From contig NZ_CP083757.1 in assembly GCF_020149935.1 (NCBI RefSeq), positions 496,001 to 560,000 of the forward strand: DNA of 64,000 nt. The letters are read 5' to 3'. Below are positions 1-64,000 of this stretch, piece by piece; within the stretch, counting starts at the first letter, position 1, and each line of letters starts with the position of its first letter. Origin of the DNA: Marinilongibacter aquaticus. Its GTDB lineage: Bacteria > Bacteroidota > Bacteroidia > Cytophagales > Spirosomataceae. The notes beneath the pieces were generated by a model. It did not search any database. It was not told the DNA's origin and was given only the letters and a program-made list of their open reading frames with translations. The position numbers were made by a program, and so were the translations under genes.

Positions 1-1
1 T

Positions 2-331
2 TTCAAATCAGAGGCCGTCTTGATCGCCAACAATAAGTTGAGCGATGAGAAAAAAGAACTTTTGGAGAAATTGCTTTTCCGAATCAATGCCGTACAAACG
101 GCCCAAAACCATAAGTATGTGCTCCTCAATGCTCCAAACGACAAGTTGCAGCAAATAATTGAGCTTATGCCCGGTATGCGAAGCCCCACCATCACGCCAT
201 TGGCACAAGAAGGCTGGAGTTCTATCCACTCGGTTATAAAAGAAAGCGATTTTTGGGAAAACATCGAAACCCTAAGAAAATGGGGTGCAGAAGGTATTTT
301 GGTTATACCTATCGAAAAAATGATTTCATAA
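2..331 (+). CDS. hisG: ATP phosphoribosyltransferase, C-terminal part (cut by window edge)
   Basis: This is the end of the enzyme that joins ATP and PRPP in the first step of histidine synthesis. The frame is open to the left edge, so most of the catalytic region lies outside the window. The visible part starts with FKSEAVLIAN, typical of the end of the catalytic domain. About 75 residues follow with the pattern of the ferredoxin-like regulatory domain of long-form HisG, which binds histidine for feedback inhibition. hisD starts two bases after the stop, so the two genes belong to one histidine operon. The identification rests on the C-terminal domain and this neighbour. Confidence 0.9.
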   Translation, partial: FKSEAVLIANNKLSDEKKELLEKLLFRINAVQTAQNHKYVLLNAPNDKLQQIIELMPGMRSPTITPLAQEGWSSIHSVIKESDFWENIETLRKWGAEGILVIPIEKMIS

Positions 332-333
332 AT

Positions 334-1599
334 ATGCAAGTATACAGCAATCCGGATAGGCGTGAATGGACATCGATTTTGGCTAGACCCACTTTGGATT
401 TCGCCGAAATAGAGGGCAAGGTTCAACCTATTCTGGACGCCGTGATAAAGCAAGGCGATGAAGCCCTTCGGCATTATGCACTCGAATTCGACAATGTATT
501 GCTGAATGAATTCGAACTTTCGAAAAGCGAATTGGAAAAAGCAGGAGAGCAAATCCCCGAAAAGCTGAAAGAGGCCATTCATGTAGCCTTTCAAAACGTA
601 TCGAAATTCCATAAAGCCCAAGAGCAAGCTCCCGAGGTCATAGAAACCATGCCCGGTGTGTCTTGCTGGCGAAAATCCGTGGGCATTGAGAAAGTTGGCA
701 TCTATATTCCGGGTGGAACTGCTCCGCTTTTTTCGACCGTACTGATGTTGGGTATCCCAGCCAAATTGGCGGGATGCAAAGAGATTGTGCTCTGCTCGCC
801 GAGCAATCACCCCGCTATTTTATATGCGGCCCACCTCGTAGGTGTCACGCGTTTTTTCCGAATTGGTGGAGCTCAGGCTATCGCAGCAATGGCCTATGGC
901 ACGGAGAGCGTACCAAAAGTGTACAAAATTTTCGGGCCGGGAAACCAATATGTAACCGCCGCCAAACAATTGGTGAACAAAACAGGCACGGCGATTGATA
1001 TGCCCGCAGGCCCTTCAGAAGTGGCCGTTTATGCCGATGAAACCGCCGAAGCCGAATTTGTGGCCGCCGATTTGCTTTCGCAAGCCGAACACGGTTTCGA
1101 CAGCCAGGTGGTGTTGGTATGCGATACAGAGGCCGTTTATAAGGCAATAGAAAAGGAATTGACCGAGCAACTGGCCGTTTTGCCCCGCAGGGATTTCGCA
1201 GAAAAGTCCATATCGAACTCTAAAGCGATAATTCTGGAAAAGAAAGAAGAAGCCATTGATCTGCTGAATGCTTACGCGGCCGAACACCTTATCCTGAGTA
1301 TTCGGGATGCAGAAGTGGTGTTGGAACAAATAAGCAACGCGGGTTCGGTATTTCTTGGGAACTATACGCCAGAGTCTTGCGGCGACTATGCTTCAGGCAC
1401 AAATCACACATTGCCAACCAATGGTTTTGCCAAAGCCTATTCGGGAGTATCCCTGGACAGTTTCGTGAAGAAGATCACGGTTCAGAAAATTACCGCCGAA
1501 GGTTTGAAGAATTTGGGGCCCCATGTAGAAGAGATGGCCAAAGCCGAATCTTTGGATGGCCATGCCAATGCCGTGAGCTTGCGGTTGAGAAAGTTGTAA
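334..1599 (+). CDS. hisD: Histidinol dehydrogenase
   Basis: HisD oxidises L-histidinol to L-histidine in two NAD-dependent steps at the end of the pathway. The 421-residue product has the usual family length. It shows the PAGPSEVAV nucleotide-binding segment, the LLSQAEHG segment carrying a zinc ligand and catalytic histidine, and the [13 protein letters not shown] segment with further active-site residues. The ATG at 334 is chosen because [12 protein letters not shown] matches the normal N-terminus; an earlier in-frame start would run far into hisG. It sits two bases after hisG. Confidence 0.96.
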
Positions 1600-1675
1600 G
1601 ACCGAGTAGGCTCAGGTATTGAATGGACTGCTGTGTCGACTTTAATTTTTGTTGAACCCTTAAAAACGACATCAA

Positions 1676-1912
1676 ATGTTCGAAGAAAAAGACCATGTAC
1701 TATACAGGAAGTTTACTTTTTCCGATTTCAGCGAGGCTTTTGCCTTTATGACCCGCGTGGCCATTCTTGCCGAAAAGTATAATCACCATCCTACGTGGAG
1801 CAATACCTACAATGTGGTGGAAATCAGTTTGACCACGCACGACGCGGGCAATAAAGTAACCGAAAAAGACAAGCATTTGGCTAAGGAAATTGAGAAACTC
1901 ATTCAGTCATAA
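1676..1912 (+). CDS. 4a-hydroxytetrahydrobiopterin dehydratase (pterin carbinolamine dehydratase family)
   Basis: This 78-residue protein contains the family signature YNHHPTWSN followed by [12 protein letters not shown], including the paired histidines that bind the pterin. The enzyme dehydrates 4a-hydroxytetrahydropterin, recycling the cofactor of aromatic amino acid hydroxylases. Some members also act as moonlighting dimerisation factors. It is slightly shorter than the typical 95-110 residues, missing part of the N-terminus, which is common for bacterial forms. It lies 76 bp after hisD on the same strand and may be co-transcribed, though no functional link to histidine is implied. Confidence 0.88.
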
Positions 1913-2251
1913 TGCATTGAATGTGTATGACTTAGTGGATAACGTGTGCATATCTGGTGGATTAATTGCGAAAAACATTAGCGTACATTTCGAGAATATT
2001 TCATCCCGAAATTAAAGTTTTAAACGAAAATTGAATGCTGTATCTCAACTTGTCCACAAAGTGTATGGCTTTTGGTGTTTTAAAGCCAGCTTATTCGCTT
2101 TTTCAACATTTCACCGAATCGCTCTCCACAAAGCGATAAGTCATTTATTTGAAGGGCGTTTCGAAACAAAACGCGAAAATTACTCTTCAATCTATATACT
2201 TTCGTTCTTTGTTGTAAATATTTACTTTGCCATTTCAAACACGAAATTTTC
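1913..2251. other. Intergenic stretch between pterin dehydratase and rsmI genes
   Basis: This is about 340 bases of low-complexity, AT-leaning sequence with no convincing reading frame. The last 30 bases before rsmI contain TACTTTG, one base short of the Bacteroidota -7 consensus TAnnTTTG, so a promoter for the rsmI-fabG operon probably lies there. I see no clear terminator or RNA gene. Confidence 0.4.
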
Positions 2252-2935
2252 ATGTCCTTAAAAATTGTACCTACGCCAATCGGCAATTTGGAAGACATCA
2301 CGCTTCGAGCCATCAAGGTGCTCTCTTCGGTCGATTTGATTCTGGCCGAAGATACCCGCACTTCGGGAAAATTGCTCAAGCATTTGGATATACGGCAGCC
2401 GATGCAGAGCTATCACATTTTCAACGAACACAAGCAGGTTGAAAAATTGGTGGAGCGAATGAAGGCAGGCGAAAATATGGCATTGATTTCGGATGCGGGT
2501 ACACCGGCCATTTCCGATCCCGGTTTTTTGTTGGTACGTGCCTGTGTCGAAGCTGAAGTGGAAGTGGAGTGTTTGCCAGGCCCCACGGCCTTTGTGCCCG
2601 CCTTGGTCAACTCCGCTTTGCCGACCGATAGTTTTGTGTTCGAGGGTTTCTTGCCCGTTAAGAAAGGGCGGAAAACCAAACTGGAACAATTGAAAGAAGA
2701 AAGCCGCACGATGATCTTCTATGAATCGCCGCATCGTTTGCTCAAAACTTTAAAGGAATTTGCAGAAGTTTTTGGTGAAGATCGCAGAGCTTGCGTATCC
2801 CGCGAACTCAGCAAAATGCACGAAGAAAATGTGCGTGGCACTTTGTCCGAAATTCTTGCTAATTTTGCTGACCGCTCGATTAAGGGCGAAATTGTGATAG
2901 TTGTAGAAGCATTTAATCCAAAGAGAACTAAATGA
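2252..2935 (+). CDS. rsmI: 16S rRNA 2'-O-ribose C1402 methyltransferase
   Basis: RsmI uses SAM to methylate the ribose of C1402 in the decoding centre of 16S rRNA. The 227-residue protein has the tetrapyrrole-methylase fold motifs: VPTPIGNLEDITLRA at the N-terminus, LAEDTRTSGKLL, the SDAGTPAISDPG loop, and LPGPTAFVPAL. FYESPHRLLKTL and the conserved SREL segment follow. It lacks the C-terminal extension of the E. coli protein (about 286 residues), as is usual in Bacteroidota. The stop overlaps the fabG start by four bases, suggesting translational coupling. Confidence 0.95.
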   Translation: MSLKIVPTPIGNLEDITLRAIKVLSSVDLILAEDTRTSGKLLKHLDIRQPMQSYHIFNEHKQVEKLVERMKAGENMALISDAGTPAISDPGFLLVRACVEAEVEVECLPGPTAFVPALVNSALPTDSFVFEGFLPVKKGRKTKLEQLKEESRTMIFYESPHRLLKTLKEFAEVFGEDRRACVSRELSKMHEENVRGTLSEILANFADRSIKGEIVIVVEAFNPKRTK

Positions 2936-3678
2936 AATTATTAGAAGGAAAAGTGGCCTTGATTACTGGGGCTTCCAGAGGTATTGGGAACAGCATTGCC
3001 CGCGAATTTGTACAACAAGGTGCCCAAGTGGCTTTTACCTTTCTCTCGAGTGTAGAAAAAGGCCAAGCCCTCGAAAAGGAACTTTCCGAAGCAGGAAATA
3101 AAGTAAAAGGCTACAGATCGGATGCCTCTGATTTTGAAGCCGCTCAACAATTGATAAACGATGTCATTACCGATTTTGGCAAAATCGATATCGTGATCAA
3201 CAATGCAGGCATTACCCGCGACAACTTGTTGATGCGAATGAGCGAACAAGATTGGGACGATGTACTGCGAATCAACTTGAAATCAATTTTCAACCTGACC
3301 AAAGCGGTCACACGCCCCATGCTCAAAGCCCGTGCGGGTTCAATCATCAATATCACTTCGGTAGTGGGTTTGATGGGCAATGCCGGACAAGCCAATTATG
3401 CGGCCTCAAAAGCCGGTATTTTAGGCTTTACCAAATCGGTGGCCAAAGAATTGGGTTCGCGTGGCGTACGCTGCAATGCAGTAGCTCCTGGTTTTATCGA
3501 AACCGAAATGACTGGCGAGCTCAACGAAGACCAACTGAAAGACTGGTTGAGCAATATTCCGCTAAAACGTGCGGGTAAAGGCACAGATATTGCCAATGCC
3601 TGCGTTTTCTTGGCATCAGACCTCTCTACCTACGTGACAGGGCAAACCCTCACCGTAGATGGCGGGATGGTCATGTAA
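2932..3678 (+). CDS. fabG: 3-oxoacyl-[acyl-carrier-protein] reductase (FabG-type SDR)
   Basis: This 248-residue short-chain dehydrogenase is the NADPH-dependent reductase of the fatty-acid elongation cycle. Visible elements are the Rossmann motif TGASRGIG near residues 12-19, NNAG around residue 88, the catalytic serine in NITSVVG, and YAASKAG with the Tyr-x3-Lys pair near residue 152. The terminal VTGQTLTVDGGMVM is typical of FabG. It overlaps rsmI by four bases (ATGA). SDRs are diverse, but the length and C-terminal signature favour FabG itself; a second paralogue elsewhere in the genome cannot be excluded. Confidence 0.9.
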   Translation: MKLLEGKVALITGASRGIGNSIAREFVQQGAQVAFTFLSSVEKGQALEKELSEAGNKVKGYRSDASDFEAAQQLINDVITDFGKIDIVINNAGITRDNLLMRMSEQDWDDVLRINLKSIFNLTKAVTRPMLKARAGSIINITSVVGLMGNAGQANYAASKAGILGFTKSVAKELGSRGVRCNAVAPGFIETEMTGELNEDQLKDWLSNIPLKRAGKGTDIANACVFLASDLSTYVTGQTLTVDGGMVM

Positions 3679-3687
3679 GACAAATGA

Positions 3688-5769
3688 ATGAAATCTGAGC
3701 TCGTATTTACCCATTCTGCTTTTCTGATTGCTGTGTGTCTTTTGCTTGGGCTAGGCTACGCGTGGCTTTTCTATTCGCCAAAAGATCACTTGAATCGAAA
3801 ACAGAGACTTATTCTTGGGGGAATACGGGCTTTTTTTGTGGCTCTCATTGCCTTTTTGCTGCTTAAACCCTTGCTCCGAAATATAGCCGTGGAAAGCTTA
3901 AGGCCTCGCGTGGTAATCGGAATCGACAATTCAGCTTCTCTGCAATCTTGGGCAAAACAAAATTGGGCCAATGAAAAAGAAAAAGTGGCCGCTACGCTCG
4001 AAAAATTAAATCTGGACAATTACGATGTCGAAATTCGGGATTTAAATGGGCAGCGTATTGCACACTTAGATTCTGTTCGCTTCGATGCCCGACAAACGGA
4101 TTTCAACCGTTTTTTCAAAAAAATACAAAACGAAAACGAAGGCCTAAACCTTAAAAAAGTGCTCTTGCTTTCGGATGGCGTCTTGAATACCGGACTTTCA
4201 CCATTGAGTGCAGGATACCCCTTTGAAGTCAGCACTCTAGGGTTGGGCGATTCTACACACTACAAAGATTTGGCCCTGAAAGGGCTTACCGCAAACAAAT
4301 TGGCTTATCTCGGCAACCGCTTTCCCCTGCAAGTTGAATTCACTGCCCATTTGTGCAAAAATCAACAGGCTTTGGTCTTGGTGAAAAGCGGGGGAGAAGT
4401 CTTGGACAAAAAAACTGTACGCATCGAAAAGGACGATGATTTTTTTACCGTCGCGTTTGAATTGCCTGCCGACAAGCCGGGAAAGAAGAGGTTTACGGTT
4501 GAAGTTTCTCCACTTTCTGGAGAAAAAAATGTGATGAACAACCGTCGTGAAATAATTATCGAAACCATCGACGGCAAGCAAAAGGTCTTGCTCTTGGCTG
4601 CAAACCCGCATCCCGATGTCAAGGCCATTCGATCCATACTGCAAAAAAATCAACAGTTCGATGTGCAAGTAAAAGTTTTGGGCATAGATGAAAATGCGGA
4701 AATCGCCAAAGAACCTTTTGATTTGCTTATTCTGCATCAACTGCCCAACAAAAATCAAGCGAAAAACACTTTGCTTTCCTCATTGCTCGCGAAGCAAAAA
4801 CCAACTCTTTTCGTTTTGGGAAGCCAGTCTGCCGTTTCGCTTTTCAACGGAATGCAGCAGGTTTTAAGCATTACGGGGCAAAACAACCAACTGGATCAAG
4901 TAAAAGCCACGACAAACGAAGCTTTCCTGCGATTCCCCAAACCAATCGGTTTGGCCGAAGTCTTGAAATCACTTTCTCCGATTTTCGTGCCTTTCGGCAA
5001 CTACCACAGCTTGCCCAATTCGGATATACTGCTTTATCAGCAAGTGGGCAATGTGCCTACCGATCGGCCCTTGTTGATTCTGAACACCAATATTGAAAGG
5101 AAAACCGCTGTCTTTGCAGCCGAAGGTTTATGGAAATGGCGTTTGGAAGAATACGAAAATACAGGCGGCCAAACGGTTTTGGATGAGTTTTTGTTGAAAG
5201 CATTGGAACTGATTGCCGTAAAAAGAAGCGAAGACAAATTACGGGTATATCCCACGCAAGATGTGATCGACGTCGATCAGCACATGGTGTTGCAAACCGA
5301 AGCTTACGACGATCTTTTCGAAAGAATTGAGCCCGTGGACGTGAAGCTCCAACTCAGTGGAAACGGACAGCGAAAGGAATTCGAATATACAGCTACGTTG
5401 AACAACAGCACTTTTGAATTGGCTCGGCTCGACGCCGGCGATTATTCTTTTGAAGCTGAGGCCGAAATTCTCGGAAAGCCGCAAAAAGCGATAGGCCGTT
5501 TCATTGTACAGGATCAAAACATTGAAATGGAAAACACAGAAGCCGATTTCAATTTCCTTCGCACTTTGTCGCAAGAAAGCGGTGGGCATTTCTATTCCAC
5601 TGGGCACGAAGAGCAGTGGGCAAAAGATTTAAACGCAAACCCCGCCAAATCGAAATTGGTCAGTACAGAAGATTTACGCGAGATCATCAATTTGAAATGG
5701 CTGTTGCCATTGATCTTGCTTTTGGCCGGCCTCGAATGGGGTATTCGCAAATATTTAGGATTATATTAA
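3688..5769 (+). CDS. Membrane protein with von Willebrand factor A-like region
   Basis: This 693-residue protein is anchored by two N-terminal transmembrane segments (about residues 9-28 and 43-62) and one near the C-terminus (about 670-685). The region between resembles the VWA-containing BatA-like proteins of Bacteroidota: VVIGIDNSAS stands where the metal-ion-dependent adhesion motif DxSxS would be, and VLLLSDGVLNTG matches the later VWA strand. The middle contains a glutamine-amidotransferase-like alpha/beta stretch (LLLAANPHPDVKAI). It probably works in the envelope, but no specific function is known to me. It starts 9 bases after fabG and is followed after 4 bases by the Smr gene. Confidence 0.75.
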   Translation: MKSELVFTHSAFLIAVCLLLGLGYAWLFYSPKDHLNRKQRLILGGIRAFFVALIAFLLLKPLLRNIAVESLRPRVVIGIDNSASLQSWAKQNWANEKEKVAATLEKLNLDNYDVEIRDLNGQRIAHLDSVRFDARQTDFNRFFKKIQNENEGLNLKKVLLLSDGVLNTGLSPLSAGYPFEVSTLGLGDSTHYKDLALKGLTANKLAYLGNRFPLQVEFTAHLCKNQQALVLVKSGGEVLDKKTVRIEKDDDFFTVAFELPADKPGKKRFTVEVSPLSGEKNVMNNRREIIIETIDGKQKVLLLAANPHPDVKAIRSILQKNQQFDVQVKVLGIDENAEIAKEPFDLLILHQLPNKNQAKNTLLSSLLAKQKPTLFVLGSQSAVSLFNGMQQVLSITGQNNQLDQVKATTNEAFLRFPKPIGLAEVLKSLSPIFVPFGNYHSLPNSDILLYQQVGNVPTDRPLLILNTNIERKTAVFAAEGLWKWRLEEYENTGGQTVLDEFLLKALELIAVKRSEDKLRVYPTQDVIDVDQHMVLQTEAYDDLFERIEPVDVKLQLSGNGQRKEFEYTATLNNSTFELARLDAGDYSFEAEAEILGKPQKAIGRFIVQDQNIEMENTEADFNFLRTLSQESGGHFYSTGHEEQWAKDLNANPAKSKLVSTEDLREIINLKWLLPLILLLAGLEWGIRKYLGLY

Positions 5770-5773
5770 AGAA

Positions 5774-6712
5774 ATGAATTTCAAGATAGGAGATCGCGTT
5801 CGCATGTTGCGTTCGTCTGAAGAAGGTTTTGTGGTCAAAGTAAGTGGCGGTTTGGTGGAATTCGAAACCACGGATGGTTTTGTATTGCCCGTATTGCCTT
5901 CCGATTTGGTGAAAGTGGCCCAAGAAGAAAAAGAGCATTTTCGGGCAGCAAGCTCGAAAGCTGAAGAGAAAAAGGCCTTTGTAGCCAGCTTGAAAGCGAA
6001 ATACGAGCAAGCGGTGACCTTTGCTTTCGAAAAGATCGGTCATGAGCTGCTTCGCCCGTATTTGGTGAATCATTTCGAGCAGGAAATCTTATTTGTGCTT
6101 TCATTAAGAAAAGACGGCAAATATTTGAATTTTGCTTCGGGAAAATGTGCCAAAGACGAAGAATTCAAATTTTTTGAAAACATCAAGATTGCCGATTTCG
6201 ACCAATGGGCCAAGTGGCATTTGCAAATGCTGACATTTCAGGCCAATAAAGAACTGAAACCCAATTTCGAAATGACGTTCAATTTGAAAGCGTCGAAATT
6301 GTTCAAATCAGAGAAAGTTTTTGGTCCTAAAGACCGTAAAGGTTATGCTCAAAAACTGGAATTTCATTTGGACAACAGCCCTTCAGAAAATCTAAAGAGC
6401 CAAGAATTGTATTTCGAACCCGCACAGGGCGAAAGGCAGAAAACCATTGATTTGCACGCAGAGGCTTTGGGCATAGATGCCATGAAAGCGGATGAAATTC
6501 TGGATATTCAGATGCAGCGTTTCTTGAAAGAATTTGATTACGGCCTTGCACATGATTGGGAAGAACTGACCGTTATCCATGGTGTGGGTAACGGTGTGCT
6601 ACGTACGAAAATACACAAGCATTTGGCCAATTCTGAGTATGTCGAAGGATTTAAAGATGCACAAAAAGAAAAGTTTGGTTATGGAGCTACGCTCATTCGC
6701 TACAAAGTGTAG
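5774..6712 (+). CDS. DUF2027 domain protein with C-terminal Smr domain
   Basis: This 312-residue cytoplasmic protein opens with the DUF2027 signature (KIGDRVRMLRSSEEGFVVK). It ends with a Small MutS-related domain: TIDLHAEAL and VIHGVGNGVLRTKI are the two hallmark Smr motifs, with the DLH and HGxGxGxLR residues intact. Smr domains bind and often nick nucleic acid, and recent families act in ribosome rescue. The DUF2027-Smr fusion is characteristic of Bacteroidota. The gene starts four bases after the VWA gene, and its last 32 bases overlap the next reading frame. Confidence 0.88.
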   Translation: MNFKIGDRVRMLRSSEEGFVVKVSGGLVEFETTDGFVLPVLPSDLVKVAQEEKEHFRAASSKAEEKKAFVASLKAKYEQAVTFAFEKIGHELLRPYLVNHFEQEILFVLSLRKDGKYLNFASGKCAKDEEFKFFENIKIADFDQWAKWHLQMLTFQANKELKPNFEMTFNLKASKLFKSEKVFGPKDRKGYAQKLEFHLDNSPSENLKSQELYFEPAQGERQKTIDLHAEALGIDAMKADEILDIQMQRFLKEFDYGLAHDWEELTVIHGVGNGVLRTKIHKHLANSEYVEGFKDAQKEKFGYGATLIRYKV

Positions 6713-8066
6713 CGTCTTTTTATTGCTTCTGCTTTTTGCATGCAGCAAACGCATTTCACCCGAAATGCCGCAGGAATCGTATGCCAATGAAGCCGAACGC
6801 CTGCCGCAAAAAGAAGTGTCGTATATCACTGTGCCCATCGATTTGCGTATAGACCGAATAGAAAATCAAATCAATGCTGAATTCAAAGGCTTGATCTACA
6901 ACGACGACAGTTTTGATGACGACGATTTGAAGTTGAAAATCTGGAAACAGAAAGACCTGCATTTTTTTACCCGACAAAGCGGCGTATTTGAATTTGAAGT
7001 GCCTTTGAAAATTTGGGTAGAAAAAAGAGTAAGTGTCTTGGGTTTCAGCCAAAGTCCGAGTACTCAATTCGAAATTATCGCCAAATTTTCGTCCAAACCC
7101 TATATCTCCAGTGCATGGCAATTGCAAACGGTCACAAATGCCCAGGGTTTCGATTGGATCAGCGAGCCCAAGATCAATGTGGGAGGCTTTACCGTTTCAT
7201 TGAAAGGCTTGATTGGTAGCGTACTCGACAATTACCAAGGCTTTATTGCCCGAAAAATTGATGAAGCCGTGGTGAATGAAGTGGACATGAAAACACCCGT
7301 ATTGGCCGTGTGGAATGAATTGAAGCAAAGCCGAAAAGTAAACGAAGAGTACAACATTTGGGCCAATGTTGAACCCCAAGATGTGCTGATGTCGGATCTG
7401 ATTACTTCCGGTGGCCATTTGACAACCAAAATCGCGATCAAAGCCTATATCCATACAAGTTTGGGGCAAACACAAAATTTGGCGAAACCCTCTACGAGCT
7501 TACCTCCTTTGAAATTCGCTAAAAATTTACCCGAAGGTTTCAAAGTGAACCTCTACAATTTGATCAAGTTTGAGGAGGCCGAACGCATTGTAAATCAACT
7601 TTACAAAAACGAAACTTTCACCTTCAACGAAGGGAAAAAAGTGGTGCTGAAACAGGCCAAAATTTACGGCGGAAAAGGGAATAAATTGATTATTCAATTG
7701 GAAACATCTGGCGATCTCGAGGGCACTGTCTATCTGAAAGGCGATCCGTACTACAATATAGAAAGCCGTCAATTGGCTTTGCGAAATACCGATTTCGACT
7801 TGAAAACGAAAAATATTTTGATGAAAGCCGCTTCTTGGGTAATTGAAGGCAATATGGAGAAAAAAGTGGAAAGAGAATTTGGCATTCCCGTCGACCCCAT
7901 TTTCGAAATGGCCAAAACATCCATAGACAGTGCTTTGCACCTCAATTATCGCCAGTTCAAATTGATGGGCGGTATTACAGAAATCAAACCGAAAACGGTT
8001 GAACTGCAGCCCGAAGGCCTCATGAGTATCGTCGAAATTACGGGCAATTTGGATGTGAAGCTTTAA
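6681..8066 (+). CDS. DUF4403 family lipoprotein
   Basis: The 461-residue product begins with a signal peptide ending in LLLFACSK, a lipobox that would place a lipid-modified cysteine at residue 21. The rest fits DUF4403, an envelope protein with tubular-lipid-binding-like repeats; I infer two copies from the IDLRIDRIENQIN and LYNLIKFEEAERIVN regions. Starting at the ATG at 6681 gives a proper lipoprotein signal, whereas earlier starts would add a charged leader. This start overlaps the Smr gene by 32 bases. Function is unknown; lipid or hydrophobic ligand handling at the periplasmic face is an inference. Confidence 0.8.
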   Translation: MELRSFATKCSVFLLLLLFACSKRISPEMPQESYANEAERLPQKEVSYITVPIDLRIDRIENQINAEFKGLIYNDDSFDDDDLKLKIWKQKDLHFFTRQSGVFEFEVPLKIWVEKRVSVLGFSQSPSTQFEIIAKFSSKPYISSAWQLQTVTNAQGFDWISEPKINVGGFTVSLKGLIGSVLDNYQGFIARKIDEAVVNEVDMKTPVLAVWNELKQSRKVNEEYNIWANVEPQDVLMSDLITSGGHLTTKIAIKAYIHTSLGQTQNLAKPSTSLPPLKFAKNLPEGFKVNLYNLIKFEEAERIVNQLYKNETFTFNEGKKVVLKQAKIYGGKGNKLIIQLETSGDLEGTVYLKGDPYYNIESRQLALRNTDFDLKTKNILMKAASWVIEGNMEKKVEREFGIPVDPIFEMAKTSIDSALHLNYRQFKLMGGITEIKPKTVELQPEGLMSIVEITGNLDVKL

Positions 8067-8129
8067 TTGGCCTGTAGGCCTGTGGGCAGTTTTCAGGATA
8101 CGAAAGGAGATAAATTTACCGATTCCAGT

Positions 8130-8137
8130 TATCTTTG
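8130..8137 (+). promoter_or_regulatory. -7 promoter element of rnpB
   Basis: TATCTTTG matches the Bacteroidota -7 consensus TAnnTTTG exactly and lies six bases before the predicted 5' end of RNase P RNA. No clear -33 TTG is visible at the ideal spacing. Confidence 0.7.
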
Positions 8138-8142
8138 TAAAA

Positions 8143-8515
8143 GAAATAGGCTGTCCTATCGCCACGCCACGCGTGGAGGAAAGTCCGAACAGCGAAGAGC
8201 ATCATGCTACCTAACGGGTAGGGAAGCGGTAGGAGACGGCCGCTTTACAGCCAGTGCAACAGAAAGAATACCGCCAGGCTAGCTTGGTAAGGGTGAAATG
8301 GTGGAGTAAGAGCCCACCGCTGCATCGGTGACGGTGCGGGCAAGGTAAACCTCATGAGCTGAAAGGTCAAATAAGTGCCGAAAATCCGTTTGCTCGACGG
8401 TGTGCGGAAACGCCTTCGACATGGGTAGACCGATGGAGGTTTTGAGCGATCAAAATCCTAGATAAATGATAGGAACACGGAAACGTGGACAGAATTCGGC
8501 TTATAGGCCTATTTC
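8143..8515 (+). ncRNA. rnpB: RNase P RNA, bacterial class A
   Basis: This RNA is the catalytic subunit of RNase P, which matures tRNA 5' ends. The termini pair (GAAATAGGC at 8143 with GCCTATTTC ending at 8515) to form helix P1. The universally conserved CRI/CRIV elements are present: GAGGAAAGTCCG near 8176-8187, and ACAGAATTCGGCTTATAG near the 3' end, which together form P4. The GGTAAACC and TAGATAAATGATAGG stretches match other conserved loops. Length is about 373 nt, normal for type A. A T-run follows immediately and probably ends transcription. Confidence 0.95.
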
Positions 8516-8628
8516 TTTTTTTATTTTAAATGCCACTTTTGAGGCATTCATGCACTAAATTGCCCTGAAATACCCTGAATTGGACACAAAATTTTCAAAT
8601 TCGATTCCTTTATACAAACTCTTTTCAC

Positions 8629-8636
8629 TACCTTTG
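8629..8636 (+). promoter_or_regulatory. -7 promoter element of rpsP
   Basis: TACCTTTG matches TAnnTTTG exactly, 48 bases before the rpsP start. It probably drives rpsP, rimM and trmD, with a hairpin after rpsP tuning read-through. Confidence 0.75.
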
Positions 8637-8684
8637 CAGTCCAAAAATTAAACCGAGGACGGGATCCTCAAAAAAACAAAGAAT

Positions 8685-9236
8685 ATGGCTGTTAAAATCA
8701 GACTATCAAGACACGGACGTAAGAAGAGAGCTATCTACAACATCGTTGTAGCCGATTCAAGATCGCCACGTGATGGTAAATTCATTGAAAAATTGGGTCA
8801 ATACAATCCCAATTCAACTCCTGCTCAAATCGAAGTAAACGACGAAAGAGCGTTGCATTGGTTGATGACCGGAGCACAACCTACAGACACTACCCGCAAA
8901 ATTTTGTCTGTGAAAGGTTTGATGTTGAAAAAACACCTTCAAGTTGGGGTAGAAAAGGGTGCCATTACCCAAGATGACGCCGACAAAAAATTCGATACTT
9001 GGCTTGACGAAAAAGCGAAAGTAAGAGAAGGCAAATTGGCGAAATTGGCTTCTGACAAAGATGCTGCCAAGAAAGCCGTTTTCGACGCAGAGCGTAAGCG
9101 TAAAGAAGAAATGGAAGCGAAGAAAAAAGAAGCCGAAGCTGCTTTGATCGCAGAAGCTGAAGCTCAAGAAGCCGCTACCGAAGAGGCTCCTGAAGCTGCT
9201 GAAGAGGCGAGCGAAGAAAACGCTGGAAATGAATAA
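8685..9236 (+). CDS. rpsP: 30S ribosomal protein S16 with C-terminal extension
   Basis: S16 stabilises the 5' and central domains of 16S rRNA in the small subunit. The first 85 or so residues match the family, beginning [20 protein letters not shown]. The remaining half, to residue 183, is an acidic and lysine/alanine-rich, probably coiled or disordered tail ([19 protein letters not shown]). E. coli S16 has only 82 residues, but such tails are usual in Bacteroidota. The gene heads the rpsP-rimM-trmD cluster and has its own perfect -7 element. Confidence 0.97.
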
Positions 9237-9254
9237 GTAAAACTCATTTAGCCG

Positions 9255-9285
9255 AAAATCCTCACTATTTTAGTGGGGATTTTCT
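9255..9285 (+). terminator. Hairpin between rpsP and rimM
   Basis: AAAATCC-CACT and AGTG-GGGATTTT pair around an ATTTT loop and run into T-rich sequence. rimM starts only 13 bases later, so this is probably a partial terminator giving more S16 than RimM/TrmD. Confidence 0.65.
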
Positions 9286-9297
9286 GTTTATACTGTT

Positions 9298-9831
9298 ATG
9301 CATATAGAAGACTGTTACTTCTTGGGAAAAATCACCAAGCCACATGGATTGAAAGGCGAGGTAGTGGTTTGGCTTGATGTAGACGCCCCCGAACTCTACG
9401 CCGAAATGGATTCTGTATTTTTGAAAATCGGGAACGAGCTCGTACCGTATTTTATCGAAGAAATCCAGATCAGGGGAAAGAAGTCTATCGCTAAATTCGA
9501 AGATTTCGAAAGGCTAGAAGATACCGAAAAAATCATCAACAAAGAATTGTATCTGCCTTTGGACAACCTGCCCGAACTCGACGACGACCACAGCTTCTAC
9601 TATCACGAAATTGTGGGATATGCGTTGAAAAGCGAAAATTCTGGAGAGATCATCGGCCTCATCACACAGGTGTACGAAGGCTCTGGCCAGGACCTTTTGG
9701 CCTTTGAAAAAGAAGGCAAAGAAGTGCTTATTCCCATTTCAGATGAGATTGTCAAAACCCTCGACCGCGAAGCCAAGACTTTGACGGTGGATTTGCCCGA
9801 TGGCCTTCTCGAACTTTATCTCGAATCCTGA
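9298..9831 (+). CDS. rimM: 16S rRNA processing protein RimM
   Basis: RimM is an assembly factor that binds the 3' domain of 16S rRNA and S19 while the 30S head matures. The 177-residue protein has the two expected barrels: an N-terminal RimM domain (YFLGKITKPHGLKGEVVVWL) and a C-terminal PRC-barrel domain (YYHEIVGYALKSENSGEIIG, then LIPISDEIVKTLDREAKTL). Length and order are standard. It lies between rpsP and trmD as in many bacteria, and its stop codon shares one base with the trmD start. Confidence 0.96.
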   Translation: MHIEDCYFLGKITKPHGLKGEVVVWLDVDAPELYAEMDSVFLKIGNELVPYFIEEIQIRGKKSIAKFEDFERLEDTEKIINKELYLPLDNLPELDDDHSFYYHEIVGYALKSENSGEIIGLITQVYEGSGQDLLAFEKEGKEVLIPISDEIVKTLDREAKTLTVDLPDGLLELYLES

Positions 9832-10514
9832 TGCGAATTGATATAGTAACCTGCCTGCCTGGACTGCTCGAAGGTTTTTTTTCCGAATCGATCGTGAAAA
9901 GAGCCATGGATGGGGGTAAAGTGGAAGTCAATTTGATCAATCTCAGAGATTACGGTTTGGGCAAAAGCAAGCAAATCGATGACTATGCTTTTGGCGGTGG
10001 TGCCGGCATGGTGATGATGATGGAGCCTTTGGTAAATTGCATCGAAGAACAAAGGGCAAAAAGGATATACGACGAGATAATCTACATGAGCCCCGACGGA
10101 GAATTGCTGGATCAAAAAGCCTGCAATCAAATGTCTTTGGCCCAAAACCTTTTGATCATCTGTGGACATTATAAGGGCATCGACGAACGTGTGCGTGAAG
10201 CCTACGTGACGAAAGAAATTTCAATTGGGGATTATGTATTGAGTGGGGGAGAAATCCCTGCTGCGGTACTGACCGATGCGATTATCCGGCTTGTTCCGGG
10301 AGCAATGAACGACGAAACATCCGCACTGTCCGATTCCTTCCAAGACGACCTGCTCGCCCCACCGGTTTATACACGTCCAGCCGATTTCAATGGCCAAAAA
10401 GTGCCCGAAGTTTTGCTCTCTGGAAATTTCAAGAAAATAGAGGAGTGGCGGCACGAAAAAGCCTTGGAAAGAACCAAAGAAAGAAGGCCAGATTTGTGGA
10501 AAAAAACTTTATGA
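9831..10514 (+). CDS. trmD: tRNA (guanine-37-N1)-methyltransferase
   Basis: TrmD methylates G37 next to the anticodon, preventing +1 frameshifting, and is essential in most bacteria. The 227-residue protein has the SPOUT trefoil-knot signatures: FGGGAGMVMMMEP, the SAM-binding ICGHYKGIDERV segment, and EISIGDYVLSGGE with the catalytic aspartate. The C-terminal KVPEVLLSGNFKKIEEWR is also typical. The start overlaps the rimM stop by one base (TGATG), implying coupling. Confidence 0.97.
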   Translation: MRIDIVTCLPGLLEGFFSESIVKRAMDGGKVEVNLINLRDYGLGKSKQIDDYAFGGGAGMVMMMEPLVNCIEEQRAKRIYDEIIYMSPDGELLDQKACNQMSLAQNLLIICGHYKGIDERVREAYVTKEISIGDYVLSGGEIPAAVLTDAIIRLVPGAMNDETSALSDSFQDDLLAPPVYTRPADFNGQKVPEVLLSGNFKKIEEWRHEKALERTKERRPDLWKKTL

Positions 10515-10539
10515 TAGCCGAGTAAAAATGGCTATTTTT
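10514..10539 (+). terminator. Rho-independent terminator after trmD
   Basis: ATAGCC and GGCTAT pair around an A-rich loop and are followed by TTTTTG. The stem begins within the trmD stop codon. Confidence 0.75.
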
Positions 10540-10616
10540 GACATTTATAGAGAAAAGAACACGCTCTTTACAACTGAGCAATCTAAAAACGTAAATTCTT
10601 CGCAATTCACTAATTT

Positions 10617-13151
10617 ATGGCAGAGGAAAACGACAATCAACAGCCCGAGTCGAGCCCAAAAGGCAACATCATTCCAATAAACATCGAGGACGAAATGCGT
10701 GGAGCCTACATTGATTATTCAATGTCGGTGATCATTTCGCGTGCCCTTCCCGATGTCCGCGACGGTTTCAAACCCGTGCACCGTAGAGTGTTATACGGAA
10801 TGTCTGAACTTGGGGTTTATCACAATCGTCCTTACAAAAAATCCGCACGTATCGTCGGTGAAGTTTTGGGTAAATACCACCCGCATGGCGATTCATCCGT
10901 ATACGATACCATGGTGCGTATGGCCCAGGAGTGGTCACTTCGCTATCCTTTGGTCGACGGCCAGGGTAACTTCGGTTCGGTGGATGGCGATTCGCCCGCA
11001 GCGATGCGTTATACCGAAGCAAGACTCAAACGCATAGCCGAAGAAATGTTGGCCGATATCAATAAAGATACGGTCGATTATCAATCCAACTTCGACGACT
11101 CCCTCAAAGAGCCCTCGGTTTTACCGGCCCGGATCCCCAACCTTTTGTTGAACGGAACCTCGGGTATCGCCGTAGGTATGGCCACCAATATGGCTCCGCA
11201 CAATTTGAGCGAGGTGGTGGCGGGAATCAAAGCTTACATTGACAATGAGCAAATCGAAATCGAAGAGCTCATGCAATATGTAAAAGCTCCTGATTTTCCT
11301 ACCGGTGGGATAATTTACGGTTATTCCGGAGTAAAATCGGCCTTTGAAACGGGTAGAGGGCGTATTGTTATGCGTTCGGCCACCAATTTCGAAACGACAA
11401 AAACAGGTAGGGAACGCATTATTGTGAACGAAATTCCCTACATGGTGAACAAAGCCAGCATGATCGAAAAGACGGCGGCTTTGATCAACGAAAAGAAAAT
11501 AGAAGGTATCTCGGATATCCGTGATGAATCGGACAGACACGGTTTGCGGATCGTGTATGAACTCAAACGCGATGCCGTACCCAATGTGGTACTGAACAAT
11601 TTGTTCAAATACACTCAATTGCAGTCCTCTTTCAGTATCAACAATGTGGCCTTGGTGAAAGGTCGCCCGATGACATTGAACCTGAAAGACATGATCAGCC
11701 ACTATGTGAGCCACAGGATTGAGGTGATCACAAGAAGGACTGAATATGAATTGAAAGAAGCCGAGAAAAGAGCTCACATCCTCGAAGGTTTGTTGATCGC
11801 TCTGGATCACTTGGATGAAGTGATCGCTCTGATACGGGCTTCCAAAGATCCCGACGAGGCGAAAGCGGGATTGATGGAAAGATTCGAACTTTCCGAAATT
11901 CAGGCCAAGGCCATTTTGGATATGCGTCTGCAACGTCTTACCGGACTTGAGCGTGACAAGATTATTTCGGAATACGAAGAGATCAAAAAATTGATCGAAA
12001 GATTGAAAGAGATTTTGGCCTCTGAGGAAATCAAGAAAGACCTGATCAAACAGGATCTCGACGATATCAATACCAAATACGGAGACGAAAGACGCTCGCA
12101 AATTGAAATGGCGGGTGGCGATTTCAACATCGAGGATATGATTCCGGATGATGAAATGCTCGTGACCGTATCGCATCAAGGCTACATCAAAAGAACCCCA
12201 CTTGTAGAATATCGTACCCAAAACAGGGGCGGTGTGGGCTCGCGTGGCGTGAAGACGAAGGACGAAGATTATACGGAACACCTTTTTACGGCTACAAACC
12301 ACAATTACCTGCTCTTCTTTACCGAAAAGGGTAGATTGTATTGGTTGCGTGTATTTGAGCTGCCAGAAGGCACCAAAACGTCCAAAGGCCGTGCCATTCA
12401 AAACTTGATCAATATCGAGTCGGACGATAATATCCGAGCTGTATTGAATGTAAACAACCTGTCTGAGGAAGATTACATCAACAATAATTACATCGTAATG
12501 TGTACCAAGCAAGGTACCGTGAAAAAGACCTTGCTCGAAGCCTATTCGAGGCCGAGGGTTAACGGTATTATCGCCATTACGATAAACGATGGCGATCAAT
12601 TGCTCGACGTGTCATTGACAAACGGCAACAATTACATCATCATCGGGGCCAGCGGCGGCAAAGCCGTTCGTTTCCACGAGTCGGATGTACGGGCTATGGG
12701 TAGGGGAGCTGCCGGGGTGCGTGGTATCCGTTTGGAAGATGGAGACGAAGCCATTGGCATGGTTTGTGCCAGTCGTGAAGATGCCCAGCTGATGGTTGTG
12801 TCGGAGAACGGCTACGGAAAACGTTCGGATATCGAACAATACCGTATCACATCGCGTGGAGCCAAAGGGGTAAAAGCCCTGAACATTACCGAAAAGACAG
12901 GTAAATTGGTTTCCATAAAAGAAGTGACCGACGAAGACGATTTGATGATCATCACCGTAAGGGGTATTGCCATACGCATGAGCATTTCGGATTTGCGTAT
13001 CATGGGCCGTGCCACACAAGGGGTGAAACTCATTCGTTTGAATGACAAGGACGGTATTGCTTCTGTGACACGTATTGTCAAAGAAGAGGAAGATATTGAA
13101 GACAGTGAAAGTCAGGAAAACGATGACGAAACTCCAAAAAGCGAGGATTAA
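10617..13151 (+). CDS. gyrA: DNA gyrase subunit A
   Basis: GyrA is the DNA breakage-reunion subunit of gyrase, which introduces negative supercoils. The 844-residue protein shows the topoisomerase IIA core, starting with [20 protein letters not shown] and including the catalytic tyrosine in AMRYTEARL. The quinolone-resistance region [15 protein letters not shown] keeps the serine and aspartate seen in susceptible enzymes. The C-terminal half carries the beta-pinwheel repeats. The GyrA box is degenerate (QNRGGVG rather than QRRGGKG), yet overall length and context favour GyrA over ParC. It stands alone with an acidic tail. Confidence 0.95.
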
Positions 13152-13255
13152 TCGTTAATGTTTCGTTAATTGACAATCACTAATTTAAACTTTTGATATT
13201 TCATTCCATCTGAATATTACTAACTTAGGATTTTATTAAACAAAATACATTTTCA

Positions 13256-14341
13256 ATGAGAAAAATAGGACTAATTATAGCCTTAACCTCTGTCAGCTAT
13301 CTTTCATTCGGTCAGGGAGTGGCCGATGTGGCGGCTGAGGCGGCTTGCCAAGAACAGGAGAACCTTCTCAAACCTATCCTTAAAAGCTCAGAGCATCCCA
13401 AAAGAGGCATCAAGTCTAGCACTTGGATACGTTTGGCTGAAGCCTACACCAACTATACAACCATGTGCGGAAAAGATTCTACTTCCGGAATTAAAGCATG
13501 GGAAGCCATCCAGAAGGCCAAAGAATTGGATACGGACGGCAAAGAAGCCGACAACATTGAAGCCGTAATGCATGGCCAAGCTATGTATTCTGCAACAATG
13601 AACCAAGGTGTTGCCCATTACAACAACGGCAACATGGACATGGCCGAGAAACTTTTCGGTATTGCGGCCACGGTAACGCCTACAGATTCTATGGCTGCTC
13701 AGTACACTGCCATGTTGGCCAACCAACAAGGACATACTGAAGATGCCATCAAATACTATACGCAGTACATCGAAACAGCCGGCGGTAGAGATCCATCGTC
13801 TTACTATACCTTGGCGATGATCGAGAAAAAAGAAGGCGATATCGATGGAGCAATTGCCTGGTTGAAAAGAGGTATCGAAGATACGGACAACAAAGACCTT
13901 AGAGGTGAGTTGGTGAACACATACATTCAGGAAGACCGTTTGGATGAAGCCATTCGTGATTTGCAAGACCTTGTGAATAAAGACCCTAAAAATGTAGGAG
14001 CCTTGCTCAACTTGGGTTTGATCTACGATAACGAAGGCGACAAGGAAAAAGCTTTGGAAACCTACAACAAAGTGTTGGAACTTGATCCCGACAATTATGA
14101 TTGCAACTTCAGTATCGCGGTCATTCACTTCAACAATGCCGTAAAAGTCAAAAACGAAGTGGATGCCATGGATATGGAAACCTACAAAAAAGAAGGACAA
14201 GCCGTATTGGACAAAGCCTGTGCAGAATTCACAAAATCAAAGCCGTATTTTGAGAAATGCAACAGTGTGAAACCAAATCAGGCCGAGGTTACAAACAGCC
14301 TAGATAGCTTGAACGGAATTTTAGCTCAGTGCAACAAATAA
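13256..14341 (+). CDS. Secreted tetratricopeptide repeat protein
   Basis: A Sec signal peptide (MRKIGLIIALTSVSYLSFGQ) precedes about 340 residues made largely of TPR units, for example GVAHYNNGNMDMAEKLFGIA and GLIYDNEGDKEKALETYNKV. TPRs form helical scaffolds for protein binding. Such periplasmic TPR proteins are common in Bacteroidota and their partners are usually unknown. It is monocistronic, with about 100 bases after gyrA and a terminator behind it. No enzymatic motif is visible. Confidence 0.85.
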   Translation: MRKIGLIIALTSVSYLSFGQGVADVAAEAACQEQENLLKPILKSSEHPKRGIKSSTWIRLAEAYTNYTTMCGKDSTSGIKAWEAIQKAKELDTDGKEADNIEAVMHGQAMYSATMNQGVAHYNNGNMDMAEKLFGIAATVTPTDSMAAQYTAMLANQQGHTEDAIKYYTQYIETAGGRDPSSYYTLAMIEKKEGDIDGAIAWLKRGIEDTDNKDLRGELVNTYIQEDRLDEAIRDLQDLVNKDPKNVGALLNLGLIYDNEGDKEKALETYNKVLELDPDNYDCNFSIAVIHFNNAVKVKNEVDAMDMETYKKEGQAVLDKACAEFTKSKPYFEKCNSVKPNQAEVTNSLDSLNGILAQCNK

Positions 14342-14363
14342 GCAATGAGTAGAAGACAATAAT

Positions 14364-14393
14364 AAAAGGCTGCCGATTACTCGGTGGCCTTTT
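14364..14393 (+). terminator. Terminator after the TPR gene
   Basis: AAAAGGC-CCGA pairs with TCGG-GCCTTTT around TTAC. The stem sits 22 bases after the stop codon. Confidence 0.75.
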
Positions 14394-14483
14394 AATGAGA
14401 ATACTTATTTAACATAATATATATTATAAAACAATTAGTTTCTGCTATTCTAAAACATAATCAAAGCACTCTGATGATTCAAA

Positions 14484-14663
14484 TTAAGACAACCAGACTT
14501 TGTTCTTAATGCCGATAAGCAGCAAAACGCTCATCACGATAATCAATCCTATAGCAGATTTGGGAATAGGTTGTTTGGCGTAGATTTCAAGGCCTATGGC
14601 CGCTAAACTCAAAACAATCGCAATACTGGGCAGGTACAGGTAGGCCCATCGTTTGTATTTCAT
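14484..14663 (-). CDS. Small membrane protein of 59 residues
   Basis: A 59-residue frame reads MKYKRWAYLYLPSIAIVLSL at the start and KNKVWLS at the end. It has two hydrophobic helices (about residues 9-28 and 38-51) separated by a short polar loop with KQPIPKS. The positive N-terminus favours a two-pass inner-membrane protein with both ends in the cytoplasm. The start lies five bases after the stop of the upstream XRE-type regulator on the same strand, so the two are probably co-translated. I do not recognise a family; its compact design and coupling to a regulator are the main support for its being real. Confidence 0.6.
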   Translation of the reverse strand: MKYKRWAYLYLPSIAIVLSLAAIGLEIYAKQPIPKSAIGLIIVMSVLLLIGIKNKVWLS

Positions 14664-14668
14664 GGTGA

Positions 14669-15127
14669 TCAGGCAGGGTTAAATTCTGTGAATGAATTGT
14701 CACTGTAAAATACAACAATTTTCTTAATCTGCTTTTCTCCGGCTTTTCCCTTGCCCATGGTTCCATTCGATGCGGGCGACACACTGCGATTTCCTGAATC
14801 TTCTTTAGAAATAAAACCTACACCCATGCCTTGAAGACGAAGCATTTCCTGTTCACGTTGTTCCTCATCCAATCGGCCTGCTATTTTCCTTAGCATCTCT
14901 TTGTCAAGGGCACAGCCATCCATTGTCCATTCAAAACCCAGCTCCGGAAACTTTTGAATGATATTCTGTACGATATCCAGACTCGGCTTATTCCGTCCCT
15001 TTGTTATGTGGCTTATAATTGGTCGACCTACGCCTATATAATCCGCAAACTGCGAACTGGAGAAACCCAAATCATGAATGATTTGAGCAATCTTCATATT
15101 CAACTCATCCAGGGGTTTCTCATCCAT
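14669..15127 (-). CDS. Helix-turn-helix (XRE-like) transcriptional regulator
   Basis: This 152-residue protein has an N-terminal lambda-repressor-like DNA-binding domain (IIHDLGFSSSQFADYIGVGR, then PIISHITKGRNKPSLDIVQ, about residues 12-55). A charged, probably disordered C-terminal half follows, containing RLDEEQREQEMLRLQG. The ATG at 15127 (MDEKPLDELN) is chosen because the longer frame would add an unrelated hydrophobic leader. The upstream region carries repeated TTTACATT blocks and palindromes that could be its operators. It is probably co-transcribed with the small membrane protein downstream. Confidence 0.75.
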   Translation of the reverse strand: MDEKPLDELNMKIAQIIHDLGFSSSQFADYIGVGRPIISHITKGRNKPSLDIVQNIIQKFPELGFEWTMDGCALDKEMLRKIAGRLDEEQREQEMLRLQGMGVGFISKEDSGNRSVSPASNGTMGKGKAGEKQIKKIVVFYSDNSFTEFNPA

Positions 15128-15450
15128 AATGCTTTTGTTTAGACAAGTAAATGATTTACAATTCAACAAAAGTAAAATTACAAATAGAAATTTACATTTC
15201 AAAACAATTTACATTTATTGATCAATGTATTTAATAATGTGAATTCACAATTGTTATCATTTCGTCTTGAATAAGTACCAATGAATAAACATAAATATAA
15301 CTATTCTAATTTCAATGCTCGCCCTTATTCAAGACGAGTTTAAAAAATATTTCACTTTTGTTTGGAATTTACATTCCTACACCCTTACCTTTGACTCAAG
15401 AAACGATTAAACGACAACCGGATTCGGGACTTAACGTGCTTTTAAAACTT
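15128..15450. promoter_or_regulatory. Repeat-rich control region upstream of the XRE gene
   Basis: This gene-free stretch holds a 12-base palindrome TGTGAATTCACA (15238-15249). It also holds TTTACATT blocks at about 15191, 15208 and 15366, and a perfect 14-base inverted repeat, TCGTCTTGAATAAG at 15262-15275 and its complement at 15324-15337. The repeats lie upstream of the minus-strand regulator gene, so they could be operators or a structured leader. The two 14-base arms are 48 bases apart, too far for an ordinary terminator. Confidence 0.5.
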
Positions 15451-15505
15451 TAAATTTAGCTTTCCTAATACAAGAAAAATGCCCTTTCAAGGGCTACCAA
15501 AAAAG

Positions 15506-15535
15506 AAGAGACCTGCCAATTTTGGCAGGTCTCTT
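15506..15535 (-). terminator. Terminator after dapD
   Basis: AAGAGACCTGCC and GGCAGGTCTCTT form a perfect 12-bp stem with an AATTTT loop. A-rich sequence on its left gives a U-run on the minus strand. Confidence 0.85.
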
Positions 15536-15571
15536 TCATTTCAGACCAATCTGGTTGGGCCTTGTGTGCTT

Positions 15572-16390
15572 TTACACTGCCACATCATTGTCTCTCAAAG
15601 CCTGGTTCAAGCTTGTTTTGAGGTCTGTACTTTCCTTTCTTTTGCCGATAATCAAGGCACAAGGTACATGAAACTCACCCGCAGGGAAGCTTTTGGCTTG
15701 TGTACCTGGAATAACCACACTGTTTTCGGGCACCTCGCCTTTGTAAATCACAGGCTCGTCCACAGTCACGTCGATAATTTTTGAGCTTTTCGTCAGCGTA
15801 ACACCCGCTCCCAAAACAGCACGCTTACCCACACGCACACCTTCTACGATAATGCAACGCGAGCCAATAAAAGCCCCATCTTCAATAATTACAGGAGCGG
15901 CTTGAGGGGGCTCCAAAACACCACCAATACCCACACCACCACTGAGGTGCACATCTTTACCAATCTGAGCACAACTTCCAACCGTAGCCCAGGTATCGAC
16001 CATGGTGCCAGAATCTACATACGCACCAATGTTTACGTAGCTCGGCATGAGGATCGTACCACTAGCCAAATAGGCCCCATAACGTGCCACAGCCGGGGGC
16101 ACTACCCGTACACCCAATTCTTTATAATTTGTTTTTAATTGCATTTTATCGTGATACTCAAAAATGCCAACTTCTTGAATTTCCATTTTCCGAAGTGGGA
16201 AATACAAAATAATTGCCTTTTTAACCCACTCATTAATTTGCCAAGAACCGTCTTCCAAGGGCTCTGCCACACGCAATCTGCCCTTATCGACATGCTCAAT
16301 TACCTCTTCAATTGTTTTCGAAACCGCTGGGTCGCTCAATTTCTCTCGGTTATCCCAAGCTTCCAAAATCAAATTTTGATCGATATTCAT
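15572..16390 (-). CDS. dapD: 2,3,4,5-tetrahydropyridine-2,6-dicarboxylate N-succinyltransferase
   Basis: DapD transfers succinyl from succinyl-CoA to tetrahydrodipicolinate in the lysine/diaminopimelate pathway. The 272-residue product has the helical N-terminal domain followed by the left-handed beta-helix of hexapeptide repeats (VNIGAYVDSGTMVDTWATVG, VHLSGGVGIGGVLEP, GAFIGSRCIIVEGVRVG). Length and motif order match the DapD trimer. It is monocistronic with a strong terminator. The related DapH is about 30 residues shorter and has a different N-terminus, which makes DapD the better call. Confidence 0.95.
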   Translation of the reverse strand: MNIDQNLILEAWDNREKLSDPAVSKTIEEVIEHVDKGRLRVAEPLEDGSWQINEWVKKAIILYFPLRKMEIQEVGIFEYHDKMQLKTNYKELGVRVVPPAVARYGAYLASGTILMPSYVNIGAYVDSGTMVDTWATVGSCAQIGKDVHLSGGVGIGGVLEPPQAAPVIIEDGAFIGSRCIIVEGVRVGKRAVLGAGVTLTKSSKIIDVTVDEPVIYKGEVPENSVVIPGTQAKSFPAGEFHVPCALIIGKRKESTDLKTSLNQALRDNDVAV

Positions 16391-16786
16391 TGTACTAATT
16401 TTAGTTAAATCTCCTGAACAAAAAGTTTATTTACATTAAACTAGATTGCTTATAATAAGCTATTTGTATATTCGTGAAGCGTCGAAACTGGTTTTCTAGA
16501 GAATTGCATTCCGAGCCGCCAAACAATATTTTGTTTTCGCTCCTCTCCCGCTCCATTCCACAAAACTAAAATATTCTGCTTGTTTTTCGCAGCGGGTCGT
16601 GCATAGTTTTCTCGACAAGACCTGATACTTGCTTTGCTATTTATTTTAGCAATTGTATTGAATTGCATTCATCCAAGTATTAGTTTGCATTTAAGGTGTT
16701 GTGAACCTGCTGACCGAACTATATGTTTTGGAATAGATGAAAAGTGTTATTTTTGTCTGACTTTTATTCAATTAAAATTTTATTCA
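16391..16786. other. Divergent intergenic region dapD/gapA with gapA promoter
   Basis: This region of about 400 bases separates the divergent dapD and gapA genes. TATTTTTG at 16748-16755 matches TAnnTTTG and lies 31 bases before the gapA ATG; TTG at 16728 is a possible but closely spaced -33 element. A 72-residue minus-strand frame at 16450-16668 shows no recognisable features, so I do not call it a gene. Nothing else is recognised. Confidence 0.55.
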
Positions 16787-17794
16787 ATGAACGACATTAA
16801 AGTTGCTATTAACGGATTTGGTAGAATAGGTAGATTGGTGTACCGTCAGATCTACGATATGGAAGGAATTGATGTAGTGGCGATCAACGACTTGACAAGT
16901 CCTGCTACATTGGCTCATCTATTGAAATACGATACTGCCCAAGGACGTTTTGGACAGGATGTAAAAGCCACTGAAAACAGCATTATTGTAAACGGTGACG
17001 AAGTGAACATTTATTCTCAGCGTGACCCATCGCAAATTCCTTGGGCTGAGCACGATGTGGATGTGGTTTTGGAGTGTACTGGTTTCTTTGCCAGCGACGA
17101 AAAAGCAGCCGCTCACTTGACAGCCGGTGCGAAAAAAGTGGTGATCTCTGCACCAGCTACTGGTGATGTGAAAATGATCGTTTTCGGTGTAAACCACGAT
17201 ACATTGGACGGTTCTGAAACCATCATTTCTGGTGCTTCTTGTACCACAAACTGTTTGGCTCCAATGGCCAAAGCTTTGAATGATGCTTTCGGTATCAAAT
17301 CAGGTTTGATGACTACGATTCACGCCTATACAAACGACCAAAATACTCAAGATGCTCCGCATAAAGATTTGAGAAGAGCTCGTGCGGCTGCTCAAAACAT
17401 TGTGCCAAACACGACAGGTGCTGCGAAAGCGATTGGTAAAGTATTGCCCGAATTGAACGGTATTTTGGACGGTGCCGCTCAGCGTGTACCTACACTTACT
17501 GGCTCTTTGACCGAATTGGTAACCATTTTGGACAAAAAAGTAACGGCCGAAGAAGTAAACGAAGTAATGAAAGCCGCAGCCGACGAAAGCTATGGCTATA
17601 CTGAAGATCCGATCGTGAGCTCCGATATTATCGGTATCAACTTCGGTTCTTTGTTTGATGCAACACAAACCAAAGTACAAACAGTCGGTGATAGCCAATT
17701 GGTGAAAACCGTAAGCTGGTATGACAACGAAATGTCTTACGTTTCGCAATTGGTTCGTACCGTAAAACATTTTGCTGGATTGATTCAGAAATAA
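16787..17794 (+). CDS. gapA: Glyceraldehyde-3-phosphate dehydrogenase, type I
   Basis: This enzyme converts glyceraldehyde-3-phosphate to 1,3-bisphosphoglycerate with NAD and phosphate in glycolysis. The 335-residue protein begins [16 protein letters not shown] (NAD-binding motif) and carries the catalytic cysteine in SCTTNCLAP. The catalytic histidine follows in TIHAYTNDQ, and WYDNEMSY stands near the end. The ATG at 16787 is chosen because it opens the canonical N-terminus, with a -7 element 31 bases upstream; the longer frame adds an unrelated leader. Asp at the end of the second strand would favour NAD over NADP, but I did not verify it. Confidence 0.96.
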
Positions 17795-17819
17795 GTTTCT
17801 GATTGAGTCTAGAGCGAAG

Positions 17820-17848
17820 AAAGCCTTCACAAATTGTGAAGGCTTTTT
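17820..17848. terminator. Bidirectional terminator between gapA and trmB
   Basis: AAGCCTTCAC and GTGAAGGCTT pair around AAATT, with A-rich sequence on the left and a T-run on the right. It can serve both convergent genes. Confidence 0.85.
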
Positions 17849-17878
17849 CTTTTGCGTTTAGTCTTTCCCGTACAAATT

Positions 17879-18532
17879 CTATTTCAAACGGCACTTGATA
17901 TAATGTACCGAACTGCCCCTTTCGGTCCAGATTTGCTCATAATGTGTGCGAATACCAAAATGCTCATCGAGCAAGGGCGAATTATACAAGTCATCGGTAT
18001 GATCGAGCAATTCAAATTCATTGTCCTTTTGCAAGATTTCCAGGCTGTAATCGTAAAGGAAACGCGAATCCGTTTTCAATTTGAAGAGTCCGCCTTTACG
18101 CAAATACTTCTTGTAAATACCCAAAAAATGCGGATTGGTTAGGCGTCTTTTCTCCTCTTTGTCACGGGGTTGCGGATCCGGATGAATTAACCATATTTCT
18201 TCGATTTCATCGGCATTGAAAAACTCATCCAAAAACTGAATGCCCGTTCGCAGAAATGCCGCATTGTCCAAGCCTTTGTCCATCGCCCTTTTACTTCCAC
18301 GAGCAATCCGATCTCCCTTAATATCAATACCAATAAAGTTCATGTCGGGAATATTTTCGGCCAATCCAACCGTATACTCGCCCTTTCCGCAAGCCAATTC
18401 CAAAACCAAAGGTTTGTCGTTACCGAAATACTCCGCCCAATTTCCCTTTATTTTCGTATACCATTCTTTTCCACGCTCAATTACATTGTGAGCATCTTGA
18501 TTGTGCTTGAACCGGTGTTGTTTTCTTCTCAA
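17879..18532 (-). CDS. trmB: tRNA (guanine-46-N7)-methyltransferase
   Basis: TrmB forms m7G46 in the variable loop of tRNAs. The 217-residue protein has the SAM motif LVLELACGKGEYTVGLA and the acidic-loop segment MNFIGIDIKGDRIARG. It also carries the catalytic IWLIHPDPQPRDKEEKRRL signature and the C-terminal TRFE-like FGIRTHYEQIW. The gene lies three bases after folC on the same strand, so the two form an operon. Length is normal. Confidence 0.95.
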   Translation of the reverse strand: MRRKQHRFKHNQDAHNVIERGKEWYTKIKGNWAEYFGNDKPLVLELACGKGEYTVGLAENIPDMNFIGIDIKGDRIARGSKRAMDKGLDNAAFLRTGIQFLDEFFNADEIEEIWLIHPDPQPRDKEEKRRLTNPHFLGIYKKYLRKGGLFKLKTDSRFLYDYSLEILQKDNEFELLDHTDDLYNSPLLDEHFGIRTHYEQIWTERGSSVHYIKCRLK

Positions 18533-18535
18533 AAT

Positions 18536-19834
18536 CTACAAATCGTTAATTTCAGCTACAAAATAGGTACTGCCTCCTACATATATAAAATCTTCTTCCC
18601 TTGCTCTTGTTTTGGCCACCGCCAAGGCCTCGTTCACATCAGCAAAAAGAGCCACATTCTTTATGCTATTATTTTTAGCAAACTCCAATATAATTTCTGT
18701 GGCCTCACTTCGAGGTGAGTTATAATTGGCGAAATAGTAATTCGCTCCTTTAGGTAAAGTACCCAATATTTCTCTCCAGGTTTTGTCTTTAGTGAAGGCT
18801 AAAATGAAATGCAATTGCCCTTCAGCGTACTTAAGCAGGCGTTGCTTAAGATAAACAAATGCTTCTGCATTGTGTCCGGTATCCGCTACAACCAGCGGTG
18901 AATGAGACAAGATTTGCCATCTCCCTTTCAATTTTGTATTGCTAACTGTATTAGCAATGCCTTTTTGCAGGGCCTTGTCCGAAATATTCCAATGTTTTTG
19001 TTTTTGCAGGATTTGTATTGCTGCAATTACGCCTCGAATGTTGTTTTCTTGATAATTGCCCATGAGATCGGCCATTTGTGTCCACGATTTTTGGCCTGAA
19101 TTAACACTAACTAAATATTTAGTCATTGAAAGCTCTTCCGATTCTCGCTGAATATTCACCAAATCTCGTGCAAAATAAATCTCCGCTTCCTTTTCTGCAG
19201 CTTGTCTTTGGAAAACGGGAGCTGTTTCTTCGTGGTACTCTGAAATGACTACCGGTACACCATGTTTAATAATACCGGCCTTTTCAAAAGCAATCTGTGC
19301 CAACTCTTCCCCAAGAATTTCGGTGTGGTCGTAACCAATATTGGTAATCAAACTCAATTCCGGCAGAATGATATTGGTCGAATCCAGTCGTCCGCCCAAA
19401 CCCACTTCAATTACTGCCACATCAACCTTCTCTTCCGCAAACCAAGAAAAGGCCATGGCCACAGTGACTTCGAAAAAGGAAGGCTGGATACTCTCGAAAA
19501 GAGCGGCATTTTGCTGTACGAAATCAATTACAAACTGCTCGCTTGGCATTTCACCATTTGTACGAAACCTTTCGCGAAAATCTTTGAGATGCGGCGAAGT
19601 ATAGAGTCCCGTTTTTAGTCCCGATTCTTGCAAAATGGAAGCCAACATATGCGAACTGCTTCCTTTGCCATTGGTACCTGCCACATGAATGCTCTTGAAC
19701 TGCTTTTCGGGATGGCCCAAATGCTCGGCGAGGGCTTTGATATTTTTTAAATCCACTTTGATGGCCGCATTGCCCTGCTTTTGAAAAGCGGGCAGCCGGT
19801 CATACAAAAAGTCCAAGGTTTCTTGGTATGTCAT
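18536..19834 (-). CDS. folC: Bifunctional folylpolyglutamate synthase / dihydrofolate synthase
   Basis: FolC adds glutamate to dihydropteroate and extends the polyglutamate tail of folates using ATP. The 432-residue Mur-ligase-type protein shows the P-loop VAGTNGKGSSSHMLASIL, the VIEVGLGGRLDSTNI motif and SLITNIGYDHTEILG. The ATG at 19834 (MTYQETLDFLYDRL) is preferred because it matches typical N-termini; an upstream start would add eight residues. It is the first gene of a folC-trmB operon, 33 bases after the TonB-like gene. Confidence 0.93.
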   Translation of the reverse strand: MTYQETLDFLYDRLPAFQKQGNAAIKVDLKNIKALAEHLGHPEKQFKSIHVAGTNGKGSSSHMLASILQESGLKTGLYTSPHLKDFRERFRTNGEMPSEQFVIDFVQQNAALFESIQPSFFEVTVAMAFSWFAEEKVDVAVIEVGLGGRLDSTNIILPELSLITNIGYDHTEILGEELAQIAFEKAGIIKHGVPVVISEYHEETAPVFQRQAAEKEAEIYFARDLVNIQRESEELSMTKYLVSVNSGQKSWTQMADLMGNYQENNIRGVIAAIQILQKQKHWNISDKALQKGIANTVSNTKLKGRWQILSHSPLVVADTGHNAEAFVYLKQRLLKYAEGQLHFILAFTKDKTWREILGTLPKGANYYFANYNSPRSEATEIILEFAKNNSIKNVALFADVNEALAVAKTRAREEDFIYVGGSTYFVAEINDL

Positions 19835-19867
19835 TTCGAGCCTTTTAAAAGGCTGCAAAAATACAAT

Positions 19868-20809
19868 TTAATTTGTAATGTTGATGGTAATTGTCCCGCT
19901 TGAACGTGGTGGCGGCGTACCTTGAGGAGTCAAGTAATTGCCCAAACGTCTTTGGATGTAGGTTTTGTAAAAGTTCGTCACGCTGGGGCTCACAGTCGAT
20001 TGAGTGGGCACGATTGAAACCACATTACCTCGGTCATCCACCGTCACCTTGAAAACAATACGTCCGGTTTCAGAAGTGTCGTCTTTGGGCAAAGAGAAAC
20101 TTCTTCTATTCCAGCCCGAAATGGCTACAGAAGCCCCTCCAGAGCCTCCTTTTCCAGGATTTCCGTACAAACTCTTGCCATCTGGTGTGCCTCTCGGGTC
20201 GCCTTGGTCGCCCACTGCACCAGGAGCACCGTCTCCGTTGTTGTTTCCTCCAATTCCATCTCTTGTTCCTGTGGTTCCGTTTGAGTTGCTGCCCGAACCC
20301 TTTTTCTTCATTACAGAGCCTTTATCCACGCTACGCGGTGGTGCTGGTGGAGTCGGTTTGGTTTCGACAGGAGCAGGAGCCGAACTTTTCGCTGTACTCG
20401 TGCGGGTGGGCGTTTTTTTCATCACCACAGGCGTTTCTTCTGCTTCTGAAGTGATGACAGCGGGTGCCTTGCTGGCTTTCGTCGGCGTGGGTTTCGGACT
20501 CGCCTTCTTGGGCTGAGGTGGTGTGGGCACTGGTTTGCTTACGTTTTTCTCCGCACTGGCTTCGTCGGCAGGTTTCACATCGTAGGCATTTTTCGAATCA
20601 TTGGCCTTATTGGTGGTTTGAATATCTCCGTATCCAGTCAAATCTATCCCGTAATTCAAATCCACACCCATGGCGATTTCCTCTTCTGGGGCCTCGTACA
20701 CGATCTTGAAAAAGACCAAAGCCACAATGAAAACCACGTAAAATCCGGCACTGATCCCCAGAGCCTCCAGTTTATATTCTTTATCGGTTGCTGCTATTTC
20801 CATGTTCAT
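19868..20809 (-). CDS. TonB-like energy transducer
   Basis: This protein of about 313 residues has one transmembrane helix near residues 20-38. A long linker follows, rich in proline and lysine (PTPPQPKKASPKPTPTKA) and then in glycine and asparagine, crossing the periplasm. The C-terminal 90 residues resemble a TonB/TolA-type domain (GRIVFKVTVDDRGNVVSIVP). Such proteins couple the inner-membrane proton gradient to outer-membrane receptors. Its start overlaps the SPOR gene end by 29 bases (ATG at 20809; 20803 is an alternative), and the barrel gene upstream in the operon is a plausible partner. Confidence 0.8.
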   Translation of the reverse strand: MNMEIAATDKEYKLEALGISAGFYVVFIVALVFFKIVYEAPEEEIAMGVDLNYGIDLTGYGDIQTTNKANDSKNAYDVKPADEASAEKNVSKPVPTPPQPKKASPKPTPTKASKAPAVITSEAEETPVVMKKTPTRTSTAKSSAPAPVETKPTPPAPPRSVDKGSVMKKKGSGSNSNGTTGTRDGIGGNNNGDGAPGAVGDQGDPRGTPDGKSLYGNPGKGGSGGASVAISGWNRRSFSLPKDDTSETGRIVFKVTVDDRGNVVSIVPTQSTVSPSVTNFYKTYIQRRLGNYLTPQGTPPPRSSGTITINITN

Positions 20810-21920
20810 CAAAATAAACGGACTCCAAGCCCGTAAATTGTTCAATTAATTTCGACATCCTCTCTGCCGCTTCTTCCGTTTGTACACCGACAAACACCCG
20901 GTATCGGTTGTTCAATTCCTTTATTTCTGCATTGAAACCCGCCTCTTTCATTTTGTTCATCAGACTTTCGGCATTCGACGCACTTTTGAAATACCCCGCA
21001 GACACTTCGTATTTGTATTCGGGATTCTCCTGGTTCAAAGAATCGACTTCGCCCACTACCACCTGCTCAAGCGAATCGATGGGCATACGTACCGCTTTGG
21101 CTTGCACTGTACCCGTATCTGTTTTCTGATGCCTCATTTTCGAATAATAGTAAAAGCCGAGGAAAATCAGAGCCATGGCAATAATTGCCCACAAAATATT
21201 AAGCCAAGGCCGCTTTTTCGAGTATTCGTACTCCAATTCTTCCTCTTCAGTCTCCTCTTCAATGGCTTCTGAAACTACGGCTTCTTCATCGCCAATTTCT
21301 TCTTCCGATTCCGAAGAATCGAGCTCGGAAACCGTTTCCTCATTTTCCAACAAAGACAAAGGCACAGCCATCGAATTGTCCGTAAAAGACTCTTCTTCTA
21401 GGGTTTCTTCCGTTTCTTCCACGGCTTCAGGCTCATCATCTACAATTGGCGTTTCTATTTCTTCTTCAATTGGATCTTCCGCAGGCTGTATTTCCTCTTC
21501 AAAAACCTCTTCTTCAACAATTTCGGTCCACTCCGCTCCTTTTTCGTAAAAGTTGATTTTGGCATTCAATTGCCCGACAAACAAACCCTGCTCGTCCAGT
21601 CTCAAACTCATCACATCGGAAATCACCTCCTTTGAATTGGTTTCGAGCGACTGCCGCTTTTCTTTCAAAAAGGCATCCAATGCTTCCAGAATTTCCGTTT
21701 TGCTGTGTTTTTCGTTTTGAGCAATGAATTCGACAAAACGATTGTCTGTCCCCTTTCGCAGAAGCCCATTGAATTCAAATGTTTTCTTGGGCGATTCGAT
21801 TTCACCGACCGCATTCAGCTCAGGAGCCGTGTAATTCGCGATAAACGCTCCCAAACCGGGCACAATAAAGAAATCAAAGGCATAGAGTGCTTCTTTTATG
21901 TACCGCTCGATGTTAATCAT
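20781..21920 (-). CDS. HU-like (CCDC81-type) and SPOR domain membrane protein
   Basis: The 379-residue protein starts with an HU-like domain of the CCDC81 prokaryotic type (YIKEALYAFDFFIVPGLGAF). A very acidic linker comes next, then one transmembrane helix (about 240-260, LNILWAIIAMALIFLGFYYY). A C-terminal SPOR domain (YEVSAGYFKSASNAESLMNK) binds denuded peptidoglycan at division sites. The ATG at 21920 replaces a GTG six bases upstream. Sitting between an outer-membrane barrel and a TonB-like gene, it probably links septal peptidoglycan to that envelope machinery; this is inference. Confidence 0.85.
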   Translation of the reverse strand: MINIERYIKEALYAFDFFIVPGLGAFIANYTAPELNAVGEIESPKKTFEFNGLLRKGTDNRFVEFIAQNEKHSKTEILEALDAFLKEKRQSLETNSKEVISDVMSLRLDEQGLFVGQLNAKINFYEKGAEWTEIVEEEVFEEEIQPAEDPIEEEIETPIVDDEPEAVEETEETLEEESFTDNSMAVPLSLLENEETVSELDSSESEEEIGDEEAVVSEAIEEETEEEELEYEYSKKRPWLNILWAIIAMALIFLGFYYYSKMRHQKTDTGTVQAKAVRMPIDSLEQVVVGEVDSLNQENPEYKYEVSAGYFKSASNAESLMNKMKEAGFNAEIKELNNRYRVFVGVQTEEAAERMSKLIEQFTGLESVYFDEHGNSSNR

Positions 21921-21931
21921 GGACACGCTTT

Positions 21932-23605
21932 TTATAGTGAAATGTTCAGACCGGCCACAAAATTCAATCCCATTTGCGGATAATTCAAATACCGCTGATA
22001 ATTTTTACCAATAATGTTGTTCAATTTGACAAAAACCGAAAACTGTTCGCTGAAAAGATAGGTAAATTCAGCATTCAAATCGGTGATTGCCGGGATTTTC
22101 ACATCTTCTTCTAGGAATGGATCGCGGCCGTACGTACTTCCAATATAGTAAAAATCAATATTGCTGACAATCTTGTCGGACACGATGAACGTGTTCCCGA
22201 TTTGCCCTTGCAAGCTGGGCCTGTGGTAGGCCTTGTCGAAATCGATGGTTTGATAATACCAATAATCGGCTTGTAAATTGGCCCGCCAAAAGTCCGTGGC
22301 TTGATAATTCAGTTCGGCCGAAACGTTTACAAAATCGGTTTTGTTGCTTTCATAATAAACCTCAAACTGGCGGGTTCTGGGATCGCCGTCGTAGGTATTG
22401 AAAAAATAAAGTCCGTCGAATTTCCCGTAAGCCGCCTTGACATTGTAGTTCAAACCTGAAATCAGATCGCCGCGGCTACCCACAAACACTTCCATGTCTT
22501 TTACTGTATTCAGCAAATTCACCTGCGGTTTCAGCCAAGGGTTTTCGTCGAGCATCGAGCCCAACGTATTGCGAACAATATCGCCATCGTATCCCGCAAA
22601 AAAGTAATACAATTGCGGTGTTTTGTATGTCAAAGTAACGGTTGGAAAACCCTTGGTTTGGTTGATATTTTCGATCTGATTGTATTGATTCACTGCTTTG
22701 AAACCGATTTTGGCATTGAAAGCATTGAAATTCAGGTTGAAAGAAGGTTCCAACCTAAAGAGGTTTCGTTTACGCACAGGATTGTCGAAATACGCATCCG
22801 AACGCTGGGTAAGGAAAGCCTCCGAAGCCAACATGGCCGTCACTTTATCGCGAATAATCGGAAAATTGGCTTGGAAATGCGTGCCCCAATCGATCTCTTC
22901 GGCATCGTAGAAATCGTTTAAAGAACGTAAGTTTGTTTTCAGTGAATAATCGACCACAGGCTTGGGATTGGTGTTTTCAAACGATACACCCACATTGAAA
23001 ATATTGAGTCGCTGACGGATATCCGCCTTCGTATATTCATAATTTGTGGTATCATAGCCGAAGAAATAATAATTCCTTCTTTCGTATCCGGCCACGCCAC
23101 GCAATTCAAAATTGTCGGCATGGTATTTTCCATCCAATTTGATCTGATCAACATTTATCCCCGAATTCGCTCCTTGAATGGGCCCTCTCTTGGCCGCATT
23201 GTGCAAACCGTAAATTCCGAAAACCAAATTTTGGTCTTGTGGTGAATTGATATACGTTTCGGCATAAAATCGACCGTAATTTCCCCCTCCGATTTTCAAA
23301 TAGTTTTGGTAACCCGTGCCGTCGGCCGCTCGCCTTTTGTTGTCGTCTACAGGCGAAACCACATTGGGATTGATCTGCACCTCTTCAATGCCCTGTGGTT
23401 TTTTCTCGAAAAATGTATAGGTCAACGGTTTCTTCTCCTGGGTTTTGGCACTTTCCTCAACAGGGATTTTCTCAAAGACCCGATTGGCCTTTTGCAATTC
23501 TACCTCCCGCTCTTTTGTAATCGTAATCTCTTCGGTTCCTAAGCCGCCCTGAGCCGCCAAAGCAGTACTCACGAGGCTGAAAAGCACAATTTTTATCGTT
23601 CTCAT
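21932..23605 (-). CDS. Outer-membrane beta-barrel (TonB-dependent-receptor-like) protein
   Basis: A signal peptide (MRTIKIVLFSLVSTALAAQG) is followed by about 530 residues with alternating aromatic/polar strands (YNVKAAYGKFDGLYFFNTYD, LNYQATDFWRANLQADYWYY) typical of large outer-membrane barrels. The end, YPQMGLNFVAGLNISL, is like the last strand of TonB-dependent receptors, although it finishes in leucine rather than phenylalanine. No plug domain or carboxypeptidase-like domain is visible, so it may be a plugless barrel. The gene sits 10 bases after the giant TPR gene and 11 bases before the SPOR gene, within one operon. Confidence 0.75.
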   Translation of the reverse strand: MRTIKIVLFSLVSTALAAQGGLGTEEITITKEREVELQKANRVFEKIPVEESAKTQEKKPLTYTFFEKKPQGIEEVQINPNVVSPVDDNKRRAADGTGYQNYLKIGGGNYGRFYAETYINSPQDQNLVFGIYGLHNAAKRGPIQGANSGINVDQIKLDGKYHADNFELRGVAGYERRNYYFFGYDTTNYEYTKADIRQRLNIFNVGVSFENTNPKPVVDYSLKTNLRSLNDFYDAEEIDWGTHFQANFPIIRDKVTAMLASEAFLTQRSDAYFDNPVRKRNLFRLEPSFNLNFNAFNAKIGFKAVNQYNQIENINQTKGFPTVTLTYKTPQLYYFFAGYDGDIVRNTLGSMLDENPWLKPQVNLLNTVKDMEVFVGSRGDLISGLNYNVKAAYGKFDGLYFFNTYDGDPRTRQFEVYYESNKTDFVNVSAELNYQATDFWRANLQADYWYYQTIDFDKAYHRPSLQGQIGNTFIVSDKIVSNIDFYYIGSTYGRDPFLEEDVKIPAITDLNAEFTYLFSEQFSVFVKLNNIIGKNYQRYLNYPQMGLNFVAGLNISL

Positions 23606-23615
23606 TATCACTGAA

Positions 23616-26603
23616 TTATTTAGGAAGGTTTCTCAATTTTGCTTGGGCTCTGTCTACCGTTTCGGGATTGCCCGAATTCTCAATAATCGAATTCAAAGTG
23701 GCTTTGGCCATGAACGTGTCGCCGTCGGCAATGTAGTTGTCGGCAATCAAAAGGAAGGCGTTTTCGTACCATTCAATAAAGTCGCCGTACTCTTGAGCCA
23801 AGCTTTGCATCTCTTTGATCGACTCTTTGTACTGTCTTTTTTGATAAAGAATTTCGCCCAACAAATATTTAGCTTCTGCGGCATTGGCATCTTTGCCCAT
23901 CGCAATTACCTTTTCAAATTGCTTTTTGGCCTGGTCGTAGTTCTCGCGTTTCAAATAGGTTTTGCCAATGTAAAGCTGGGCTTTGTTTTCGATGCCCATT
24001 ACGGCTCCACCACCTTTGGCGATGGCTTCTTGGCAATATTTCACACAATTGTCGAAATCGCCCATGTTGTAGTAGGCCTTGAATAAACCTTCCCAAGCCA
24101 TTACTTGGTCACGTTTCGATTGGCTAGAGCTCAATACATTTTGGTAACCGGAGATTGCCTCACGGTAATTTTTGTTTTTGAACTCGATATCACCCACTCG
24201 GAAAGCCGCACGACTCACATATTGCGATTGTCCATCTTCGAGCACGTCTTTGAAATAGGGCAAACTTTCGTTCGCTCGATCGGTGAAATAATAGGCTTCG
24301 CCAATCAAGAAGCGGCCTTCGACCACATTCGCGTTGTTCGGATTGCTCGCGATAAATTTCTTCATCGCCGAAATCGACGCTTCGTATTTCTCATTGTAGA
24401 ACAAGTTTCTGGCGGCATCGTATTGCAAGGCAATGGCCGAATTGCTGCCCGGATTGTTCTTTTGGTATTCTTCTGCGATTTCGGCAAAATCTTCGCTTCT
24501 GCCTGTTAAATTGAGGATGTCGCGAAGGCCGATAAGGGCCTCATTAGCCGTTTCGTGTTGCGAAAAGCGGTTGATCAATATCTTGTAATCCGCAATCGCC
24601 CGATCATAATTTTCTGTATTTCCGTAGGCCAATGCACGTTTCAAAAGAGCATTGGGCACCAATTTCGATTTGGGTCTTTTCCGAAGCATTTCGGTGAAAG
24701 TGGCAATAGCACTTTGATAATTGTTCTTGTCCATTTCCAATGAGCCTTTGCGGAAGAGGGCGTCGTCCAGCAATCTGGAATTTTCGTAGACACGCGACAT
24801 TTCGCTGAAAGTACGATCGGCTTCGGCGGTGCGGCCCAAAAGGTTCAAGGTCACGGCTTTCTGGTACAAGGCGTAATCTTTGTCGCTGCTGTTGTTGGCC
24901 AAGGCCTTTTCGTATTCACGCAAAGCGGTACTGAAATTTCTTTGAATCAAATAGCAGTCGGCCAAACGCAACTGGGCATCTTCTTGCATTTGCCGTGAAG
25001 AACTTCCACTGCGGCTGCCCAGAAAGTCGCTGAAATAACTTTGGGCCTTGGCATATTCTTCTCGATTGAAGGCCAGATAACCCAAGCTGTACAGACTCTT
25101 GTTTTTTTGCTCCGCATTGCCTTTTTGCAAAACCTCGCGGTACAATTGTTCGGTATTCGATTTTCCGGCAGCGAAAGAAGCTTCGGCTTTCCAGAACATG
25201 GCATCGCGTGCCACATCCTTATTGTAAGCACTGTAAATGGCCTTGTCGAAATATTTAATGGCCTCGTCCATTTTTTCGGCATTGAAATCGTTCACGGCCT
25301 CGCTGTAACAAAGCTTCTGATACGCTTCTTCGATCTTGGGTGTTTTGTTGCTCAAGCCTTCGATATAAGCGATGGCACGGCGGTAATCTTTCGTTTGAAA
25401 CAAAAGATCACTGAGCAATTCATTCGACTGGTCCACATGCTTTCCATTGGGATAAGAAGCCAAATATTCTTGCAAAGAATTGATGGCCAATTCGTTGTTG
25501 CCCAAATCCACCAGCACTTTGCTGTAATTGAAGGCCGCTTCTTCTTTTATTTCGGAATCGAAATCCGTTTTGCGGGCGAAATCAAAGGCCGCCATCGCCG
25601 AATTCAAATCGCCTGTTTGTAAAGCCGAAATACCCAAATAATAGGCCGCTTGTTGCCCCAGCTCATCCTCACGGTCACCGATTTTCTTCATCACATCGAT
25701 CACCTTGGCGTATTGTTCGGTTTTGTACAAACTGAAACCGTGACGGAAAGTGATCTGCGGATCGACTTTACCTCTTCTCAATTCGGCAAAACGATCGTAA
25801 TAATCGGCAGCTTTGCGGAAATCGTTTTGGAAAAAGAATACTTCGGCCGTCACGAAACAAATCTCGTCGGTTTTTCTCCCTTGCGGATTCGCAATGATCG
25901 GTTCGGCATAACGAACCAATTCGTCGTATTTTTTCTGTTTGTATAAAATTTGGGCAATCCATTGCGGCACCTCCAGTTTATACGGATTTACATTTTCTAC
26001 GCGGTGCAGGTCGTCGAGGGCCAAATCATAATCCTCGTTTTGATAATTGATCACGCCCGAATAATATGCCGCATTGAGGGCATTCTCGGCCGAAGTGCGT
26101 TTGACATAGTCAAATTCCTTCAGGGCGTTTTTGAAGTCTTTCAGTTGGTAATAAGCCACGCCCAGTTTGTAATGCAATTCGTATACGGCCAGGTCGTCTT
26201 GACGATACTCCACGGCTTTTTTCAAGTATTCAATGGCTTTTTGATAATCACCACTTTCGAAAAACTTTTCTCCCAAATCGCTGTAGATGATTTTCGCTTT
26301 GGGGTGTTCGCTGTGGTTCAATACAAACCGCTGCACTTCGATATCCGCATCTTTGGCATTGGTATTGAGGGCACATACCGCCGAATAATACTCGGCATTG
26401 GCAATGTTGAATTCATTGGGATTGATGGAAGCCGACGACTGGTCTACGTAGTTTTTGAATTCTTTACGGGCCGCCGTATAGGCTCTTTTTTCGTAAAGTT
26501 CTACACCGTTATTGTAATGGGCCTCTATTTCAGTATAGCTAAGGGTATTCTGACCAAAAGCCGAGTATCCTGTGAGCAATGCAATTAGGACGCTTTTTTT
26601 CAT
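23616..26603 (-). CDS. Large secreted tetratricopeptide repeat protein (995 residues)
   Basis: After a signal peptide (MKKSVLIALLTGYSAFGQN) nearly the whole chain consists of TPR units, for example FFESGDYQKAIEYLKKAVEY, ALEYDNKDY-like repeats and AKKQFEKVIAMGKDANAAEA. I estimate more than twenty units, forming a long superhelix in the periplasm. It heads a minus-strand operon with the barrel, SPOR and TonB-like genes, so it may scaffold them. The ATG at 26603 is chosen because it opens the signal peptide. Related Bacteroidota TPR proteins influence cell-envelope integrity and gliding, but I cannot assign this one. Confidence 0.85.
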   Translation of the reverse strand: MKKSVLIALLTGYSAFGQNTLSYTEIEAHYNNGVELYEKRAYTAARKEFKNYVDQSSASINPNEFNIANAEYYSAVCALNTNAKDADIEVQRFVLNHSEHPKAKIIYSDLGEKFFESGDYQKAIEYLKKAVEYRQDDLAVYELHYKLGVAYYQLKDFKNALKEFDYVKRTSAENALNAAYYSGVINYQNEDYDLALDDLHRVENVNPYKLEVPQWIAQILYKQKKYDELVRYAEPIIANPQGRKTDEICFVTAEVFFFQNDFRKAADYYDRFAELRRGKVDPQITFRHGFSLYKTEQYAKVIDVMKKIGDREDELGQQAAYYLGISALQTGDLNSAMAAFDFARKTDFDSEIKEEAAFNYSKVLVDLGNNELAINSLQEYLASYPNGKHVDQSNELLSDLLFQTKDYRRAIAYIEGLSNKTPKIEEAYQKLCYSEAVNDFNAEKMDEAIKYFDKAIYSAYNKDVARDAMFWKAEASFAAGKSNTEQLYREVLQKGNAEQKNKSLYSLGYLAFNREEYAKAQSYFSDFLGSRSGSSSRQMQEDAQLRLADCYLIQRNFSTALREYEKALANNSSDKDYALYQKAVTLNLLGRTAEADRTFSEMSRVYENSRLLDDALFRKGSLEMDKNNYQSAIATFTEMLRKRPKSKLVPNALLKRALAYGNTENYDRAIADYKILINRFSQHETANEALIGLRDILNLTGRSEDFAEIAEEYQKNNPGSNSAIALQYDAARNLFYNEKYEASISAMKKFIASNPNNANVVEGRFLIGEAYYFTDRANESLPYFKDVLEDGQSQYVSRAAFRVGDIEFKNKNYREAISGYQNVLSSSQSKRDQVMAWEGLFKAYYNMGDFDNCVKYCQEAIAKGGGAVMGIENKAQLYIGKTYLKRENYDQAKKQFEKVIAMGKDANAAEAKYLLGEILYQKRQYKESIKEMQSLAQEYGDFIEWYENAFLLIADNYIADGDTFMAKATLNSIIENSGNPETVDRAQAKLRNLPK

Positions 26604-26893
26604 TGAAACGATAGATCTGTTGGGTAAGGAAAAACCAAAAATAGGAAAGTTATAGCTCAATATGCAGTATTTTTTTATAGCTTATTTAAAATCTGGGTAT
26701 CGTGTACACATGGATAATTTCCTTTCAAAACTAGACAAAAAATGCCGATTTTCTGTAATTATCATCAAGTCCCCGTTTTTCTGTTCCGGCCCCTTTCTTC
26801 TTCCATGACCGAGCCGTTTAAGTTTTCTTTCATAATTTAAGCTAAAACGCTGTCTATTTTGTAAAATTGTAGCTTTCGATAAACCTTTTATAC

Positions 26894-28693
26894 ATGATCA
26901 AACTAAAAACCAGTGTCTTGGCGGTTTTCGCCTTGACCAGCTTCATCGGCATGCGGCTCCATGCCCAAGTCAAATACACACTGAGTATGCCCGAGCCCGA
27001 AACCCATTATTTTCAGGTGCAAATGGATGTGGAAAATATCCTGACCAACTCCAAATTATTGGATAAAAACCACCTGACCGTCAAGATGCCCGTATGGACA
27101 CCGGGCTCTTACCTTGTACGTGAATACGCCAAAAATATCGACCATTTTGCGGCCACAACTTCCGACGGACAGGCTTTGCCTTTTCGAAAAGTGAACAAAA
27201 ACACTTGGGAAATCAGTTTGAACGGAGCGGATGACGTAAAAATCAATTACGACGTGTATGCTTACGAACTGACGGTTCGAACGTCTTTCTTGGATGAAGA
27301 CCACGGCTATGCCAACGGAGCCAGCGTATTTTTGTACGTACCCGAATTGATGCAAGAGCAATCGCAATTGACCGTGCAGCCGTACGAGAAATGGTCTACC
27401 GTATCGACCGCCCTACCCGAAACCGGAAAAAACACCTATGCCATCAAAGATTTCGACACTTTGGTGGACAGCCCCATCGAAGTGGGCAATCACGAAATGC
27501 TGAGTTTTGAAGCCGCTGGTGTGCCGCATAAAATCGCGATGTTCAGCACCGAGCCTTTGCAATACGACAAAGCGAAATTTTTGGGCGATTTCAAGAAAAT
27601 GGTAGAAGCAGCCACCTCTGTGGTGGGAGAAACACCTTTGGACCATTACTTGTTCATCATTCATCATTCACAAGGTATTGGCGGCGGATTGGAACACCTG
27701 TTCTCCACCACCTGCCAAACTCGCCCAAATGCCTACGCCAACGACTACAATTACAAAAATGCATTTAGCCTATTTGCCCATGAGTATTTTCACTTGTGGA
27801 ACGTAAAACGTATTCGTCCGGTGGCCCTTGGGCCTTTCGATTACGACAAAGAAAACTACACGCACATGCTGTGGGTGGCCGAAGGTTTCACCAGCTTCTA
27901 CGAAGAAGTAATTTTGGCCCGTGCCGGCTTGCTGAACGAAAGCGAAGTGCTCGAGCATTTGGCCGACAATTACAACCGTGTATTGAATGCCCCAGGCAAT
28001 ACCGTACAAGCGGCCACCGAGGCCTCTTGGGATGCGTGGATCAAATACTACCGTCCGAACGAAAACTCATCGAATGTAAACATTTCGTATTACAGCAAAG
28101 GCGGTCTTTTGGCCACTTTATTGAATGCCAAAATCATTGCCAATACGCAGGCCGAAAAATCTCTTGACGACGTATTGCGAATTCTTTACAAAAGATACTA
28201 TCAAGAATTGGGTCGCGGCTACACCGACGACGAATTTCAGGCGGTATGCGAAGAAGTGTACGGCGGCGATTTGGACTATTTCTTCAAAAACTACATTTCT
28301 GGCATCGAGGTGCCCGATTACGCCACTATTCTCAAAAGCGTGGGAATTGCATTGGTTGACGAAAACAAAGACCAAAAGCTTCCTTATTTGGGCATTGCCG
28401 AAAGAGGCGGCAGCATCGTGAATTTGAACCGTCTGGGTTCGGCTTATCACAGCGGACTGAACGTGGGCGACAAACTCTTGAGCATCGACGGCAAAATGGG
28501 CCTCACGATCTCAGAAGCCATGGTGGGTAAAAACGTGGGCGACAAACTGCAAATGGCCGTGGAAAGAGCCGGCGTACGCCACGAATACGAAGTGACCGTG
28601 GGGCAAAACCCCGGTGTAAAATTGCGTTTCAGCAAAATGGACAAATTGGATGCAGGCACAGAAAAGGCCTATCATAAATTTGTGAACATTTAA
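26894..28693 (+). CDS. M61 family metallopeptidase with PDZ domain
   Basis: The 599-residue secreted protein has a signal peptide (MIKLKTSVLAVFALTSFIGM...HAQ). An N-terminal beta domain is followed by the zinc-binding HEYFHLWNVKRIRP motif (HExxH) and the downstream glutamate in WVAEGFTSFYEE. A C-terminal PDZ domain (GSAYHSGLNVGDKLLSIDG) completes the arrangement of M61 glycyl aminopeptidases. These remove N-terminal glycine or alanine from peptides in the periplasm or outside the cell. It is transcribed alone and ends in a strong terminator. Confidence 0.93.
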   Translation: MIKLKTSVLAVFALTSFIGMRLHAQVKYTLSMPEPETHYFQVQMDVENILTNSKLLDKNHLTVKMPVWTPGSYLVREYAKNIDHFAATTSDGQALPFRKVNKNTWEISLNGADDVKINYDVYAYELTVRTSFLDEDHGYANGASVFLYVPELMQEQSQLTVQPYEKWSTVSTALPETGKNTYAIKDFDTLVDSPIEVGNHEMLSFEAAGVPHKIAMFSTEPLQYDKAKFLGDFKKMVEAATSVVGETPLDHYLFIIHHSQGIGGGLEHLFSTTCQTRPNAYANDYNYKNAFSLFAHEYFHLWNVKRIRPVALGPFDYDKENYTHMLWVAEGFTSFYEEVILARAGLLNESEVLEHLADNYNRVLNAPGNTVQAATEASWDAWIKYYRPNENSSNVNISYYSKGGLLATLLNAKIIANTQAEKSLDDVLRILYKRYYQELGRGYTDDEFQAVCEEVYGGDLDYFFKNYISGIEVPDYATILKSVGIALVDENKDQKLPYLGIAERGGSIVNLNRLGSAYHSGLNVGDKLLSIDGKMGLTISEAMVGKNVGDKLQMAVERAGVRHEYEVTVGQNPGVKLRFSKMDKLDAGTEKAYHKFVNI

Positions 28694-28716
28694 TAAAAAG
28701 CCAAAAAATCAGGCTG

Positions 28717-28760
28717 AAAAGGTTAGAAATGCTCCACATGGGTCGTTTCTAACCTTTTTT
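28717..28760. terminator. Bidirectional terminator after the M61 gene
   Basis: AAAAGGTTAGAAA and TTTCTAACCTTTT form a 13-bp perfect stem with a 16-base loop, with a T-run behind. It also serves the convergent small gene to the right. Confidence 0.85.
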
Positions 28761-28769
28761 CATTTCTGC

Positions 28770-29009
28770 TCAATATTCGGGCAAGAGCTTCGAAAAATCC
28801 TCGGCCATGGCCTTAAAGCGGTCGATTACCCGCGAATAAAAGGCATCCGTGAGCATCTCTTCCACTTCTTCTTGGCCCGTTACATCCAATTCGGATATTT
28901 TATAGACCTGCTCAAGCAAACCCGCCTCAAATTTTATAATATATTTGTTGTTGAAGCTGTACAATGATGTTTTACAATAGCTATTGGGTAAATCTTTGAT
29001 GAATCGCAT
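28770..29009 (-). CDS. Conserved hypothetical protein of 79 residues
   Basis: The product (MRFIKDLPNSYCKTSLYSFN, ending KAMAEDFSKLLPEY) is predicted to be cytoplasmic and mixed alpha/beta, with no signal peptide or known catalytic motif. Its composition looks like genuine coding sequence and it ends just before the shared terminator. The ATG at 29009 is the only internal start that leaves a protein-like N-terminus; the longer frame merely mirrors the TPR gene. Unusually, this start overlaps the start of the divergent TPR lipoprotein gene by 11 bases. No function is known to me. Confidence 0.6.
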   Translation of the reverse strand: MRFIKDLPNSYCKTSLYSFNNKYIIKFEAGLLEQVYKISELDVTGQEEVEEMLTDAFYSRVIDRFKAMAEDFSKLLPEY

Positions 29010-30012
29010 TTCAATATTCCTTTTAATCCTTCCTTTGGCCCTGTTTTCGGCCTGTTCAGGCAAAAATAAGACAGAAGCCGCGGAATTCTTCGAAAGAGGC
29101 AATTATCATTTCAAAAAGCACGAATACGAAAGGGCCATCGAGCTGTTTTCCGAAGCCATTGAAAAAGTGCCCGATTTCGCCGACGCCTACAACAACCGCG
29201 GTCTTTGTTACGAAAGTAGCGGCAATTTGGAGCGGGCAATTGGCGATTACCGCAAGGCCGTAAGCCTGGACGACAGCTTCGACCAAGCCAAACTCAATCT
29301 GGCCGCCGCACTCAATCATGCTCAGCAATTGGACGAGAGCGGAAAGCTTTTTGCCGAATTGCAAGCCGTATATGCCGATTCGGCTCAATTCTTGAACTAC
29401 CGCGGTCAATATTTTTTGAATCGATTCGATTCGGACCGTGCCCTGATCGACTTCGAAAAACTGATCAAAAACTTTGGTCCAAATCCCGAAAACCTGACCA
29501 ATTTGGGCTATGCCTATTATCAAAAAAGAGACTACGCCCAAGCCAAAACACAGTTTGAAAGGGCTTTGGCCATCGATCCCGATTTTGCCTTTGCTTTAAA
29601 TAATTTGGCGGCCACTTTGGCTCAGACCAACGATTGGGCACAAGCTCTATCCTACTCGAGCCGACTGGTCAAAAACCACAGCACCGAGTTGAATTTCCTG
29701 AATACACATGCCCTGAATTTATTGGAGAATCAGCAGCTAAACGAAGCCGCGGAATTCATACACAAGGCCTTGAAGATTGATCCGGCAAACCCCTACTCGC
29801 TTCGCAACAAGGCCGTGCTGGCCCTGAAAAGCGAAAACGGGGCCGAGGCCCGGGAAATTTTGGAGAAGGTCGAAGCACAAAACCCCGAAGTGGAGTTTCT
29901 GTACTATTATTTGGGTCGCTCCGTAGAAAGCAAAACCAAAGCCTGTGCCCATTATCAACGCGGGGCCAAATTGCACGACAGTCGCTGCGAAATGGCCTTG
30001 TCCGATTGCTAA
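28999..30012 (+). CDS. TPR-containing lipoprotein
   Basis: A lipoprotein signal (MNRISIFLLILPLALFSACS) would leave a lipidated cysteine at residue 19. The 337-residue protein then contains about seven TPRs, such as RGNYHFKKHEYERAIELFSE, AYNNRGLCYESSGNLERAI and GYAYYQKRDYAQAKTQFERA. It is likely an outer-membrane lipoprotein scaffold facing the periplasm. The ATG at 28999 is preferred to one 15 bases earlier because it gives a canonical signal. The gene overlaps the divergent small gene start and is followed after 27 bases by a small membrane protein gene. Confidence 0.85.
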   Translation: MNRISIFLLILPLALFSACSGKNKTEAAEFFERGNYHFKKHEYERAIELFSEAIEKVPDFADAYNNRGLCYESSGNLERAIGDYRKAVSLDDSFDQAKLNLAAALNHAQQLDESGKLFAELQAVYADSAQFLNYRGQYFLNRFDSDRALIDFEKLIKNFGPNPENLTNLGYAYYQKRDYAQAKTQFERALAIDPDFAFALNNLAATLAQTNDWAQALSYSSRLVKNHSTELNFLNTHALNLLENQQLNEAAEFIHKALKIDPANPYSLRNKAVLALKSENGAEAREILEKVEAQNPEVEFLYYYLGRSVESKTKACAHYQRGAKLHDSRCEMALSDC

Positions 30013-30039
30013 TCTCCAAAACCAAATTGAAGCCCATTG

Positions 30040-30495
30040 ATGTCCCACTATTTCACTTTTGCTCTGGCCGCCTGCACCGTTTCCTGGATCGTGGGCATGT
30101 TGCTCAATAGCCTGCTGATCAAAACCGTCCATTACAAAAAGCTATCCCACTTCAATTTCATTCCCGGTAAAAAGGCGAACAAATTTATGGGCATGCCCGC
30201 GTTCAAATGGATTGTGAAGAACACATTTTTCAAATTCTTCAACCAGAAAATCAAGTTGGAAAACAAGAAAACAGACTTGGCCGAGATACACCATGAAATG
30301 ACGGTAGCCGAGATGGGCCACCTCATCGGTTTTTTGTTTGTGACAGCCGTGGCCCTGTACAAAGGTTTCACAGAAGGCATCCTCTTCGGATTGGTCATCA
30401 TGGCCCTCAACCTGCTGATGAACCTCTACCCTTCTCTGCTGCAACAAGAAAACAAAAGACGCCTCGACAAACTGATTCAGAGACAAAACCAATAA
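30040..30495 (+). CDS. Small integral membrane protein, CrtO-acyltransferase-like
   Basis: The 151-residue protein has hydrophobic segments near residues 6-28 and two more around 95-130, with a conserved-looking central stretch GMPAFKWIVKNTFFKFFNQ. The late motif EMGHLIGF...LNLLMNLYPSLLQQENKRRL resembles the EliHw...NxxxxxxxxxxQRYNRxRL pattern of glycosyl-diaponeurosporenoate acyltransferase (CrtO). That match is from memory and weak, so an acyltransferase role is only a suggestion. An ATG at 30040 is used in place of an overlapping TTG. It follows the TPR lipoprotein gene by 27 bases. Confidence 0.55.
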   Translation: MSHYFTFALAACTVSWIVGMLLNSLLIKTVHYKKLSHFNFIPGKKANKFMGMPAFKWIVKNTFFKFFNQKIKLENKKTDLAEIHHEMTVAEMGHLIGFLFVTAVALYKGFTEGILFGLVIMALNLLMNLYPSLLQQENKRRLDKLIQRQNQ

Positions 30496-30554
30496 ATTGT
30501 AATAGCCTTCACTTATTTATTCATCGAGATCAGAAACTCTCTTTGATAGTGTTT

Positions 30555-31192
30555 TCAAATATTCAAATTTTCGATCGGGCTTTTCACATCTTTCAAATCT
30601 CTGGTAGAAACGTGGGTATAAATTTGAGTGGTAGAAACATGTTTATGCCCGAGGAGTTCCTGAATAAACCTGATATCAGTTCCATTGTCGAGCAAATGAG
30701 TAGCAAAGGAATGTCTCAATGTATGTGGCGTTGCTTTCTTTTTGATGTTAGCAAGCTTACGATGTTTCCTCATCAAATTTTGGACTGACGAGCTTGAATA
30801 CTTCCCCCCATTCTGCCCCTCAAACAAATACTGCTTCGGAGAATACTCTTTAACATAATTCCTAAGCATGTTCAGAACATTTGGAGCAAGCATGGTATAT
30901 CGGTCTTTCTTTCCTTTACCCTGATGGATCCGAATCTGCATCCGGCCTGAATCGATGTCGCTGATCTTTAAAGCCAGAAGTTGCTTCATCATTGAATATC
31001 CATAGTTCAACTCCTCTCTGGCGTATCTATAGAATTCTTCCAATACATCTGGAGTAACTTTCCTTATATCTTTTTCCTGAACAAATGTTAAAAAAACACC
31101 CAAAGCACTAACATAAACTTCCACCGTACGGGGCTATAGTTTTTAAGGATAAGCTTACTCTCGTACTTTGATATTAATTCATTTTTATTCAT
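30555..31192 (-). pseudogene. Integron-integrase-like tyrosine recombinase, copy 1 (disrupted)
   Basis: Compared with copy 2, this gene has lost one base from a G5 run near 31131, shifting the frame after about 20 codons. It has also lost 204 bases in frame between AGCCAGAA repeats, which removes the catalytic Arg I region (YSAGLRLGE). The C-terminal catalytic domain survives and carries HTLRHSFATHLL, LLGHKHVSTTQIYTH and the nucleophilic tyrosine. It ends in DVKSPIENLNI, close to the VRSPLD tail of integron integrases. The gene points away from the cassette array, as intI does. It should not encode an active recombinase. Confidence 0.85.
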
Positions 31193-31283
31193 TTTACTCC
31201 TGTATATTTGAATAATAAAATAAATAAAACTTAAACATGAAAAACTGGGATAAAGTGAACTCAGTTCATTTTACTCTTTTGTT
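31193..31283 (+). other. attI-like leader, unit 1
   Basis: The sequence between the recombinase start and the first cassette is shared with unit 2, apart from small indels, and the identity stops exactly at CTCTTTTGTT. The first cassette therefore begins at the TT of GTT (31281-31283), as at an integron attI. The leader holds the perfect palindrome TGAACTCAGTTCA at 31256-31268, 12 bases before GTT. It could be a recombinase-binding or repressor site. Confidence 0.7.
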
Positions 31284-31314
31284 ATGGGCAATTAAAAAGA
31301 ACTGCATAGAATAA

Positions 31315-33804
31315 ATGAACATAAAGGATAAACTTAAAGACCTTAAAGACCAAAAGAGTTATAGTATTCCTGCCAAAAGGGTAATGGAACATTTGAAACC
31401 TATCTTAAGCAAATCAAACGACTTGCGACAAAGATGGATGTGGGAATTACTTCAAAATGCAAGTGATTTAGGTGATAATGTTAAAGCACGGTTTGAAATA
31501 ACCGCTGACCGACTAAGATTTAGCCACAACGGAAAACCTTTCACGTTGGACGAAGCATATAACTTGATTATGCCTGACTCAACCAAAGATGACGAATCAA
31601 CACATAAAAAAAGCGTAATCGGACAGTTTGGAACAGGATTTATTTCAACCCATATACTTTCTAAGATTATTCAAATTGAAGGAATAATAGAAGATGACGA
31701 ACAACTTTACAGTTTCAGCTTCCACCTTGACAGAAGTGAAAGAAATGATAAGGACTTCTTAATTCAATCAATTAAAGACTCAGAAGCTGAGTATCGGGAA
31801 AATCTTGAAGAACTTGACGAACTTCCAGAAGATGAATTTCAAACGTCATTTACTTATCACATTGACAATACCTACTCTTCCTTAAAAGGACAAGAAATCG
31901 TAAATGACGGAATTGAAAGTTTTATAGAACTCATTCCATACGTTTTAACTTTTAGACCACAATTGGCAGAAATAGAAGTTATTGACCGAAGAACAACAAC
32001 AACTAAATGGACATTTAAACGTGACGAAGTTGAAACCGATATTGAAGACCTTATAATCATTAAAACTATTTGTCAAAAGAACGGTAAACACATTGAAGAC
32101 AGACTAATTGGAAACATTATTGAAGATGAAACCGAAATTGCATTTCCTATTGAAGAAATAGAAGAAAGTAAGTTTCAACTTCTTCCTTTTCCAGAAGACT
32201 GCTCGAAACTTTTTTGTGCTTTTCCTATGATTGGAACGAGTGATTTTAATTTTCCAGTTGTGGTTCATAGTGAAAAATTTGTTCCTAACAGAGAAAGAGA
32301 TGGAATAGAAATTACTGACTTTGATGAAGAAAATAGAGAAAGGCTTGTTGAAGCAAAAATTGCTTTCAAAAGACTTTTAGAAATTATCCAAGAAAATGAT
32401 TGGACAGAAGCCTATAATATTTGTCATTTCACAAATCCCGACATAAATGATACAGAAACAAAAAAATGGTTTGTAAAGGAAATTTTCAATCCAATCAAAG
32501 AAGGCATTTACAACACCAAGCTAATTGAACTTGATAATTCTTTGGAATTGGACGAACATAGAATTGCATTAAGTTCTGCATATGTTCCCTACACTGACCG
32601 AAGAATAAAGGACAAAGAAAAAATCGTAAAAACAATTTATGATTTTGCTACTCAGATTATGGCAGAACAAATTCCTTGTAAAGAACATTTTTTGAGTTGG
32701 TATGAAGTTCTTGACTTTGAAATATTTGAAAGTGAAAAATTGGATATTGAAAAACTTTGTGAAACAATATCACCAAAAGGAAATTTAACAGAGTTTGCTG
32801 AAGCAAACAATTTGACAGAAGATGAAACAGTAAAATACTTCATTGACCTTGTTGAATTCTTGATTGAGCAAGAAGATGAAGAACTTTTAACAAAATACAA
32901 TCTTCTACTAAATCAAAGCAATGTATTTACGAAAATCAAAGGACTTAAACTTGACCGAATAGACCACAAAGGCTTGAAGGATGGCTATGATGAAAAACTG
33001 AAAGACATTTATTATTCTTTATCAAACAACGAATGCAGAGATACCTTACTTCATAAGGAGTTTGAGAGCATTGATGACCTTATAGATGAAGATGACAAAT
33101 ATGACTTTAAAGAATTGGCAAAGGACACGGACGAAGAATTAAGAAACTTTGAAGGAAATTTTCACGATGAAAACTTCTTACTCATTCTTAAAGACCTATT
33201 TAATTGGTATACAACCTGCGGACTTTCCGATGAAACATTAATCAACCTATTTCCTTATTTCTCACTCAACAAATCACAATTATATCTCAATACAAAAACA
33301 CCACAAGAATTAGAATATGCCTTTGATATTGAAATAAGCGGTAAAAGCGAAGTATTAGCAAAACTTGCCAACAGTTCACTATCCGAAAATGAATTAGAAA
33401 TTATTGCTGATAATCCAGAATTGGTTTCAAATTTTATTGAGTGGCTAAATAGCAAACAAGAAGACAATCCTGATGAAGAATTAGGAGAAATTGGAGAAGA
33501 ATTTTTGCACTTTCAACTGTGCCAAATATTTGGAGAAGAAAGAGTATTGTGGGAAAACAAATCTGAATACGACTTTAGGATTTTGAAGCGTGATTTAGAG
33601 AAAACCAAATATTATATTGATGCTAAAACAACGGGAAAAGGAATCGCAAATACAGAAAACGTTCCTTTCTATATGCGAACAGCACAATGGCGTTTTTTGG
33701 ATAGAGAACAAGCTATTGACAAGTATGTAATTGCAAGAGTATATAAAAACGGAAGTGGATTTGATGTGAAATATGTGAAAATCAACTTAACGAAAATGAA
33801 ATAA
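31315..33804 (+). CDS. Hsp90-like ATPase (sacsin type) with C-terminal DUF3883 nuclease-like domain
   Basis: The 829-residue product occupies cassette 1. Its N-terminus is a GHKL/Hsp90-type ATPase as in sacsin: the helix E44-LLQ-N48-AS-D51, then HNGKPF near residue 72, and the glycine loop IGQFGTGF at 102-109. The C-terminal 110 residues match DUF3883 (GEIGEEFLHFQLCQIFGEER) and contain SEYDFR and YYIDAKTT, an arrangement compatible with a PD-(D/E)xK nuclease core. ATPase-DUF3883 proteins are recurrent in defence islands, so an anti-phage role is a reasonable inference. The gene is much more AT-rich than the surrounding chromosome, which fits recent acquisition. Confidence 0.8.
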   Translation: MNIKDKLKDLKDQKSYSIPAKRVMEHLKPILSKSNDLRQRWMWELLQNASDLGDNVKARFEITADRLRFSHNGKPFTLDEAYNLIMPDSTKDDESTHKKSVIGQFGTGFISTHILSKIIQIEGIIEDDEQLYSFSFHLDRSERNDKDFLIQSIKDSEAEYRENLEELDELPEDEFQTSFTYHIDNTYSSLKGQEIVNDGIESFIELIPYVLTFRPQLAEIEVIDRRTTTTKWTFKRDEVETDIEDLIIIKTICQKNGKHIEDRLIGNIIEDETEIAFPIEEIEESKFQLLPFPEDCSKLFCAFPMIGTSDFNFPVVVHSEKFVPNRERDGIEITDFDEENRERLVEAKIAFKRLLEIIQENDWTEAYNICHFTNPDINDTETKKWFVKEIFNPIKEGIYNTKLIELDNSLELDEHRIALSSAYVPYTDRRIKDKEKIVKTIYDFATQIMAEQIPCKEHFLSWYEVLDFEIFESEKLDIEKLCETISPKGNLTEFAEANNLTEDETVKYFIDLVEFLIEQEDEELLTKYNLLLNQSNVFTKIKGLKLDRIDHKGLKDGYDEKLKDIYYSLSNNECRDTLLHKEFESIDDLIDEDDKYDFKELAKDTDEELRNFEGNFHDENFLLILKDLFNWYTTCGLSDETLINLFPYFSLNKSQLYLNTKTPQELEYAFDIEISGKSEVLAKLANSSLSENELEIIADNPELVSNFIEWLNSKQEDNPDEELGEIGEEFLHFQLCQIFGEERVLWENKSEYDFRILKRDLEKTKYYIDAKTTGKGIANTENVPFYMRTAQWRFLDREQAIDKYVIARVYKNGSGFDVKYVKINLTKMK

Positions 33805-33806
33805 AA

Positions 33807-33938
33807 GCCCATAACAATGTATATAAAAAATAGGCGAAATAGTAATAAACCCAAAGTTTTAGCTCTTATCTAACTTTGTATTTAGCTGAAAGTTCTTTTC
33901 TTCGAAATCGCCTACTTTTCATATACTAACCGTTGGGC
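33807..33938 (+). repeat. attC-like site ending cassette 1
   Basis: The left core GCCCATAAC (33807-33815) is exactly complementary to GTTATGGGC at the cassette's own start (31281-31289). Inner arms TAGGCGA (33831-33837) and TCGCCTA (33908-33914) pair, and the right end reads ACTAACCGTTGGGC. The next cassette starts after the G of GTT at 33932. The site begins two bases after the stop codon. Confidence 0.8.
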
Positions 33939-33965
33939 ACATTTAAAAAAGAACACACTGCCAAA

Positions 33966-34454
33966 ATGAAAATTGAACAAATAAAAGAAGGATTTGACAT
34001 TGACGTTGGAGCACCAATGCCGACAATTTTGTCAAATGAACATCATATTTATTTGATTTTCTATGTTAGTAACGTTGACCCTGATTGGGACGGTTCTATG
34101 ATTAATATGCGGACGGAAAATGATGAAGGAATTGTGACCATAAAATTTGACCGATTTGCACAATTCAAATTCGGAAATCCAAATGACGAATCGATTAATG
34201 GACATCCTTTGTACGAATTCGGACTTGAACCATACTCAATACAAAAAGTAACTGAATCGGAATGGATAAAAGAATTGATAAAAATGAATTCTGTCCATCC
34301 ATACCACAAAGACGAACAATTTTCAAAATACAATCATTTCATCTTCTTCTTTCACGACACTTGCTTTGAAATTGTAGCTGAAGGCTACTCAATTGAACAA
34401 AACTCAGAGACGACTATTAAGGGAGAAATTCAGAGAATTGGAAAACTGTTATAA
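33966..34454 (+). CDS. Uncharacterised cassette protein (162 residues)
   Basis: The only gene of cassette 2 encodes a soluble protein with no signal peptide and no catalytic motif I recognise. It starts MKIEQIKEGFDIDVGAPMPT and contains IYLIFYVSNVDPDWDG and FIFFFHDTCFEIVAEGYSI, patterns of a compact beta-rich fold. The ATG at 33966 is chosen over a start 33 bases upstream that would begin inside the recombination site. Its AT-rich codons match the other cassette genes. Immunity or anti-toxin roles are common for proteins of this style, but nothing here proves one. Confidence 0.65.
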   Translation: MKIEQIKEGFDIDVGAPMPTILSNEHHIYLIFYVSNVDPDWDGSMINMRTENDEGIVTIKFDRFAQFKFGNPNDESINGHPLYEFGLEPYSIQKVTESEWIKELIKMNSVHPYHKDEQFSKYNHFIFFFHDTCFEIVAEGYSIEQNSETTIKGEIQRIGKLL

Positions 34455-34460
34455 AAAAAA

Positions 34461-34595
34461 CGTGCTACAACACTGCATAAATTCCATGCCCTCTCAACAC
34501 TGACAAAAATCAATCTCAAGGAAAAATATTAATTTGTGTCAGTTCCGCAATAACCCACCGCACGGGCACGGAACTTATGCAAACCGTTATGCAAA
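34461..34595 (+). repeat. attC-like site ending cassette 2
   Basis: The left core CGTGCTACAAC corresponds to the cassette start GTTGGGCAC with two changed or inserted bases. TGCATAA (34474-34480) pairs with TTATGCA (34575-34581), and ATGCCC pairs with a GGGCAC further in. The right end is AAACCGTTATGC, with the boundary after G34586. Confidence 0.72.
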
Positions 34596-34660
34596 ATTTA
34601 AATTCGCTATAACTCAAATTTATTATATCTTGACAGGTTTTTTGAAAGAATGAATTATTG

Positions 34661-35917
34661 ATGAAAAAGAAAGATTTATTAGATAAAGTAATAAACGAGG
34701 ATGCTAGAAACATTTTGGAAATACTTCCAAATGATTTGACAATAACTACCACAATTACATCACCGCCATATTTTGACATGAAAGACTATGGCTCTGAGAA
34801 TCAGATTGGGTACGGTCAATCATATGAAAATTATCTAGATGATATTCAAAAAGTATTTAATGGAGTCTATAATCGGACGTGTGAAGCCGGAACATTATGG
34901 GTTATTATTGACACATTCAAAAGAAATAATCAAGTAGTGACATTGCCATTTGATTTGTCTGATAAATTGAAACAAATAGGTTGGCTTCTACAGGATATAA
35001 TTATTTGGAAAAAAGATAAAACTGTTCCTTGGTCAACTAACGGGTTTATGCAAAGAAAATTTGAATACATACTTTTCTTTTCAAAAACTCCGAGTTATAA
35101 ATCGAATAAAGATAGTGTTCGTGTTTACGATACAAATCATCTTAAAAGGTGGTGGGTAAAATATCCTGAGAGATATAATCCGCGTGGAAAAGCTTTAGAT
35201 GAAATTTGGGAGTTTCCAATTCCGACTCAAGGATCTTGGGGTAACAAATATATAAAGCATTTTTGCCCCTTGCCTGAAAGTATGGTTGCCACTATGATAC
35301 AGATTAGTTCTGATGAGGGTGATATTGTATTCGATCCTTTTGCAGGAACGGGCACTGTTCTATCTCAATCAGCGTATATGAAAAGAAGGTATATTGGTTT
35401 GGAGTTAAATCCTTCATATGTGAAAATGTTTGAGACGTATCTTGAAAAAACGATTAAAGATAAAAGTCTTGAATATGACTTATATAAACAAAACAATAAC
35501 CAAATCAAATTTGAAAAAAACATACTTGACCTTAGAGCACTAAAATATGCAAGAGTTCTCATTTCGAAAATTGAGAAAGAATCTAATATATCTGACTTTA
35601 AAATATTAGTTACAAAGAGAGGTGACAGTAATATTGAAAATAAATTAATAAAAGTTGAATACAATTTTATTGGCACAATAGACCAAAAAATTGTTGAAAA
35701 TATTTTAAATGAAATTACAATTAAACCGCCACTTTCTAAATTTGGGATTGATCCTGTGTTTAAATTTTCAAACCAACTAGAATTAGAAACAAATAAATTC
35801 TTCGGTTATACAAAAACAAACACTCATTCTTATGAGAAGAATAAAGAGATAGACACTAAACATATCAGAGTTATTAGTGAGATATGCATTGACCTTAACG
35901 AAAACGACTACCTATAA
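34661..35917 (+). CDS. DNA methyltransferase (N4-cytosine or N6-adenine)
   Basis: The 418-residue protein has the catalytic motif TSPPY at residues 33-37 followed, around residue 225, by the SAM-binding FDPFAGTGTV and then YIGLELNP. This order (motif IV before motif I) is the beta class, in which TSPPY is common among m4C enzymes. The extra C-terminal region of about 150 residues is AT-rich and unknown, possibly a target-recognition part. The ATG at 34661 replaces an overlapping TTG. The DGQHR gene starts eight bases after its stop within the same cassette. No separate restriction endonuclease gene is visible. Confidence 0.88.
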   Translation: MKKKDLLDKVINEDARNILEILPNDLTITTTITSPPYFDMKDYGSENQIGYGQSYENYLDDIQKVFNGVYNRTCEAGTLWVIIDTFKRNNQVVTLPFDLSDKLKQIGWLLQDIIIWKKDKTVPWSTNGFMQRKFEYILFFSKTPSYKSNKDSVRVYDTNHLKRWWVKYPERYNPRGKALDEIWEFPIPTQGSWGNKYIKHFCPLPESMVATMIQISSDEGDIVFDPFAGTGTVLSQSAYMKRRYIGLELNPSYVKMFETYLEKTIKDKSLEYDLYKQNNNQIKFEKNILDLRALKYARVLISKIEKESNISDFKILVTKRGDSNIENKLIKVEYNFIGTIDQKIVENILNEITIKPPLSKFGIDPVFKFSNQLELETNKFFGYTKTNTHSYEKNKEIDTKHIRVISEICIDLNENDYL

Positions 35918-35925
35918 ACATCTCT

Positions 35926-37698
35926 ATGGCAAGACTTAGAACTAAAACTAAACCAAAAAGGAAAAAACTTTCTCCGCAAGAGAAAGCACAAAGTAATCAA
36001 AAAAAGGAAATTAGAGCCATTATGAAGAATATGGGGTTTGATAGACTCTCATACATTGATGGCAAGCATTTTCAATATGATGGAAGATCATCCGAAATGG
36101 ATGATATTTACATTAATGAAAATGTTATTCTTATAACAGAGTACACTATTGGTGATCCAGGAACCCATTTATTTAAAAAGAAAGTTTTTTACGATAAAAT
36201 TAATGAAAGCCATAAGGCTTTCATTGACTTCATCCTCCAAGAGGAAAAATTAAAGAGCTTCAAAGATTACTATGAGAATAATATCAAATTAAAGTACTCA
36301 AAGAATGAATTGAGGTTAAAGATTTTGTATTGTTCGAAAAAATCTATTTCAACCGAGCATAAGAATGTTATTGACGGTGTAGTATTCTTTGATTATCATA
36401 TTGTTCAATATTTCAAAAGTCTGACAAAAGCCATAAAGAAATCTGGGAAATATGAATTTATGGAATTTATAAAAATTCCCTTTGAACATTTTGGCAATAA
36501 TATTAAGAATTCATCCTCTCGTTCCCCTCAGACATTTAAAGGGAATATCCTTCCTGAGGAGAAAAGCAAATTTGAAGAGGGTTATAAAATCGTTTCATTT
36601 TACATTGATGCAGAATCACTTTTAAGAAGATCCTATGTTTTAAGACAAAATGGATGGAAAGATATTGAGAATGTTGGTCACTATCAGAGAATGTTAGAGT
36701 CCAGTAAAGTTACCAGTATGAGAAAATATCTTCATGATAGAAATAGAGTTTTCATTAATAATATAATTGCAACAATTTCAACGGACAAAATTAAATTATA
36801 TGACAAAGATGAAAATACTCTAACAATAGACTCTAATGGTCAATTTAAAAACAATAACTCGACTGAAATATCACCTGCAAAAATTGAAATTGATGATTCC
36901 TGTAATATTATAGGATTAATTGATGGTCAACATAGAACTTATGCCTATCACGAAGGAGACGATTCATATGAATATAAAATTTCATCACTTCGTAAGGAGC
37001 AAAATTTATTAGTTACTGGTATACTCTTTCCGCAAAACGAAAGTCAAACGAAAAGATTAAAATTTGAAGCCAATTTATTCTTAGAAATTAACTCAAATCA
37101 AAAGAATGTTCCATCACAAATTCGACAAGAGATTGAACTAATGATTAGTCCTTTTTCTCCAATTGCTATTGGTAAGAAAATTCTTGCAGGTTTAAATAAG
37201 AGTGGACCATTAGGAGATCTCATCGAACAATATTGGTATGAAAAAAGTAAGCTGAAAACGGCTTCAATTGTTAGTTATGGTTTAAGACCATTAGTGAAAA
37301 TTGATGATATTAAATCAAAAGATAGTTTATTTAGTCTTTGGAGTAATTCCAATAAACAAAATCTGAAATTAAAAGACTCCACTGATTATGAACTATTAAA
37401 TGAATATATTGCATTTGCCATTGAGAAGATTAGAGATTTATTAATTGCCTTTAAAGCCCAACTAGCTACAGATCAATGGCAAACCTACAGTCCAAGTCAA
37501 TCCAAAGGATTATTATCAGTTTCTTTTATTAATGGAATTCTTAATGTTATGAGATTATTGATTGAAAACAATAAAGTTAATGACATTAATAGTTATAAAT
37601 CCAAATTAAGCGGAGTTGATAAATTTGATTTTAAGAAATATAAATCAAGTCAATATCGCAAAATGGGACAAGAGATTTATAATAAGCATTTTAAATAA
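35926..37698 (+). CDS. DGQHR domain protein (DndB-like)
   Basis: The 590-residue protein carries the DGQHR motif in CNIIGLIDGQHRTYAYHEGD (about residues 325-345) and a downstream FLEINSNQKNVP segment, both typical of DGQHR proteins. This family includes DndB, which controls DNA phosphorothioation. The N-terminal 90 residues are basic and contain EMDDIYI (57-63) followed by ILITEYT (68-74), spaced like a PD-(D/E)xK core but with threonine where lysine is expected. It may be a modification-sensing or nuclease-like partner of the methyltransferase. Both genes lie in one cassette and share low GC. Confidence 0.82.
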   Translation: MARLRTKTKPKRKKLSPQEKAQSNQKKEIRAIMKNMGFDRLSYIDGKHFQYDGRSSEMDDIYINENVILITEYTIGDPGTHLFKKKVFYDKINESHKAFIDFILQEEKLKSFKDYYENNIKLKYSKNELRLKILYCSKKSISTEHKNVIDGVVFFDYHIVQYFKSLTKAIKKSGKYEFMEFIKIPFEHFGNNIKNSSSRSPQTFKGNILPEEKSKFEEGYKIVSFYIDAESLLRRSYVLRQNGWKDIENVGHYQRMLESSKVTSMRKYLHDRNRVFINNIIATISTDKIKLYDKDENTLTIDSNGQFKNNNSTEISPAKIEIDDSCNIIGLIDGQHRTYAYHEGDDSYEYKISSLRKEQNLLVTGILFPQNESQTKRLKFEANLFLEINSNQKNVPSQIRQEIELMISPFSPIAIGKKILAGLNKSGPLGDLIEQYWYEKSKLKTASIVSYGLRPLVKIDDIKSKDSLFSLWSNSNKQNLKLKDSTDYELLNEYIAFAIEKIRDLLIAFKAQLATDQWQTYSPSQSKGLLSVSFINGILNVMRLLIENNKVNDINSYKSKLSGVDKFDFKKYKSSQYRKMGQEIYNKHFK

Positions 37699-37704
37699 AA
37701 AAAC

Positions 37705-37842
37705 TTTGCATAACATTTTGTATATTCCATAGGGGTTTCAGCGGTTTTCGGGCATTGCAGCTATTATCAAATTAAGGTGTAACGGTCGACAGTGACGCTC
37801 TCCGAAATCCCCTACGTAACATACAATTTTCCGTTATGTGGG
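37705..37842 (+). repeat. attC-like site ending cassette 3
   Basis: The left core TTTGCATAAC (37705-37714) is exactly complementary to GTTATGCAAA at this cassette's start (34586-34595), 3.1 kb away. TAGGGG (37730-37735) pairs with CCCCTA (37809-37814). The boundary follows G37833 in CCGTTATGTGGG. This site has the clearest long-distance match in the array. Confidence 0.82.
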
Positions 37843-37856
37843 ATTTGAATAGACGA

Positions 37857-37888
37857 TTTGATAGATTTACCAATTTTTGGTACATTTG
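37857..37888 (+). promoter_or_regulatory. Promoter of the ParD/ParE cassette
   Basis: TTTG at 37857-37860, a 20-base spacer and TACATTTG at 37881-37888 form a complete Bacteroidota promoter. It lies 15 bases before the antitoxin ATG and begins 23 bases inside the cassette, so the pair is expressed independently of array position. Confidence 0.75.
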
Positions 37889-37903
37889 AAAAAATCGTTT
37901 ATT

Positions 37904-38152
37904 ATGAAGAATACATCTGTTTCCTTAGGTTCATATTTTGATCATTTTATAAAGAAATGTATTTCTGAAGGTCGATATAAAAATGTTAGTGAGGTTATCC
38001 GTGCCGGTTTAAGACTTCTCGAAAATGAAGAAAATAAAACCGAAGCTTTAAGAAAAGCCATTCAAGAAGGAATTGATAGCGGAATTGTTGAAGATTTTGA
38101 CCCAAAATCACATCTTCAAGAATTAAAAAGAAAACATCAAGTAAATGGCTAA
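37904..38152 (+). CDS. ParD-like ribbon-helix-helix antitoxin
   Basis: The 82-residue protein shows the ParD/CC2985 pattern: MKNTSVSLGSYFDHFIKKCI, then YKNVSEVIRAGLRLLENEE. The first half is a ribbon-helix-helix DNA-binding fold and the acidic tail would wrap the toxin. ParD antitoxins repress their own operon together with the toxin. The ATG at 37904 is preferred because 15 bases upstream lies the -7 element, inside a longer frame. Its end overlaps the toxin start by eight bases, consistent with translational coupling. Confidence 0.88.
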   Translation: MKNTSVSLGSYFDHFIKKCISEGRYKNVSEVIRAGLRLLENEENKTEALRKAIQEGIDSGIVEDFDPKSHLQELKRKHQVNG

Positions 38153-38444
38153 ATTCTTTCTAACTGAAAGGGCCATTGATGATCTATCCAAGATTTGGGA
38201 ATATACAATTGAAACATGGTCTGAAAGACAAGCTGATATTTATTACAATTCGTTGATTTCAGATTGTGGCGAAATAGCCAAAAATCCCGAAATAGGAAAG
38301 AAATATACATCAGTACGCTCCGATTTATTGGGTTTACAATCCTCAAAGCACATCATTTTCTATAGAGTTCTCTCTAAAAATCAAATTGAGATCACAAGAA
38401 TCCTCCATCAAAGAATGGATCTTAAGAATCGTATGACTGAATAA
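38145..38444 (+). CDS. ParE-like toxin
   Basis: The 99-residue product has the ParE/RelE fold features: LTERAIDDLSKIWEYTIETW at the N-terminus, GKKYTSVRSDLLGLQSSKHI in the middle, and ITRILHQRMDLKNR at the end. ParE toxins poison DNA gyrase, in contrast to the mRNA-cleaving RelE branch. It is paired with the ParD-like gene, overlapping it by eight bases, and its stop lies directly before the attC-like site. The pair would stabilise the array against loss. Confidence 0.88.
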   Translation: MAKFFLTERAIDDLSKIWEYTIETWSERQADIYYNSLISDCGEIAKNPEIGKKYTSVRSDLLGLQSSKHIIFYRVLSKNQIEITRILHQRMDLKNRMTE

Positions 38445-38445
38445 A

Positions 38446-38567
38446 CCCTACATAACAACGCATAATTCACAGCCTTACTGAACCCTACTTAAAAAAAACA
38501 TAAAAACCAACTGACAAATCACGCCACTAAACCCAGGCCGATGTATTACGCGAGGCCGTTAGTGGCA
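38446..38567 (+). repeat. attC-like site ending cassette 4
   Basis: ACATAAC (38450-38456) is complementary to GTTATGT at the cassette start (37833-37839). The right part contains GATGTATTACGC and ends GGCCGTTAGTGGC, resembling the right arms of the other sites. An additional inverted repeat, GCCACTAAAC against GTTAGTGGC, lies within its right half. The truncated second recombinase begins directly after it. Confidence 0.65.
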
Positions 38568-38568
38568 A

Positions 38569-39174
38569 GCTTGAATACTTCCCCCCATTCTGCCCCTCAA
38601 ACAAATACTGCTTCGGAGAATACTCCTTAACATAATTCCTAAGCATGTTCAGAACATTTGGAGCAAGCATGGTATACCGGTCTTTCTTTCCTTTACCCTG
38701 ATGGATCCGAATCTGCATCCGGCCTGAATCGATGTCGCTGATCTTTAAAGCCAGAATTTCGCCTAGCCTTAACCCTGCCGAATAACAAAGCGTAAAGATC
38801 GCTTTATGTTTCAGATTAGTAAACGAATTTAAAAACCTTTGCACTTCCTTCAGCGACAGCACTTCCGGAACCGTAGAAGGTTTTTTCATTTTTATATTGA
38901 AGTCAAAATCGATGGACTCCTTTAATACTTCCTGATAAAGAAATCTTACAGAAGCCAGAAGTTGCTTCATCATTGAATATCCATAGTTCAACTCCTCTCT
39001 GGCGTATCTATAGAATTCTTCTAATACATCAGGAGTAACTTTCCTTATATCGTTTTCCTGAACAAATGATAAAAAAACACCCAAAGCACTAACATAAACT
39101 TCCACCGTACGGGGGCTATAGTTTTTAAGGATAAGCTTACTCTCGTACTTTGATATTAATTCATTTTTATTCAT
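38569..39174 (-). pseudogene. Integron-integrase-like tyrosine recombinase, copy 2 (3'-truncated)
   Basis: This copy keeps an intact N-terminal SAM-like core-binding domain (LILKNYSPRTVEVYVSALGV) and the first catalytic arginine in LCYSAGLRLGEILALKISDI. After the segment QYLFEGQNGGKYSS its homology to copy 1 ends, and the frame runs into the adjoining attC-like site for 13 more codons. The HxxR box and tyrosine nucleophile are lost, so it should be inactive. Joined to the C-terminus of copy 1 it gives a protein of about 285 residues. The gene is read away from its cassettes, as in integrons. Confidence 0.85.
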
Positions 39175-39254
39175 TTTACTCCTACATATAAAATAAATAA
39201 AACTTAAATATGAAACTGGGATAAAGTGAACTCAGTTCATTTTACTCTTTTGTT
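39175..39254 (+). other. attI-like leader, unit 2
   Basis: This leader matches that of unit 1 through TGAACTCAGTTCA (39227-39239) and CTCTTTTGTT. It diverges immediately after GTT (39252-39254), where the next cassette begins GGCGTG. Small indels relative to unit 1 show that the two copies are not a very recent duplication. Confidence 0.7.
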
Positions 39255-39278
39255 GGCGTGTATTTAAATAAACCAAGC

Positions 39279-39686
39279 ATGAAAAGAGAGAACGAAGTTT
39301 ATTGTCTGAGCAGAGGTTATAGCCCCTTTATTTATAAAAGTAAGACTGGGCTTACATATTGCTTTCCTGTTTCATCGGGGCATGCGGAGATGGAATTTGA
39401 GTTCGATATTTCAGAACAAGATTTAGACGTACTAAAGTCAAGCAACTTTAGATTTAAGGCTCTTTATTACATACTTTTCAATGAAGCTCAGTCAACTTTT
39501 GGAACTGGACATCCTAATCCACGGAGATATACCGCTGAAGAATTTGAGGATGCCAAAAATAAAGTATTGTATAAATCAGAACATGAGTTAAAGTTATATA
39601 TTGAGGAATTTTCGAAAGAAAAGAATATAGCGGAAGATTACTTTTACTTTCAAGCATTCTCAAAAAATGTGTTTCGACAATCATAA
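39279..39686 (+). CDS. Uncharacterised cassette protein (135 residues)
   Basis: The first cassette of unit 2 encodes a soluble protein beginning MKRENEVYCLSRGYSPFIYK and containing SGHAEMEFEFDISEQDLDVL and NPRRYTAEEFEDAKNKVLYK. The fold appears mixed alpha/beta; no catalytic motif, signal peptide or membrane helix is visible. The ATG at 39279 is chosen over a GTG at 39258 that overlaps the recombination core. I recognise no family. The gene fills its 490-base cassette almost completely, leaving no separate promoter, so it probably depends on transcription from the leader. Confidence 0.6.
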   Translation: MKRENEVYCLSRGYSPFIYKSKTGLTYCFPVSSGHAEMEFEFDISEQDLDVLKSSNFRFKALYYILFNEAQSTFGTGHPNPRRYTAEEFEDAKNKVLYKSEHELKLYIEEFSKEKNIAEDYFYFQAFSKNVFRQS

Positions 39687-39692
39687 AAAACG

Positions 39693-39750
39693 ACACGCCA
39701 ACAATGTATAAACGGCATTAAAACGACCGTTTATACTAACCGTTATCTTA
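39693..39750 (+). repeat. attC-like site ending cassette 1 of unit 2
   Basis: The left core ACACGCCAAC (39693-39702) is exactly complementary to GTTGGCGTGT at the cassette start (39252-39261). GTATAAACGG (39706-39715) pairs perfectly with CCGTTTATAC (39727-39736), leaving an 11-base loop. The right end is TAACCGTTATC. This short site of about 58 bases is close to the minimum attC length. Confidence 0.85.
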
Positions 39751-39754
39751 TATT

Positions 39755-40609
39755 TTGAAAATACAAATAGGGAACATATCATTCAATGTAGATCAATCTC
39801 ATTATGCTGAATTCTGGAACCACCTAAATTCTGGGAAATGGGAATCAGATACATTCGATATAATTGATGAATTCGTTTCCCATGATAGCTGTGTTATTGA
39901 TATGGGCTGCTGGATAGGGCCATTAAGCCTGTATATGGCTAAAAAAGGAGCAATAGTATATTCGATAGACCCCGATCCTGAGGCGTATAACTGGTTTATA
40001 AGAAACCTAAACCATAATACTGAGTTAAAAAGTAGAATTCATCCAAGAAACATTGCCATATCCAAGCACTCTGGTGAACAGATATTGTATGCCAGAGAGG
40101 GATATGGAAATTCTTCAACAAGCCTATTAAACAGAACTAGAGACCGGATCAGTAAAATTAGAGCCCAGACGTATAGTTTAAATGATTTTTTGGACATGAA
40201 CTCAATTAGCAAAATCGACTTTCTGAAAATTGATATCGAGGGAGGGGAATTTGCGATTTTAGATCAACTGGTAGAATTAAAAAGGAAAGAGACATATAGA
40301 ACCCTTTTCTTATCCATACACTATGATCATTTAAATGAAGCCGTCTACCAGAAAAAAATAAGATATAGATTACTTAGTCTATTTCTAATGAAACTTGAAA
40401 GAATTGCGAATATTCACTTTTTTAAAAAGGAACTTCAGTTCTATTTGAATGAACTTTGTAAGTTAACGGATGAGTTTGATTACATCTATTCACAGAACGG
40501 GAAACGATTACTTCCGGCAAAAGTAACAGCCAGTTACCTCTTGAATCGAAAAGTGGATTTACTTCTTTCGGATACAGAATGGAATAAAAATAAGATAACA
40601 AAAACCTAA
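39755..40609 (+). CDS. FkbM family SAM-dependent methyltransferase
   Basis: The 284-residue protein has the SAM motif CVIDMGCWIGPLSLYMAKKG near residue 50, VYSIDPDPEAYNWF (motif II) and the FkbM hallmark IDFLKIDIEGGEFAILD. FkbM enzymes methylate hydroxyl groups of sugars, polyketides or lipids; the substrate here is unknown. The likely start is a TTG 13 bases after the cassette boundary, since no ATG precedes the SAM motif. That makes the gene nearly leaderless. Its last codons overlap the attC-like site, so site and coding sequence have co-evolved. Confidence 0.82.
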   Translation: MKIQIGNISFNVDQSHYAEFWNHLNSGKWESDTFDIIDEFVSHDSCVIDMGCWIGPLSLYMAKKGAIVYSIDPDPEAYNWFIRNLNHNTELKSRIHPRNIAISKHSGEQILYAREGYGNSSTSLLNRTRDRISKIRAQTYSLNDFLDMNSISKIDFLKIDIEGGEFAILDQLVELKRKETYRTLFLSIHYDHLNEAVYQKKIRYRLLSLFLMKLERIANIHFFKKELQFYLNELCKLTDEFDYIYSQNGKRLLPAKVTASYLLNRKVDLLLSDTEWNKNKITKT

Positions 40610-40648
40610 GCCGCTTTGAACCACAGTTTAGCCGGAACGTTGTAGTGC
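40590..40648 (+). repeat. attC-like site ending cassette 2 of unit 2
   Basis: The left core ATAAGATAAC (40590-40599) is exactly complementary to GTTATCTTAT at the cassette start (39742-39751), and lies inside the last codons of the FkbM gene. The right end is GGAACGTTGTAGTGC, with the boundary after G40639. Inner arms are not obvious by eye. Confidence 0.72.
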
Positions 40649-40715
40649 ATTAAAGATCACAAATCTGAACCTTCTACAAAAAAACTGATTCTAAATTTTT
40701 TCAAAAAACAATTCG

Positions 40716-40739
40716 TAAATTTGTATCTAAATGGATACA
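40716..40739 (+). promoter_or_regulatory. Promoter and operator of the HigB/HigA-type cassette
   Basis: TAAATTTG (40716-40723) matches TAnnTTTG. TGTATC and GATACA (40722-40739) form an inverted repeat with a six-base spacer that overlaps the -7 element, ideally placed for autorepression by the toxin-antitoxin complex. Confidence 0.65.
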
Positions 40740-40745
40740 GCTTAA

Positions 40746-41045
40746 ATGTACTTTATTGAGAAAACAACAGAGTTTGACAAGTGGCTTAAAAAGCTAAAAG
40801 ACATTAGAGCAAAAGCCAAAATAATTTTCAGAATCCAAAAAATTGAATCTGACGAACATTTTGGTGATTGTAAACCTGTTGGAGACGGTATTCGTGAACT
40901 GAGAATAAATTACGCTAAAGGATACCGAGTTTACTTTAAAGAAAAAGGTGATAAAATCATCATTTTACTTGTTGGTGGAGATAAATCGACTCAACAAAAA
41001 GACATTGAAAAAGCGAAAGAAATCTGGGAAAAATTAAACAAATAA
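40746..41045 (+). CDS. RelE/HigB-type toxin (COG3657-like killer protein)
   Basis: The 99-residue protein matches the Gp49/COG3657 addiction-module toxins: FDKWLKKLKDIRAKAKIIFR at the N-terminus, DGIRELRINYAKGYRVYFKE in the core, and ILLVGGDKSTQQKDIEKAKE at the end. These relatives of RelE cleave mRNA at ribosomes. As is typical of HigBA-type modules, the toxin gene comes first and the antitoxin follows after five bases. The promoter/operator sits just upstream inside the cassette. Confidence 0.88.
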   Translation: MYFIEKTTEFDKWLKKLKDIRAKAKIIFRIQKIESDEHFGDCKPVGDGIRELRINYAKGYRVYFKEKGDKIIILLVGGDKSTQQKDIEKAKEIWEKLNK

Positions 41046-41050
41046 GAAAT

Positions 41051-41332
41051 ATGAAAACTTCAAAATTTGACATAGCAGATTATTTGGACAGCAAAGAAAT
41101 GATTGCAGAATATTTGAATACTGCTCTCGAAAATGGAAATAATCAAGACGTTATTAACGCCATTGGACACATTGCGAAAGCCATTGGAATGACTAAAATC
41201 TCTGAAGAAACAGGATTAAGCAGACCTAGTTTATACAAAGCATTGTCAGACGGAGCAAAACCTCAATTTGCCACAATTATGAAAGTTTTGAAAGCAATCG
41301 GTGGACAAATTCATATAAATCCGACAGCATAA
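41051..41332 (+). CDS. HigA-like helix-turn-helix antitoxin (COG3636 type)
   Basis: The 93-residue protein has the COG3636 pattern: FDIADYLDSKEMIAEYLNTA, then HIAKAIGMTKISEETGLSRP with a helix-turn-helix, followed by SLYKALSDGAKPQFATIMKV. It would neutralise the preceding toxin and bind the operator at 40722-40739. Five bases separate the genes. A degraded attC-like left arm follows eight bases after its stop. Confidence 0.88.
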   Translation: MKTSKFDIADYLDSKEMIAEYLNTALENGNNQDVINAIGHIAKAIGMTKISEETGLSRPSLYKALSDGAKPQFATIMKVLKAIGGQIHINPTA

Positions 41333-41339
41333 AAAAGCC

Positions 41340-41633
41340 AGCACATAACAATGGCTATAATTAATTGCTTGTTCTCGCCTACTTTTGAAAATCCTCGGAA
41401 TTTTCAGCTTGGTGTGTACTTGCAAAGTTTAGTGTTAAACCATGCAGCTAATCATAGCCGAGACCATTCAAAAGTATCGCTTCATGCTCCTCACTCGAGC
41501 CATCTGGGACTGATCCGAACAAGGGCTTTGAGCCATTGAAACCAATATCAAGCGAACATGAAATGACGACCCAACAAGCAATTGGGGCATTTGTACCTGC
41601 TGTGTCTCGTCCTGTTTCAAATTCCGACAAGAA
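41340..41633 (+). repeat. Decayed attC-like site and featureless spacer
   Basis: AGCACATAACAATGGCTAT starts like the left arms of the intact sites and partly matches the cassette start GTTGTAGTGC. ATAGCC near 41457 could pair with its GGCTAT, but no ACCGTT right core remains. The rest holds no convincing gene. A short open piece at about 41560-41637 (MTTQQAIGAF...) may be a fragment of a lost gene. Confidence 0.45.
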
Positions 41634-42608
41634 TTAGCCTTCCCAGTGTAAGATTATTTTCCCTATATGCTTGCTTTCTTCCATGCACTGTTGTGCCTGT
41701 ACCGCATTTTTATACGAAAACACTTTGTAAACAATAGGTTTAAATTTCCCGGCTTCAATTAAAGGCCAAACGTGAGTTTTTATTTCAGTCGCCAATCGCT
41801 TTTTATAGGTATAGTCTCTGCCCCGCAAGGTGCTTCCGCTTACGGTCAATCGCTTGATCATCAACTGCCACACATCCATTGTAACATGTTGCCCACCTTC
41901 TGCATTAATGTGCACCAACCGTCCGTCCTCTTTTAGGATGTTTAGGTTTTTCTGAAAATAAGGCCCGGCAATCATATCCAATATCACATCTACACCCTCA
42001 TCTTTCAAAATGGTCTCAAAATCTTGGGTTTTGTAGTCAATACACAAATCTGCTCCAAGCCCGTAGCAGAAGGCCGCTTTCTCTTGGTTGCCCACGGTGA
42101 CAATCACCCTGGCATCCAAGGCATTGGCTATTTGAATGGCCGTAACCCCAATACCACTGCTGCCGCCATGTACGAGCAAGCTTTCTTTCGGTTTTAGTTT
42201 TCCTCTTTCAAAAATGTTCGACCATACCGTAAAAACTGTTTCGGGCAAACTGGCAGCTTCTACAAAATTCAATCCGGCCGGTATGGGTAAACACTGGCCT
42301 TCTTTTACCGCAGCATATTGGGCATAGCCACCACCGGGCAGCAGAGCACAAACCCTATCCCCTTTTTTCCATTGTGTTACATTTGGGCCACAAGCTACGA
42401 CAACACCGGCTACCTCTAGGCCCGGAATTTGGTTGGTTGTATTGTTTGGAGCCGCATATTTACCTTGACGTTGCAATACATCGCTTCTATTGATTCCTGA
42501 AGCTTTTACTTCAATTAAAACTTCATCATTCGTCGCTGAAACGGTGGGCACTTCGGATAGTTGCAATACTTCTGCACTTCCAAACTCGCTAATGGTAATG
42601 GCTTTCAT
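41634..42608 (-). CDS. NAD(P)H:quinone oxidoreductase (zinc-independent MDR family)
   Basis: The 324-residue enzyme belongs to the quinone-oxidoreductase branch of medium-chain dehydrogenases. It starts MKAITISEFGSAEVLQLSEV and has IPGLEVAGVVVACGP, the NADPH-binding SLLVHGGSSGIGVTAIQIAN and GLEAGKFKPI-type C-terminal elements. Cysteine ligands of zinc alcohol dehydrogenases are absent, as expected for the PIG3/QOR branch. It reduces quinones or reactive carbonyls. It lies 12 bases after the unknown gene on the same strand and divergent from a LysR gene that likely controls both. Confidence 0.88.
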   Translation of the reverse strand: MKAITISEFGSAEVLQLSEVPTVSATNDEVLIEVKASGINRSDVLQRQGKYAAPNNTTNQIPGLEVAGVVVACGPNVTQWKKGDRVCALLPGGGYAQYAAVKEGQCLPIPAGLNFVEAASLPETVFTVWSNIFERGKLKPKESLLVHGGSSGIGVTAIQIANALDARVIVTVGNQEKAAFCYGLGADLCIDYKTQDFETILKDEGVDVILDMIAGPYFQKNLNILKEDGRLVHINAEGGQHVTMDVWQLMIKRLTVSGSTLRGRDYTYKKRLATEIKTHVWPLIEAGKFKPIVYKVFSYKNAVQAQQCMEESKHIGKIILHWEG

Positions 42609-42620
42609 AATCTTTGTTTT

Positions 42621-43178
42621 TTAAAAAGGTAAGTTATACGTTCCAAACAAGGCTTTATTTTCAATACTTTTTGCAAAAAGCGGAGTTTCTTCGTGGTTGT
42701 GGGCGTCAGAAGCATCTTGTCTAGCTTTGGCAGCTTGAGCCAAAGTGATGTTGTGCTCTTTCATAAATTCCAGAAACTCTGGCGTGGCAGTCGCGTGAAT
42801 GGTATTGGTGTATTTCGACGTGTTTTCGTCAATTTTCTCAGCCCTCAGCTCCCAAAGCACCTGAACTTTAGATCGGCCACTGGCGGTTATGGTATCCGAT
42901 ACCGAAAGCAATCTACAATAATCAGCTCTGTACACGGTGAACACATAATGTTGTACGACAAGAGCCGTACCCACATACTCTACGTTTATAGACATCGGCC
43001 TGCCTTCAAAATTAGACGTGATTCCCGCAGCAATGTGGTTTACGGAACAACGTTGGTATTCTGCATCGGGCAGTTTGAGCAACCAATCTGCAATGTTTAC
43101 TTTTTCTATTGGGGCATTAATAATGGCTGAAACAGCTGATGCCGACAATGCGTTTTCCGGTGTTTGTATAATTTCCAT
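42621..43178 (-). CDS. Uncharacterised protein paired with quinone oxidoreductase
   Basis: The 185-residue protein (MEIIQTPENALSASAVSAII...) has no signal peptide or membrane helix. Segments such as GRPMSINVEYVGTALVVQHY and KVQVLWELRAEKIDENTSKY suggest a START/SRPBCC-like or lipocalin-like beta fold that could bind a small hydrophobic ligand. The ATG at 43178 is chosen over an earlier start that reads into the divergent promoter. It is the first gene of a two-gene operon with the oxidoreductase, divergent from the LysR gene. I do not recognise the family. Confidence 0.6.
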   Translation of the reverse strand: MEIIQTPENALSASAVSAIINAPIEKVNIADWLLKLPDAEYQRCSVNHIAAGITSNFEGRPMSINVEYVGTALVVQHYVFTVYRADYCRLLSVSDTITASGRSKVQVLWELRAEKIDENTSKYTNTIHATATPEFLEFMKEHNITLAQAAKARQDASDAHNHEETPLFAKSIENKALFGTYNLPF

Positions 43179-43252
43179 TTTTCTCTTGTTTAAATCGTTT
43201 GTGCAAAGGTCCACCAAAAACCTTAATCGTAAAAATGGGATTTTTAGATTGT

Positions 43253-43287
43253 ATCAATCGATAATTTCGATTGATGGTGTATCTTTG
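43253..43287 (+). promoter_or_regulatory. LysR operator and promoter
   Basis: ATCAATCGA (43253-43261) and TCGATTGAT (43267-43275) form a perfect 9-bp inverted repeat. TATCTTTG (43280-43287) next to it is a perfect -7 element, 15 bases before the lysR start. The layout suits autorepression and control of the divergent operon. Confidence 0.65.
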
Positions 43288-43301
43288 AATAAAACAGTAT
43301 C

Positions 43302-44195
43302 ATGGAACTCAGGCAGTTAAAATATTTTGTTCGGGCCGCAAGCTTATTGAATTTCACCCATGCCGCAGATGATTTGTGCATTACCCAAAGCACCCTATCT
43401 CATCAAATAAAAGAGTTAGAAAACGCTGTAGGGGTTTTGTTGTTTGATAGAATTGGAAAGCGTGTGCGGCTTACCCAAGCGGGTGCCACTTTTCTGGTAC
43501 ATGCCAAAAGAACCCTTCGGCAGGCAGAAGAAAGCCAACAGGTTCTGGCAGATTTGAATAATTTGAAAACCGGTAAACTGGTAATTGGGGCAACTTATGG
43601 TTTAACCCAATTGCTTATCGAAACCATAAGCGATTTTAATGGCAGTTTCCCCAATGTGCAAATACAAATACAGTTTGGTACGACGGCTCAGTTATTGGCA
43701 CAATTACAGGCTTTTGAGATAGATTGTATGCTGTCTTTTATGCCTTTGTCTCAACAAAATAGTCAGTTGGCGGTAAGCAAATTGTTTTCGGCACATTTAT
43801 CATTGATTGTGCATGAGTCTCACTCATGGCGTGACTTAAAAAAAGTAAGCTTGCAAAACTTAGTCGGTTTGCCATTGGTATTACCTGCAGCGAGTTACAG
43901 CATTCGTAATTTTCTGGACGCACAATTGGCCAAAGAAGGAATAGCCCTTCATGCCAAAATAGAGATCAATGACATTCACAGTCTTTTGGAGCTTACCAAT
44001 ACAAAAAAGTGGAATACCATTTTAATGAGCACCTCTTTGTTCGATTTCAAAGAGCTTAAGGCTGTACCAATTGAAGGCAAAGATATGGTTAGGGTGGCGA
44101 CCTTAACTGTATCTTCAGAAATTTACCAGAAAAAGGCTTTAGAGGCATTTAGAGCAATTCTAGAACAAAAAAGCTCGGTATATTTAAATCATTAA
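43302..44195 (+). CDS. LysR family transcriptional regulator
   Basis: The 297-residue protein has the LysR winged helix-turn-helix at the N-terminus (ELRQLKYFVRAASLLNFTHA, then DLCITQSTLSHQIKELENAV) and a substrate-binding-like domain beginning KTGKLVIGATYGL near residue 90. Proteins of this family sense a small molecule and activate a divergent target. The divergent genes are the uncharacterised protein and the quinone oxidoreductase, making an oxidative or electrophile signal plausible. The operator lies in the 120-base spacer. Confidence 0.9.
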   Translation: MELRQLKYFVRAASLLNFTHAADDLCITQSTLSHQIKELENAVGVLLFDRIGKRVRLTQAGATFLVHAKRTLRQAEESQQVLADLNNLKTGKLVIGATYGLTQLLIETISDFNGSFPNVQIQIQFGTTAQLLAQLQAFEIDCMLSFMPLSQQNSQLAVSKLFSAHLSLIVHESHSWRDLKKVSLQNLVGLPLVLPAASYSIRNFLDAQLAKEGIALHAKIEINDIHSLLELTNTKKWNTILMSTSLFDFKELKAVPIEGKDMVRVATLTVSSEIYQKKALEAFRAILEQKSSVYLNH

Positions 44196-44281
44196 GCTGT
44201 ATAAAAATTGAGCCCCTGTACCCGAAGAATATTAAAATGAACGAAATGCCGTGCGAACACCACATGGATAAACCAAAGTAA

Positions 44282-44860
44282 ATGTCTGAACTGAACAAAC
44301 ACATAGTGGAAACTTTCGGGTTTACTGAAACCGAATTCCAAGACATTCGAGCCTTTTTCAAACCTCTTCGAATTGAGAAAGGAGACTATTTCCTGAAAGA
44401 GGGACAATATGTAAGACAAATGGGTTTTGTCGAAAAGGGAATTCTACGGGAGTTTTTATATGTCAATGACAAGGAAATCACCAAATGGTTTTCGACAAGC
44501 GGATATTTTGCTGTTGATTTATCGGGCTTTCTCTTTGGACAAAGATCGAAGGTCAATTTTCAAGCCGTAACCGACGTCGATTTGTTGACCATTTCCAAAG
44601 AATATTACGACAACATATCGCAAAAAATAGCACGGTGGGATCATTTGGAAAAACTGTTTTTAGCCAAATGTTTCAACGTTTTGGAAAACAGAGTGGTTTC
44701 TCATTTAGCACTGAATGCCGAAGAAAGATACAAGCAAATGTTCGCCTACAATCATCAAATATTTAATGAGGTGCCCTTAAATCAGTTGGCCTCAATGCTT
44801 GGCATGACACCCGAAACGCTAAGTCGAATACGAAAAAAACAGACACAATCCATTTCTTGA
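44282..44860 (+). CDS. Crp/Fnr family transcriptional regulator
   Basis: The 192-residue protein has a cyclic-nucleotide-binding-like beta-roll (FLKEGQYVRQMGFVEKGILR, residues about 40-60) and a C-terminal winged helix (NQLASMLGMTPETLSRIRKK). The arginine-serine pair that contacts cAMP in E. coli Crp is not evident, so the ligand is unknown. Short Crp-like regulators of this type are numerous in Bacteroidota and often control a neighbouring gene. The SRPBCC gene starts 54 bases downstream. Confidence 0.85.
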   Translation: MSELNKHIVETFGFTETEFQDIRAFFKPLRIEKGDYFLKEGQYVRQMGFVEKGILREFLYVNDKEITKWFSTSGYFAVDLSGFLFGQRSKVNFQAVTDVDLLTISKEYYDNISQKIARWDHLEKLFLAKCFNVLENRVVSHLALNAEERYKQMFAYNHQIFNEVPLNQLASMLGMTPETLSRIRKKQTQSIS

Positions 44861-44914
44861 TCTAGGTCAAGCCACTCCCCAAAAAATCGGCTGAACTTTG
44901 TGTCATAAAATACA

Positions 44915-45352
44915 ATGACAATGAAAATCAATCAAAAAGCAGCTGTAGTTCAGGCAAAAGAGATCGTTATAAATGCAAAAGCCGAGAAGGTTTGGGAAAT
45001 ACTCTCGGATATTGACAATTGGGAAACTTGGAACCACAAAATAAAGCATGCTCGGGTAATCGGAGACTCAAAAGCAGGAAGTAGTTTTATCTGGACAACC
45101 AACGGGACTAAAATCAAATCCAAAATCCACACTTATCTACCGAATGAAAAACTGGGTTGGACAGGCAATACCTTGGGAGCAAGAGCCATTCACAATTGGT
45201 TGTTCACACCCACAGGGAACGGAACGAAGGTATGTGTAGAAGAAAGTATGGAGGGTTGGATTATTGACTTGATGAAAAATAAAATGAATAAAAAATTAGC
45301 AGAGGATATGGTATATTGGCTCGAACAATTAAAAAAAGAATGCGAAAAATAA
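44915..45352 (+). CDS. SRPBCC family protein
   Basis: The 145-residue protein has the START-like pattern of polyketide-cyclase/AHSA1-type proteins: KEIVINAKAEKVWEILSDID near residue 15, WETWNHKIKHA and NWLFTPTGNGTKVCVEESME. Such folds bind hydrophobic ligands in a deep cavity, and most lack known substrates. It follows the Crp-like regulator on the same strand and is probably its target. Confidence 0.8.
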   Translation: MTMKINQKAAVVQAKEIVINAKAEKVWEILSDIDNWETWNHKIKHARVIGDSKAGSSFIWTTNGTKIKSKIHTYLPNEKLGWTGNTLGARAIHNWLFTPTGNGTKVCVEESMEGWIIDLMKNKMNKKLAEDMVYWLEQLKKECEK

Positions 45353-45405
45353 GCAGGGCTTTCAACCCTGCCCCTATTCGCAATCAACACCCTCGCATTT
45401 AACAA

Positions 45406-45996
45406 ATGAGCCAAATGGAAAACGAAAGAATTAGGATAAAAGAAACAGAAATACTATCCGACAATTGGTATACGCTGAACAAAGTAACATTTGATTATCA
45501 AAAGCAAAATGGCGAATGGGAAACCCAATCCAGAGAAGCGTACGACAGAGGCAATGGAGCCACAATACTGCTCTACAACAAAGAAAATAAAACTGTAATT
45601 CTCACGAGGCAATTCCGACTTCCAACCTATGTAAACGGCAATAAATCGGGTATGATGATTGAAGCGTGTGCAGGATTATTGGACAAAGACAATCCCGAAG
45701 ACTGCATCAGAAAAGAAACCGAAGAAGAAACAGGATACAAAATAAACAAAGTCACAAAAATTTTTGAATCCTACATGTCGCCCGGTTCGGTTACAGAGAT
45801 ACTGTACTTTTTTATAGCCGAGTACGATAAAAACATGAAAATAGGTGAAGGAGGCGGACTGCAAGATGAACAAGAAAACATTGAAGTTTTGGAATTGAAC
45901 TTTGATGAAGCGTTTGATATGATTCGTTCGGGCGAAATCCAAGATGGAAAGACCATTATGCTTTTGCAATATGCCAAAATTCACAATGTAATATGA
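45406..45996 (+). CDS. nudK: GDP-mannose pyrophosphatase (NUDIX)
   Basis: The 196-residue enzyme has a NudK-type Nudix box: [20 protein letters not shown] followed by TGY, a G-x7-E spacing with KE in place of RE, as in E. coli NudK. Upstream, [20 protein letters not shown] and [20 protein letters not shown] are also typical. NudK splits GDP-mannose into GMP and mannose-1-phosphate. An ATG at 45415 is an alternative start. It lies 53 bases after the SRPBCC gene with no evident operon link. Confidence 0.87.
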
Positions 45997-46133
45997 CAGC
46001 CTAAAAACCATTGATGTTATTGATTGCCTCTATGAAAAGAGATAGCTCCAAAAACGGATTTCAAGCACTTTGATTCTCACGATTACTATTGGGAAAAGAC
46101 TGATCCCCCGTATCAAGAAAAAATAACGCCAAT

Positions 46134-46370
46134 TCAGTGAAATGAAAACCTAAAAAACGATTTCAAAAAATTTGAGCACTTGGTTTTAAACGGGGCATCT
46201 TTTTCATACTTAATATCCTCCCAGTAGTAGTATTTTTTGTCTGATTTATTTAAGCATGCTTCAAATTCTCCATTCCATATTTTTTCTAAATATTTTGTTT
46301 CAAGTTTAAATTTCGGTGCGTGTTCGAGTTGCATACTGAACATTGTTAAAATGTCGTTCAGATTTAACAA
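46134..46370 (-). pseudogene. Remnant of an unknown protein family
   Basis: A minus-strand fragment reads KFKLETKYLEKIWNGEFEAC and DKKYYYWEDIKYEKDAPF before an abnormal end. A plus-strand fragment at 46050-46140 encodes SHDYYWEKTDPPYQEKITP in one frame. A related, equally broken piece occurs at about 53.3 kb (KIELKTVYLESIWKGEF). I take these as decayed copies of one family whose function I cannot name. Confidence 0.5.
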
Positions 46371-46495
46371 TGTTATCTTAGGTAGTGAATATTTTTAATG
46401 TTGCACACCAACATAACCGCAGCCGCTTCCCAATTCACTATAAACAAAAACCAAAAGCAGTATCTTTATTTCCGTAACTGACGCTTATACGAGCC

Positions 46496-47071
46496 ATGTA
46501 CGAAGCATTGAAACAGACACTTGACAAGATTTTAAAAATCACAGATGACGATTGGGCTATTTTTGAATCTATTCTGGAAACGAAAAAACTCAAAAAGAAA
46601 GAGTACCTGTTAAGAGAAGGACAAATTTGTCGAGGCATTTACTTCTTGTCAGAAGGAATCATGAGAACGTTTCACACCAATAATGATGGCAAGGAGATCA
46701 ATACTGCTTTCTATTTTCAAAATGATTTTCTGCGTGAAATTGAAAGTATGACCCATACCATTCCTTCTCAAAAGAACATCCAGACACTAAAAGACAGTAC
46801 CGTTTTTTATATTGACAAATCTAAGCTGCAAAGGCTTTATGAAAAATCGGAGTTCTACCAAAAGTTAGGGCGAATGATATTGGAAAAATTGACCATCAGC
46901 GAACAAAAATATTCTTCATTCTTAACAACATATTCGCCCAAAGAAAGGTATCTGTACCTTGTTGAAAACCGCCCTGAATGTATTGAACAGATTCCCCTTC
47001 AATATTTGGCTTCGTACCTGGGAATAAGCAGAGAGTCTTTAAGTAGAATTCGGAAAAGAATTCAATCCTAG
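46496..47071 (+). CDS. Crp/Fnr family transcriptional regulator
   Basis: This 191-residue Crp-like protein carries the beta-roll segment YLLREGQICRGIYFLSEGIM and the C-terminal HTH PLQYLASYLGISRESLSRIR. As in its neighbours at 44.3 and 51.8 kb, the ligand is unknown. It shares less than obvious identity with those regulators, so they are paralogues rather than recent duplicates. The NTF2-like lipoprotein gene 71 bases downstream may be regulated by it. Confidence 0.85.
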   Translation: MYEALKQTLDKILKITDDDWAIFESILETKKLKKKEYLLREGQICRGIYFLSEGIMRTFHTNNDGKEINTAFYFQNDFLREIESMTHTIPSQKNIQTLKDSTVFYIDKSKLQRLYEKSEFYQKLGRMILEKLTISEQKYSSFLTTYSPKERYLYLVENRPECIEQIPLQYLASYLGISRESLSRIRKRIQS

Positions 47072-47142
47072 ATTTTGTGACGTTCGTCAAAGGAAAGGAA
47101 TTGGCTTCTCAATAGTTTTGAACTGTAGTAAACACTCAAAAC

Positions 47143-47577
47143 ATGAGACCATTAATTCCAATAGTCTTTTTAACAATCAGCCTTTTAAACTGTAAGGCAC
47201 AAAATCAAAGCAATATGGAAAAGCGAATTGAAGAAGCAGTGACTTCTATTGAAAAAGCCGCTGCAAATAGAGATGTAAGACAACTTGAGGAACTCTTACA
47301 TAAAGACTACCGGGTAATCGCCAATCGATTTAAAGGAAGTGAAAATGCTGTCATCATTTCAAAAGAAAGCTATCTGCAAATGATGAAAGACGAAAAAGTG
47401 GGAGGTACAAATTACAACGTCAACTTTAAGGATATAAAGGTTTCTGGGCATACCGCAATTGTAGATGTGCTGTATTCGTCAGAAACATCATCAGATATGC
47501 ACAAATTCCTTGTCCTCATTCAAGATGAAAACAATAACTGGAAGGTCGTAAGTGATATTCCAATTGTATTGGAATAA
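47143..47577 (+). CDS. NTF2-like (DUF4440-type) lipoprotein
   Basis: The 144-residue protein starts with a signal (MRPLIPIVFLTISLLNCKAQ) ending in a lipobox-like LLNC. The rest resembles the cone-shaped NTF2 fold: EKRIEEAVTSIEKAAANRDV, then KESYLQMMKDEKVGGTNYNV and WKVVSDIPIVLE. Members act as ligand-binding domains or isomerases; the function is unknown here. It lies downstream of the Crp-like regulator. Confidence 0.7.
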   Translation: MRPLIPIVFLTISLLNCKAQNQSNMEKRIEEAVTSIEKAAANRDVRQLEELLHKDYRVIANRFKGSENAVIISKESYLQMMKDEKVGGTNYNVNFKDIKVSGHTAIVDVLYSSETSSDMHKFLVLIQDENNNWKVVSDIPIVLE

Positions 47578-47887
47578 ATCCAAGAGCGGAAAATAGCTGC
47601 CGCCAACGGGGGCTCTAATAATGCAGGGCGGTGCTGTGAATAAACATCACGTTCTATCCCCTGCCCCGCTTTCCATCTTCTTACATTTTATCTAATCTAA
47701 CAAACCAATAAAAGCGGCTAGCTTCTTTCACAGATTGAAAGCTATCGCTTTTAAATTTTGCAATACGTATACACAAAACCGTTAGAGAAGATTTAGGCAA
47801 AATGAAAATGGCTAAATCCTGATAAAACCAAACTCCTTGTACTTTTTTATTTTGTACGAAATAAAGTAAGATTGTACGCGAACAAGT
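47578..47887. other. Intergenic region with hairpin and attC-like scraps
   Basis: About 310 bases hold a stem formed by AAAAGC/TAGCTT and AAGCTA/GCTTTT (47710-47752), a possible terminator. CCGCCAACGGGGGC near 47601 resembles an attC left core and AAAACCGTTAGAG at 47775-47787 an attC right core. They do not form a convincing complete site. No gene is visible. Confidence 0.4.
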
Positions 47888-48427
47888 ATGGATAAAGAAA
47901 ATATGTCTGACAAAATATACATCGTAAGAAAAGCAAAACCAGAAGATTTTGTAGCCGCAGGAGAATTAATGGTTCAGGTTTATTCACAATTGGAAGGCTT
48001 TCCAAAAGAAAATGAACAACCAGCGTATTACAATTTACTGCGAAATGTGGGCGAATTTACCGCTAAACCCGACACCGAATTGTTTGTAGCGGCAAGTCCG
48101 GCAGGTGATATAGACGGGGCAGTGGTCTTTTTCGGAGATATGCAGTACTATAATTCGGGTGGAACAGCTACCCAAGAAAAAAATGCAGCGGGCTTTCGAC
48201 TGCTTGCTGTGAATCCAAATACAAGAGGTGCAGGAATTGGAAAACTATTGACGGAACATTGCATTAACAAGGCAAAAGAATTGAAATTGCAACAAATCGT
48301 CATCCACACCACTGAAGCAATGGCAGTAGCATGGAAAATGTATGAAAAACTAGGATTCAAAAGGGCGGAAGATTTGGATTTTATGCAGGAAAAACTTCCC
48401 GTATTTGGTTTCCGATTGATGTTGTAA
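47888..48427 (+). CDS. GNAT family N-acetyltransferase
   Basis: The 179-residue protein shows the acetyl-CoA binding motif A (GFRLLAVNPNTRGAGIGKLL, with R/Q-x-x-G-x-G/A) followed by EHCINKAKELKLQQIVIHTT and WKMYEKLGFKRAEDLDF. Substrate cannot be predicted. A right-core-like AAAACCGTTAGAG lies 100 bases upstream, so it could be an old cassette gene. The first ATG is used; an ATG six codons in is an alternative. Confidence 0.85.
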   Translation: MDKENMSDKIYIVRKAKPEDFVAAGELMVQVYSQLEGFPKENEQPAYYNLLRNVGEFTAKPDTELFVAASPAGDIDGAVVFFGDMQYYNSGGTATQEKNAAGFRLLAVNPNTRGAGIGKLLTEHCINKAKELKLQQIVIHTTEAMAVAWKMYEKLGFKRAEDLDFMQEKLPVFGFRLML

Positions 48428-48506
48428 AAAATCTCAAAACACCCTTTAAAAATGGCTCGCCCTTGAAACGTCGCAGAAAACTACACTTTAGATATACACT
48501 CATACC

Positions 48507-49655
48507 ATGGAATCAAAGATTAAACCGCCCCGCTATTATAAGCCAGAATTGGATGTACTTCGTTTGTGTGCCTTCCTTTTTGTTTTCTTTGTGCATCGAA
48601 TGGACTTAGCCCCCATAAACAGTACAGATTATTATTGGACTTATCATCTCAGCTTAATTGGCAATTACGGTGTGCCATTGTTCTTTTTCCTTAGTGCGTA
48701 TTTAATCACGGAGCTGCTTACTCGAGAGGAAGAAATTTTTGGGAAAATCAATATCAAATCGTTTTACATACGTCGAATCTTACGTATTTGGCCCTTGTAT
48801 TTTACCTTCTTCTTTTTGATCGTTTTACTGACATCAACCACCCGTTACTTCGGTGAAAAAATTCCTTTCGGAACACAGGCCGCTTTTACTTTATTTTCTG
48901 GCAACTGGTATATTAGTTTTAACGAATGGCAATCGTATTGCATAAACCCCTTGTGGAGTGTATCCGTTGAAGAACAATTGTATATTTTACTCCCATTGGT
49001 CATTTTTTACAGTGGTCAAAGAGGCTTGAAAATATTTTCATTTTTCGCCCTTGCTGTCGCCTACGGTACTATAATTTATTACGCATCGCACCCCACAGCG
49101 GGGTTTAGCGGACAATGGACCAATAGCTTCGTTCAATTTCAGTTTTTTGCAGCAGGCATTTTACTTTCTGTTTATAAAAAAGGCAGGGCGTTTAAATTTC
49201 ATCAGCTCACCAGAGTCATTTTATTTGCATTAGGCATTGCATGTTGGCTAATTGCTTCAATAGCGTGTGAAATAAACGCCGATGCTCCACACCTTGCCAC
49301 CATACCCCAATCGGTCGCCGGATGGCTCTTGATACTCGCCGGTGTAATTCTAATGTTTTTATCCTTGATTGGAATATCCGTAAAATACATCTCGCCATCC
49401 TTGGCTTATCTTGGTCGCATATCCTATGGAATGTATGTTTTTCATATCACAATTTATTTGACAGTTTACGTAACCTTTGGAAACGAATTGGCAGCCCTTA
49501 GCGAGAAACTTGGTTTGATTGAATGGAAAAATACAGTTGGCTTTGTTATTGCCTTTATTCTTACGGTCACTATCGCACAGTTGTCATATAAATATTTCGA
49601 AAAGCCATTTTTAAAATTAAAGAACCGATATACCCTCATTCCGTCAAGAGATTAG
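48507..49655 (+). CDS. Acyltransferase 3 family membrane protein (OafA-like)
   Basis: The 382-residue integral membrane protein has about ten transmembrane helices and the family motifs PELDVLRLCAFLFVFFVHRM near the N-terminus (histidine at the catalytic position) and FYIRRILRIWPLYFTFF. WSVSVEEQLYILLPL is also conserved. It would transfer acyl groups to sugars of surface polysaccharide, such as O-antigen. It is transcribed alone, 80 bases after the GNAT gene. Confidence 0.88.
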   Translation: MESKIKPPRYYKPELDVLRLCAFLFVFFVHRMDLAPINSTDYYWTYHLSLIGNYGVPLFFFLSAYLITELLTREEEIFGKINIKSFYIRRILRIWPLYFTFFFLIVLLTSTTRYFGEKIPFGTQAAFTLFSGNWYISFNEWQSYCINPLWSVSVEEQLYILLPLVIFYSGQRGLKIFSFFALAVAYGTIIYYASHPTAGFSGQWTNSFVQFQFFAAGILLSVYKKGRAFKFHQLTRVILFALGIACWLIASIACEINADAPHLATIPQSVAGWLLILAGVILMFLSLIGISVKYISPSLAYLGRISYGMYVFHITIYLTVYVTFGNELAALSEKLGLIEWKNTVGFVIAFILTVTIAQLSYKYFEKPFLKLKNRYTLIPSRD

Positions 49656-50075
49656 AAAGGCCTTCCGCCAATAATGGCTATAGGTAAATAATTCGGCTCC
49701 AACTGCCCCATCCATTGATTTCAAGGCTTATCGTCTGCCCAATTTAAATTTATAGAAATCATATTCTGCGAATTAAAAGCATGCGAATGTCGTAAACTCA
49801 GATGTAATATGGCATTTAAAAAGACGACCGTGAAACAGACAACAAATATAATAATTGGGTTGGCTGACAGTTTGGTATCATTTTAAAAATGCCTTTGAGA
49901 AATCCCACCAAACCAATAGAAAGAATATGACAGACCGACAAAATGAAATTGGAGACTTTTCAAATGCATCATGGTCAAATGGAAAAAAGTAATGCCAAAT
50001 AACATTTTCCGAACCGCTTTAAAACGTAGATTAGCCACACCATAGAAAGCTTAAGAAAGCACAACCAATAGACCA
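49656..50075. other. Intergenic region with attC-like scrap and short open piece
   Basis: CCGCCAATAATGGCTAT (about 49665-49681) resembles the left arm of the decayed site at 41.34 kb, again without a clear right core. The rest is low in coding signal. A 21-codon open piece near 49927 (MTDRQNEIGDFSNASWSNGK) might be a gene scrap, but it cannot be called. Confidence 0.35.
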
Positions 50076-50615
50076 ATGAAAACCGTTGTTCAACAATTGA
50101 GAGAAGCAAGAAACCTGACACAAACAGAACTGGCTCAAAAAAGCGGTCTTTCGCTGCGTACAATTCAGCGGATCGAAGCAGGAAATATACCCAAAGGATA
50201 TACCCTAAAAGCACTTGCACAAAGCCTTGAAACAGAAGCTGAAAAGCTAATTCCGGTTGAAAAACAACTAAAATTAGACCGTGCGAAATTAATTAACCTT
50301 TCATCTTTAATGGGACTTATTTTGCCATTTGGCGGTGTTATTTTTCCATTGATACTAACAAACAAGACCAACGACAAAATAAACAAAGACCTTGGAAAAA
50401 GGATTGTAAGCGTACAGATTTTAATAGCCGCTTTGCTTTCATTTTCGCTTATCCTTAGTCCGTTCATTCAAAAGGAATTGGCCGTTGATTTTCCACTTTT
50501 CCTAATCCCTTTGCTGGCCACAATTTCTTTGAAAATTTTCGTTTGTGTCATGAATGGCATCAGTTTAAACAAAAACAATGATTTACATAAAATAATGAAA
50601 ATCAATTACTTGTAA
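50076..50615 (+). CDS. XRE regulator with C-terminal membrane domain
   Basis: The 179-residue protein has a helix-turn-helix (LREARNLTQTELAQKSGLSL, then RTIQRIEAGNIPKGYTLKAL) followed by hydrophobic segments around residues 85-105 (SSLMGLILPFGGVIFPLIL), 125-140 and 150-165. Membrane-tethered XRE proteins with a DUF4870-like region occur in Bacteroidota and other phyla. They may respond to envelope cues by holding DNA at the membrane. No obvious target operon is visible. Confidence 0.8.
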   Translation: MKTVVQQLREARNLTQTELAQKSGLSLRTIQRIEAGNIPKGYTLKALAQSLETEAEKLIPVEKQLKLDRAKLINLSSLMGLILPFGGVIFPLILTNKTNDKINKDLGKRIVSVQILIAALLSFSLILSPFIQKELAVDFPLFLIPLLATISLKIFVCVMNGISLNKNNDLHKIMKINYL

Positions 50616-50699
50616 ATCACGACGAGCAATTGACGTAAAACTGGCGTATTGTCTGTGCAAAAGAAATGGTTTTAAAAGTTGACGTTTGCAGAAAAAAAC

Positions 50700-51608
50700 A
50701 TGACGACTTTAAAGACAAGGCTGTTCGCATTTCTGACGCTTTTGGTTTTGTGTCTAATTGGTACATACTTTTATTTTAGCCAAAAATTTACTCCCGAGCC
50801 AAATTACTTATCCATACAAAACGAAAGCGGGAATATTCCCTTCACTTGGCTTGGAGAAGATAAAAATGTATTGTTGTTACCGGTACATTTTTCAGGAGAT
50901 ACCACAACCTACTATTTGCAATTTGATACAGGTTCGCCATCAACTGTTTTCTATTCAAAAGCAATAAATAAAATAGGGCAAATTACCGTAAAAGGTGAAA
51001 AAGCAGAAGCGACATTTTATATCGGAAAAGCCCAAATAACATCCGACAAATTTCAAGTTCTAAATTTCGGTGAGGAGGATAACCGAAATATTAAAATCAT
51101 TGGAACAATTGGAGCCGATATTTTAGATAGCCGTAAGACGATACTCAATTTTAAAGAAAACTATATCGCATTCAATCTATCCAAAGAACCCGTTCAATTT
51201 CAGGGAAAATCATTTGGCTTCAAATTCAAAAAAAGAAAAATTATCATCCAAGGCTTGCTGAATGGAAACGAAGAAAAGCTTGTGTTCGACACAGGAACAA
51301 GTGCTTATGAATTGCTCACCAATAAGGAAGTTTGGGAAAATTTAAAACTTCCAAATTCAAAAGTTACCATTGAAAAATCACAATCTTGGGATAAAATTTT
51401 AACAAGCTATACCGCAAAATGCAAGCAAAACATACAATTCGGAAGCAAAACAATACCGTTAAACAATGTGACTTATATTGAAGGATTTTCACAAACTCAA
51501 TATGCAATGATGAAATTTTCGGGAATAACGGGCATGTTGGGCAATAAAATATTTTTGAATAACTCCTTGTACATAGACTGCTTAGAAAACAAAATAGGGA
51601 TTGAATGA
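50700..51608 (+). CDS. Retropepsin-like aspartyl protease family protein
   Basis: The 302-residue protein has one N-terminal membrane anchor (LFAFLTLLVLCLIGTYFYF) and two aspartyl-protease-type motifs: LQFDTGSPSTVFYSK near residue 75 and LVFDTGTSAYELLTN near residue 195. The paired DTG motifs in one chain resemble a self-contained pepsin-like layout. The ATG at 50700 is chosen over a TTG seven codons upstream. Role and substrates are unknown; an attC-like left arm follows the stop. Confidence 0.7.
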   Translation: MTTLKTRLFAFLTLLVLCLIGTYFYFSQKFTPEPNYLSIQNESGNIPFTWLGEDKNVLLLPVHFSGDTTTYYLQFDTGSPSTVFYSKAINKIGQITVKGEKAEATFYIGKAQITSDKFQVLNFGEEDNRNIKIIGTIGADILDSRKTILNFKENYIAFNLSKEPVQFQGKSFGFKFKKRKIIIQGLLNGNEEKLVFDTGTSAYELLTNKEVWENLKLPNSKVTIEKSQSWDKILTSYTAKCKQNIQFGSKTIPLNNVTYIEGFSQTQYAMMKFSGITGMLGNKIFLNNSLYIDCLENKIGIE

Positions 51609-51620
51609 AAAAAATCTTAC

Positions 51621-51660
51621 CCTAACAATGCATAACTGCAATTATGATGGGTTCGATTAA
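51621..51660 (+). repeat. attC-like left-arm scrap
   Basis: CCTAACAATGCATAA has the pattern of attC left arms in the intact arrays (YAACAATG-TAT). It lies 12 bases after the protease stop, but no matching ACCGTT right core was found nearby. Confidence 0.35.
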
Positions 51661-51816
51661 TTCTGAATCTACTAGAAATTGGTAACGTCAGTACTTAATT
51701 TGAAAATTAATTAGCTTTAAAGTAAAGTGCATGGCGGGGTCAGTGCGGTGTGTTGCCCCCTCTCCTTTTTACCAAATGATAAACGCTGCTGGCTGGAGCT
51801 TTGCTAAATTGCGGCC

Positions 51817-52377
51817 ATGAAAGAATTGATTGCCTATATTTTGCAATTTGGGGATTTGAACAGCCAACAAATCGATTTGCTGAGTAGCAAAGCCCAGACA
51901 ATGGACCTGCAGAAAGAGGATTATTTGGTCGAGGCGGGCTACACATTCGATCGCGTGGTATTTGTGCTCGAGGGCGTTTTACGCATCTGCTATTACAATC
52001 GAAAAGGCGATGAAATCACGAAATACTTTATCGACGAAAACCATTTATTTTCCAATCCCTACCCGGGCGAACCGATGACGGAGTACATTCAGGCCCTAAG
52101 CCCTTGCAAACTGATCCTGTTTTCGCGAAAAGATTGGCAGATCCTTTCGGATACCATTGTGGGCTGGGACAATATCGTGCACAAGATTTTTCACAAAGGC
52201 ATGGCCGAAAAGCTGGAAAGAAGAAGTTCGCTGGTATCCGAAGGCGCCACCACACGCTATTTGGCTTTTCTGGAGCACTTCCCCACGCTCACCAATCGGG
52301 TGCCGCTTTCTCACGTCGCCTCTTACTTGGGCATCACGCAGCAATCGCTGAGCAGAATTCGTAAAAATATCCGTTGA
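51817..52377 (+). CDS. Crp/Fnr family transcriptional regulator
   Basis: The 186-residue protein follows the short Crp-like pattern: DYLVEAGYTFDRVVFVLEGV for the beta-roll and PLSHVASYLGITQQSLSRIR for the C-terminal HTH. Unlike the AT-rich genes to its left, it uses the G/C-richer codons of the chromosome. The SDR gene begins 79 bases downstream on the same strand and is the probable target. The effector is unknown. Confidence 0.86.
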   Translation: MKELIAYILQFGDLNSQQIDLLSSKAQTMDLQKEDYLVEAGYTFDRVVFVLEGVLRICYYNRKGDEITKYFIDENHLFSNPYPGEPMTEYIQALSPCKLILFSRKDWQILSDTIVGWDNIVHKIFHKGMAEKLERRSSLVSEGATTRYLAFLEHFPTLTNRVPLSHVASYLGITQQSLSRIRKNIR

Positions 52378-52456
52378 AAGGGCTTTTTAACATATGGTAA
52401 AGGTTTTGGTTTCGGTATACGGCAAATTTGTAGAAGAAATTAAAATCAACAAAAAA

Positions 52457-53194
52457 ATGAAAAAAGCACTCATTACTGGAGCCAACAAAAGCATCGGATT
52501 GGAAACCGCCAGACAATTGATGCAAATGGGTTTTTATGTGTATCTCGGCAGTCGGGATTTAGAAAAAGGACAAGAAGCTTTGGCTCAACTTCAAGCGGAA
52601 GGTTTACCACAGGCTGAAGTATTGCAAATTGACGTAACAGACGATCGTTCTGTACAAAATGCACGCCAAGCAATCGGTGAAAAAACAGCGGTGTTGGATG
52701 TGCTCATCAACAATGCGGGAATCAGCGGTGGAATGCCGCAAAACGCCCTTTCGGCAACAATAGAGCAGTTCAAAGCCGCCTACGAAGTGAATGTCTATGG
52801 CGTGGTCAGAACGACGCAAGCTTTCATCGATTTATTGAAAAACTCGCCCGAGCCGCGTATCGTCAATGTCAGTTCGAGCCAAGGTTCACTCAGTTTGCAC
52901 TCCGATCCCCTTTACACCTATTATGCCTTCAAAGGGGCCGTGTACCACTCTTCCAAAGCGGCATTGAACATGTACACCATCAATTTGGCTTATGAGCTGC
53001 GGGACAGCAATTTCAAAGTGAATGCGGTAGGTCCGGGTTTCACCAAAACCGATTTCAACAATCACCGCGGAACAGGCACGGTAGAAGACGCGGGAAAACG
53101 TATTGTGAAATATGCCATCGTCGGCCAGGATGGGCCAACGGGCAAATTTTTCTGCGAAGAAACCAATCCCGAAACAGGAAAAATACCTTGGTAA
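52457..53194 (+). CDS. Short-chain dehydrogenase/reductase
   Basis: The 245-residue SDR has the cofactor motif ALITGANKSIGLETARQL, the NNAG motif in VLDVLINNAGISGGMP, the serine in IVNVSSSQGSL and the Tyr-x3-Lys in VYHSSKAALNMYT. It resembles carbonyl-reductase-like SDRs that act on quinones or aldehydes. The ATG at 52457 gives the canonical start; an in-frame upstream ATG would add 21 unlikely residues. It is preceded by the Crp-like gene. Confidence 0.88.
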   Translation: MKKALITGANKSIGLETARQLMQMGFYVYLGSRDLEKGQEALAQLQAEGLPQAEVLQIDVTDDRSVQNARQAIGEKTAVLDVLINNAGISGGMPQNALSATIEQFKAAYEVNVYGVVRTTQAFIDLLKNSPEPRIVNVSSSQGSLSLHSDPLYTYYAFKGAVYHSSKAALNMYTINLAYELRDSNFKVNAVGPGFTKTDFNNHRGTGTVEDAGKRIVKYAIVGQDGPTGKFFCEETNPETGKIPW

Positions 53195-53309
53195 GCGGTC
53201 CCATTGCATTCAGTTTCTGATTTTTGGGGCATCTCTAAGGTGCCCCTATTTTTGGTTTGAGTTGAGAAATATGAATAACTATTGTTAATTTCTAACGACA
53301 ATTTAACAA

Positions 53310-53726
53310 TGTTAGACATGAAATTTGAGAAAGCTCTAAAATTGAACTCAAAACAGTCTACTTGGAGAGCATCTGGAAAGGCGAATTTGGAGATTTCTTG
53401 AAACTATTCTTCGGATGAACTGAAATACAAAAAGGATGCTCCGCTTTAGAAGCCTAAAGAAAATTGGCATTTGCTGAAAAACATACAGAACATCGCAATA
53501 TGAATATTTAAATTTCGGCTCTTACCGTTTCAAATACTTCATCCCTCACTTTATTTCAGAAAAGCTGCACGATTTTGATTTGAAATTGATGAGCGGTTTG
53601 CACCAACACCCCATTTTGCCTTCAGACAAGGTGGAGTTCTTCAAATCATTCATTAATGAAAACCTTCTCCCCACCTACCCAAAAACAAGCCTTCTGAGCT
53701 TTGAAAAGCCCTTTTCGTTAAGGTGA
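53310..53726 (+). pseudogene. Frameshifted remnant of an unknown protein
   Basis: Three frames give pieces of one protein: KIELKTVYLESIWKGEF at the start, KENWHLLKNIQNI in the middle, and a 69-residue open end starting GSYRFKYFIPHFISEKLHDF at 53517. The first piece matches the remnant at 46.1-46.4 kb (ETKYLEKIWNGEF). It is a pseudogene with at least two frameshifts. The family is unknown to me. The 680-base gap between the SDR and serine hydrolase genes is otherwise empty. Confidence 0.6.
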
Positions 53727-53875
53727 CATAAGCATGTCGTGTAAATGTCGCCTGCATCAGAGACGAATCGAAATACCTTTGCCAGAGGTAATTCGAAATC
53801 AAAAAACAATCGATTTCCATTTTTAAATCAAATCGAACAAGGCACGGAAAAGCAACTGTGCACAAATTAAAAACC

Positions 53876-55069
53876 ATGAAATATTTATCTATTCTTTTCC
53901 TTTTCGTCTCCGTTTTCTCTTTTGGCCAAAACCCCAAAATAATGCGTTTGGACGGCACAAGTATTTCCGAAGCAGAACTGGACGAAACCATACAATCGCT
54001 TGTTGATACCGCCAAAGTCACCGGATTGAGCGTGACCATTTTCAACCAAAACAGCGTTCAATACCAAAAGGCATTCGGCTATGCCAATGTCGAGAGTAAA
54101 GACAGCCTGAAACTCGATCACGTATTTTACGGGGCCTCTTTGAGTAAAGCCGTATTCGGCTACATTGTGGCCCAATTGGCAAACGAAGGCTTAATCGATC
54201 TGGACAAACCCATACAGGATTATTTGGATGTGCCCTTGCCCGAAATGCCATTCAAAAGAGAATGGAGAAATTTCAGCGAACTTGCTCATGACGATCGCTA
54301 CAAGCAAATCACGGCCCGCATGTGTTTGTCGCACAGCACGGGTTTTCAAAACTGGAGATGGATTACCCGCGAAGGCGAATTCAATCCCGAAGGAAAAATT
54401 CAGTTCTTCTTCGATCCCGGAACCGATTACAGCTATTCAGGAGAAGGAATACGTCTTCTGCAAAAAGTAATCGAACGCTATACGGGCACAGGATTGGAAG
54501 AAATGGCAAGAGCACGTGTTTTCGATCCCTTAAAAATGGACATGACAAGCTACGTATGGCAAAAAAGGTTTGAAAACGCATTCTGCAACGGACATACTGT
54601 AGAGCAAGAGGTGATCGAAAAAGATATAGAAGAAGATGCCGGGGCCGCGGGTTCAATGGAAACCACGGCTCGGGATTATGCTCAATTTCTATCCCAAATC
54701 ATGAAAATGGCCGCAAACAATGCCGAAGCCACCGAACTGATGTTTACCCCAAACATTGAAATTACCTCCAAAAAACAATTTGGCCCATTATCGCTAGAAA
54801 AAACCGAGGCCAACAAAGCAATCGATCTACACTACGGACTGGGCTGGGGAATTTTGAATTCTCCTTTCGGAAACGGCTATTTTAAAGAAGGCCATGGTGA
54901 AGGCTTTCAGCACTATTCCATCATCTTTCCCGAAAAAGGCATAGGCATTTTGCTGATGTCGAATAGCGACAATGCCGAAAGTATTTTCAAGGACGTTTTG
55001 GAGGCCGGAATCAAGGACGTATACACATCATGGTATTGGGAAGACTACATTCCCTACACAATGCGTTAA
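53876..55069 (+). CDS. Serine hydrolase, beta-lactamase class C-like
   Basis: The 397-residue secreted protein has a signal peptide (MKYLSILFLFVSVFSFGQ) and the SxxK motif in YGASLSKAVFGY. The YxN-equivalent tyrosine is in DYSYSGEG and a KTG-equivalent HGEG near residue 345. These are the elements of the PF00144 class C beta-lactamase/DD-peptidase fold. Many members are esterases or peptidases rather than true beta-lactamases, so no resistance claim is made. The ATG at 53876 opens the signal peptide. It is transcribed alone. Confidence 0.87.
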   Translation: MKYLSILFLFVSVFSFGQNPKIMRLDGTSISEAELDETIQSLVDTAKVTGLSVTIFNQNSVQYQKAFGYANVESKDSLKLDHVFYGASLSKAVFGYIVAQLANEGLIDLDKPIQDYLDVPLPEMPFKREWRNFSELAHDDRYKQITARMCLSHSTGFQNWRWITREGEFNPEGKIQFFFDPGTDYSYSGEGIRLLQKVIERYTGTGLEEMARARVFDPLKMDMTSYVWQKRFENAFCNGHTVEQEVIEKDIEEDAGAAGSMETTARDYAQFLSQIMKMAANNAEATELMFTPNIEITSKKQFGPLSLEKTEANKAIDLHYGLGWGILNSPFGNGYFKEGHGEGFQHYSIIFPEKGIGILLMSNSDNAESIFKDVLEAGIKDVYTSWYWEDYIPYTMR

Positions 55070-55094
55070 GGCCCACTCTCCCACTGGCTCTCAA

Positions 55095-55460
55095 TCAGGA
55101 ATCGCTTTCAAAAAGCGATTTCCTGTATTCAATGCCCCATTTGGCGAGTGCATCGATCACGGGCGACAAAGTTTTGCCGTAATCTGTAATGGAATAGGAC
55201 ACGCTTATTGGTCGGGTGTGCAGTACCGTGCGGCTGATCAAATTGTTCATTTCCAAATCTTGTAGTTCTTTGGAAAGCATTTTCGTCCCAATTCCGTCTA
55301 TTTCACGCAAAAGGTCCATAAAACCCAACTTATCTCCTTCTATAAGCGTACCCAAAATGTGAAATTTCCATTTGCCCGACAGCAGGCTCATGGAATCGCT
55401 AATGGCCTGCATGCGGACTTGGCATATAGGCGAGGCATTTATTTCGGCTTTTTTCTTCAT
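55095..55460 (-). CDS. HxlR family transcriptional regulator
   Basis: The 121-residue winged-helix protein has the HxlR hallmark CQVRMQAISDSMSLLSGKWK near the N-terminus, with a conserved cysteine that in relatives senses electrophiles or disulfide stress. The HTH region is FMDLLREIDGIGTKMLSKEL. It is divergent from the DsbA-like thiol gene, and a 14-base palindrome lies 19 bases upstream. That arrangement suggests thiol-stress control of both genes. Confidence 0.9.
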   Translation of the reverse strand: MKKKAEINASPICQVRMQAISDSMSLLSGKWKFHILGTLIEGDKLGFMDLLREIDGIGTKMLSKELQDLEMNNLISRTVLHTRPISVSYSITDYGKTLSPVIDALAKWGIEYRKSLFESDS

Positions 55461-55478
55461 GTACTCAATCAGATCGAT

Positions 55479-55492
55479 TCGTAAATTTACGA
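55479..55492 (-). promoter_or_regulatory. Palindromic operator of the HxlR gene
   Basis: TCGTAAATTTACGA is a perfect 14-base palindrome 19 bases before the HxlR start codon. Its position suits autorepression and control of the divergent DsbA-like gene. Confidence 0.55.
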
Positions 55493-55567
55493 TTCCTTTC
55501 GGGTAGTTTCCTTATCGAAAGTAGTTTCCAAAAGGGAAGTCATAGGAACAAAATCACCCATAAAGAA

Positions 55568-55575
55568 TAGCTTTG
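55568..55575 (+). promoter_or_regulatory. -7 element of the DsbA-like gene
   Basis: TAGCTTTG matches TAnnTTTG exactly. It lies 61 bases before the chosen ATG (55637) and too close to an earlier ATG at 55586, which supports the later start. Confidence 0.55.
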
Positions 55576-55636
55576 CAGCCTGAAATTGAAATTCACATGG
55601 AGCTTGGCTTTGCCCAGCTCAAAAACGAGCAGAAGA

Positions 55637-56539
55637 ATGCAAAATTCTCTTATATGCGATCCCAATGAAGGTGTTTGTGAAATACCCGATCGTTCCGTCG
55701 ACGCCCAGAAAATAGAAACAACAAGTGCCACAAAGCCCATTCGGCTCATTTACTTTACCGACCCCATTTGTTCTTCTTGTTGGGGAATTGAACCGCAATT
55801 GCGAAAATTGAAATTGGAATACGGTCAGTATCTGGAAATTGAATACCGTATGGGCGGCTTATTGCCCGATTGGAGCTACAATAGCGGCGGAATCAGCAAA
55901 CCTTCGGATGTGGCAGGCCATTGGGATGAGGTAAGCCTGCATTACGATATGCCCATCGACGGCGATGTGTGGCTCGAAGATCCACTGCACTCTTCTTTCC
56001 CTCCCTCTATAGCCTTCAAAGCGGCACAAATGCAAGACAAAAGCAAAGCCCTTTTGTTTTTGAGAGCAATGAGAGAACTGGTTTTCTTGCACAAAAAGAA
56101 TATTGCGAAATGGGAAAACTTGGAAATCGCCGCCCAAAATGTGGGATTGAATGCCGAACAGCTGAAGTTGGATTATCAGAATAAAGCAAAAAGCCTTTTC
56201 GAGGCCGATCTCGATCTGGCCAAACAATACGGCGTACGGGGCTTTCCAACCCTATTTTTTGTAAATGAGACGGGACAAAAAGAAACCGTGTACGGTACAA
56301 GACCTTACTCTCTTTATGAAACGGCCATTTTAAAACTCCATCCGAAAAGTAAAAAAAGAGCTTACGACAAAAATTGGGAAACACTTTTCTCTACGTATAA
56401 TACTTTAACGTTAAGAGAGTTTTCCGAACTTTCAGAGCGACCAAGAGCCGAGAGCGAAAAACAATTGAATGCTTTGGTGGACAAAGGGGCTTTGAAAGTG
56501 TTTCGCAGCAAAAACGGCTCCATTTGGAACAGTATCTAA
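55637..56539 (+). CDS. DsbA/FrnE-like thioredoxin-fold protein
   Basis: The 300-residue protein has a CxxC motif (ICSSCW, Cys45 and Cys48) after a thioredoxin-type strand, LIYFTDP, and the cis-proline in GVRGFPTLFF. No signal peptide is present, so it is predicted cytosolic. It resembles the FrnE/SpxH branch rather than periplasmic DsbA. A C-terminal extension (LREFSELSERPRAESEKQLN) looks like a winged-helix module. The ATG at 55637 is used. Divergence from the HxlR gene suggests a thiol-stress unit. Confidence 0.82.
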   Translation: MQNSLICDPNEGVCEIPDRSVDAQKIETTSATKPIRLIYFTDPICSSCWGIEPQLRKLKLEYGQYLEIEYRMGGLLPDWSYNSGGISKPSDVAGHWDEVSLHYDMPIDGDVWLEDPLHSSFPPSIAFKAAQMQDKSKALLFLRAMRELVFLHKKNIAKWENLEIAAQNVGLNAEQLKLDYQNKAKSLFEADLDLAKQYGVRGFPTLFFVNETGQKETVYGTRPYSLYETAILKLHPKSKKRAYDKNWETLFSTYNTLTLREFSELSERPRAESEKQLNALVDKGALKVFRSKNGSIWNSI

Positions 56540-56584
56540 GGCCATTAATCTCTTCATCCCTCAAACTAAATACCACACAATCAG

Positions 56585-56620
56585 GGCCCTTGCATTGAGA
56601 ATTCAGCAAGGGCCTTTTTT
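56585..56620 (+). terminator. Terminator after the DsbA-like gene
   Basis: GGCCCTTGC and GCAAGGGCC form a perfect 9-bp stem followed by TTTTTT. Confidence 0.85.
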
Positions 56621-56749
56621 ATTTCAATAGCAAAAAGCTTATAAAAATTATAGGTTTCTTTTTGTTTACTTCGATTTTTATTTCTTACATTAGGTTCCAA
56701 ATCACGCAATGCCAATGTACATATTGGCTCCACTTAACACTTTCTACAC

Positions 56750-58420
56750 ATGAAACAAAATCTACTCCCACTTGTGCTGATGTGCCTTTTAATGAACACA
56801 GTTCAAGCACAACCTTTTGGCTACAACTATGGTAAAGAAATAGTTATTCAGTCGTCTCAAGTATCCGGAAGTACAGATCTTACCGATTTCCCCGTGCTTG
56901 TCAGCCTGACAGACAGCGACCTCAGAAGCACCACAAATGGAGGACATGTTGAAAATACGGCTGGCTTCGACATTATCTTTACCACGAGCGATTGTTCCGT
57001 CCCCTTGGAGCATGAAATCGAAAAGTACACGGCAAGTACAGGCCAGTACATTGCCTGGGTGAAAATCCCTTCATTGAGCACCTCGGTTAATACTACCATT
57101 CACATGTATTATGGTAATTCGAGCATCGCCAGTGACCCCTCGACAACCAGCGTTTGGAGCAATGGTTTTATTGGCGTTTGGCACATGTCTGAAGCCCCTT
57201 CAGGCACAGCTCCGCAAGTGCTGGAATCAACAAGTAACGGGTTCAATCTAAGCTCGAAAGGATCGATGACGACATCAGACCTTGTTTCGGCAAAAATTGG
57301 CGATGGAATCGATTTTGACGGTGTAAACGACGGGCTACTTTTGGTAGACAATAGCCCTACGGACATATTATTGGATGTAGGTACAAACGATTTGACCTTG
57401 TCGGCTTGGGTGCGTGTAAACAATCTAAATGGGGCTGATTTCAAAGAAATTATCAACAAAAAGTTCGGGCAGACAGATACCGAAGGATATGGGTTCAGAG
57501 TCGTGGGCTCAAGATTACAAATTGCTTACAAAGCGGCAGGTCAAACCAATACTGTTGCCAGTTCGAGCTCGCCCATAAGCATTCCCGTGTCGACTTGGAT
57601 ATATGCTACAGCAACATTTAACGTGGCTGGAGATATTGCGACAACTTATGTGAACGGCGTAGCCGAGCCCTCAATACCTATTAACGCAGGCAACAGCATA
57701 GCCAATGATGCCGATTTTCATATCGGAAGTCGTGAAACGACCTATTGGATGGCCGGGCGGATTGATGAGGCCCGAACTGCCACAGTGTTACGCTCCGGCG
57801 ATTGGATTAAGACCGAATACAACAACCAAAACTCTCCTGGCACGTTTTATACCGTAGCGACAGAAATGCCCGCCACAACCCTTTGCAGTGCTTTGCCTGT
57901 GAAACTGATCAATTTTCAAGCCCTTCCAAATGCAGATTACACTGTAGAAGTGAGTTGGCAAACCGCCGGAGAAATCGATAACGACTTTTTCACTATCGAA
58001 CGCTCGAAAAATGGATCCGATTGGGAATCGATAGCAGAAGTTCCCGGTTCGGGCAATTCGAGTTCTACTTTGCATTATTTCCACTTGGATGAAAAACCAC
58101 TTTGGGGTATTTCTTATTATCGATTGAAGCAAACCGATTTCAATGGACAGTTTACGTATTCGCAAGTCAGGCCGGTGCACATGAGTAAAGAGCAGACCAT
58201 TGTTTTCCCCAATCCTACTCAAGATGTACTTTCAATCGTTGGGCCACATACCGAATTAATGAATATTCGGGTGAAAAACACGCTTGGTCAAGACTTAGGC
58301 ACATTGGTGAAAATTAAGCAAATTTCAGAATTGCAAGTCGAAGTTGACATGAAAGCCTTGCCAAGTGGCCTGTACTACATTGCAACCAAAACGAAAACAC
58401 ATAAAGTGTACAAGAAATAA
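56750..58420 (+). CDS. Secreted DUF2341/LamG protein with T9SS sorting domain
   Basis: The 556-residue protein has a signal peptide (MKQNLLPLVLMCLLMNTVQAQ). A DUF2341 domain follows (residues about 30-130, TDFPVLVSLTDSDLRS), then a LamG/concanavalin-like domain around 175-345 (GIDFDGVNDGLLLV, RIDEARTATVLRSGDWI). A FnIII-like stretch beginning LPVKLINFQALPN follows, and a type A T9SS C-terminal domain (IVFPNPTQDVLSI ... GLYYIATKTKTHKVYKK) ends the chain. The last domain directs export through the gliding-type type IX system and cell-surface attachment. Likely a carbohydrate-binding adhesin. Confidence 0.9.
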   Translation: MKQNLLPLVLMCLLMNTVQAQPFGYNYGKEIVIQSSQVSGSTDLTDFPVLVSLTDSDLRSTTNGGHVENTAGFDIIFTTSDCSVPLEHEIEKYTASTGQYIAWVKIPSLSTSVNTTIHMYYGNSSIASDPSTTSVWSNGFIGVWHMSEAPSGTAPQVLESTSNGFNLSSKGSMTTSDLVSAKIGDGIDFDGVNDGLLLVDNSPTDILLDVGTNDLTLSAWVRVNNLNGADFKEIINKKFGQTDTEGYGFRVVGSRLQIAYKAAGQTNTVASSSSPISIPVSTWIYATATFNVAGDIATTYVNGVAEPSIPINAGNSIANDADFHIGSRETTYWMAGRIDEARTATVLRSGDWIKTEYNNQNSPGTFYTVATEMPATTLCSALPVKLINFQALPNADYTVEVSWQTAGEIDNDFFTIERSKNGSDWESIAEVPGSGNSSSTLHYFHLDEKPLWGISYYRLKQTDFNGQFTYSQVRPVHMSKEQTIVFPNPTQDVLSIVGPHTELMNIRVKNTLGQDLGTLVKIKQISELQVEVDMKALPSGLYYIATKTKTHKVYKK

Positions 58421-58443
58421 AATATTCAGCGATCGCCATTATG

Positions 58444-58484
58444 AAACAGAAAAGCCATGCCGAAAGGAAATGGCTTTTCTGTTT
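58444..58484 (+). terminator. Terminator after the T9SS-substrate gene
   Basis: AAACAGAAAAGCCAT and ATGGCTTTTCTGTTT pair perfectly over 15 bases with an 11-base loop. Confidence 0.85.
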
Positions 58485-58659
58485 CTATTCCCATCAAAGG
58501 GAATAATCACTATATTTAAAAAGGCTTAAGGCCCATTCCTTTCGCTTTGCCCTACATTTCAATTGCCAAAAGGAAAGCATTGTCCTTCATCCGCATTTTT
58601 CACAAATGCAATCGTCAAATATATAGTCAGAAAAGACCCGATTATCTCGAGAAAAAATC

Positions 58660-59091
58660 ATGTCAAACAATAGCTTCTTAATACACAGCATAAAGGCCAT
58701 TCGGTACCGTTTCATCAAAGCTACCGAAAAGTCAAATGCGAACTTTGGCGATTTCAAAATCAGCTCGCACACCCGAAGTCCGAAAGAAATCGTGAACCAT
58801 ATGTGTGATTTGGTTTTGAAAACCGAATCGATGCTTTGTGAAGGCCATTTCAACAGCCCATCTCCCGAACCCCTCGATTTCACCGAAGAATCGAAGAGGT
58901 TCCTCCGCAGCCTATCCAAACTCGAAAACATTCTTCCCGACAAAGAAATGCACCTTGAAATGAGTGAGAGATTGTTGCAAGGCCCGATTCTCGACATGGC
59001 CACGCACATTGGTCAATTGGCTATGCTAAACGGCATAAACGGTCGAAAAGTGGAAAAGGAAAACTATTTCAAAGTGGACATAAACCCATAA
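58660..59091 (+). CDS. DinB-like small helical protein
   Basis: The 143-residue protein is predicted all-helical. It contains SPKEIVNHMCDLVLKTESML near residue 45, and DMATHIGQLAMLNGINGRKV near residue 115, the region that in DinB/YfiT-like proteins holds metal-binding histidines. DinB superfamily members include thiol transferases and maleylpyruvate isomerase relatives. It lies 38 bases before the NTF2-like lipoprotein gene, but a shared operon is unproven. Confidence 0.6.
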   Translation: MSNNSFLIHSIKAIRYRFIKATEKSNANFGDFKISSHTRSPKEIVNHMCDLVLKTESMLCEGHFNSPSPEPLDFTEESKRFLRSLSKLENILPDKEMHLEMSERLLQGPILDMATHIGQLAMLNGINGRKVEKENYFKVDINP

Positions 59092-59129
59092 AAGACATTT
59101 CGAACAATTGGAAAACTAAACAGATAGCC

Positions 59130-59603
59130 ATGAAACAGATAAAATTAACCGCAATTATTCTTTTGACTTTCATAAGTATAGCATGCCATCAAAACGAGGA
59201 AAAGAGCTCTGAGGCCGAATTGACCGCAGAAATCATTCAGCAAGTAGACAGTTTGTATACCGTATACGCCCGTTTCGATTACGATTGGATCGAATTTTAT
59301 GCTGACGAATACACGGCCATTTATCCAGATTCGCCCATTCAACACATGACCAAAGATTCGCTGAAAGCCCAGTGGAAGAAAATTTATGCCAAATACGACG
59401 TACAACTTTTGGATCGCGGCCGACCGACTGTCATCGCCTCGCAAGACATGGCCATTTCCTACAACAGTTTCAATGAAATATTCATCAACAAAGAAACGGC
59501 CGACACCAGTCGGAATGTGGGCACTTACATTGTCAATTGGAAAAGGCAGGAAGACAATTCTTGGAAAATCGTTTTCGAAACTCTTCAGAATCACGAAAAC
59601 TAA
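59130..59603 (+). CDS. NTF2-like lipoprotein (DUF4440/SnoaL type)
   Basis: A lipoprotein signal (MKQIKLTAIILLTFISIACH) gives Cys19 as the lipidation site. The rest, with EIIQQVDSLYTVYARFDYDW, LKAQWKKIYAKYDVQLLDRG and GTYIVNWKRQEDNSWKIVFE, is typical of NTF2-like SnoaL/DUF4440 folds. Its function is unknown. It is followed after 51 bases by the VOC gene. Confidence 0.75.
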   Translation: MKQIKLTAIILLTFISIACHQNEEKSSEAELTAEIIQQVDSLYTVYARFDYDWIEFYADEYTAIYPDSPIQHMTKDSLKAQWKKIYAKYDVQLLDRGRPTVIASQDMAISYNSFNEIFINKETADTSRNVGTYIVNWKRQEDNSWKIVFETLQNHEN

Positions 59604-59654
59604 GTGCAGCCTCTGCTTCAATAATCAATATAACGAAACCTAAACCCAGCAACT

Positions 59655-60107
59655 ATGGCAAAAAGCAAATTACTGAGAATGGACAATGTGGGCATTGTGG
59701 TGGAGTCTCTCGATAAGGCCATACACTTCTTTTCCGAAATTGGCCTGTCTCTGGAAGGACGAGCCACTATCGAAGGAGAATGGGCCGGACGCGTCACAGG
59801 GCTGAAAAACCAACGTGTGGAGATTGCCATGATGGTTACCCCCGATGGGCACAACCGACTGGAGCTCTCGAAATTCATCGATCCGCCCACCATTGCAGAC
59901 CATCGCCAGGCCCCTGTGAATGCATTGGGCTATTTACGGGCCATGTTCACCGTGGAAGACATCGAAGAACTTGTGGAGCGGCTTTGCCAACAAGGAGCCC
60001 AACTCGTCGGGGAAATTGTACAGTATGCAGATGCGTACAAACTTTGTTATATTCGTGGAGAAGAAGGCCTTTTGGTTGGGCTAGCTGAAGCCCTGAATAA
60101 ACAGTAG
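59655..60107 (+). CDS. VOC family (glyoxalase/bleomycin-resistance fold) protein
   Basis: The 150-residue protein has the vicinal-oxygen-chelate pattern: [20 protein letters not shown], then [20 protein letters not shown], and [20 protein letters not shown] with the end-of-domain glutamate region. VOC proteins range from metal-dependent lyases and dioxygenases to drug-binding proteins, and the substrate cannot be named. The DUF2200 gene starts six bases later, so the two form an operon. Confidence 0.82.
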
Positions 60108-60112
60108 AAAAC

Positions 60113-60475
60113 ATGAAAACAACGCCCGAGCACGATGAGCGAATCGCGAAAATGACCTTTGCTTCTGTCTACCCGCATTATATCACCAAGGTAGAACGAA
60201 AAGGCCGAACAAAAGAAGAACTGGACGAGGTGATTGCCTGGCTCACAGGCTTTGCCAAGCCCGCTTTGGAGAAATTGATTGAAGAAAAGGTAAACTTCGC
60301 TACGTTCTTTGAAAGAGCCCATTTAAATCCCAAGGCAGAATTGATTACGGGCACCATTTGCGGGTATCGTATTGAAGAAATTGAAACCCCGCTCACCAAA
60401 CAAGTAAGGTACCTCGATAAGATAGTGGACGAATTGGCCAAAGGCAAAAAAATGGAGAAAATTCTACGGCAGTAA
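60113..60475 (+). CDS. DUF2200 family protein
   Basis: This 120-residue protein matches DUF2200 throughout: [20 protein letters not shown] at the start, [20 protein letters not shown] in the middle and [20 protein letters not shown] near the end. The family is small, cytoplasmic and widespread in bacteria, with no known function. It follows the VOC gene after six bases. Confidence 0.88.
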
Positions 60476-60521
60476 ACGGTAAAATGGACTAAAACAGAGC
60501 AAAGAGATACTTTCAGACGGT

Positions 60522-61145
60522 TTATTTTTTACTGATTTTGTAGACACAACGTTGTCCGCCAGATACAATGTGTTGGGTTCTTTCCACCTCGAAATCTTGG
60601 CCAATCAATTGCTTGAAATTTTTCAGCTCGCTTCTGCAAAAACCTTGACATTCTGTGGCCGCTGCACAAATTGGACAGTGGTTTTCAACCAGATAATACG
60701 TGCCTTCTTCTTTCTTCCATTCGGCCATATAGCCTTCTTCCGAGCGGATTCTACTCAATTTCTCCAACCTTTTTTCAATAGTTACCGACCCGTCGAGCAG
60801 CTTTTCATAGTGTGTGAACACCTGTGTTTCACGGTCATTTATGAGCAATTCTAAAGCATTTTCACCCAAAAGTTTCTTCACCGACTGCAAAAGCTCGACT
60901 GTGATTTGAGCATGAGTATCCGGGAATTTAGATAATCCCTTTTCCGACAAAGAATAATAGGCAATGGGTCGGCCCACCCCTTCGCTTTTCGAAGCAACCT
61001 GCACCAAATCTTGCTCGGCCATTTTCACCAAATGCAAACGTGCCCCTTCTTTGCTGATGCCCAATTCAGCAGCCAATGTGGCCAAAGAAGCCTCCCCTTT
61101 CATTTTTAAGATCATTAAGATTCGATCCGAAGCCGCTTTCTTCAT
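60522..61145 (-). CDS. SufR-like Fe-S transcriptional regulator
   Basis: The 207-residue protein has an N-terminal winged helix (ASLATLAAELGISKEGARLH, residues 19-38) followed by a helical region. A cysteine cluster comes last (Cys157, Cys160, Cys166, Cys170 and Cys200, in CPICAAATECQGFC and QRCVYK). This is the layout of SufR, which binds a [4Fe-4S] cluster and represses Fe-S assembly genes. It is divergent from sodA, so a superoxide or iron signal is plausible. A dimer palindrome overlaps its promoter. Confidence 0.85.
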   Translation of the reverse strand: MKKAASDRILMILKMKGEASLATLAAELGISKEGARLHLVKMAEQDLVQVASKSEGVGRPIAYYSLSEKGLSKFPDTHAQITVELLQSVKKLLGENALELLINDRETQVFTHYEKLLDGSVTIEKRLEKLSRIRSEEGYMAEWKKEEGTYYLVENHCPICAAATECQGFCRSELKNFKQLIGQDFEVERTQHIVSGGQRCVYKISKK

Positions 61146-61148
61146 TTT

Positions 61149-61209
61149 ACAATTTATATATTGTTTTATTCAGTCGGACAAATGTACAAATATGTACTAA
61201 ATCCTACAA
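61149..61209 (-). promoter_or_regulatory. Promoter and palindromes upstream of the SufR-like gene
   Basis: On the minus strand, TTG (61207-61209), a 20-base spacer and TACATTTG (61179-61186) form a complete promoter. GTAC-N6-GTAC (61184-61197) overlaps its -7 element and ACAAT-N6-ATTGT (61149-61164) lies near the start codon. These are likely autoregulatory operators. Confidence 0.65.
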
Positions 61210-61268
61210 TAATAATACCATTTACTTGTATTTGCATTTTCAATGAAATTAATAAAACAATTAATTAC

Positions 61269-61299
61269 TTGTTTTATTATCGCTTCCAGAATACCTTTG
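61269..61299 (+). promoter_or_regulatory. sodA promoter
   Basis: TTG (61269-61271), a 20-base spacer and TACCTTTG (61292-61299) match both parts of the Bacteroidota promoter, 31 bases before the sodA start. Confidence 0.75.
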
Positions 61300-61330
61300 T
61301 CGCATTATTACACATTAAATCTCAATTTTT

Positions 61331-61954
61331 ATGAGTTACACATTGCCCGAGCTTCCGTATGCACATACCGCATTGGAACCTCATTTCGATACAGAAACAA
61401 TGACCATTCACCATCAACGTCATCACCAAGCTTATGTAGACAACCTAAACAAAGCTCTTGCTGGCACAGAGGGAGAACAAAAAGAGCTGGAGGATATTTT
61501 GAAGGAAATCAGTAAGTACACTGCTGCGGTAAGGAACAATGCCGGAGGACATTACAACCACTCACTTTTTTGGAAAACCCTTTCGCCAAATGCCAAATTG
61601 GCACCAGAAGGCAAACTGGCCGAGGAAATAAACAAAGCATTTGGTGGACTTGAAGAACTAAAAGCTCAAATTAAGCAAAACGGATTGGGGCAATTCGGTT
61701 CAGGCTGGGCCTGGCTGCTCGTCAAACACAATGGCACTTTGGGCGTATCGGCCACAGCAAACCAAGACAATCCATTGATGGACACCAACCTGACCAGCAA
61801 AGGCTATCCCATTTTGGGCGTTGATGTGTGGGAGCATGCCTATTACTTGAAATTCCAAAACAAAAGAGCCGATTACTTGGATGCCTTTTGGTCTGTACTC
61901 GATTGGAGTGCTGTCGAAAAAAATTACGAAGCCGCATTGGCCAAAATAGGCTAA
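61331..61954 (+). CDS. sodA: Superoxide dismutase (Mn-type signature)
   Basis: The 207-residue enzyme converts superoxide to oxygen and hydrogen peroxide. Metal ligands are visible in TIHHQRHHQAY (His27), GGHYNHSLFW and DVWEHAYYL. Two family markers favour the manganese type: glycine in NNAGGHYNH instead of the iron-type glutamine, and glutamine later in ATANQDNPLM. The metal remains inference because cambialistic enzymes share these residues. It has its own near-perfect promoter and is divergent from the SufR-like regulator. Confidence 0.95.
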   Translation: MSYTLPELPYAHTALEPHFDTETMTIHHQRHHQAYVDNLNKALAGTEGEQKELEDILKEISKYTAAVRNNAGGHYNHSLFWKTLSPNAKLAPEGKLAEEINKAFGGLEELKAQIKQNGLGQFGSGWAWLLVKHNGTLGVSATANQDNPLMDTNLTSKGYPILGVDVWEHAYYLKFQNKRADYLDAFWSVLDWSAVEKNYEAALAKIG

Positions 61955-61960
61955 ACCCAT

Positions 61961-61991
61961 TTCGTCTCCTCTAAATACCCGGGGAGACGAA
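61961..61991 (+). terminator. Hairpin after sodA
   Basis: TTCGTCTCC and GGAGACGAA pair perfectly around a 13-base loop, but no T-run follows. It may terminate inefficiently. Confidence 0.6.
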
Positions 61992-62060
61992 TTGCAATAC
62001 AAATTATGCATTCGGCCTTTCACCGCTGAGTGAGCAAGCAAAACAAGATATTTGAGAGCA

Positions 62061-62543
62061 ATGAACAAGGCTATAGCTTCCGGCATACTGCCATTCGATT
62101 TAATGGACTTGAAACCTACGATACAAATCGTGGAATTCGACATCAACACATTGTTTTATAAGGGATTGATCCTCAAAGAGAAGGAATTTCGCTCATCACT
62201 GTCCAGCCTCGATTTTTCACCCTATCGGGGAAAAGCCGTAGCCTTTACATGCTCAGCCGAAACCATTGTTCCGCTCTGGGCCTACATGGCTTTGGCGAAT
62301 GCGTTTTCCGACAATGCGGTCTGTTTCGATCTTAAAAATACGGCAGAGTTGGAAGTGGATTTATGGAAAGAAAATCTACTAGACAGCGATTTAACCGCCT
62401 TCGAAAACAAAAAAGTCGTAATAATCGCAAGACCAGAAATTCCGCCCTCCCTTTATCTCGCCGTCACTGCACTTTTGAAACCCATCGTCCAAACGCTCAT
62501 GTACGGAGAAATAGGTTTGCCAAAAGTGATTTACAAAAAATAG
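62061..62543 (+). CDS. DUF2480 family protein
   Basis: The 160-residue protein matches DUF2480 of Bacteroidota: PFDLMDLKPTIQIVEFDINT, then LKEKEFRSSLSSLDFSPYRG and VAFTCSAETIVPLWAYMALA. Its function is not known; it is cytoplasmic, without signal or membrane helices. The ATG at 62061 is used instead of a TTG three codons earlier. The flavin reductase gene starts four bases after its stop, indicating an operon. Confidence 0.85.
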   Translation: MNKAIASGILPFDLMDLKPTIQIVEFDINTLFYKGLILKEKEFRSSLSSLDFSPYRGKAVAFTCSAETIVPLWAYMALANAFSDNAVCFDLKNTAELEVDLWKENLLDSDLTAFENKKVVIIARPEIPPSLYLAVTALLKPIVQTLMYGEIGLPKVIYKK

Positions 62544-62547
62544 AAAA

Positions 62548-63081
62548 ATGAAAGTATTAATATTTGTTGGAGCATTGGAAAGAAGGGAAAATTCCACCTC
62601 GGGCCGCCTATCCAATCATTTGAAAGCACAATTGGAGGCTCGCGGTGCAGAAACACATATTTTCAATTTGGCCGATTCGGGTATTCCTTTGTTCGATCTC
62701 ACACTCACCAAAACGCCAATTGCCGTGGAACGCATGAACATTCTTTTTCGGGAAGCGGATTTTCACATTTGGCTTACCCCACTTTATCACGGAAGCATGA
62801 CAGGGGCAATGAAAAACTGCCTCGACTGGCTTGAATACAGTGCAAAATGCCCCAATCCATACCTTAGCGGCAAAACCGTGGGTTTGGTTTGCTGGGCCGA
62901 TGGCGTACAAGCCATGCAGGGCATAAATGCCATGGATGCCGTGGCCAAAGCCCTTCGGGCATGGACCTGCCCCTTCAGTATTCCGATACAACGCCAAGAG
63001 CTCTTTGACGAAAACGGAGCAATTAGCAAAACCTACACCACACGATTCGAGCGGCTTTTGCACATCCTACTCGAGCGATAG
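62548..63081 (+). CDS. NADPH-dependent FMN reductase family protein
   Basis: The 177-residue flavodoxin-like protein has the FMN-binding region near residue 15-20 (RRENSTSGRLSNHL) and WLTPLYHGSMTGAMKNCLDW around residue 75, a family hallmark. Members reduce FMN, azo dyes, chromate or quinones with NAD(P)H; the substrate is unknown here. It follows DUF2480 by four bases. Confidence 0.87.
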   Translation: MKVLIFVGALERRENSTSGRLSNHLKAQLEARGAETHIFNLADSGIPLFDLTLTKTPIAVERMNILFREADFHIWLTPLYHGSMTGAMKNCLDWLEYSAKCPNPYLSGKTVGLVCWADGVQAMQGINAMDAVAKALRAWTCPFSIPIQRQELFDENGAISKTYTTRFERLLHILLER

Positions 63082-63111
63082 TGGTTTTAAAAAACAAAAC
63101 ACAGAATAGAA

Positions 63112-63219
63112 ACAGACATACTGATAATAGGCTCTGACCCTAGAGGACTTTTCACTGTTTTTGAGGCCGAACTGCTGCGGATGCGTTGCCGCATTATCGA
63201 TACGCAATCCCTGAATTAA
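63112..63219 (+). pseudogene. N-terminal fragment of a thioredoxin-reductase-like flavoprotein
   Basis: The frame reads TDILIIGSDPRGLFTVFEAE and then LLRMRCRIIDTQSLN before a stop. It resembles the start of ferredoxin/thioredoxin-NADP reductases (DILIIGAGPAGLFAVFEAGL), but the FAD motif GxGPxG is altered to GSDPRG, no ATG precedes it, and the rest of the gene is missing. It is a decayed remnant. Confidence 0.6.
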
Positions 63220-63237
63220 TTTCCCATATCCAATATA

Positions 63238-63269
63238 CAAAAAGGACTTCCGATTGGAGGTTCTTTTTT
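63238..63269 (+). terminator. Possible terminator
   Basis: AAAAAGGACTTCC and GGAGGTTCTTTTT can pair around GATT if two G-U pairs are allowed, and a T-run follows. It may end the DUF2480-flavin reductase operon. Confidence 0.55.
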
Positions 63270-63363
63270 TGTTTGAGCTACCGGGATTTTCAATTCCGCA
63301 AGTTTCGGGTTTTAAATGCTTACCTTGCCTTATACTTTTGTTCTTGTAAAATTTGAATTCCTT

Positions 63364-64000
63364 ATGCAAACGCAAGAGCACATCAATTTTGAACGGATAG
63401 CCGAAGCCATTGCCTACATTCAGCAAAACTTCGCCTCACAGCCCAGCCTCGAAGAGGTGGCCGAAAAAGTGCATTTAAGCCCATTTCATTTCCAAAGACT
63501 CTTTACAGACTGGGCTGGTGTAAGCCCAAAGAAATTCTTGCAATACATCAGTGTGCAACATGCCAAGCAAATACTGCAAAATGCCGAGTCTACATTGTTT
63601 GAAACCGCTCACCGCACGGGGCTTTCGGGTACCGGTAGATTGCACGACCTTTTCGTGAAAATTGAAGGTATGACTCCCGGAGAATATAAAAACAAGGGTG
63701 AAAATTTATCGATAAATTACAGCTTTTCCGACAGTCCGTTTGGAAGGCTATTGCTGGCCTCTACACACAAAGGCCTATGCTATATGGGTTTTGAGGATGC
63801 TGCGGAAAACGCTTTTTCAGAACTTGTGAAACGCTTTCCAAAAGCCCATTTTATTGAGCAAAAAGACGAATTCCAAAAGAATGCCCTTCAAATCTACAGT
63901 CGAGATTGGAGCAAAATCGATCAAATAAAACTGCATTTGAAAGGCACCGATTTCCAATTGAAAGTCTGGGAAGCCCTGCTGAAAATTCCGTCGGGGAATT
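63364..64000 (+). CDS. Ada-like AraC regulator / O6-methylguanine-DNA methyltransferase (cut by edge)
   Basis: The visible 212 codons begin MQTQEHINFERIAEAIAYIQ and include an AraC-type HTH (SLEEVAEKVHLSPFHFQRLF, about residues 28-47; second helix pair near 75-100). A ribonuclease-like domain follows (INYSFSDSPFGRLLLASTHK) and the start of the methyltransferase domain (FQLKVWEALLKIPSGN). The PCHR active-site motif lies beyond the window. The protein lacks the Cys-rich N-terminal domain of E. coli Ada. It should repair O6-methylguanine and regulate transcription, though regulation is inferred from the HTH. Confidence 0.9.
   Translation, partial: MQTQEHINFERIAEAIAYIQQNFASQPSLEEVAEKVHLSPFHFQRLFTDWAGVSPKKFLQYISVQHAKQILQNAESTLFETAHRTGLSGTGRLHDLFVKIEGMTPGEYKNKGENLSINYSFSDSPFGRLLLASTHKGLCYMGFEDAAENAFSELVKRFPKAHFIEQKDEFQKNALQIYSRDWSKIDQIKLHLKGTDFQLKVWEALLKIPSGN

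Follow-up and report, generated by a model that had tools for sequence, protein, structure and literature searches.

The window analysed here, 64,000 nucleotides of Marinilongibacter aquaticus DNA, contains an integron-type array of gene cassettes. In one of them, a gene for a beta-class DNA methyltransferase is followed by a gene for a DGQHR protein, and the two form the module considered below. The features of this part of the window are as follows.

30555..31124, minus strand: broken integron-integrase gene, copy 1, at the head of the array (partial TIGR02249 match)
31282..33932, plus strand: cassette two before the module (ends pair at 9/10 positions; 2/500 shuffles)
31315-33804, plus strand: Tiamat (TmtA)-like gene, 829 aa (PADLOC TmtA, E=1.5e-125, residues 1-584)
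33933..34586, plus strand: cassette directly preceding the module (G|TT boundaries; 3′ site fold z -5.33)
33963-34454, plus strand: 163-aa gene in the preceding cassette (173 aa from an upstream TTG)
34587..37833, plus strand: integron gene cassette holding the two-gene module (3247 bp, 29.9% G+C, CCGTT at both ends)
34661..35917, plus strand: beta-class N6_N4 DNA methyltransferase (418 aa from the ATG at 34661; 419 aa from the TTG at 34658)
35926..37698, plus strand: DGQHR protein, 590 aa (N-terminal nuclease-like domain, central ParB/Srx-like domain, helical C-terminus)
35968..36483, plus strand: predicted PD-(D/E)XK-like domain (residues about 15-186, from structure comparison of the model)
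36568..37236, plus strand: ParB/Srx-like domain (residues about 215-437; QR at 254-255, FxxxN at 385-389)
36922..36936, plus strand: DGQHR motif (residues 333-337; 60/60 homologues)
37703..37839, plus strand: attC-like recombination site of the module cassette (R″ box 37703-37714 to R′ core at 37833)
37834..38558, plus strand: cassette after the module (ends pair at 9/10 positions; 18/500 shuffles)
37904-38152 and 38145-38444, plus strand: ParD/ParE toxin-antitoxin pair in the following cassette (PF03693, E=2.2e-25; PF05016, E=4.6e-16)
38527..39174, minus strand: broken integron-integrase gene, copy 2, without its C-terminal part (partial TIGR02249 match, profile 2-180 of 315)

Both genes of the module lie inside 34587-37833, and these coordinates agree exactly with those of an integron cassette bounded by G|TT cuts. 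The ends of the cassette are complementary at 11 of 12 positions (GTTATGCAAAAT against the site at 37703), a pairing matched by none of 500 shuffles. G|TT boundaries, complementary R′/R″ ends and an adjoining integron integrase, the last as fragments, are the marks by which integron cassettes are recognized, and all are present. Both integrase fragments are partial matches to TIGR02249 below its cut-off, and the two match each other only in pieces, with 97, 93 and 67% identity. The attC-like site of the module has a bottom-strand fold with a z of -1.60, and the two preceding sites are stronger, at -4.26 and -5.33. Elsewhere in the array the ends of the directly preceding cassette do not pair (5/10), and no end pairing was found for the seventh cassette, which starts at 40640 and whose end was not placed. 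The 163-aa gene gave nothing above the cut-off in a Pfam search, positions 30300-42000 gave no match in Rfam, and a distant search of E. coli genomes with the cassette as query also gave none.

Defence genes occur in integron cassettes, and papers from 2025 reportedly deal with integron-borne phage defence. The module resembles such genes in its G|TT-ended cassette and in sharing one array with a Tiamat-like cassette. By contrast, it is an undescribed module in a two-gene cassette, and both neighbouring integrase copies are broken.

The methyltransferase matches PF01555 (E=3.6e-41), and its motif IV (TSPPY) precedes its motif I (DPFAGTG), which is the beta-class order; the closest solved chain is 2zie (E=7e-19). 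PADLOC labels it a type II or orphan enzyme. Annotation thus catches one half of the system, the other half being a DGQHR protein without an assigned role. This partner passes the NCBIfam model TIGR03187 with 68.2 bits against a cut-off of 58.85. With these two family matches and the base-exact cassette ends, the pairing in one cassette of a beta-class methyltransferase and a 590-residue DGQHR protein, as described in the first-pass annotation, is borne out.

The AlphaFold2 model of the DGQHR protein has a pLDDT of 87.9 and a pTM of 0.80. Among the VIA matches of its N-terminal domain are restriction nucleases, FokI and BspD6I for example, with Z scores of 8.5-9.3 (AF1548 9.3, FokI 8.9, BspD6I 8.6; rmsd 2.8-3.3 over 112-140 residues), little above the range that the tool states for common arrangements. 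Foldseek E-values are weak, with one below 0.001, at 8.9e-4. AF1548, FokI and BspD6I share the PD-(D/E)XK core fold, and the N-terminus of the DGQHR protein is predicted to adopt it as well. The first-pass annotation had proposed this comparison and staked its reading on a nuclease-like fold, and the model provides one. The central domain resembles ParB-N/Noc more weakly, with VIA Z scores (5k5d 6.6, 7ol9 6.5, 7nfu 6.3) within the tool's range for common arrangements. In a viral library it matches GmrSD N-terminal, occlusion and ParB-like proteins (E 5e-4 to 1e-3). The VIA table hardly extends into the C-terminal third (residues 438-590), for which no fold is claimed.

Conservation was read from an alignment of 60 rows, namely the window and 59 of the 63 homologous loci found in two collection scans; L012, which is interrupted, and the partial L059, L060 and L065 were left out. 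D59, N66, E72, T74 and H81 are present in all 60 rows, K85 is present in 59, position 57 is E or D in all, and the DGQHR, QR and FxxxN motifs are invariant. These three are the motifs given for the DGQHR domain family in parts of PMC4619093. The plasmid homologues L004 and L005, which lie outside the alignment, also keep D59, E72, T74, H81 and K85. An earlier suggestion of a PD-(D/E)xK-like spacing of D60 and E72 with the lysine replaced stands for E72 and for the lysine, the place of which is taken by Thr74 in 60/60. It does not stand for D60, which is found in only 40/60; the invariant acid is D59. Lys85 sits in the next helix after the motif, and recruitment of PD-(D/E)XK residues from elsewhere is known, for example in BspD6I, according to passages of PMC4081073.

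Chance neighbours joined by cassette shuffling would be one account of the pair. Integron-type arrays shuffle genes, and the pair sits in one. This explanation, which we regard as having practically no chance of being right, was rejected on the distribution of the pair. A methyltransferase gene lies at most 400 bp away in 59 of the 63 loci, whereas the remaining ORFs of these loci, 471 with a length of 150 aa or more, gave two methyltransferase matches; the co-occurrence asked about in the first-pass annotation is therefore well above background. Two further loci have a methyltransferase within 2.6 kb (61/63) and the remaining two are cut by a contig end, so that the pairing is seen in all 61 scan loci not ended in this way. 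The paired loci come from Bacteroidota, Pseudomonadota, Planctomycetota, Nitrospirota, Bacillota, Thermodesulfobacteriota, and candidate-phylum and archaeal bins. Pair distances correlate as well, with a rho of 0.317 against at most 0.145 in 200 permutations. The 67 paired loci in the methyltransferase-distance count include two pairs of duplicates. By sequence check, G583 is the record of L023 and G450 that of L066. G347 was taken as L013 and G664 as L014 because of the same gene sizes, and L070 does not differ from Akkermansia phage Chantilly (L007) in sizes or scores.

The partner is not always the same kind of methyltransferase. Parsimony on a quick-search DGQHR tree gives 13 changes of its class; in this tree 15 of 59 inner branches are poorly supported and L007 and L052 form long branches, and with the starred branches only, fewer changes are forced (counting each of the five classes separately, 5, 3, 2, 2 and 3). 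L034 and L038 were assigned to a class by hand, as motif IV was not found in them, and both are 56-60% identical to short-type methyltransferases. Thus, the DGQHR protein keeps a methyltransferase, but not one particular methyltransferase. A third core gene was considered and rejected, since inspection by eye of a table of the loci shows no gene recurring beside the pair. Of 119 listed flanking genes, the family scan covered 116, leaving out the methyltransferase ORFs of L024 and L037 and one 1238-aa ORF of L038. Genes lie between the pair in two loci, a BglII-type gene in L008 and a GHKL-type ATPase gene with a 300-aa gene in L023.

Viral contigs are the source of 5 of the 63 scan loci, homologues occur also in phage Chantilly and on plasmids, and phage integrases make up 6 of the 116 immediate flanking genes. 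Such observations would suit a selfish module or one carried by phages, maintained because it serves host competition or lysogeny rather than host defence. Nevertheless, the other 58 scan loci are on genome contigs (prophages not set apart), and the array in the window also contains a Tiamat-like gene. This explanation is also compatible with restriction; on its own we consider it very improbable.

Taken together, the cassette fairly probably carries a complete and compact restriction-modification system, in which the DGQHR protein would be the putative restriction partner. Like a type II system, it consists of two adjacent genes, one for a beta-class methyltransferase whose class can swap, and the predicted nuclease fold is, among restriction enzymes, closest to FokI and BspD6I. 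The linkage of a methyltransferase gene to a putative nuclease gene, as in type II systems, is found here. Unlike in type II systems, one protein combines the putative nuclease with a ParB/Srx DGQHR domain, and Thr stands in place of the motif lysine. No PADLOC type II endonuclease model was matched (no REase_II model is among the PADLOC matches of the DGQHR protein, E<=0.1), and a Pfam endonuclease match was not found at E<=1. In the proposed mechanism, the methyltransferase would place its mark at a short sequence of the host's chromosomal DNA. The central ParB/Srx domain would bind a nucleotide, most likely ATP or GTP to judge from its relatives, and engage DNA. This engagement would license the N-terminal domain to cut DNA without the mark, and phage protection may result. 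D59 and E72 would hold the metal, and Lys85 may stand in from the following helix for the usual lysine. In favour of restriction, restriction genes join the pair in two relatives. In L120 this is a DpnII gene (PF04556, 2.8e-96), and the residue pattern is gone from the site of the DGQHR protein itself, as seen in one alignment. In L008 it is a BglII-family gene (PF09195, 2.5e-18) and the DGQHR protein's own site is intact, so the two need not share one function.

Among the observations that weigh against restriction are the missing motif lysine, and the description of DndB, a relative of the central domain, as an ATP-dependent repressor in parts of PMC10853773. Both would fit a regulator pair, in which the DGQHR protein would, in the manner of DndB and dependent on a nucleotide, repress or limit the methyltransferase, the nuclease-like fold would be a dead scaffold and the methyltransferase would act alone. 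The separate BglII-type gene of L008 also favours such a pair, as does L037, where a frameshifted methyltransferase (counted among the 59 close loci) stands beside an intact DGQHR gene. Unless a sequencing error is involved, a classical restriction system in this state would be expected to kill its host, and the locus therefore counts against restriction. By contrast, D59, E72 and T74 remain invariant, and K85 nearly so, down to 27% identity, where a dead scaffold should drift. Gene order also varies between loci (the two genes converge in L007/L070, two records of a single phage, and in L045), and this variation does not sit easily with simple autoregulation. We therefore hold the regulator pair to be distinctly improbable. 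L012, with a stop codon in the DGQHR gene and an intact methyltransferase, shows the pattern expected of a lost restriction half.

Another explanation is suggested by GmrSD and SspE. These proteins also join a ParB/Srx-type nucleotide domain to a nuclease, and DGQHR and their DGQQR motif are related, as set out in portions of PMC4619093 and PMC13251355. In an SspE-like sensor, the DGQHR domain would read the methyl mark, hydrolyse a nucleotide and unleash the nuclease on invading DNA, so that the mark activates instead of shielding. Excerpts of PMC13251355 describe SspE as a ParB-like GTPase with a DGQQR motif that is stimulated by phosphorothioate DNA and coupled to a nuclease; its R133A change abolishes both activities. 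The invariance of DGQHR and QR here is consistent with a similar role. However, with partner methyltransferases of several classes, a single pocket for the mark would need to recognize more than one kind of it, and in L008 and L120 the pair is accompanied by restriction enzymes from established families; the sensor is thus unlikely. In contrast to GmrSD/SspE, where a C-terminal HNH is found, the nuclease-like domain here is N-terminal and PD-(D/E)XK-like, and a methyltransferase gene is near in all 61 uncut loci. Membership of that family was rejected, as there is no DUF262 or HNH Pfam match at E<=1 and the motif is DGQHR.

DndB and DpdB are the DGQHR proteins of the phosphorothioate and deazaguanine systems. 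They share the DGQHR domain with the protein described here (DGQHR_dnd_1, E=4.9e-08; DpdB, E=6e-05), which differs in its extra nuclease-like domain. The DndB equivalog TIGR04172 was rejected at 32.4 of 450 bits, and the DpdB equivalog is far below its cut-off, at 22.1 of 300 bits. As the first-pass annotation had said, no dnd genes accompany the pair: dndC and dndD have no match in the genome (95.75% complete) at E<=0.001, and with the low DndB score this led to rejection of Dnd phosphorothioation membership. Phage fusions of a ParB-CTPase with an N6N4-methyltransferase, described in parts of PMC12704722, also couple ParB-like and N6_N4 methyltransferase domains, although there in one protein, while here there are two genes and a nuclease-like domain.

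A place outside the named types had been suggested for the module. In agreement, PADLOC 2.0 has no model for the pair, and no description of it was found in titles and abstracts of the open-licence literature, which is weak evidence of absence. The reading as a two-gene restriction-modification or DNA-sensing module gains support from the predicted fold and the co-occurrence. Since many unrelated microbes carry the two genes together, they probably represent an overlooked kind of restriction-modification system, and the known cargo of integron cassettes is probably extended by a restriction system. If so, a widespread restriction system has been missed so far, some orphan methyltransferases acquire a partner, and the DndB-like DGQHR domain acquires a nucleotide-switch role in restriction. 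More tentatively, the pair may define a nucleotide-gated class of restriction-modification, a possibility on which we would not insist. Here, a ParB/Srx sliding or clamp-like switch would load on DNA, and nucleotide turnover would license the fused PD-(D/E)XK-like nuclease with its relocated lysine. Such a two-gene unit with interchangeable methyltransferases, spread across bacteria and archaea, would explain the partner of many methyltransferases annotated as orphans.

Some relatives depart from the common arrangement. In L024, an 83-aa ORF, helix-turn-helix-like by its look, lies between a divergent methyltransferase gene and the DGQHR gene; it is reminiscent of restriction control proteins and speaks for restriction. 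Among four longer relatives, L118 and L119 adjoin Dam-type methyltransferases, which also favours restriction, and L006 and L142 (the latter in a locus of 3.65 kb) gave no methyltransferase match, which counts against it. A viral scan with L119 as query gave no match. Eight short DGQHR proteins (349-453 aa) have no beta-class or Dam-type methyltransferase match nearby, an observation counted in favour of restriction. From the other side of the pair, the methyltransferase has relatives of 39-44% identity, L073-L075, in whose short loci a DGQHR gene was not found; thus, the methyltransferase family as a whole is not bound to DGQHR. The two genes flanking L073 matched no Pfam family, and L074 and L075 adjoin a PF20553 gene.

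The first gene of the cassette at 34587-37833 encodes a beta-class N6_N4 methyltransferase (PF01555, E=3.6e-41), in which the motif TSPPY precedes DPFAGTG. The second encodes a DGQHR protein of 590 residues, which is matched by TIGR03187 (68.2 bits against a cut-off of 58.85) and by no Pfam family at its cut-off, and for which a single-sequence search returned no solved relative at E<=10. In the defence-model collection PADLOC 2.0 (2023), the methyltransferase is covered by type II and orphan methyltransferase models only, and for the DGQHR protein there is nothing beyond a weak hit to DpdB (E=5.2e-06). The open-licence literature, searched by title and abstract, yielded no account of the two genes together. 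Most likely, the module operates as restriction-modification systems do, its restriction partner having an architecture that has gone unrecognised.

34661..35917, + strand: beta-class methyltransferase gene
35926..37698, + strand: DGQHR protein gene

The first-pass annotation had suggested that the two genes could form one module, and their co-occurrence supports this. A profile of five homologues was run against one genome each of 84,980 species and against viral contigs, yielding 58 and 5 loci, respectively; the scan was seeded by two short peptide patterns, so these counts are a lower bound. A methyltransferase lies within 400 bp of the DGQHR gene in 59 of the 63 loci, whereas the same methyltransferase profile picks just 2 of the 471 other ORFs (at least 150 aa) in them. 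In locus L023, the methyltransferase is 2.6 kb off with two genes intervening; in L024, a different methyltransferase stands 776 bp away in divergent orientation; L059 and L065 end at a contig end. When the window, plasmid and phage loci are added (67 paired loci, two of them duplicated), the methyltransferase is upstream on the same strand in 61, convergent downstream in 3, downstream on the same strand in 2 and divergent in 1.

The pairing is one-directional, and a methyltransferase relative does not imply a DGQHR gene. Relatives at E<=1e-20 occur in 28 of 395 genomes of the phylum, among which only the window's own genome and one other (G347) carry an adjacent DGQHR gene in flanks of about 1.5 kb. 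Full-length DGQHR members are present in 5/395 genomes of the class, each being the own genome or a locus already in the species scan (judged by sequence or gene sizes), and in 3/101 of the family, the own genome included; both other family members likewise have an adjoining methyltransferase. Short DGQHR proteins (349-453 aa) are missing the nuclease-like domain, judging by length and the part of the profile matched. No beta-class or Dam-type methyltransferase was found near any of seven of these, in stretches of 6.1-10.5 kb of which two end soon past the gene, nor in the 3.5-kb locus of one more (L143). Among four longer proteins (760-787 aa), a Dam-type methyltransferase adjoins two (L118, L119), and no methyltransferase match was obtained for L006 or for L142, whose locus spans 3.65 kb.

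The N-terminal region of the DGQHR protein had been suspected of a nuclease-like fold, and modelling agrees. AlphaFold2, using an alignment of 60 homologues, modelled the whole protein with a pLDDT of 87.9 and a pTM of 0.80; when residues 1-200 were modelled separately, these values were 93.7 and 0.87. The predicted structure of residues ~15-186 resembles AF1548 (Z 9.3, rmsd 2.8, 112 residues), FokI (8.9, 3.3, 140), the BspD6I nickase (2ewf; 8.6, 3.1, 136), the BspD6I small subunit (8.5, 3.1, 129), BstEII (7.8, 3.6, 127) and the CRISPR nucleases Cdn1 and Can2 (Z 7.0-7.8), all of which we take to share the PD-(D/E)XK fold. Since, by the comparison tool's own caution, a best Z of 7 to 8 is common without kinship, the nuclease reading draws its weight from the fact that nucleases fill most of the top 20 rows. 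The remainder of those rows are 1y88 and 1xmx (titled as unknown function or by name only), the XisH/FdxN factors (2okf, 2inb) and Upx; RNA polymerase subunit E and a rhomboid N-domain are among the entries further down. For this domain, Foldseek E-values are weak, with a single one below 0.001 (R2 retrotransposon protein, 8.9e-4).

D60 and E72 had been proposed as active-site residues. E72 holds, being invariant across the 60 homologues, and D60 gives way to its neighbour, as it is D in just 40 of 60 and D59 never changes. N66, T74 and H81 are also unchanged, K85 is substituted in a single homologue, and position 57 carries an acidic residue (E or D) throughout. In the model, D59 is just ahead of strand 60-64, E72 and T74 are on strand 67-74, and H81 and K85 lie within helix 78-94. 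Active-site residues recruited from elsewhere are reported for BspD6I and EcoRII (PMC4081073), and Lys85 may be such a residue here. Judging by sequence, the equivalent site of the longer relatives appears closer to the canonical form (D...VECR in L119 and L006, D...ITCK in L118).

The central domain (residues ~215-437) is predicted to be ParB-like. Its model scores Z 6.3-6.6 against ParB-N and Noc, which is inside the range of common arrangements, and Foldseek against viral models returns GmrSD N-terminal, occlusion and ParB-like proteins (E 5e-4 to 1e-3); the TIGR03187 match also supports this reading. Support for the proposed nucleotide switch comes from relatives: a DndB-like protein is reported to bind ATP and GTP (PMC12704722), and the DGQQR motif of SspE, to which DGQHR is described as similar (PMC4619093), is reported to be required for GTP hydrolysis, with R133 required for cleavage as well (PMC13251355). 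The best-fitting model is one in which the DGQHR protein, as a nucleotide-switched nuclease, would restrict unmarked DNA.

Two broken copies bear on this model. In L012, a single stop codon interrupts the DGQHR gene and the methyltransferase is intact, which fits restriction-modification. By contrast, L037 has a frameshifted methyltransferase and an intact DGQHR gene, and does not fit unless the frameshift is a sequencing error.

Methyltransferase and DGQHR distances are correlated (Spearman 0.317; top of 200 permutations, 0.145), and parsimony on a quickly built 62-row tree of the DGQHR proteins counts 13 partner-class changes (least possible 5, shuffled mean 28.7), of which well-supported branches by themselves force fewer. 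Thus, the pair is largely co-inherited, with an occasional exchange of the methyltransferase, which is what a DGQHR partner in need of a protecting methyltransferase would lead one to expect. Motif IV was located in all but 2 of the 67 paired methyltransferases, as TSPPY (47), SSPPY (13), TDPPY (4) or ADPPF (1). On the tree, the gammaproteobacterial L024 is the window's closest DGQHR neighbour, in a clade otherwise of Bacteroidota; an 83-aa ORF, which looks like a helix-turn-helix protein, separates its methyltransferase from the DGQHR gene. An added BglII-type gene is found in L008, where the adjacent DGQHR protein's site looks intact, and an added DpnII-type gene in L120, where that site is without the pattern. 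In L120 and L132, the genes for a methyltransferase, for a DGQHR protein whose nuclease site is degenerate and for a DpnII-type restriction enzyme stand in a row. L023 (3402-8707, the record of L128) contains four genes, for a methyltransferase, a GHKL-type ATPase (549 aa), a 300-aa protein with no Pfam match and the DGQHR protein.

In the window, the pair lies in a block (31-41 kb) that behaves as an integron array. Its G+C is 29-34% in nine of ten 1-kb steps and 37.6% in one, against 44% in bases 1-30500. Two broken tyrosine recombinase copies in it match TIGR02249 (integron integrase) partially, below cut-off; the genome's remaining matches to this model are at most 40% identical. Units of the array start directly after G|TT, preceded by CC in 5 of 8 places. 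When G plus a unit's first 9 bases was compared with a site near its end (500 shuffles), 9 or 10 of 10 positions paired in five of six units, equalled by 1-18 shuffles; the second unit (33933-34586) fails with 5/10, and a seventh, the end of which was not pinned down, showed no pairing. The ends of 34587-37833 pair at 10/10, and at 11/12 over 12 bases (0/500 shuffles). As single strands, the two sites preceding it (z -4.26 and -5.33) fold far better than their shuffled versions; for its own 3′ site (z -1.60, 12/200 shuffles equally good) and for the site after that (z -1.16), the difference is less clear. Neighbouring units carry:

31315-33804: Tiamat-like (TmtA) sacsin-type ATPase gene (PADLOC TmtA E=1.5e-125, residues 1-584), C-terminus weakly matching NOV_C below cut-off
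163-173-aa gene: no family assigned by Pfam search
ParD/ParE pair

Upstream, both integrase copies have a stretch in common (31242-31302, 39213-39273); their sequences part immediately past G|TT, as those of two attI sites would if each had its own first cassette. Behind the second copy is another short array (39253-41333), which carries a 142-aa gene that was assigned to no family, a methyltransferase gene of the FkbM type and a toxin-antitoxin pair of the Gp49/HI1420 type.

Elsewhere, phage integrases make up 6 of 116 immediate flanking genes of the 63 loci, and DGQHR loci also occur on plasmids and in phage; the pair therefore fits a mobile module. No other Pfam family exceeds four among the best 25 of 139, and defence models such as PtuA, type IIG and type II enzymes have single matches among the best 25 of 112.

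Some DGQHR and methyltransferase relatives have other neighbours. Short DGQHR proteins (412-428 aa) in L133, L137 and L138 recur with genes of ~694-699, 520-528 and 161-199 aa; because AAA_10 and HerA_C weakly match, below cut-off, the second gene along from the DGQHR gene of L121 (which is the same place as L133), this is possibly another DGQHR system. Methyltransferase relatives in L074 and L075 lie beside a gene of PF20553 ('putative O-methyltransferase'), together with a third gene, and these may form another defence-like row. Finally, PLSDB labels the DGQHR gene of L004 (NZ_CP017943.1, 7884-9710) as lmrP, a resistance gene, and this prediction appears to be false.
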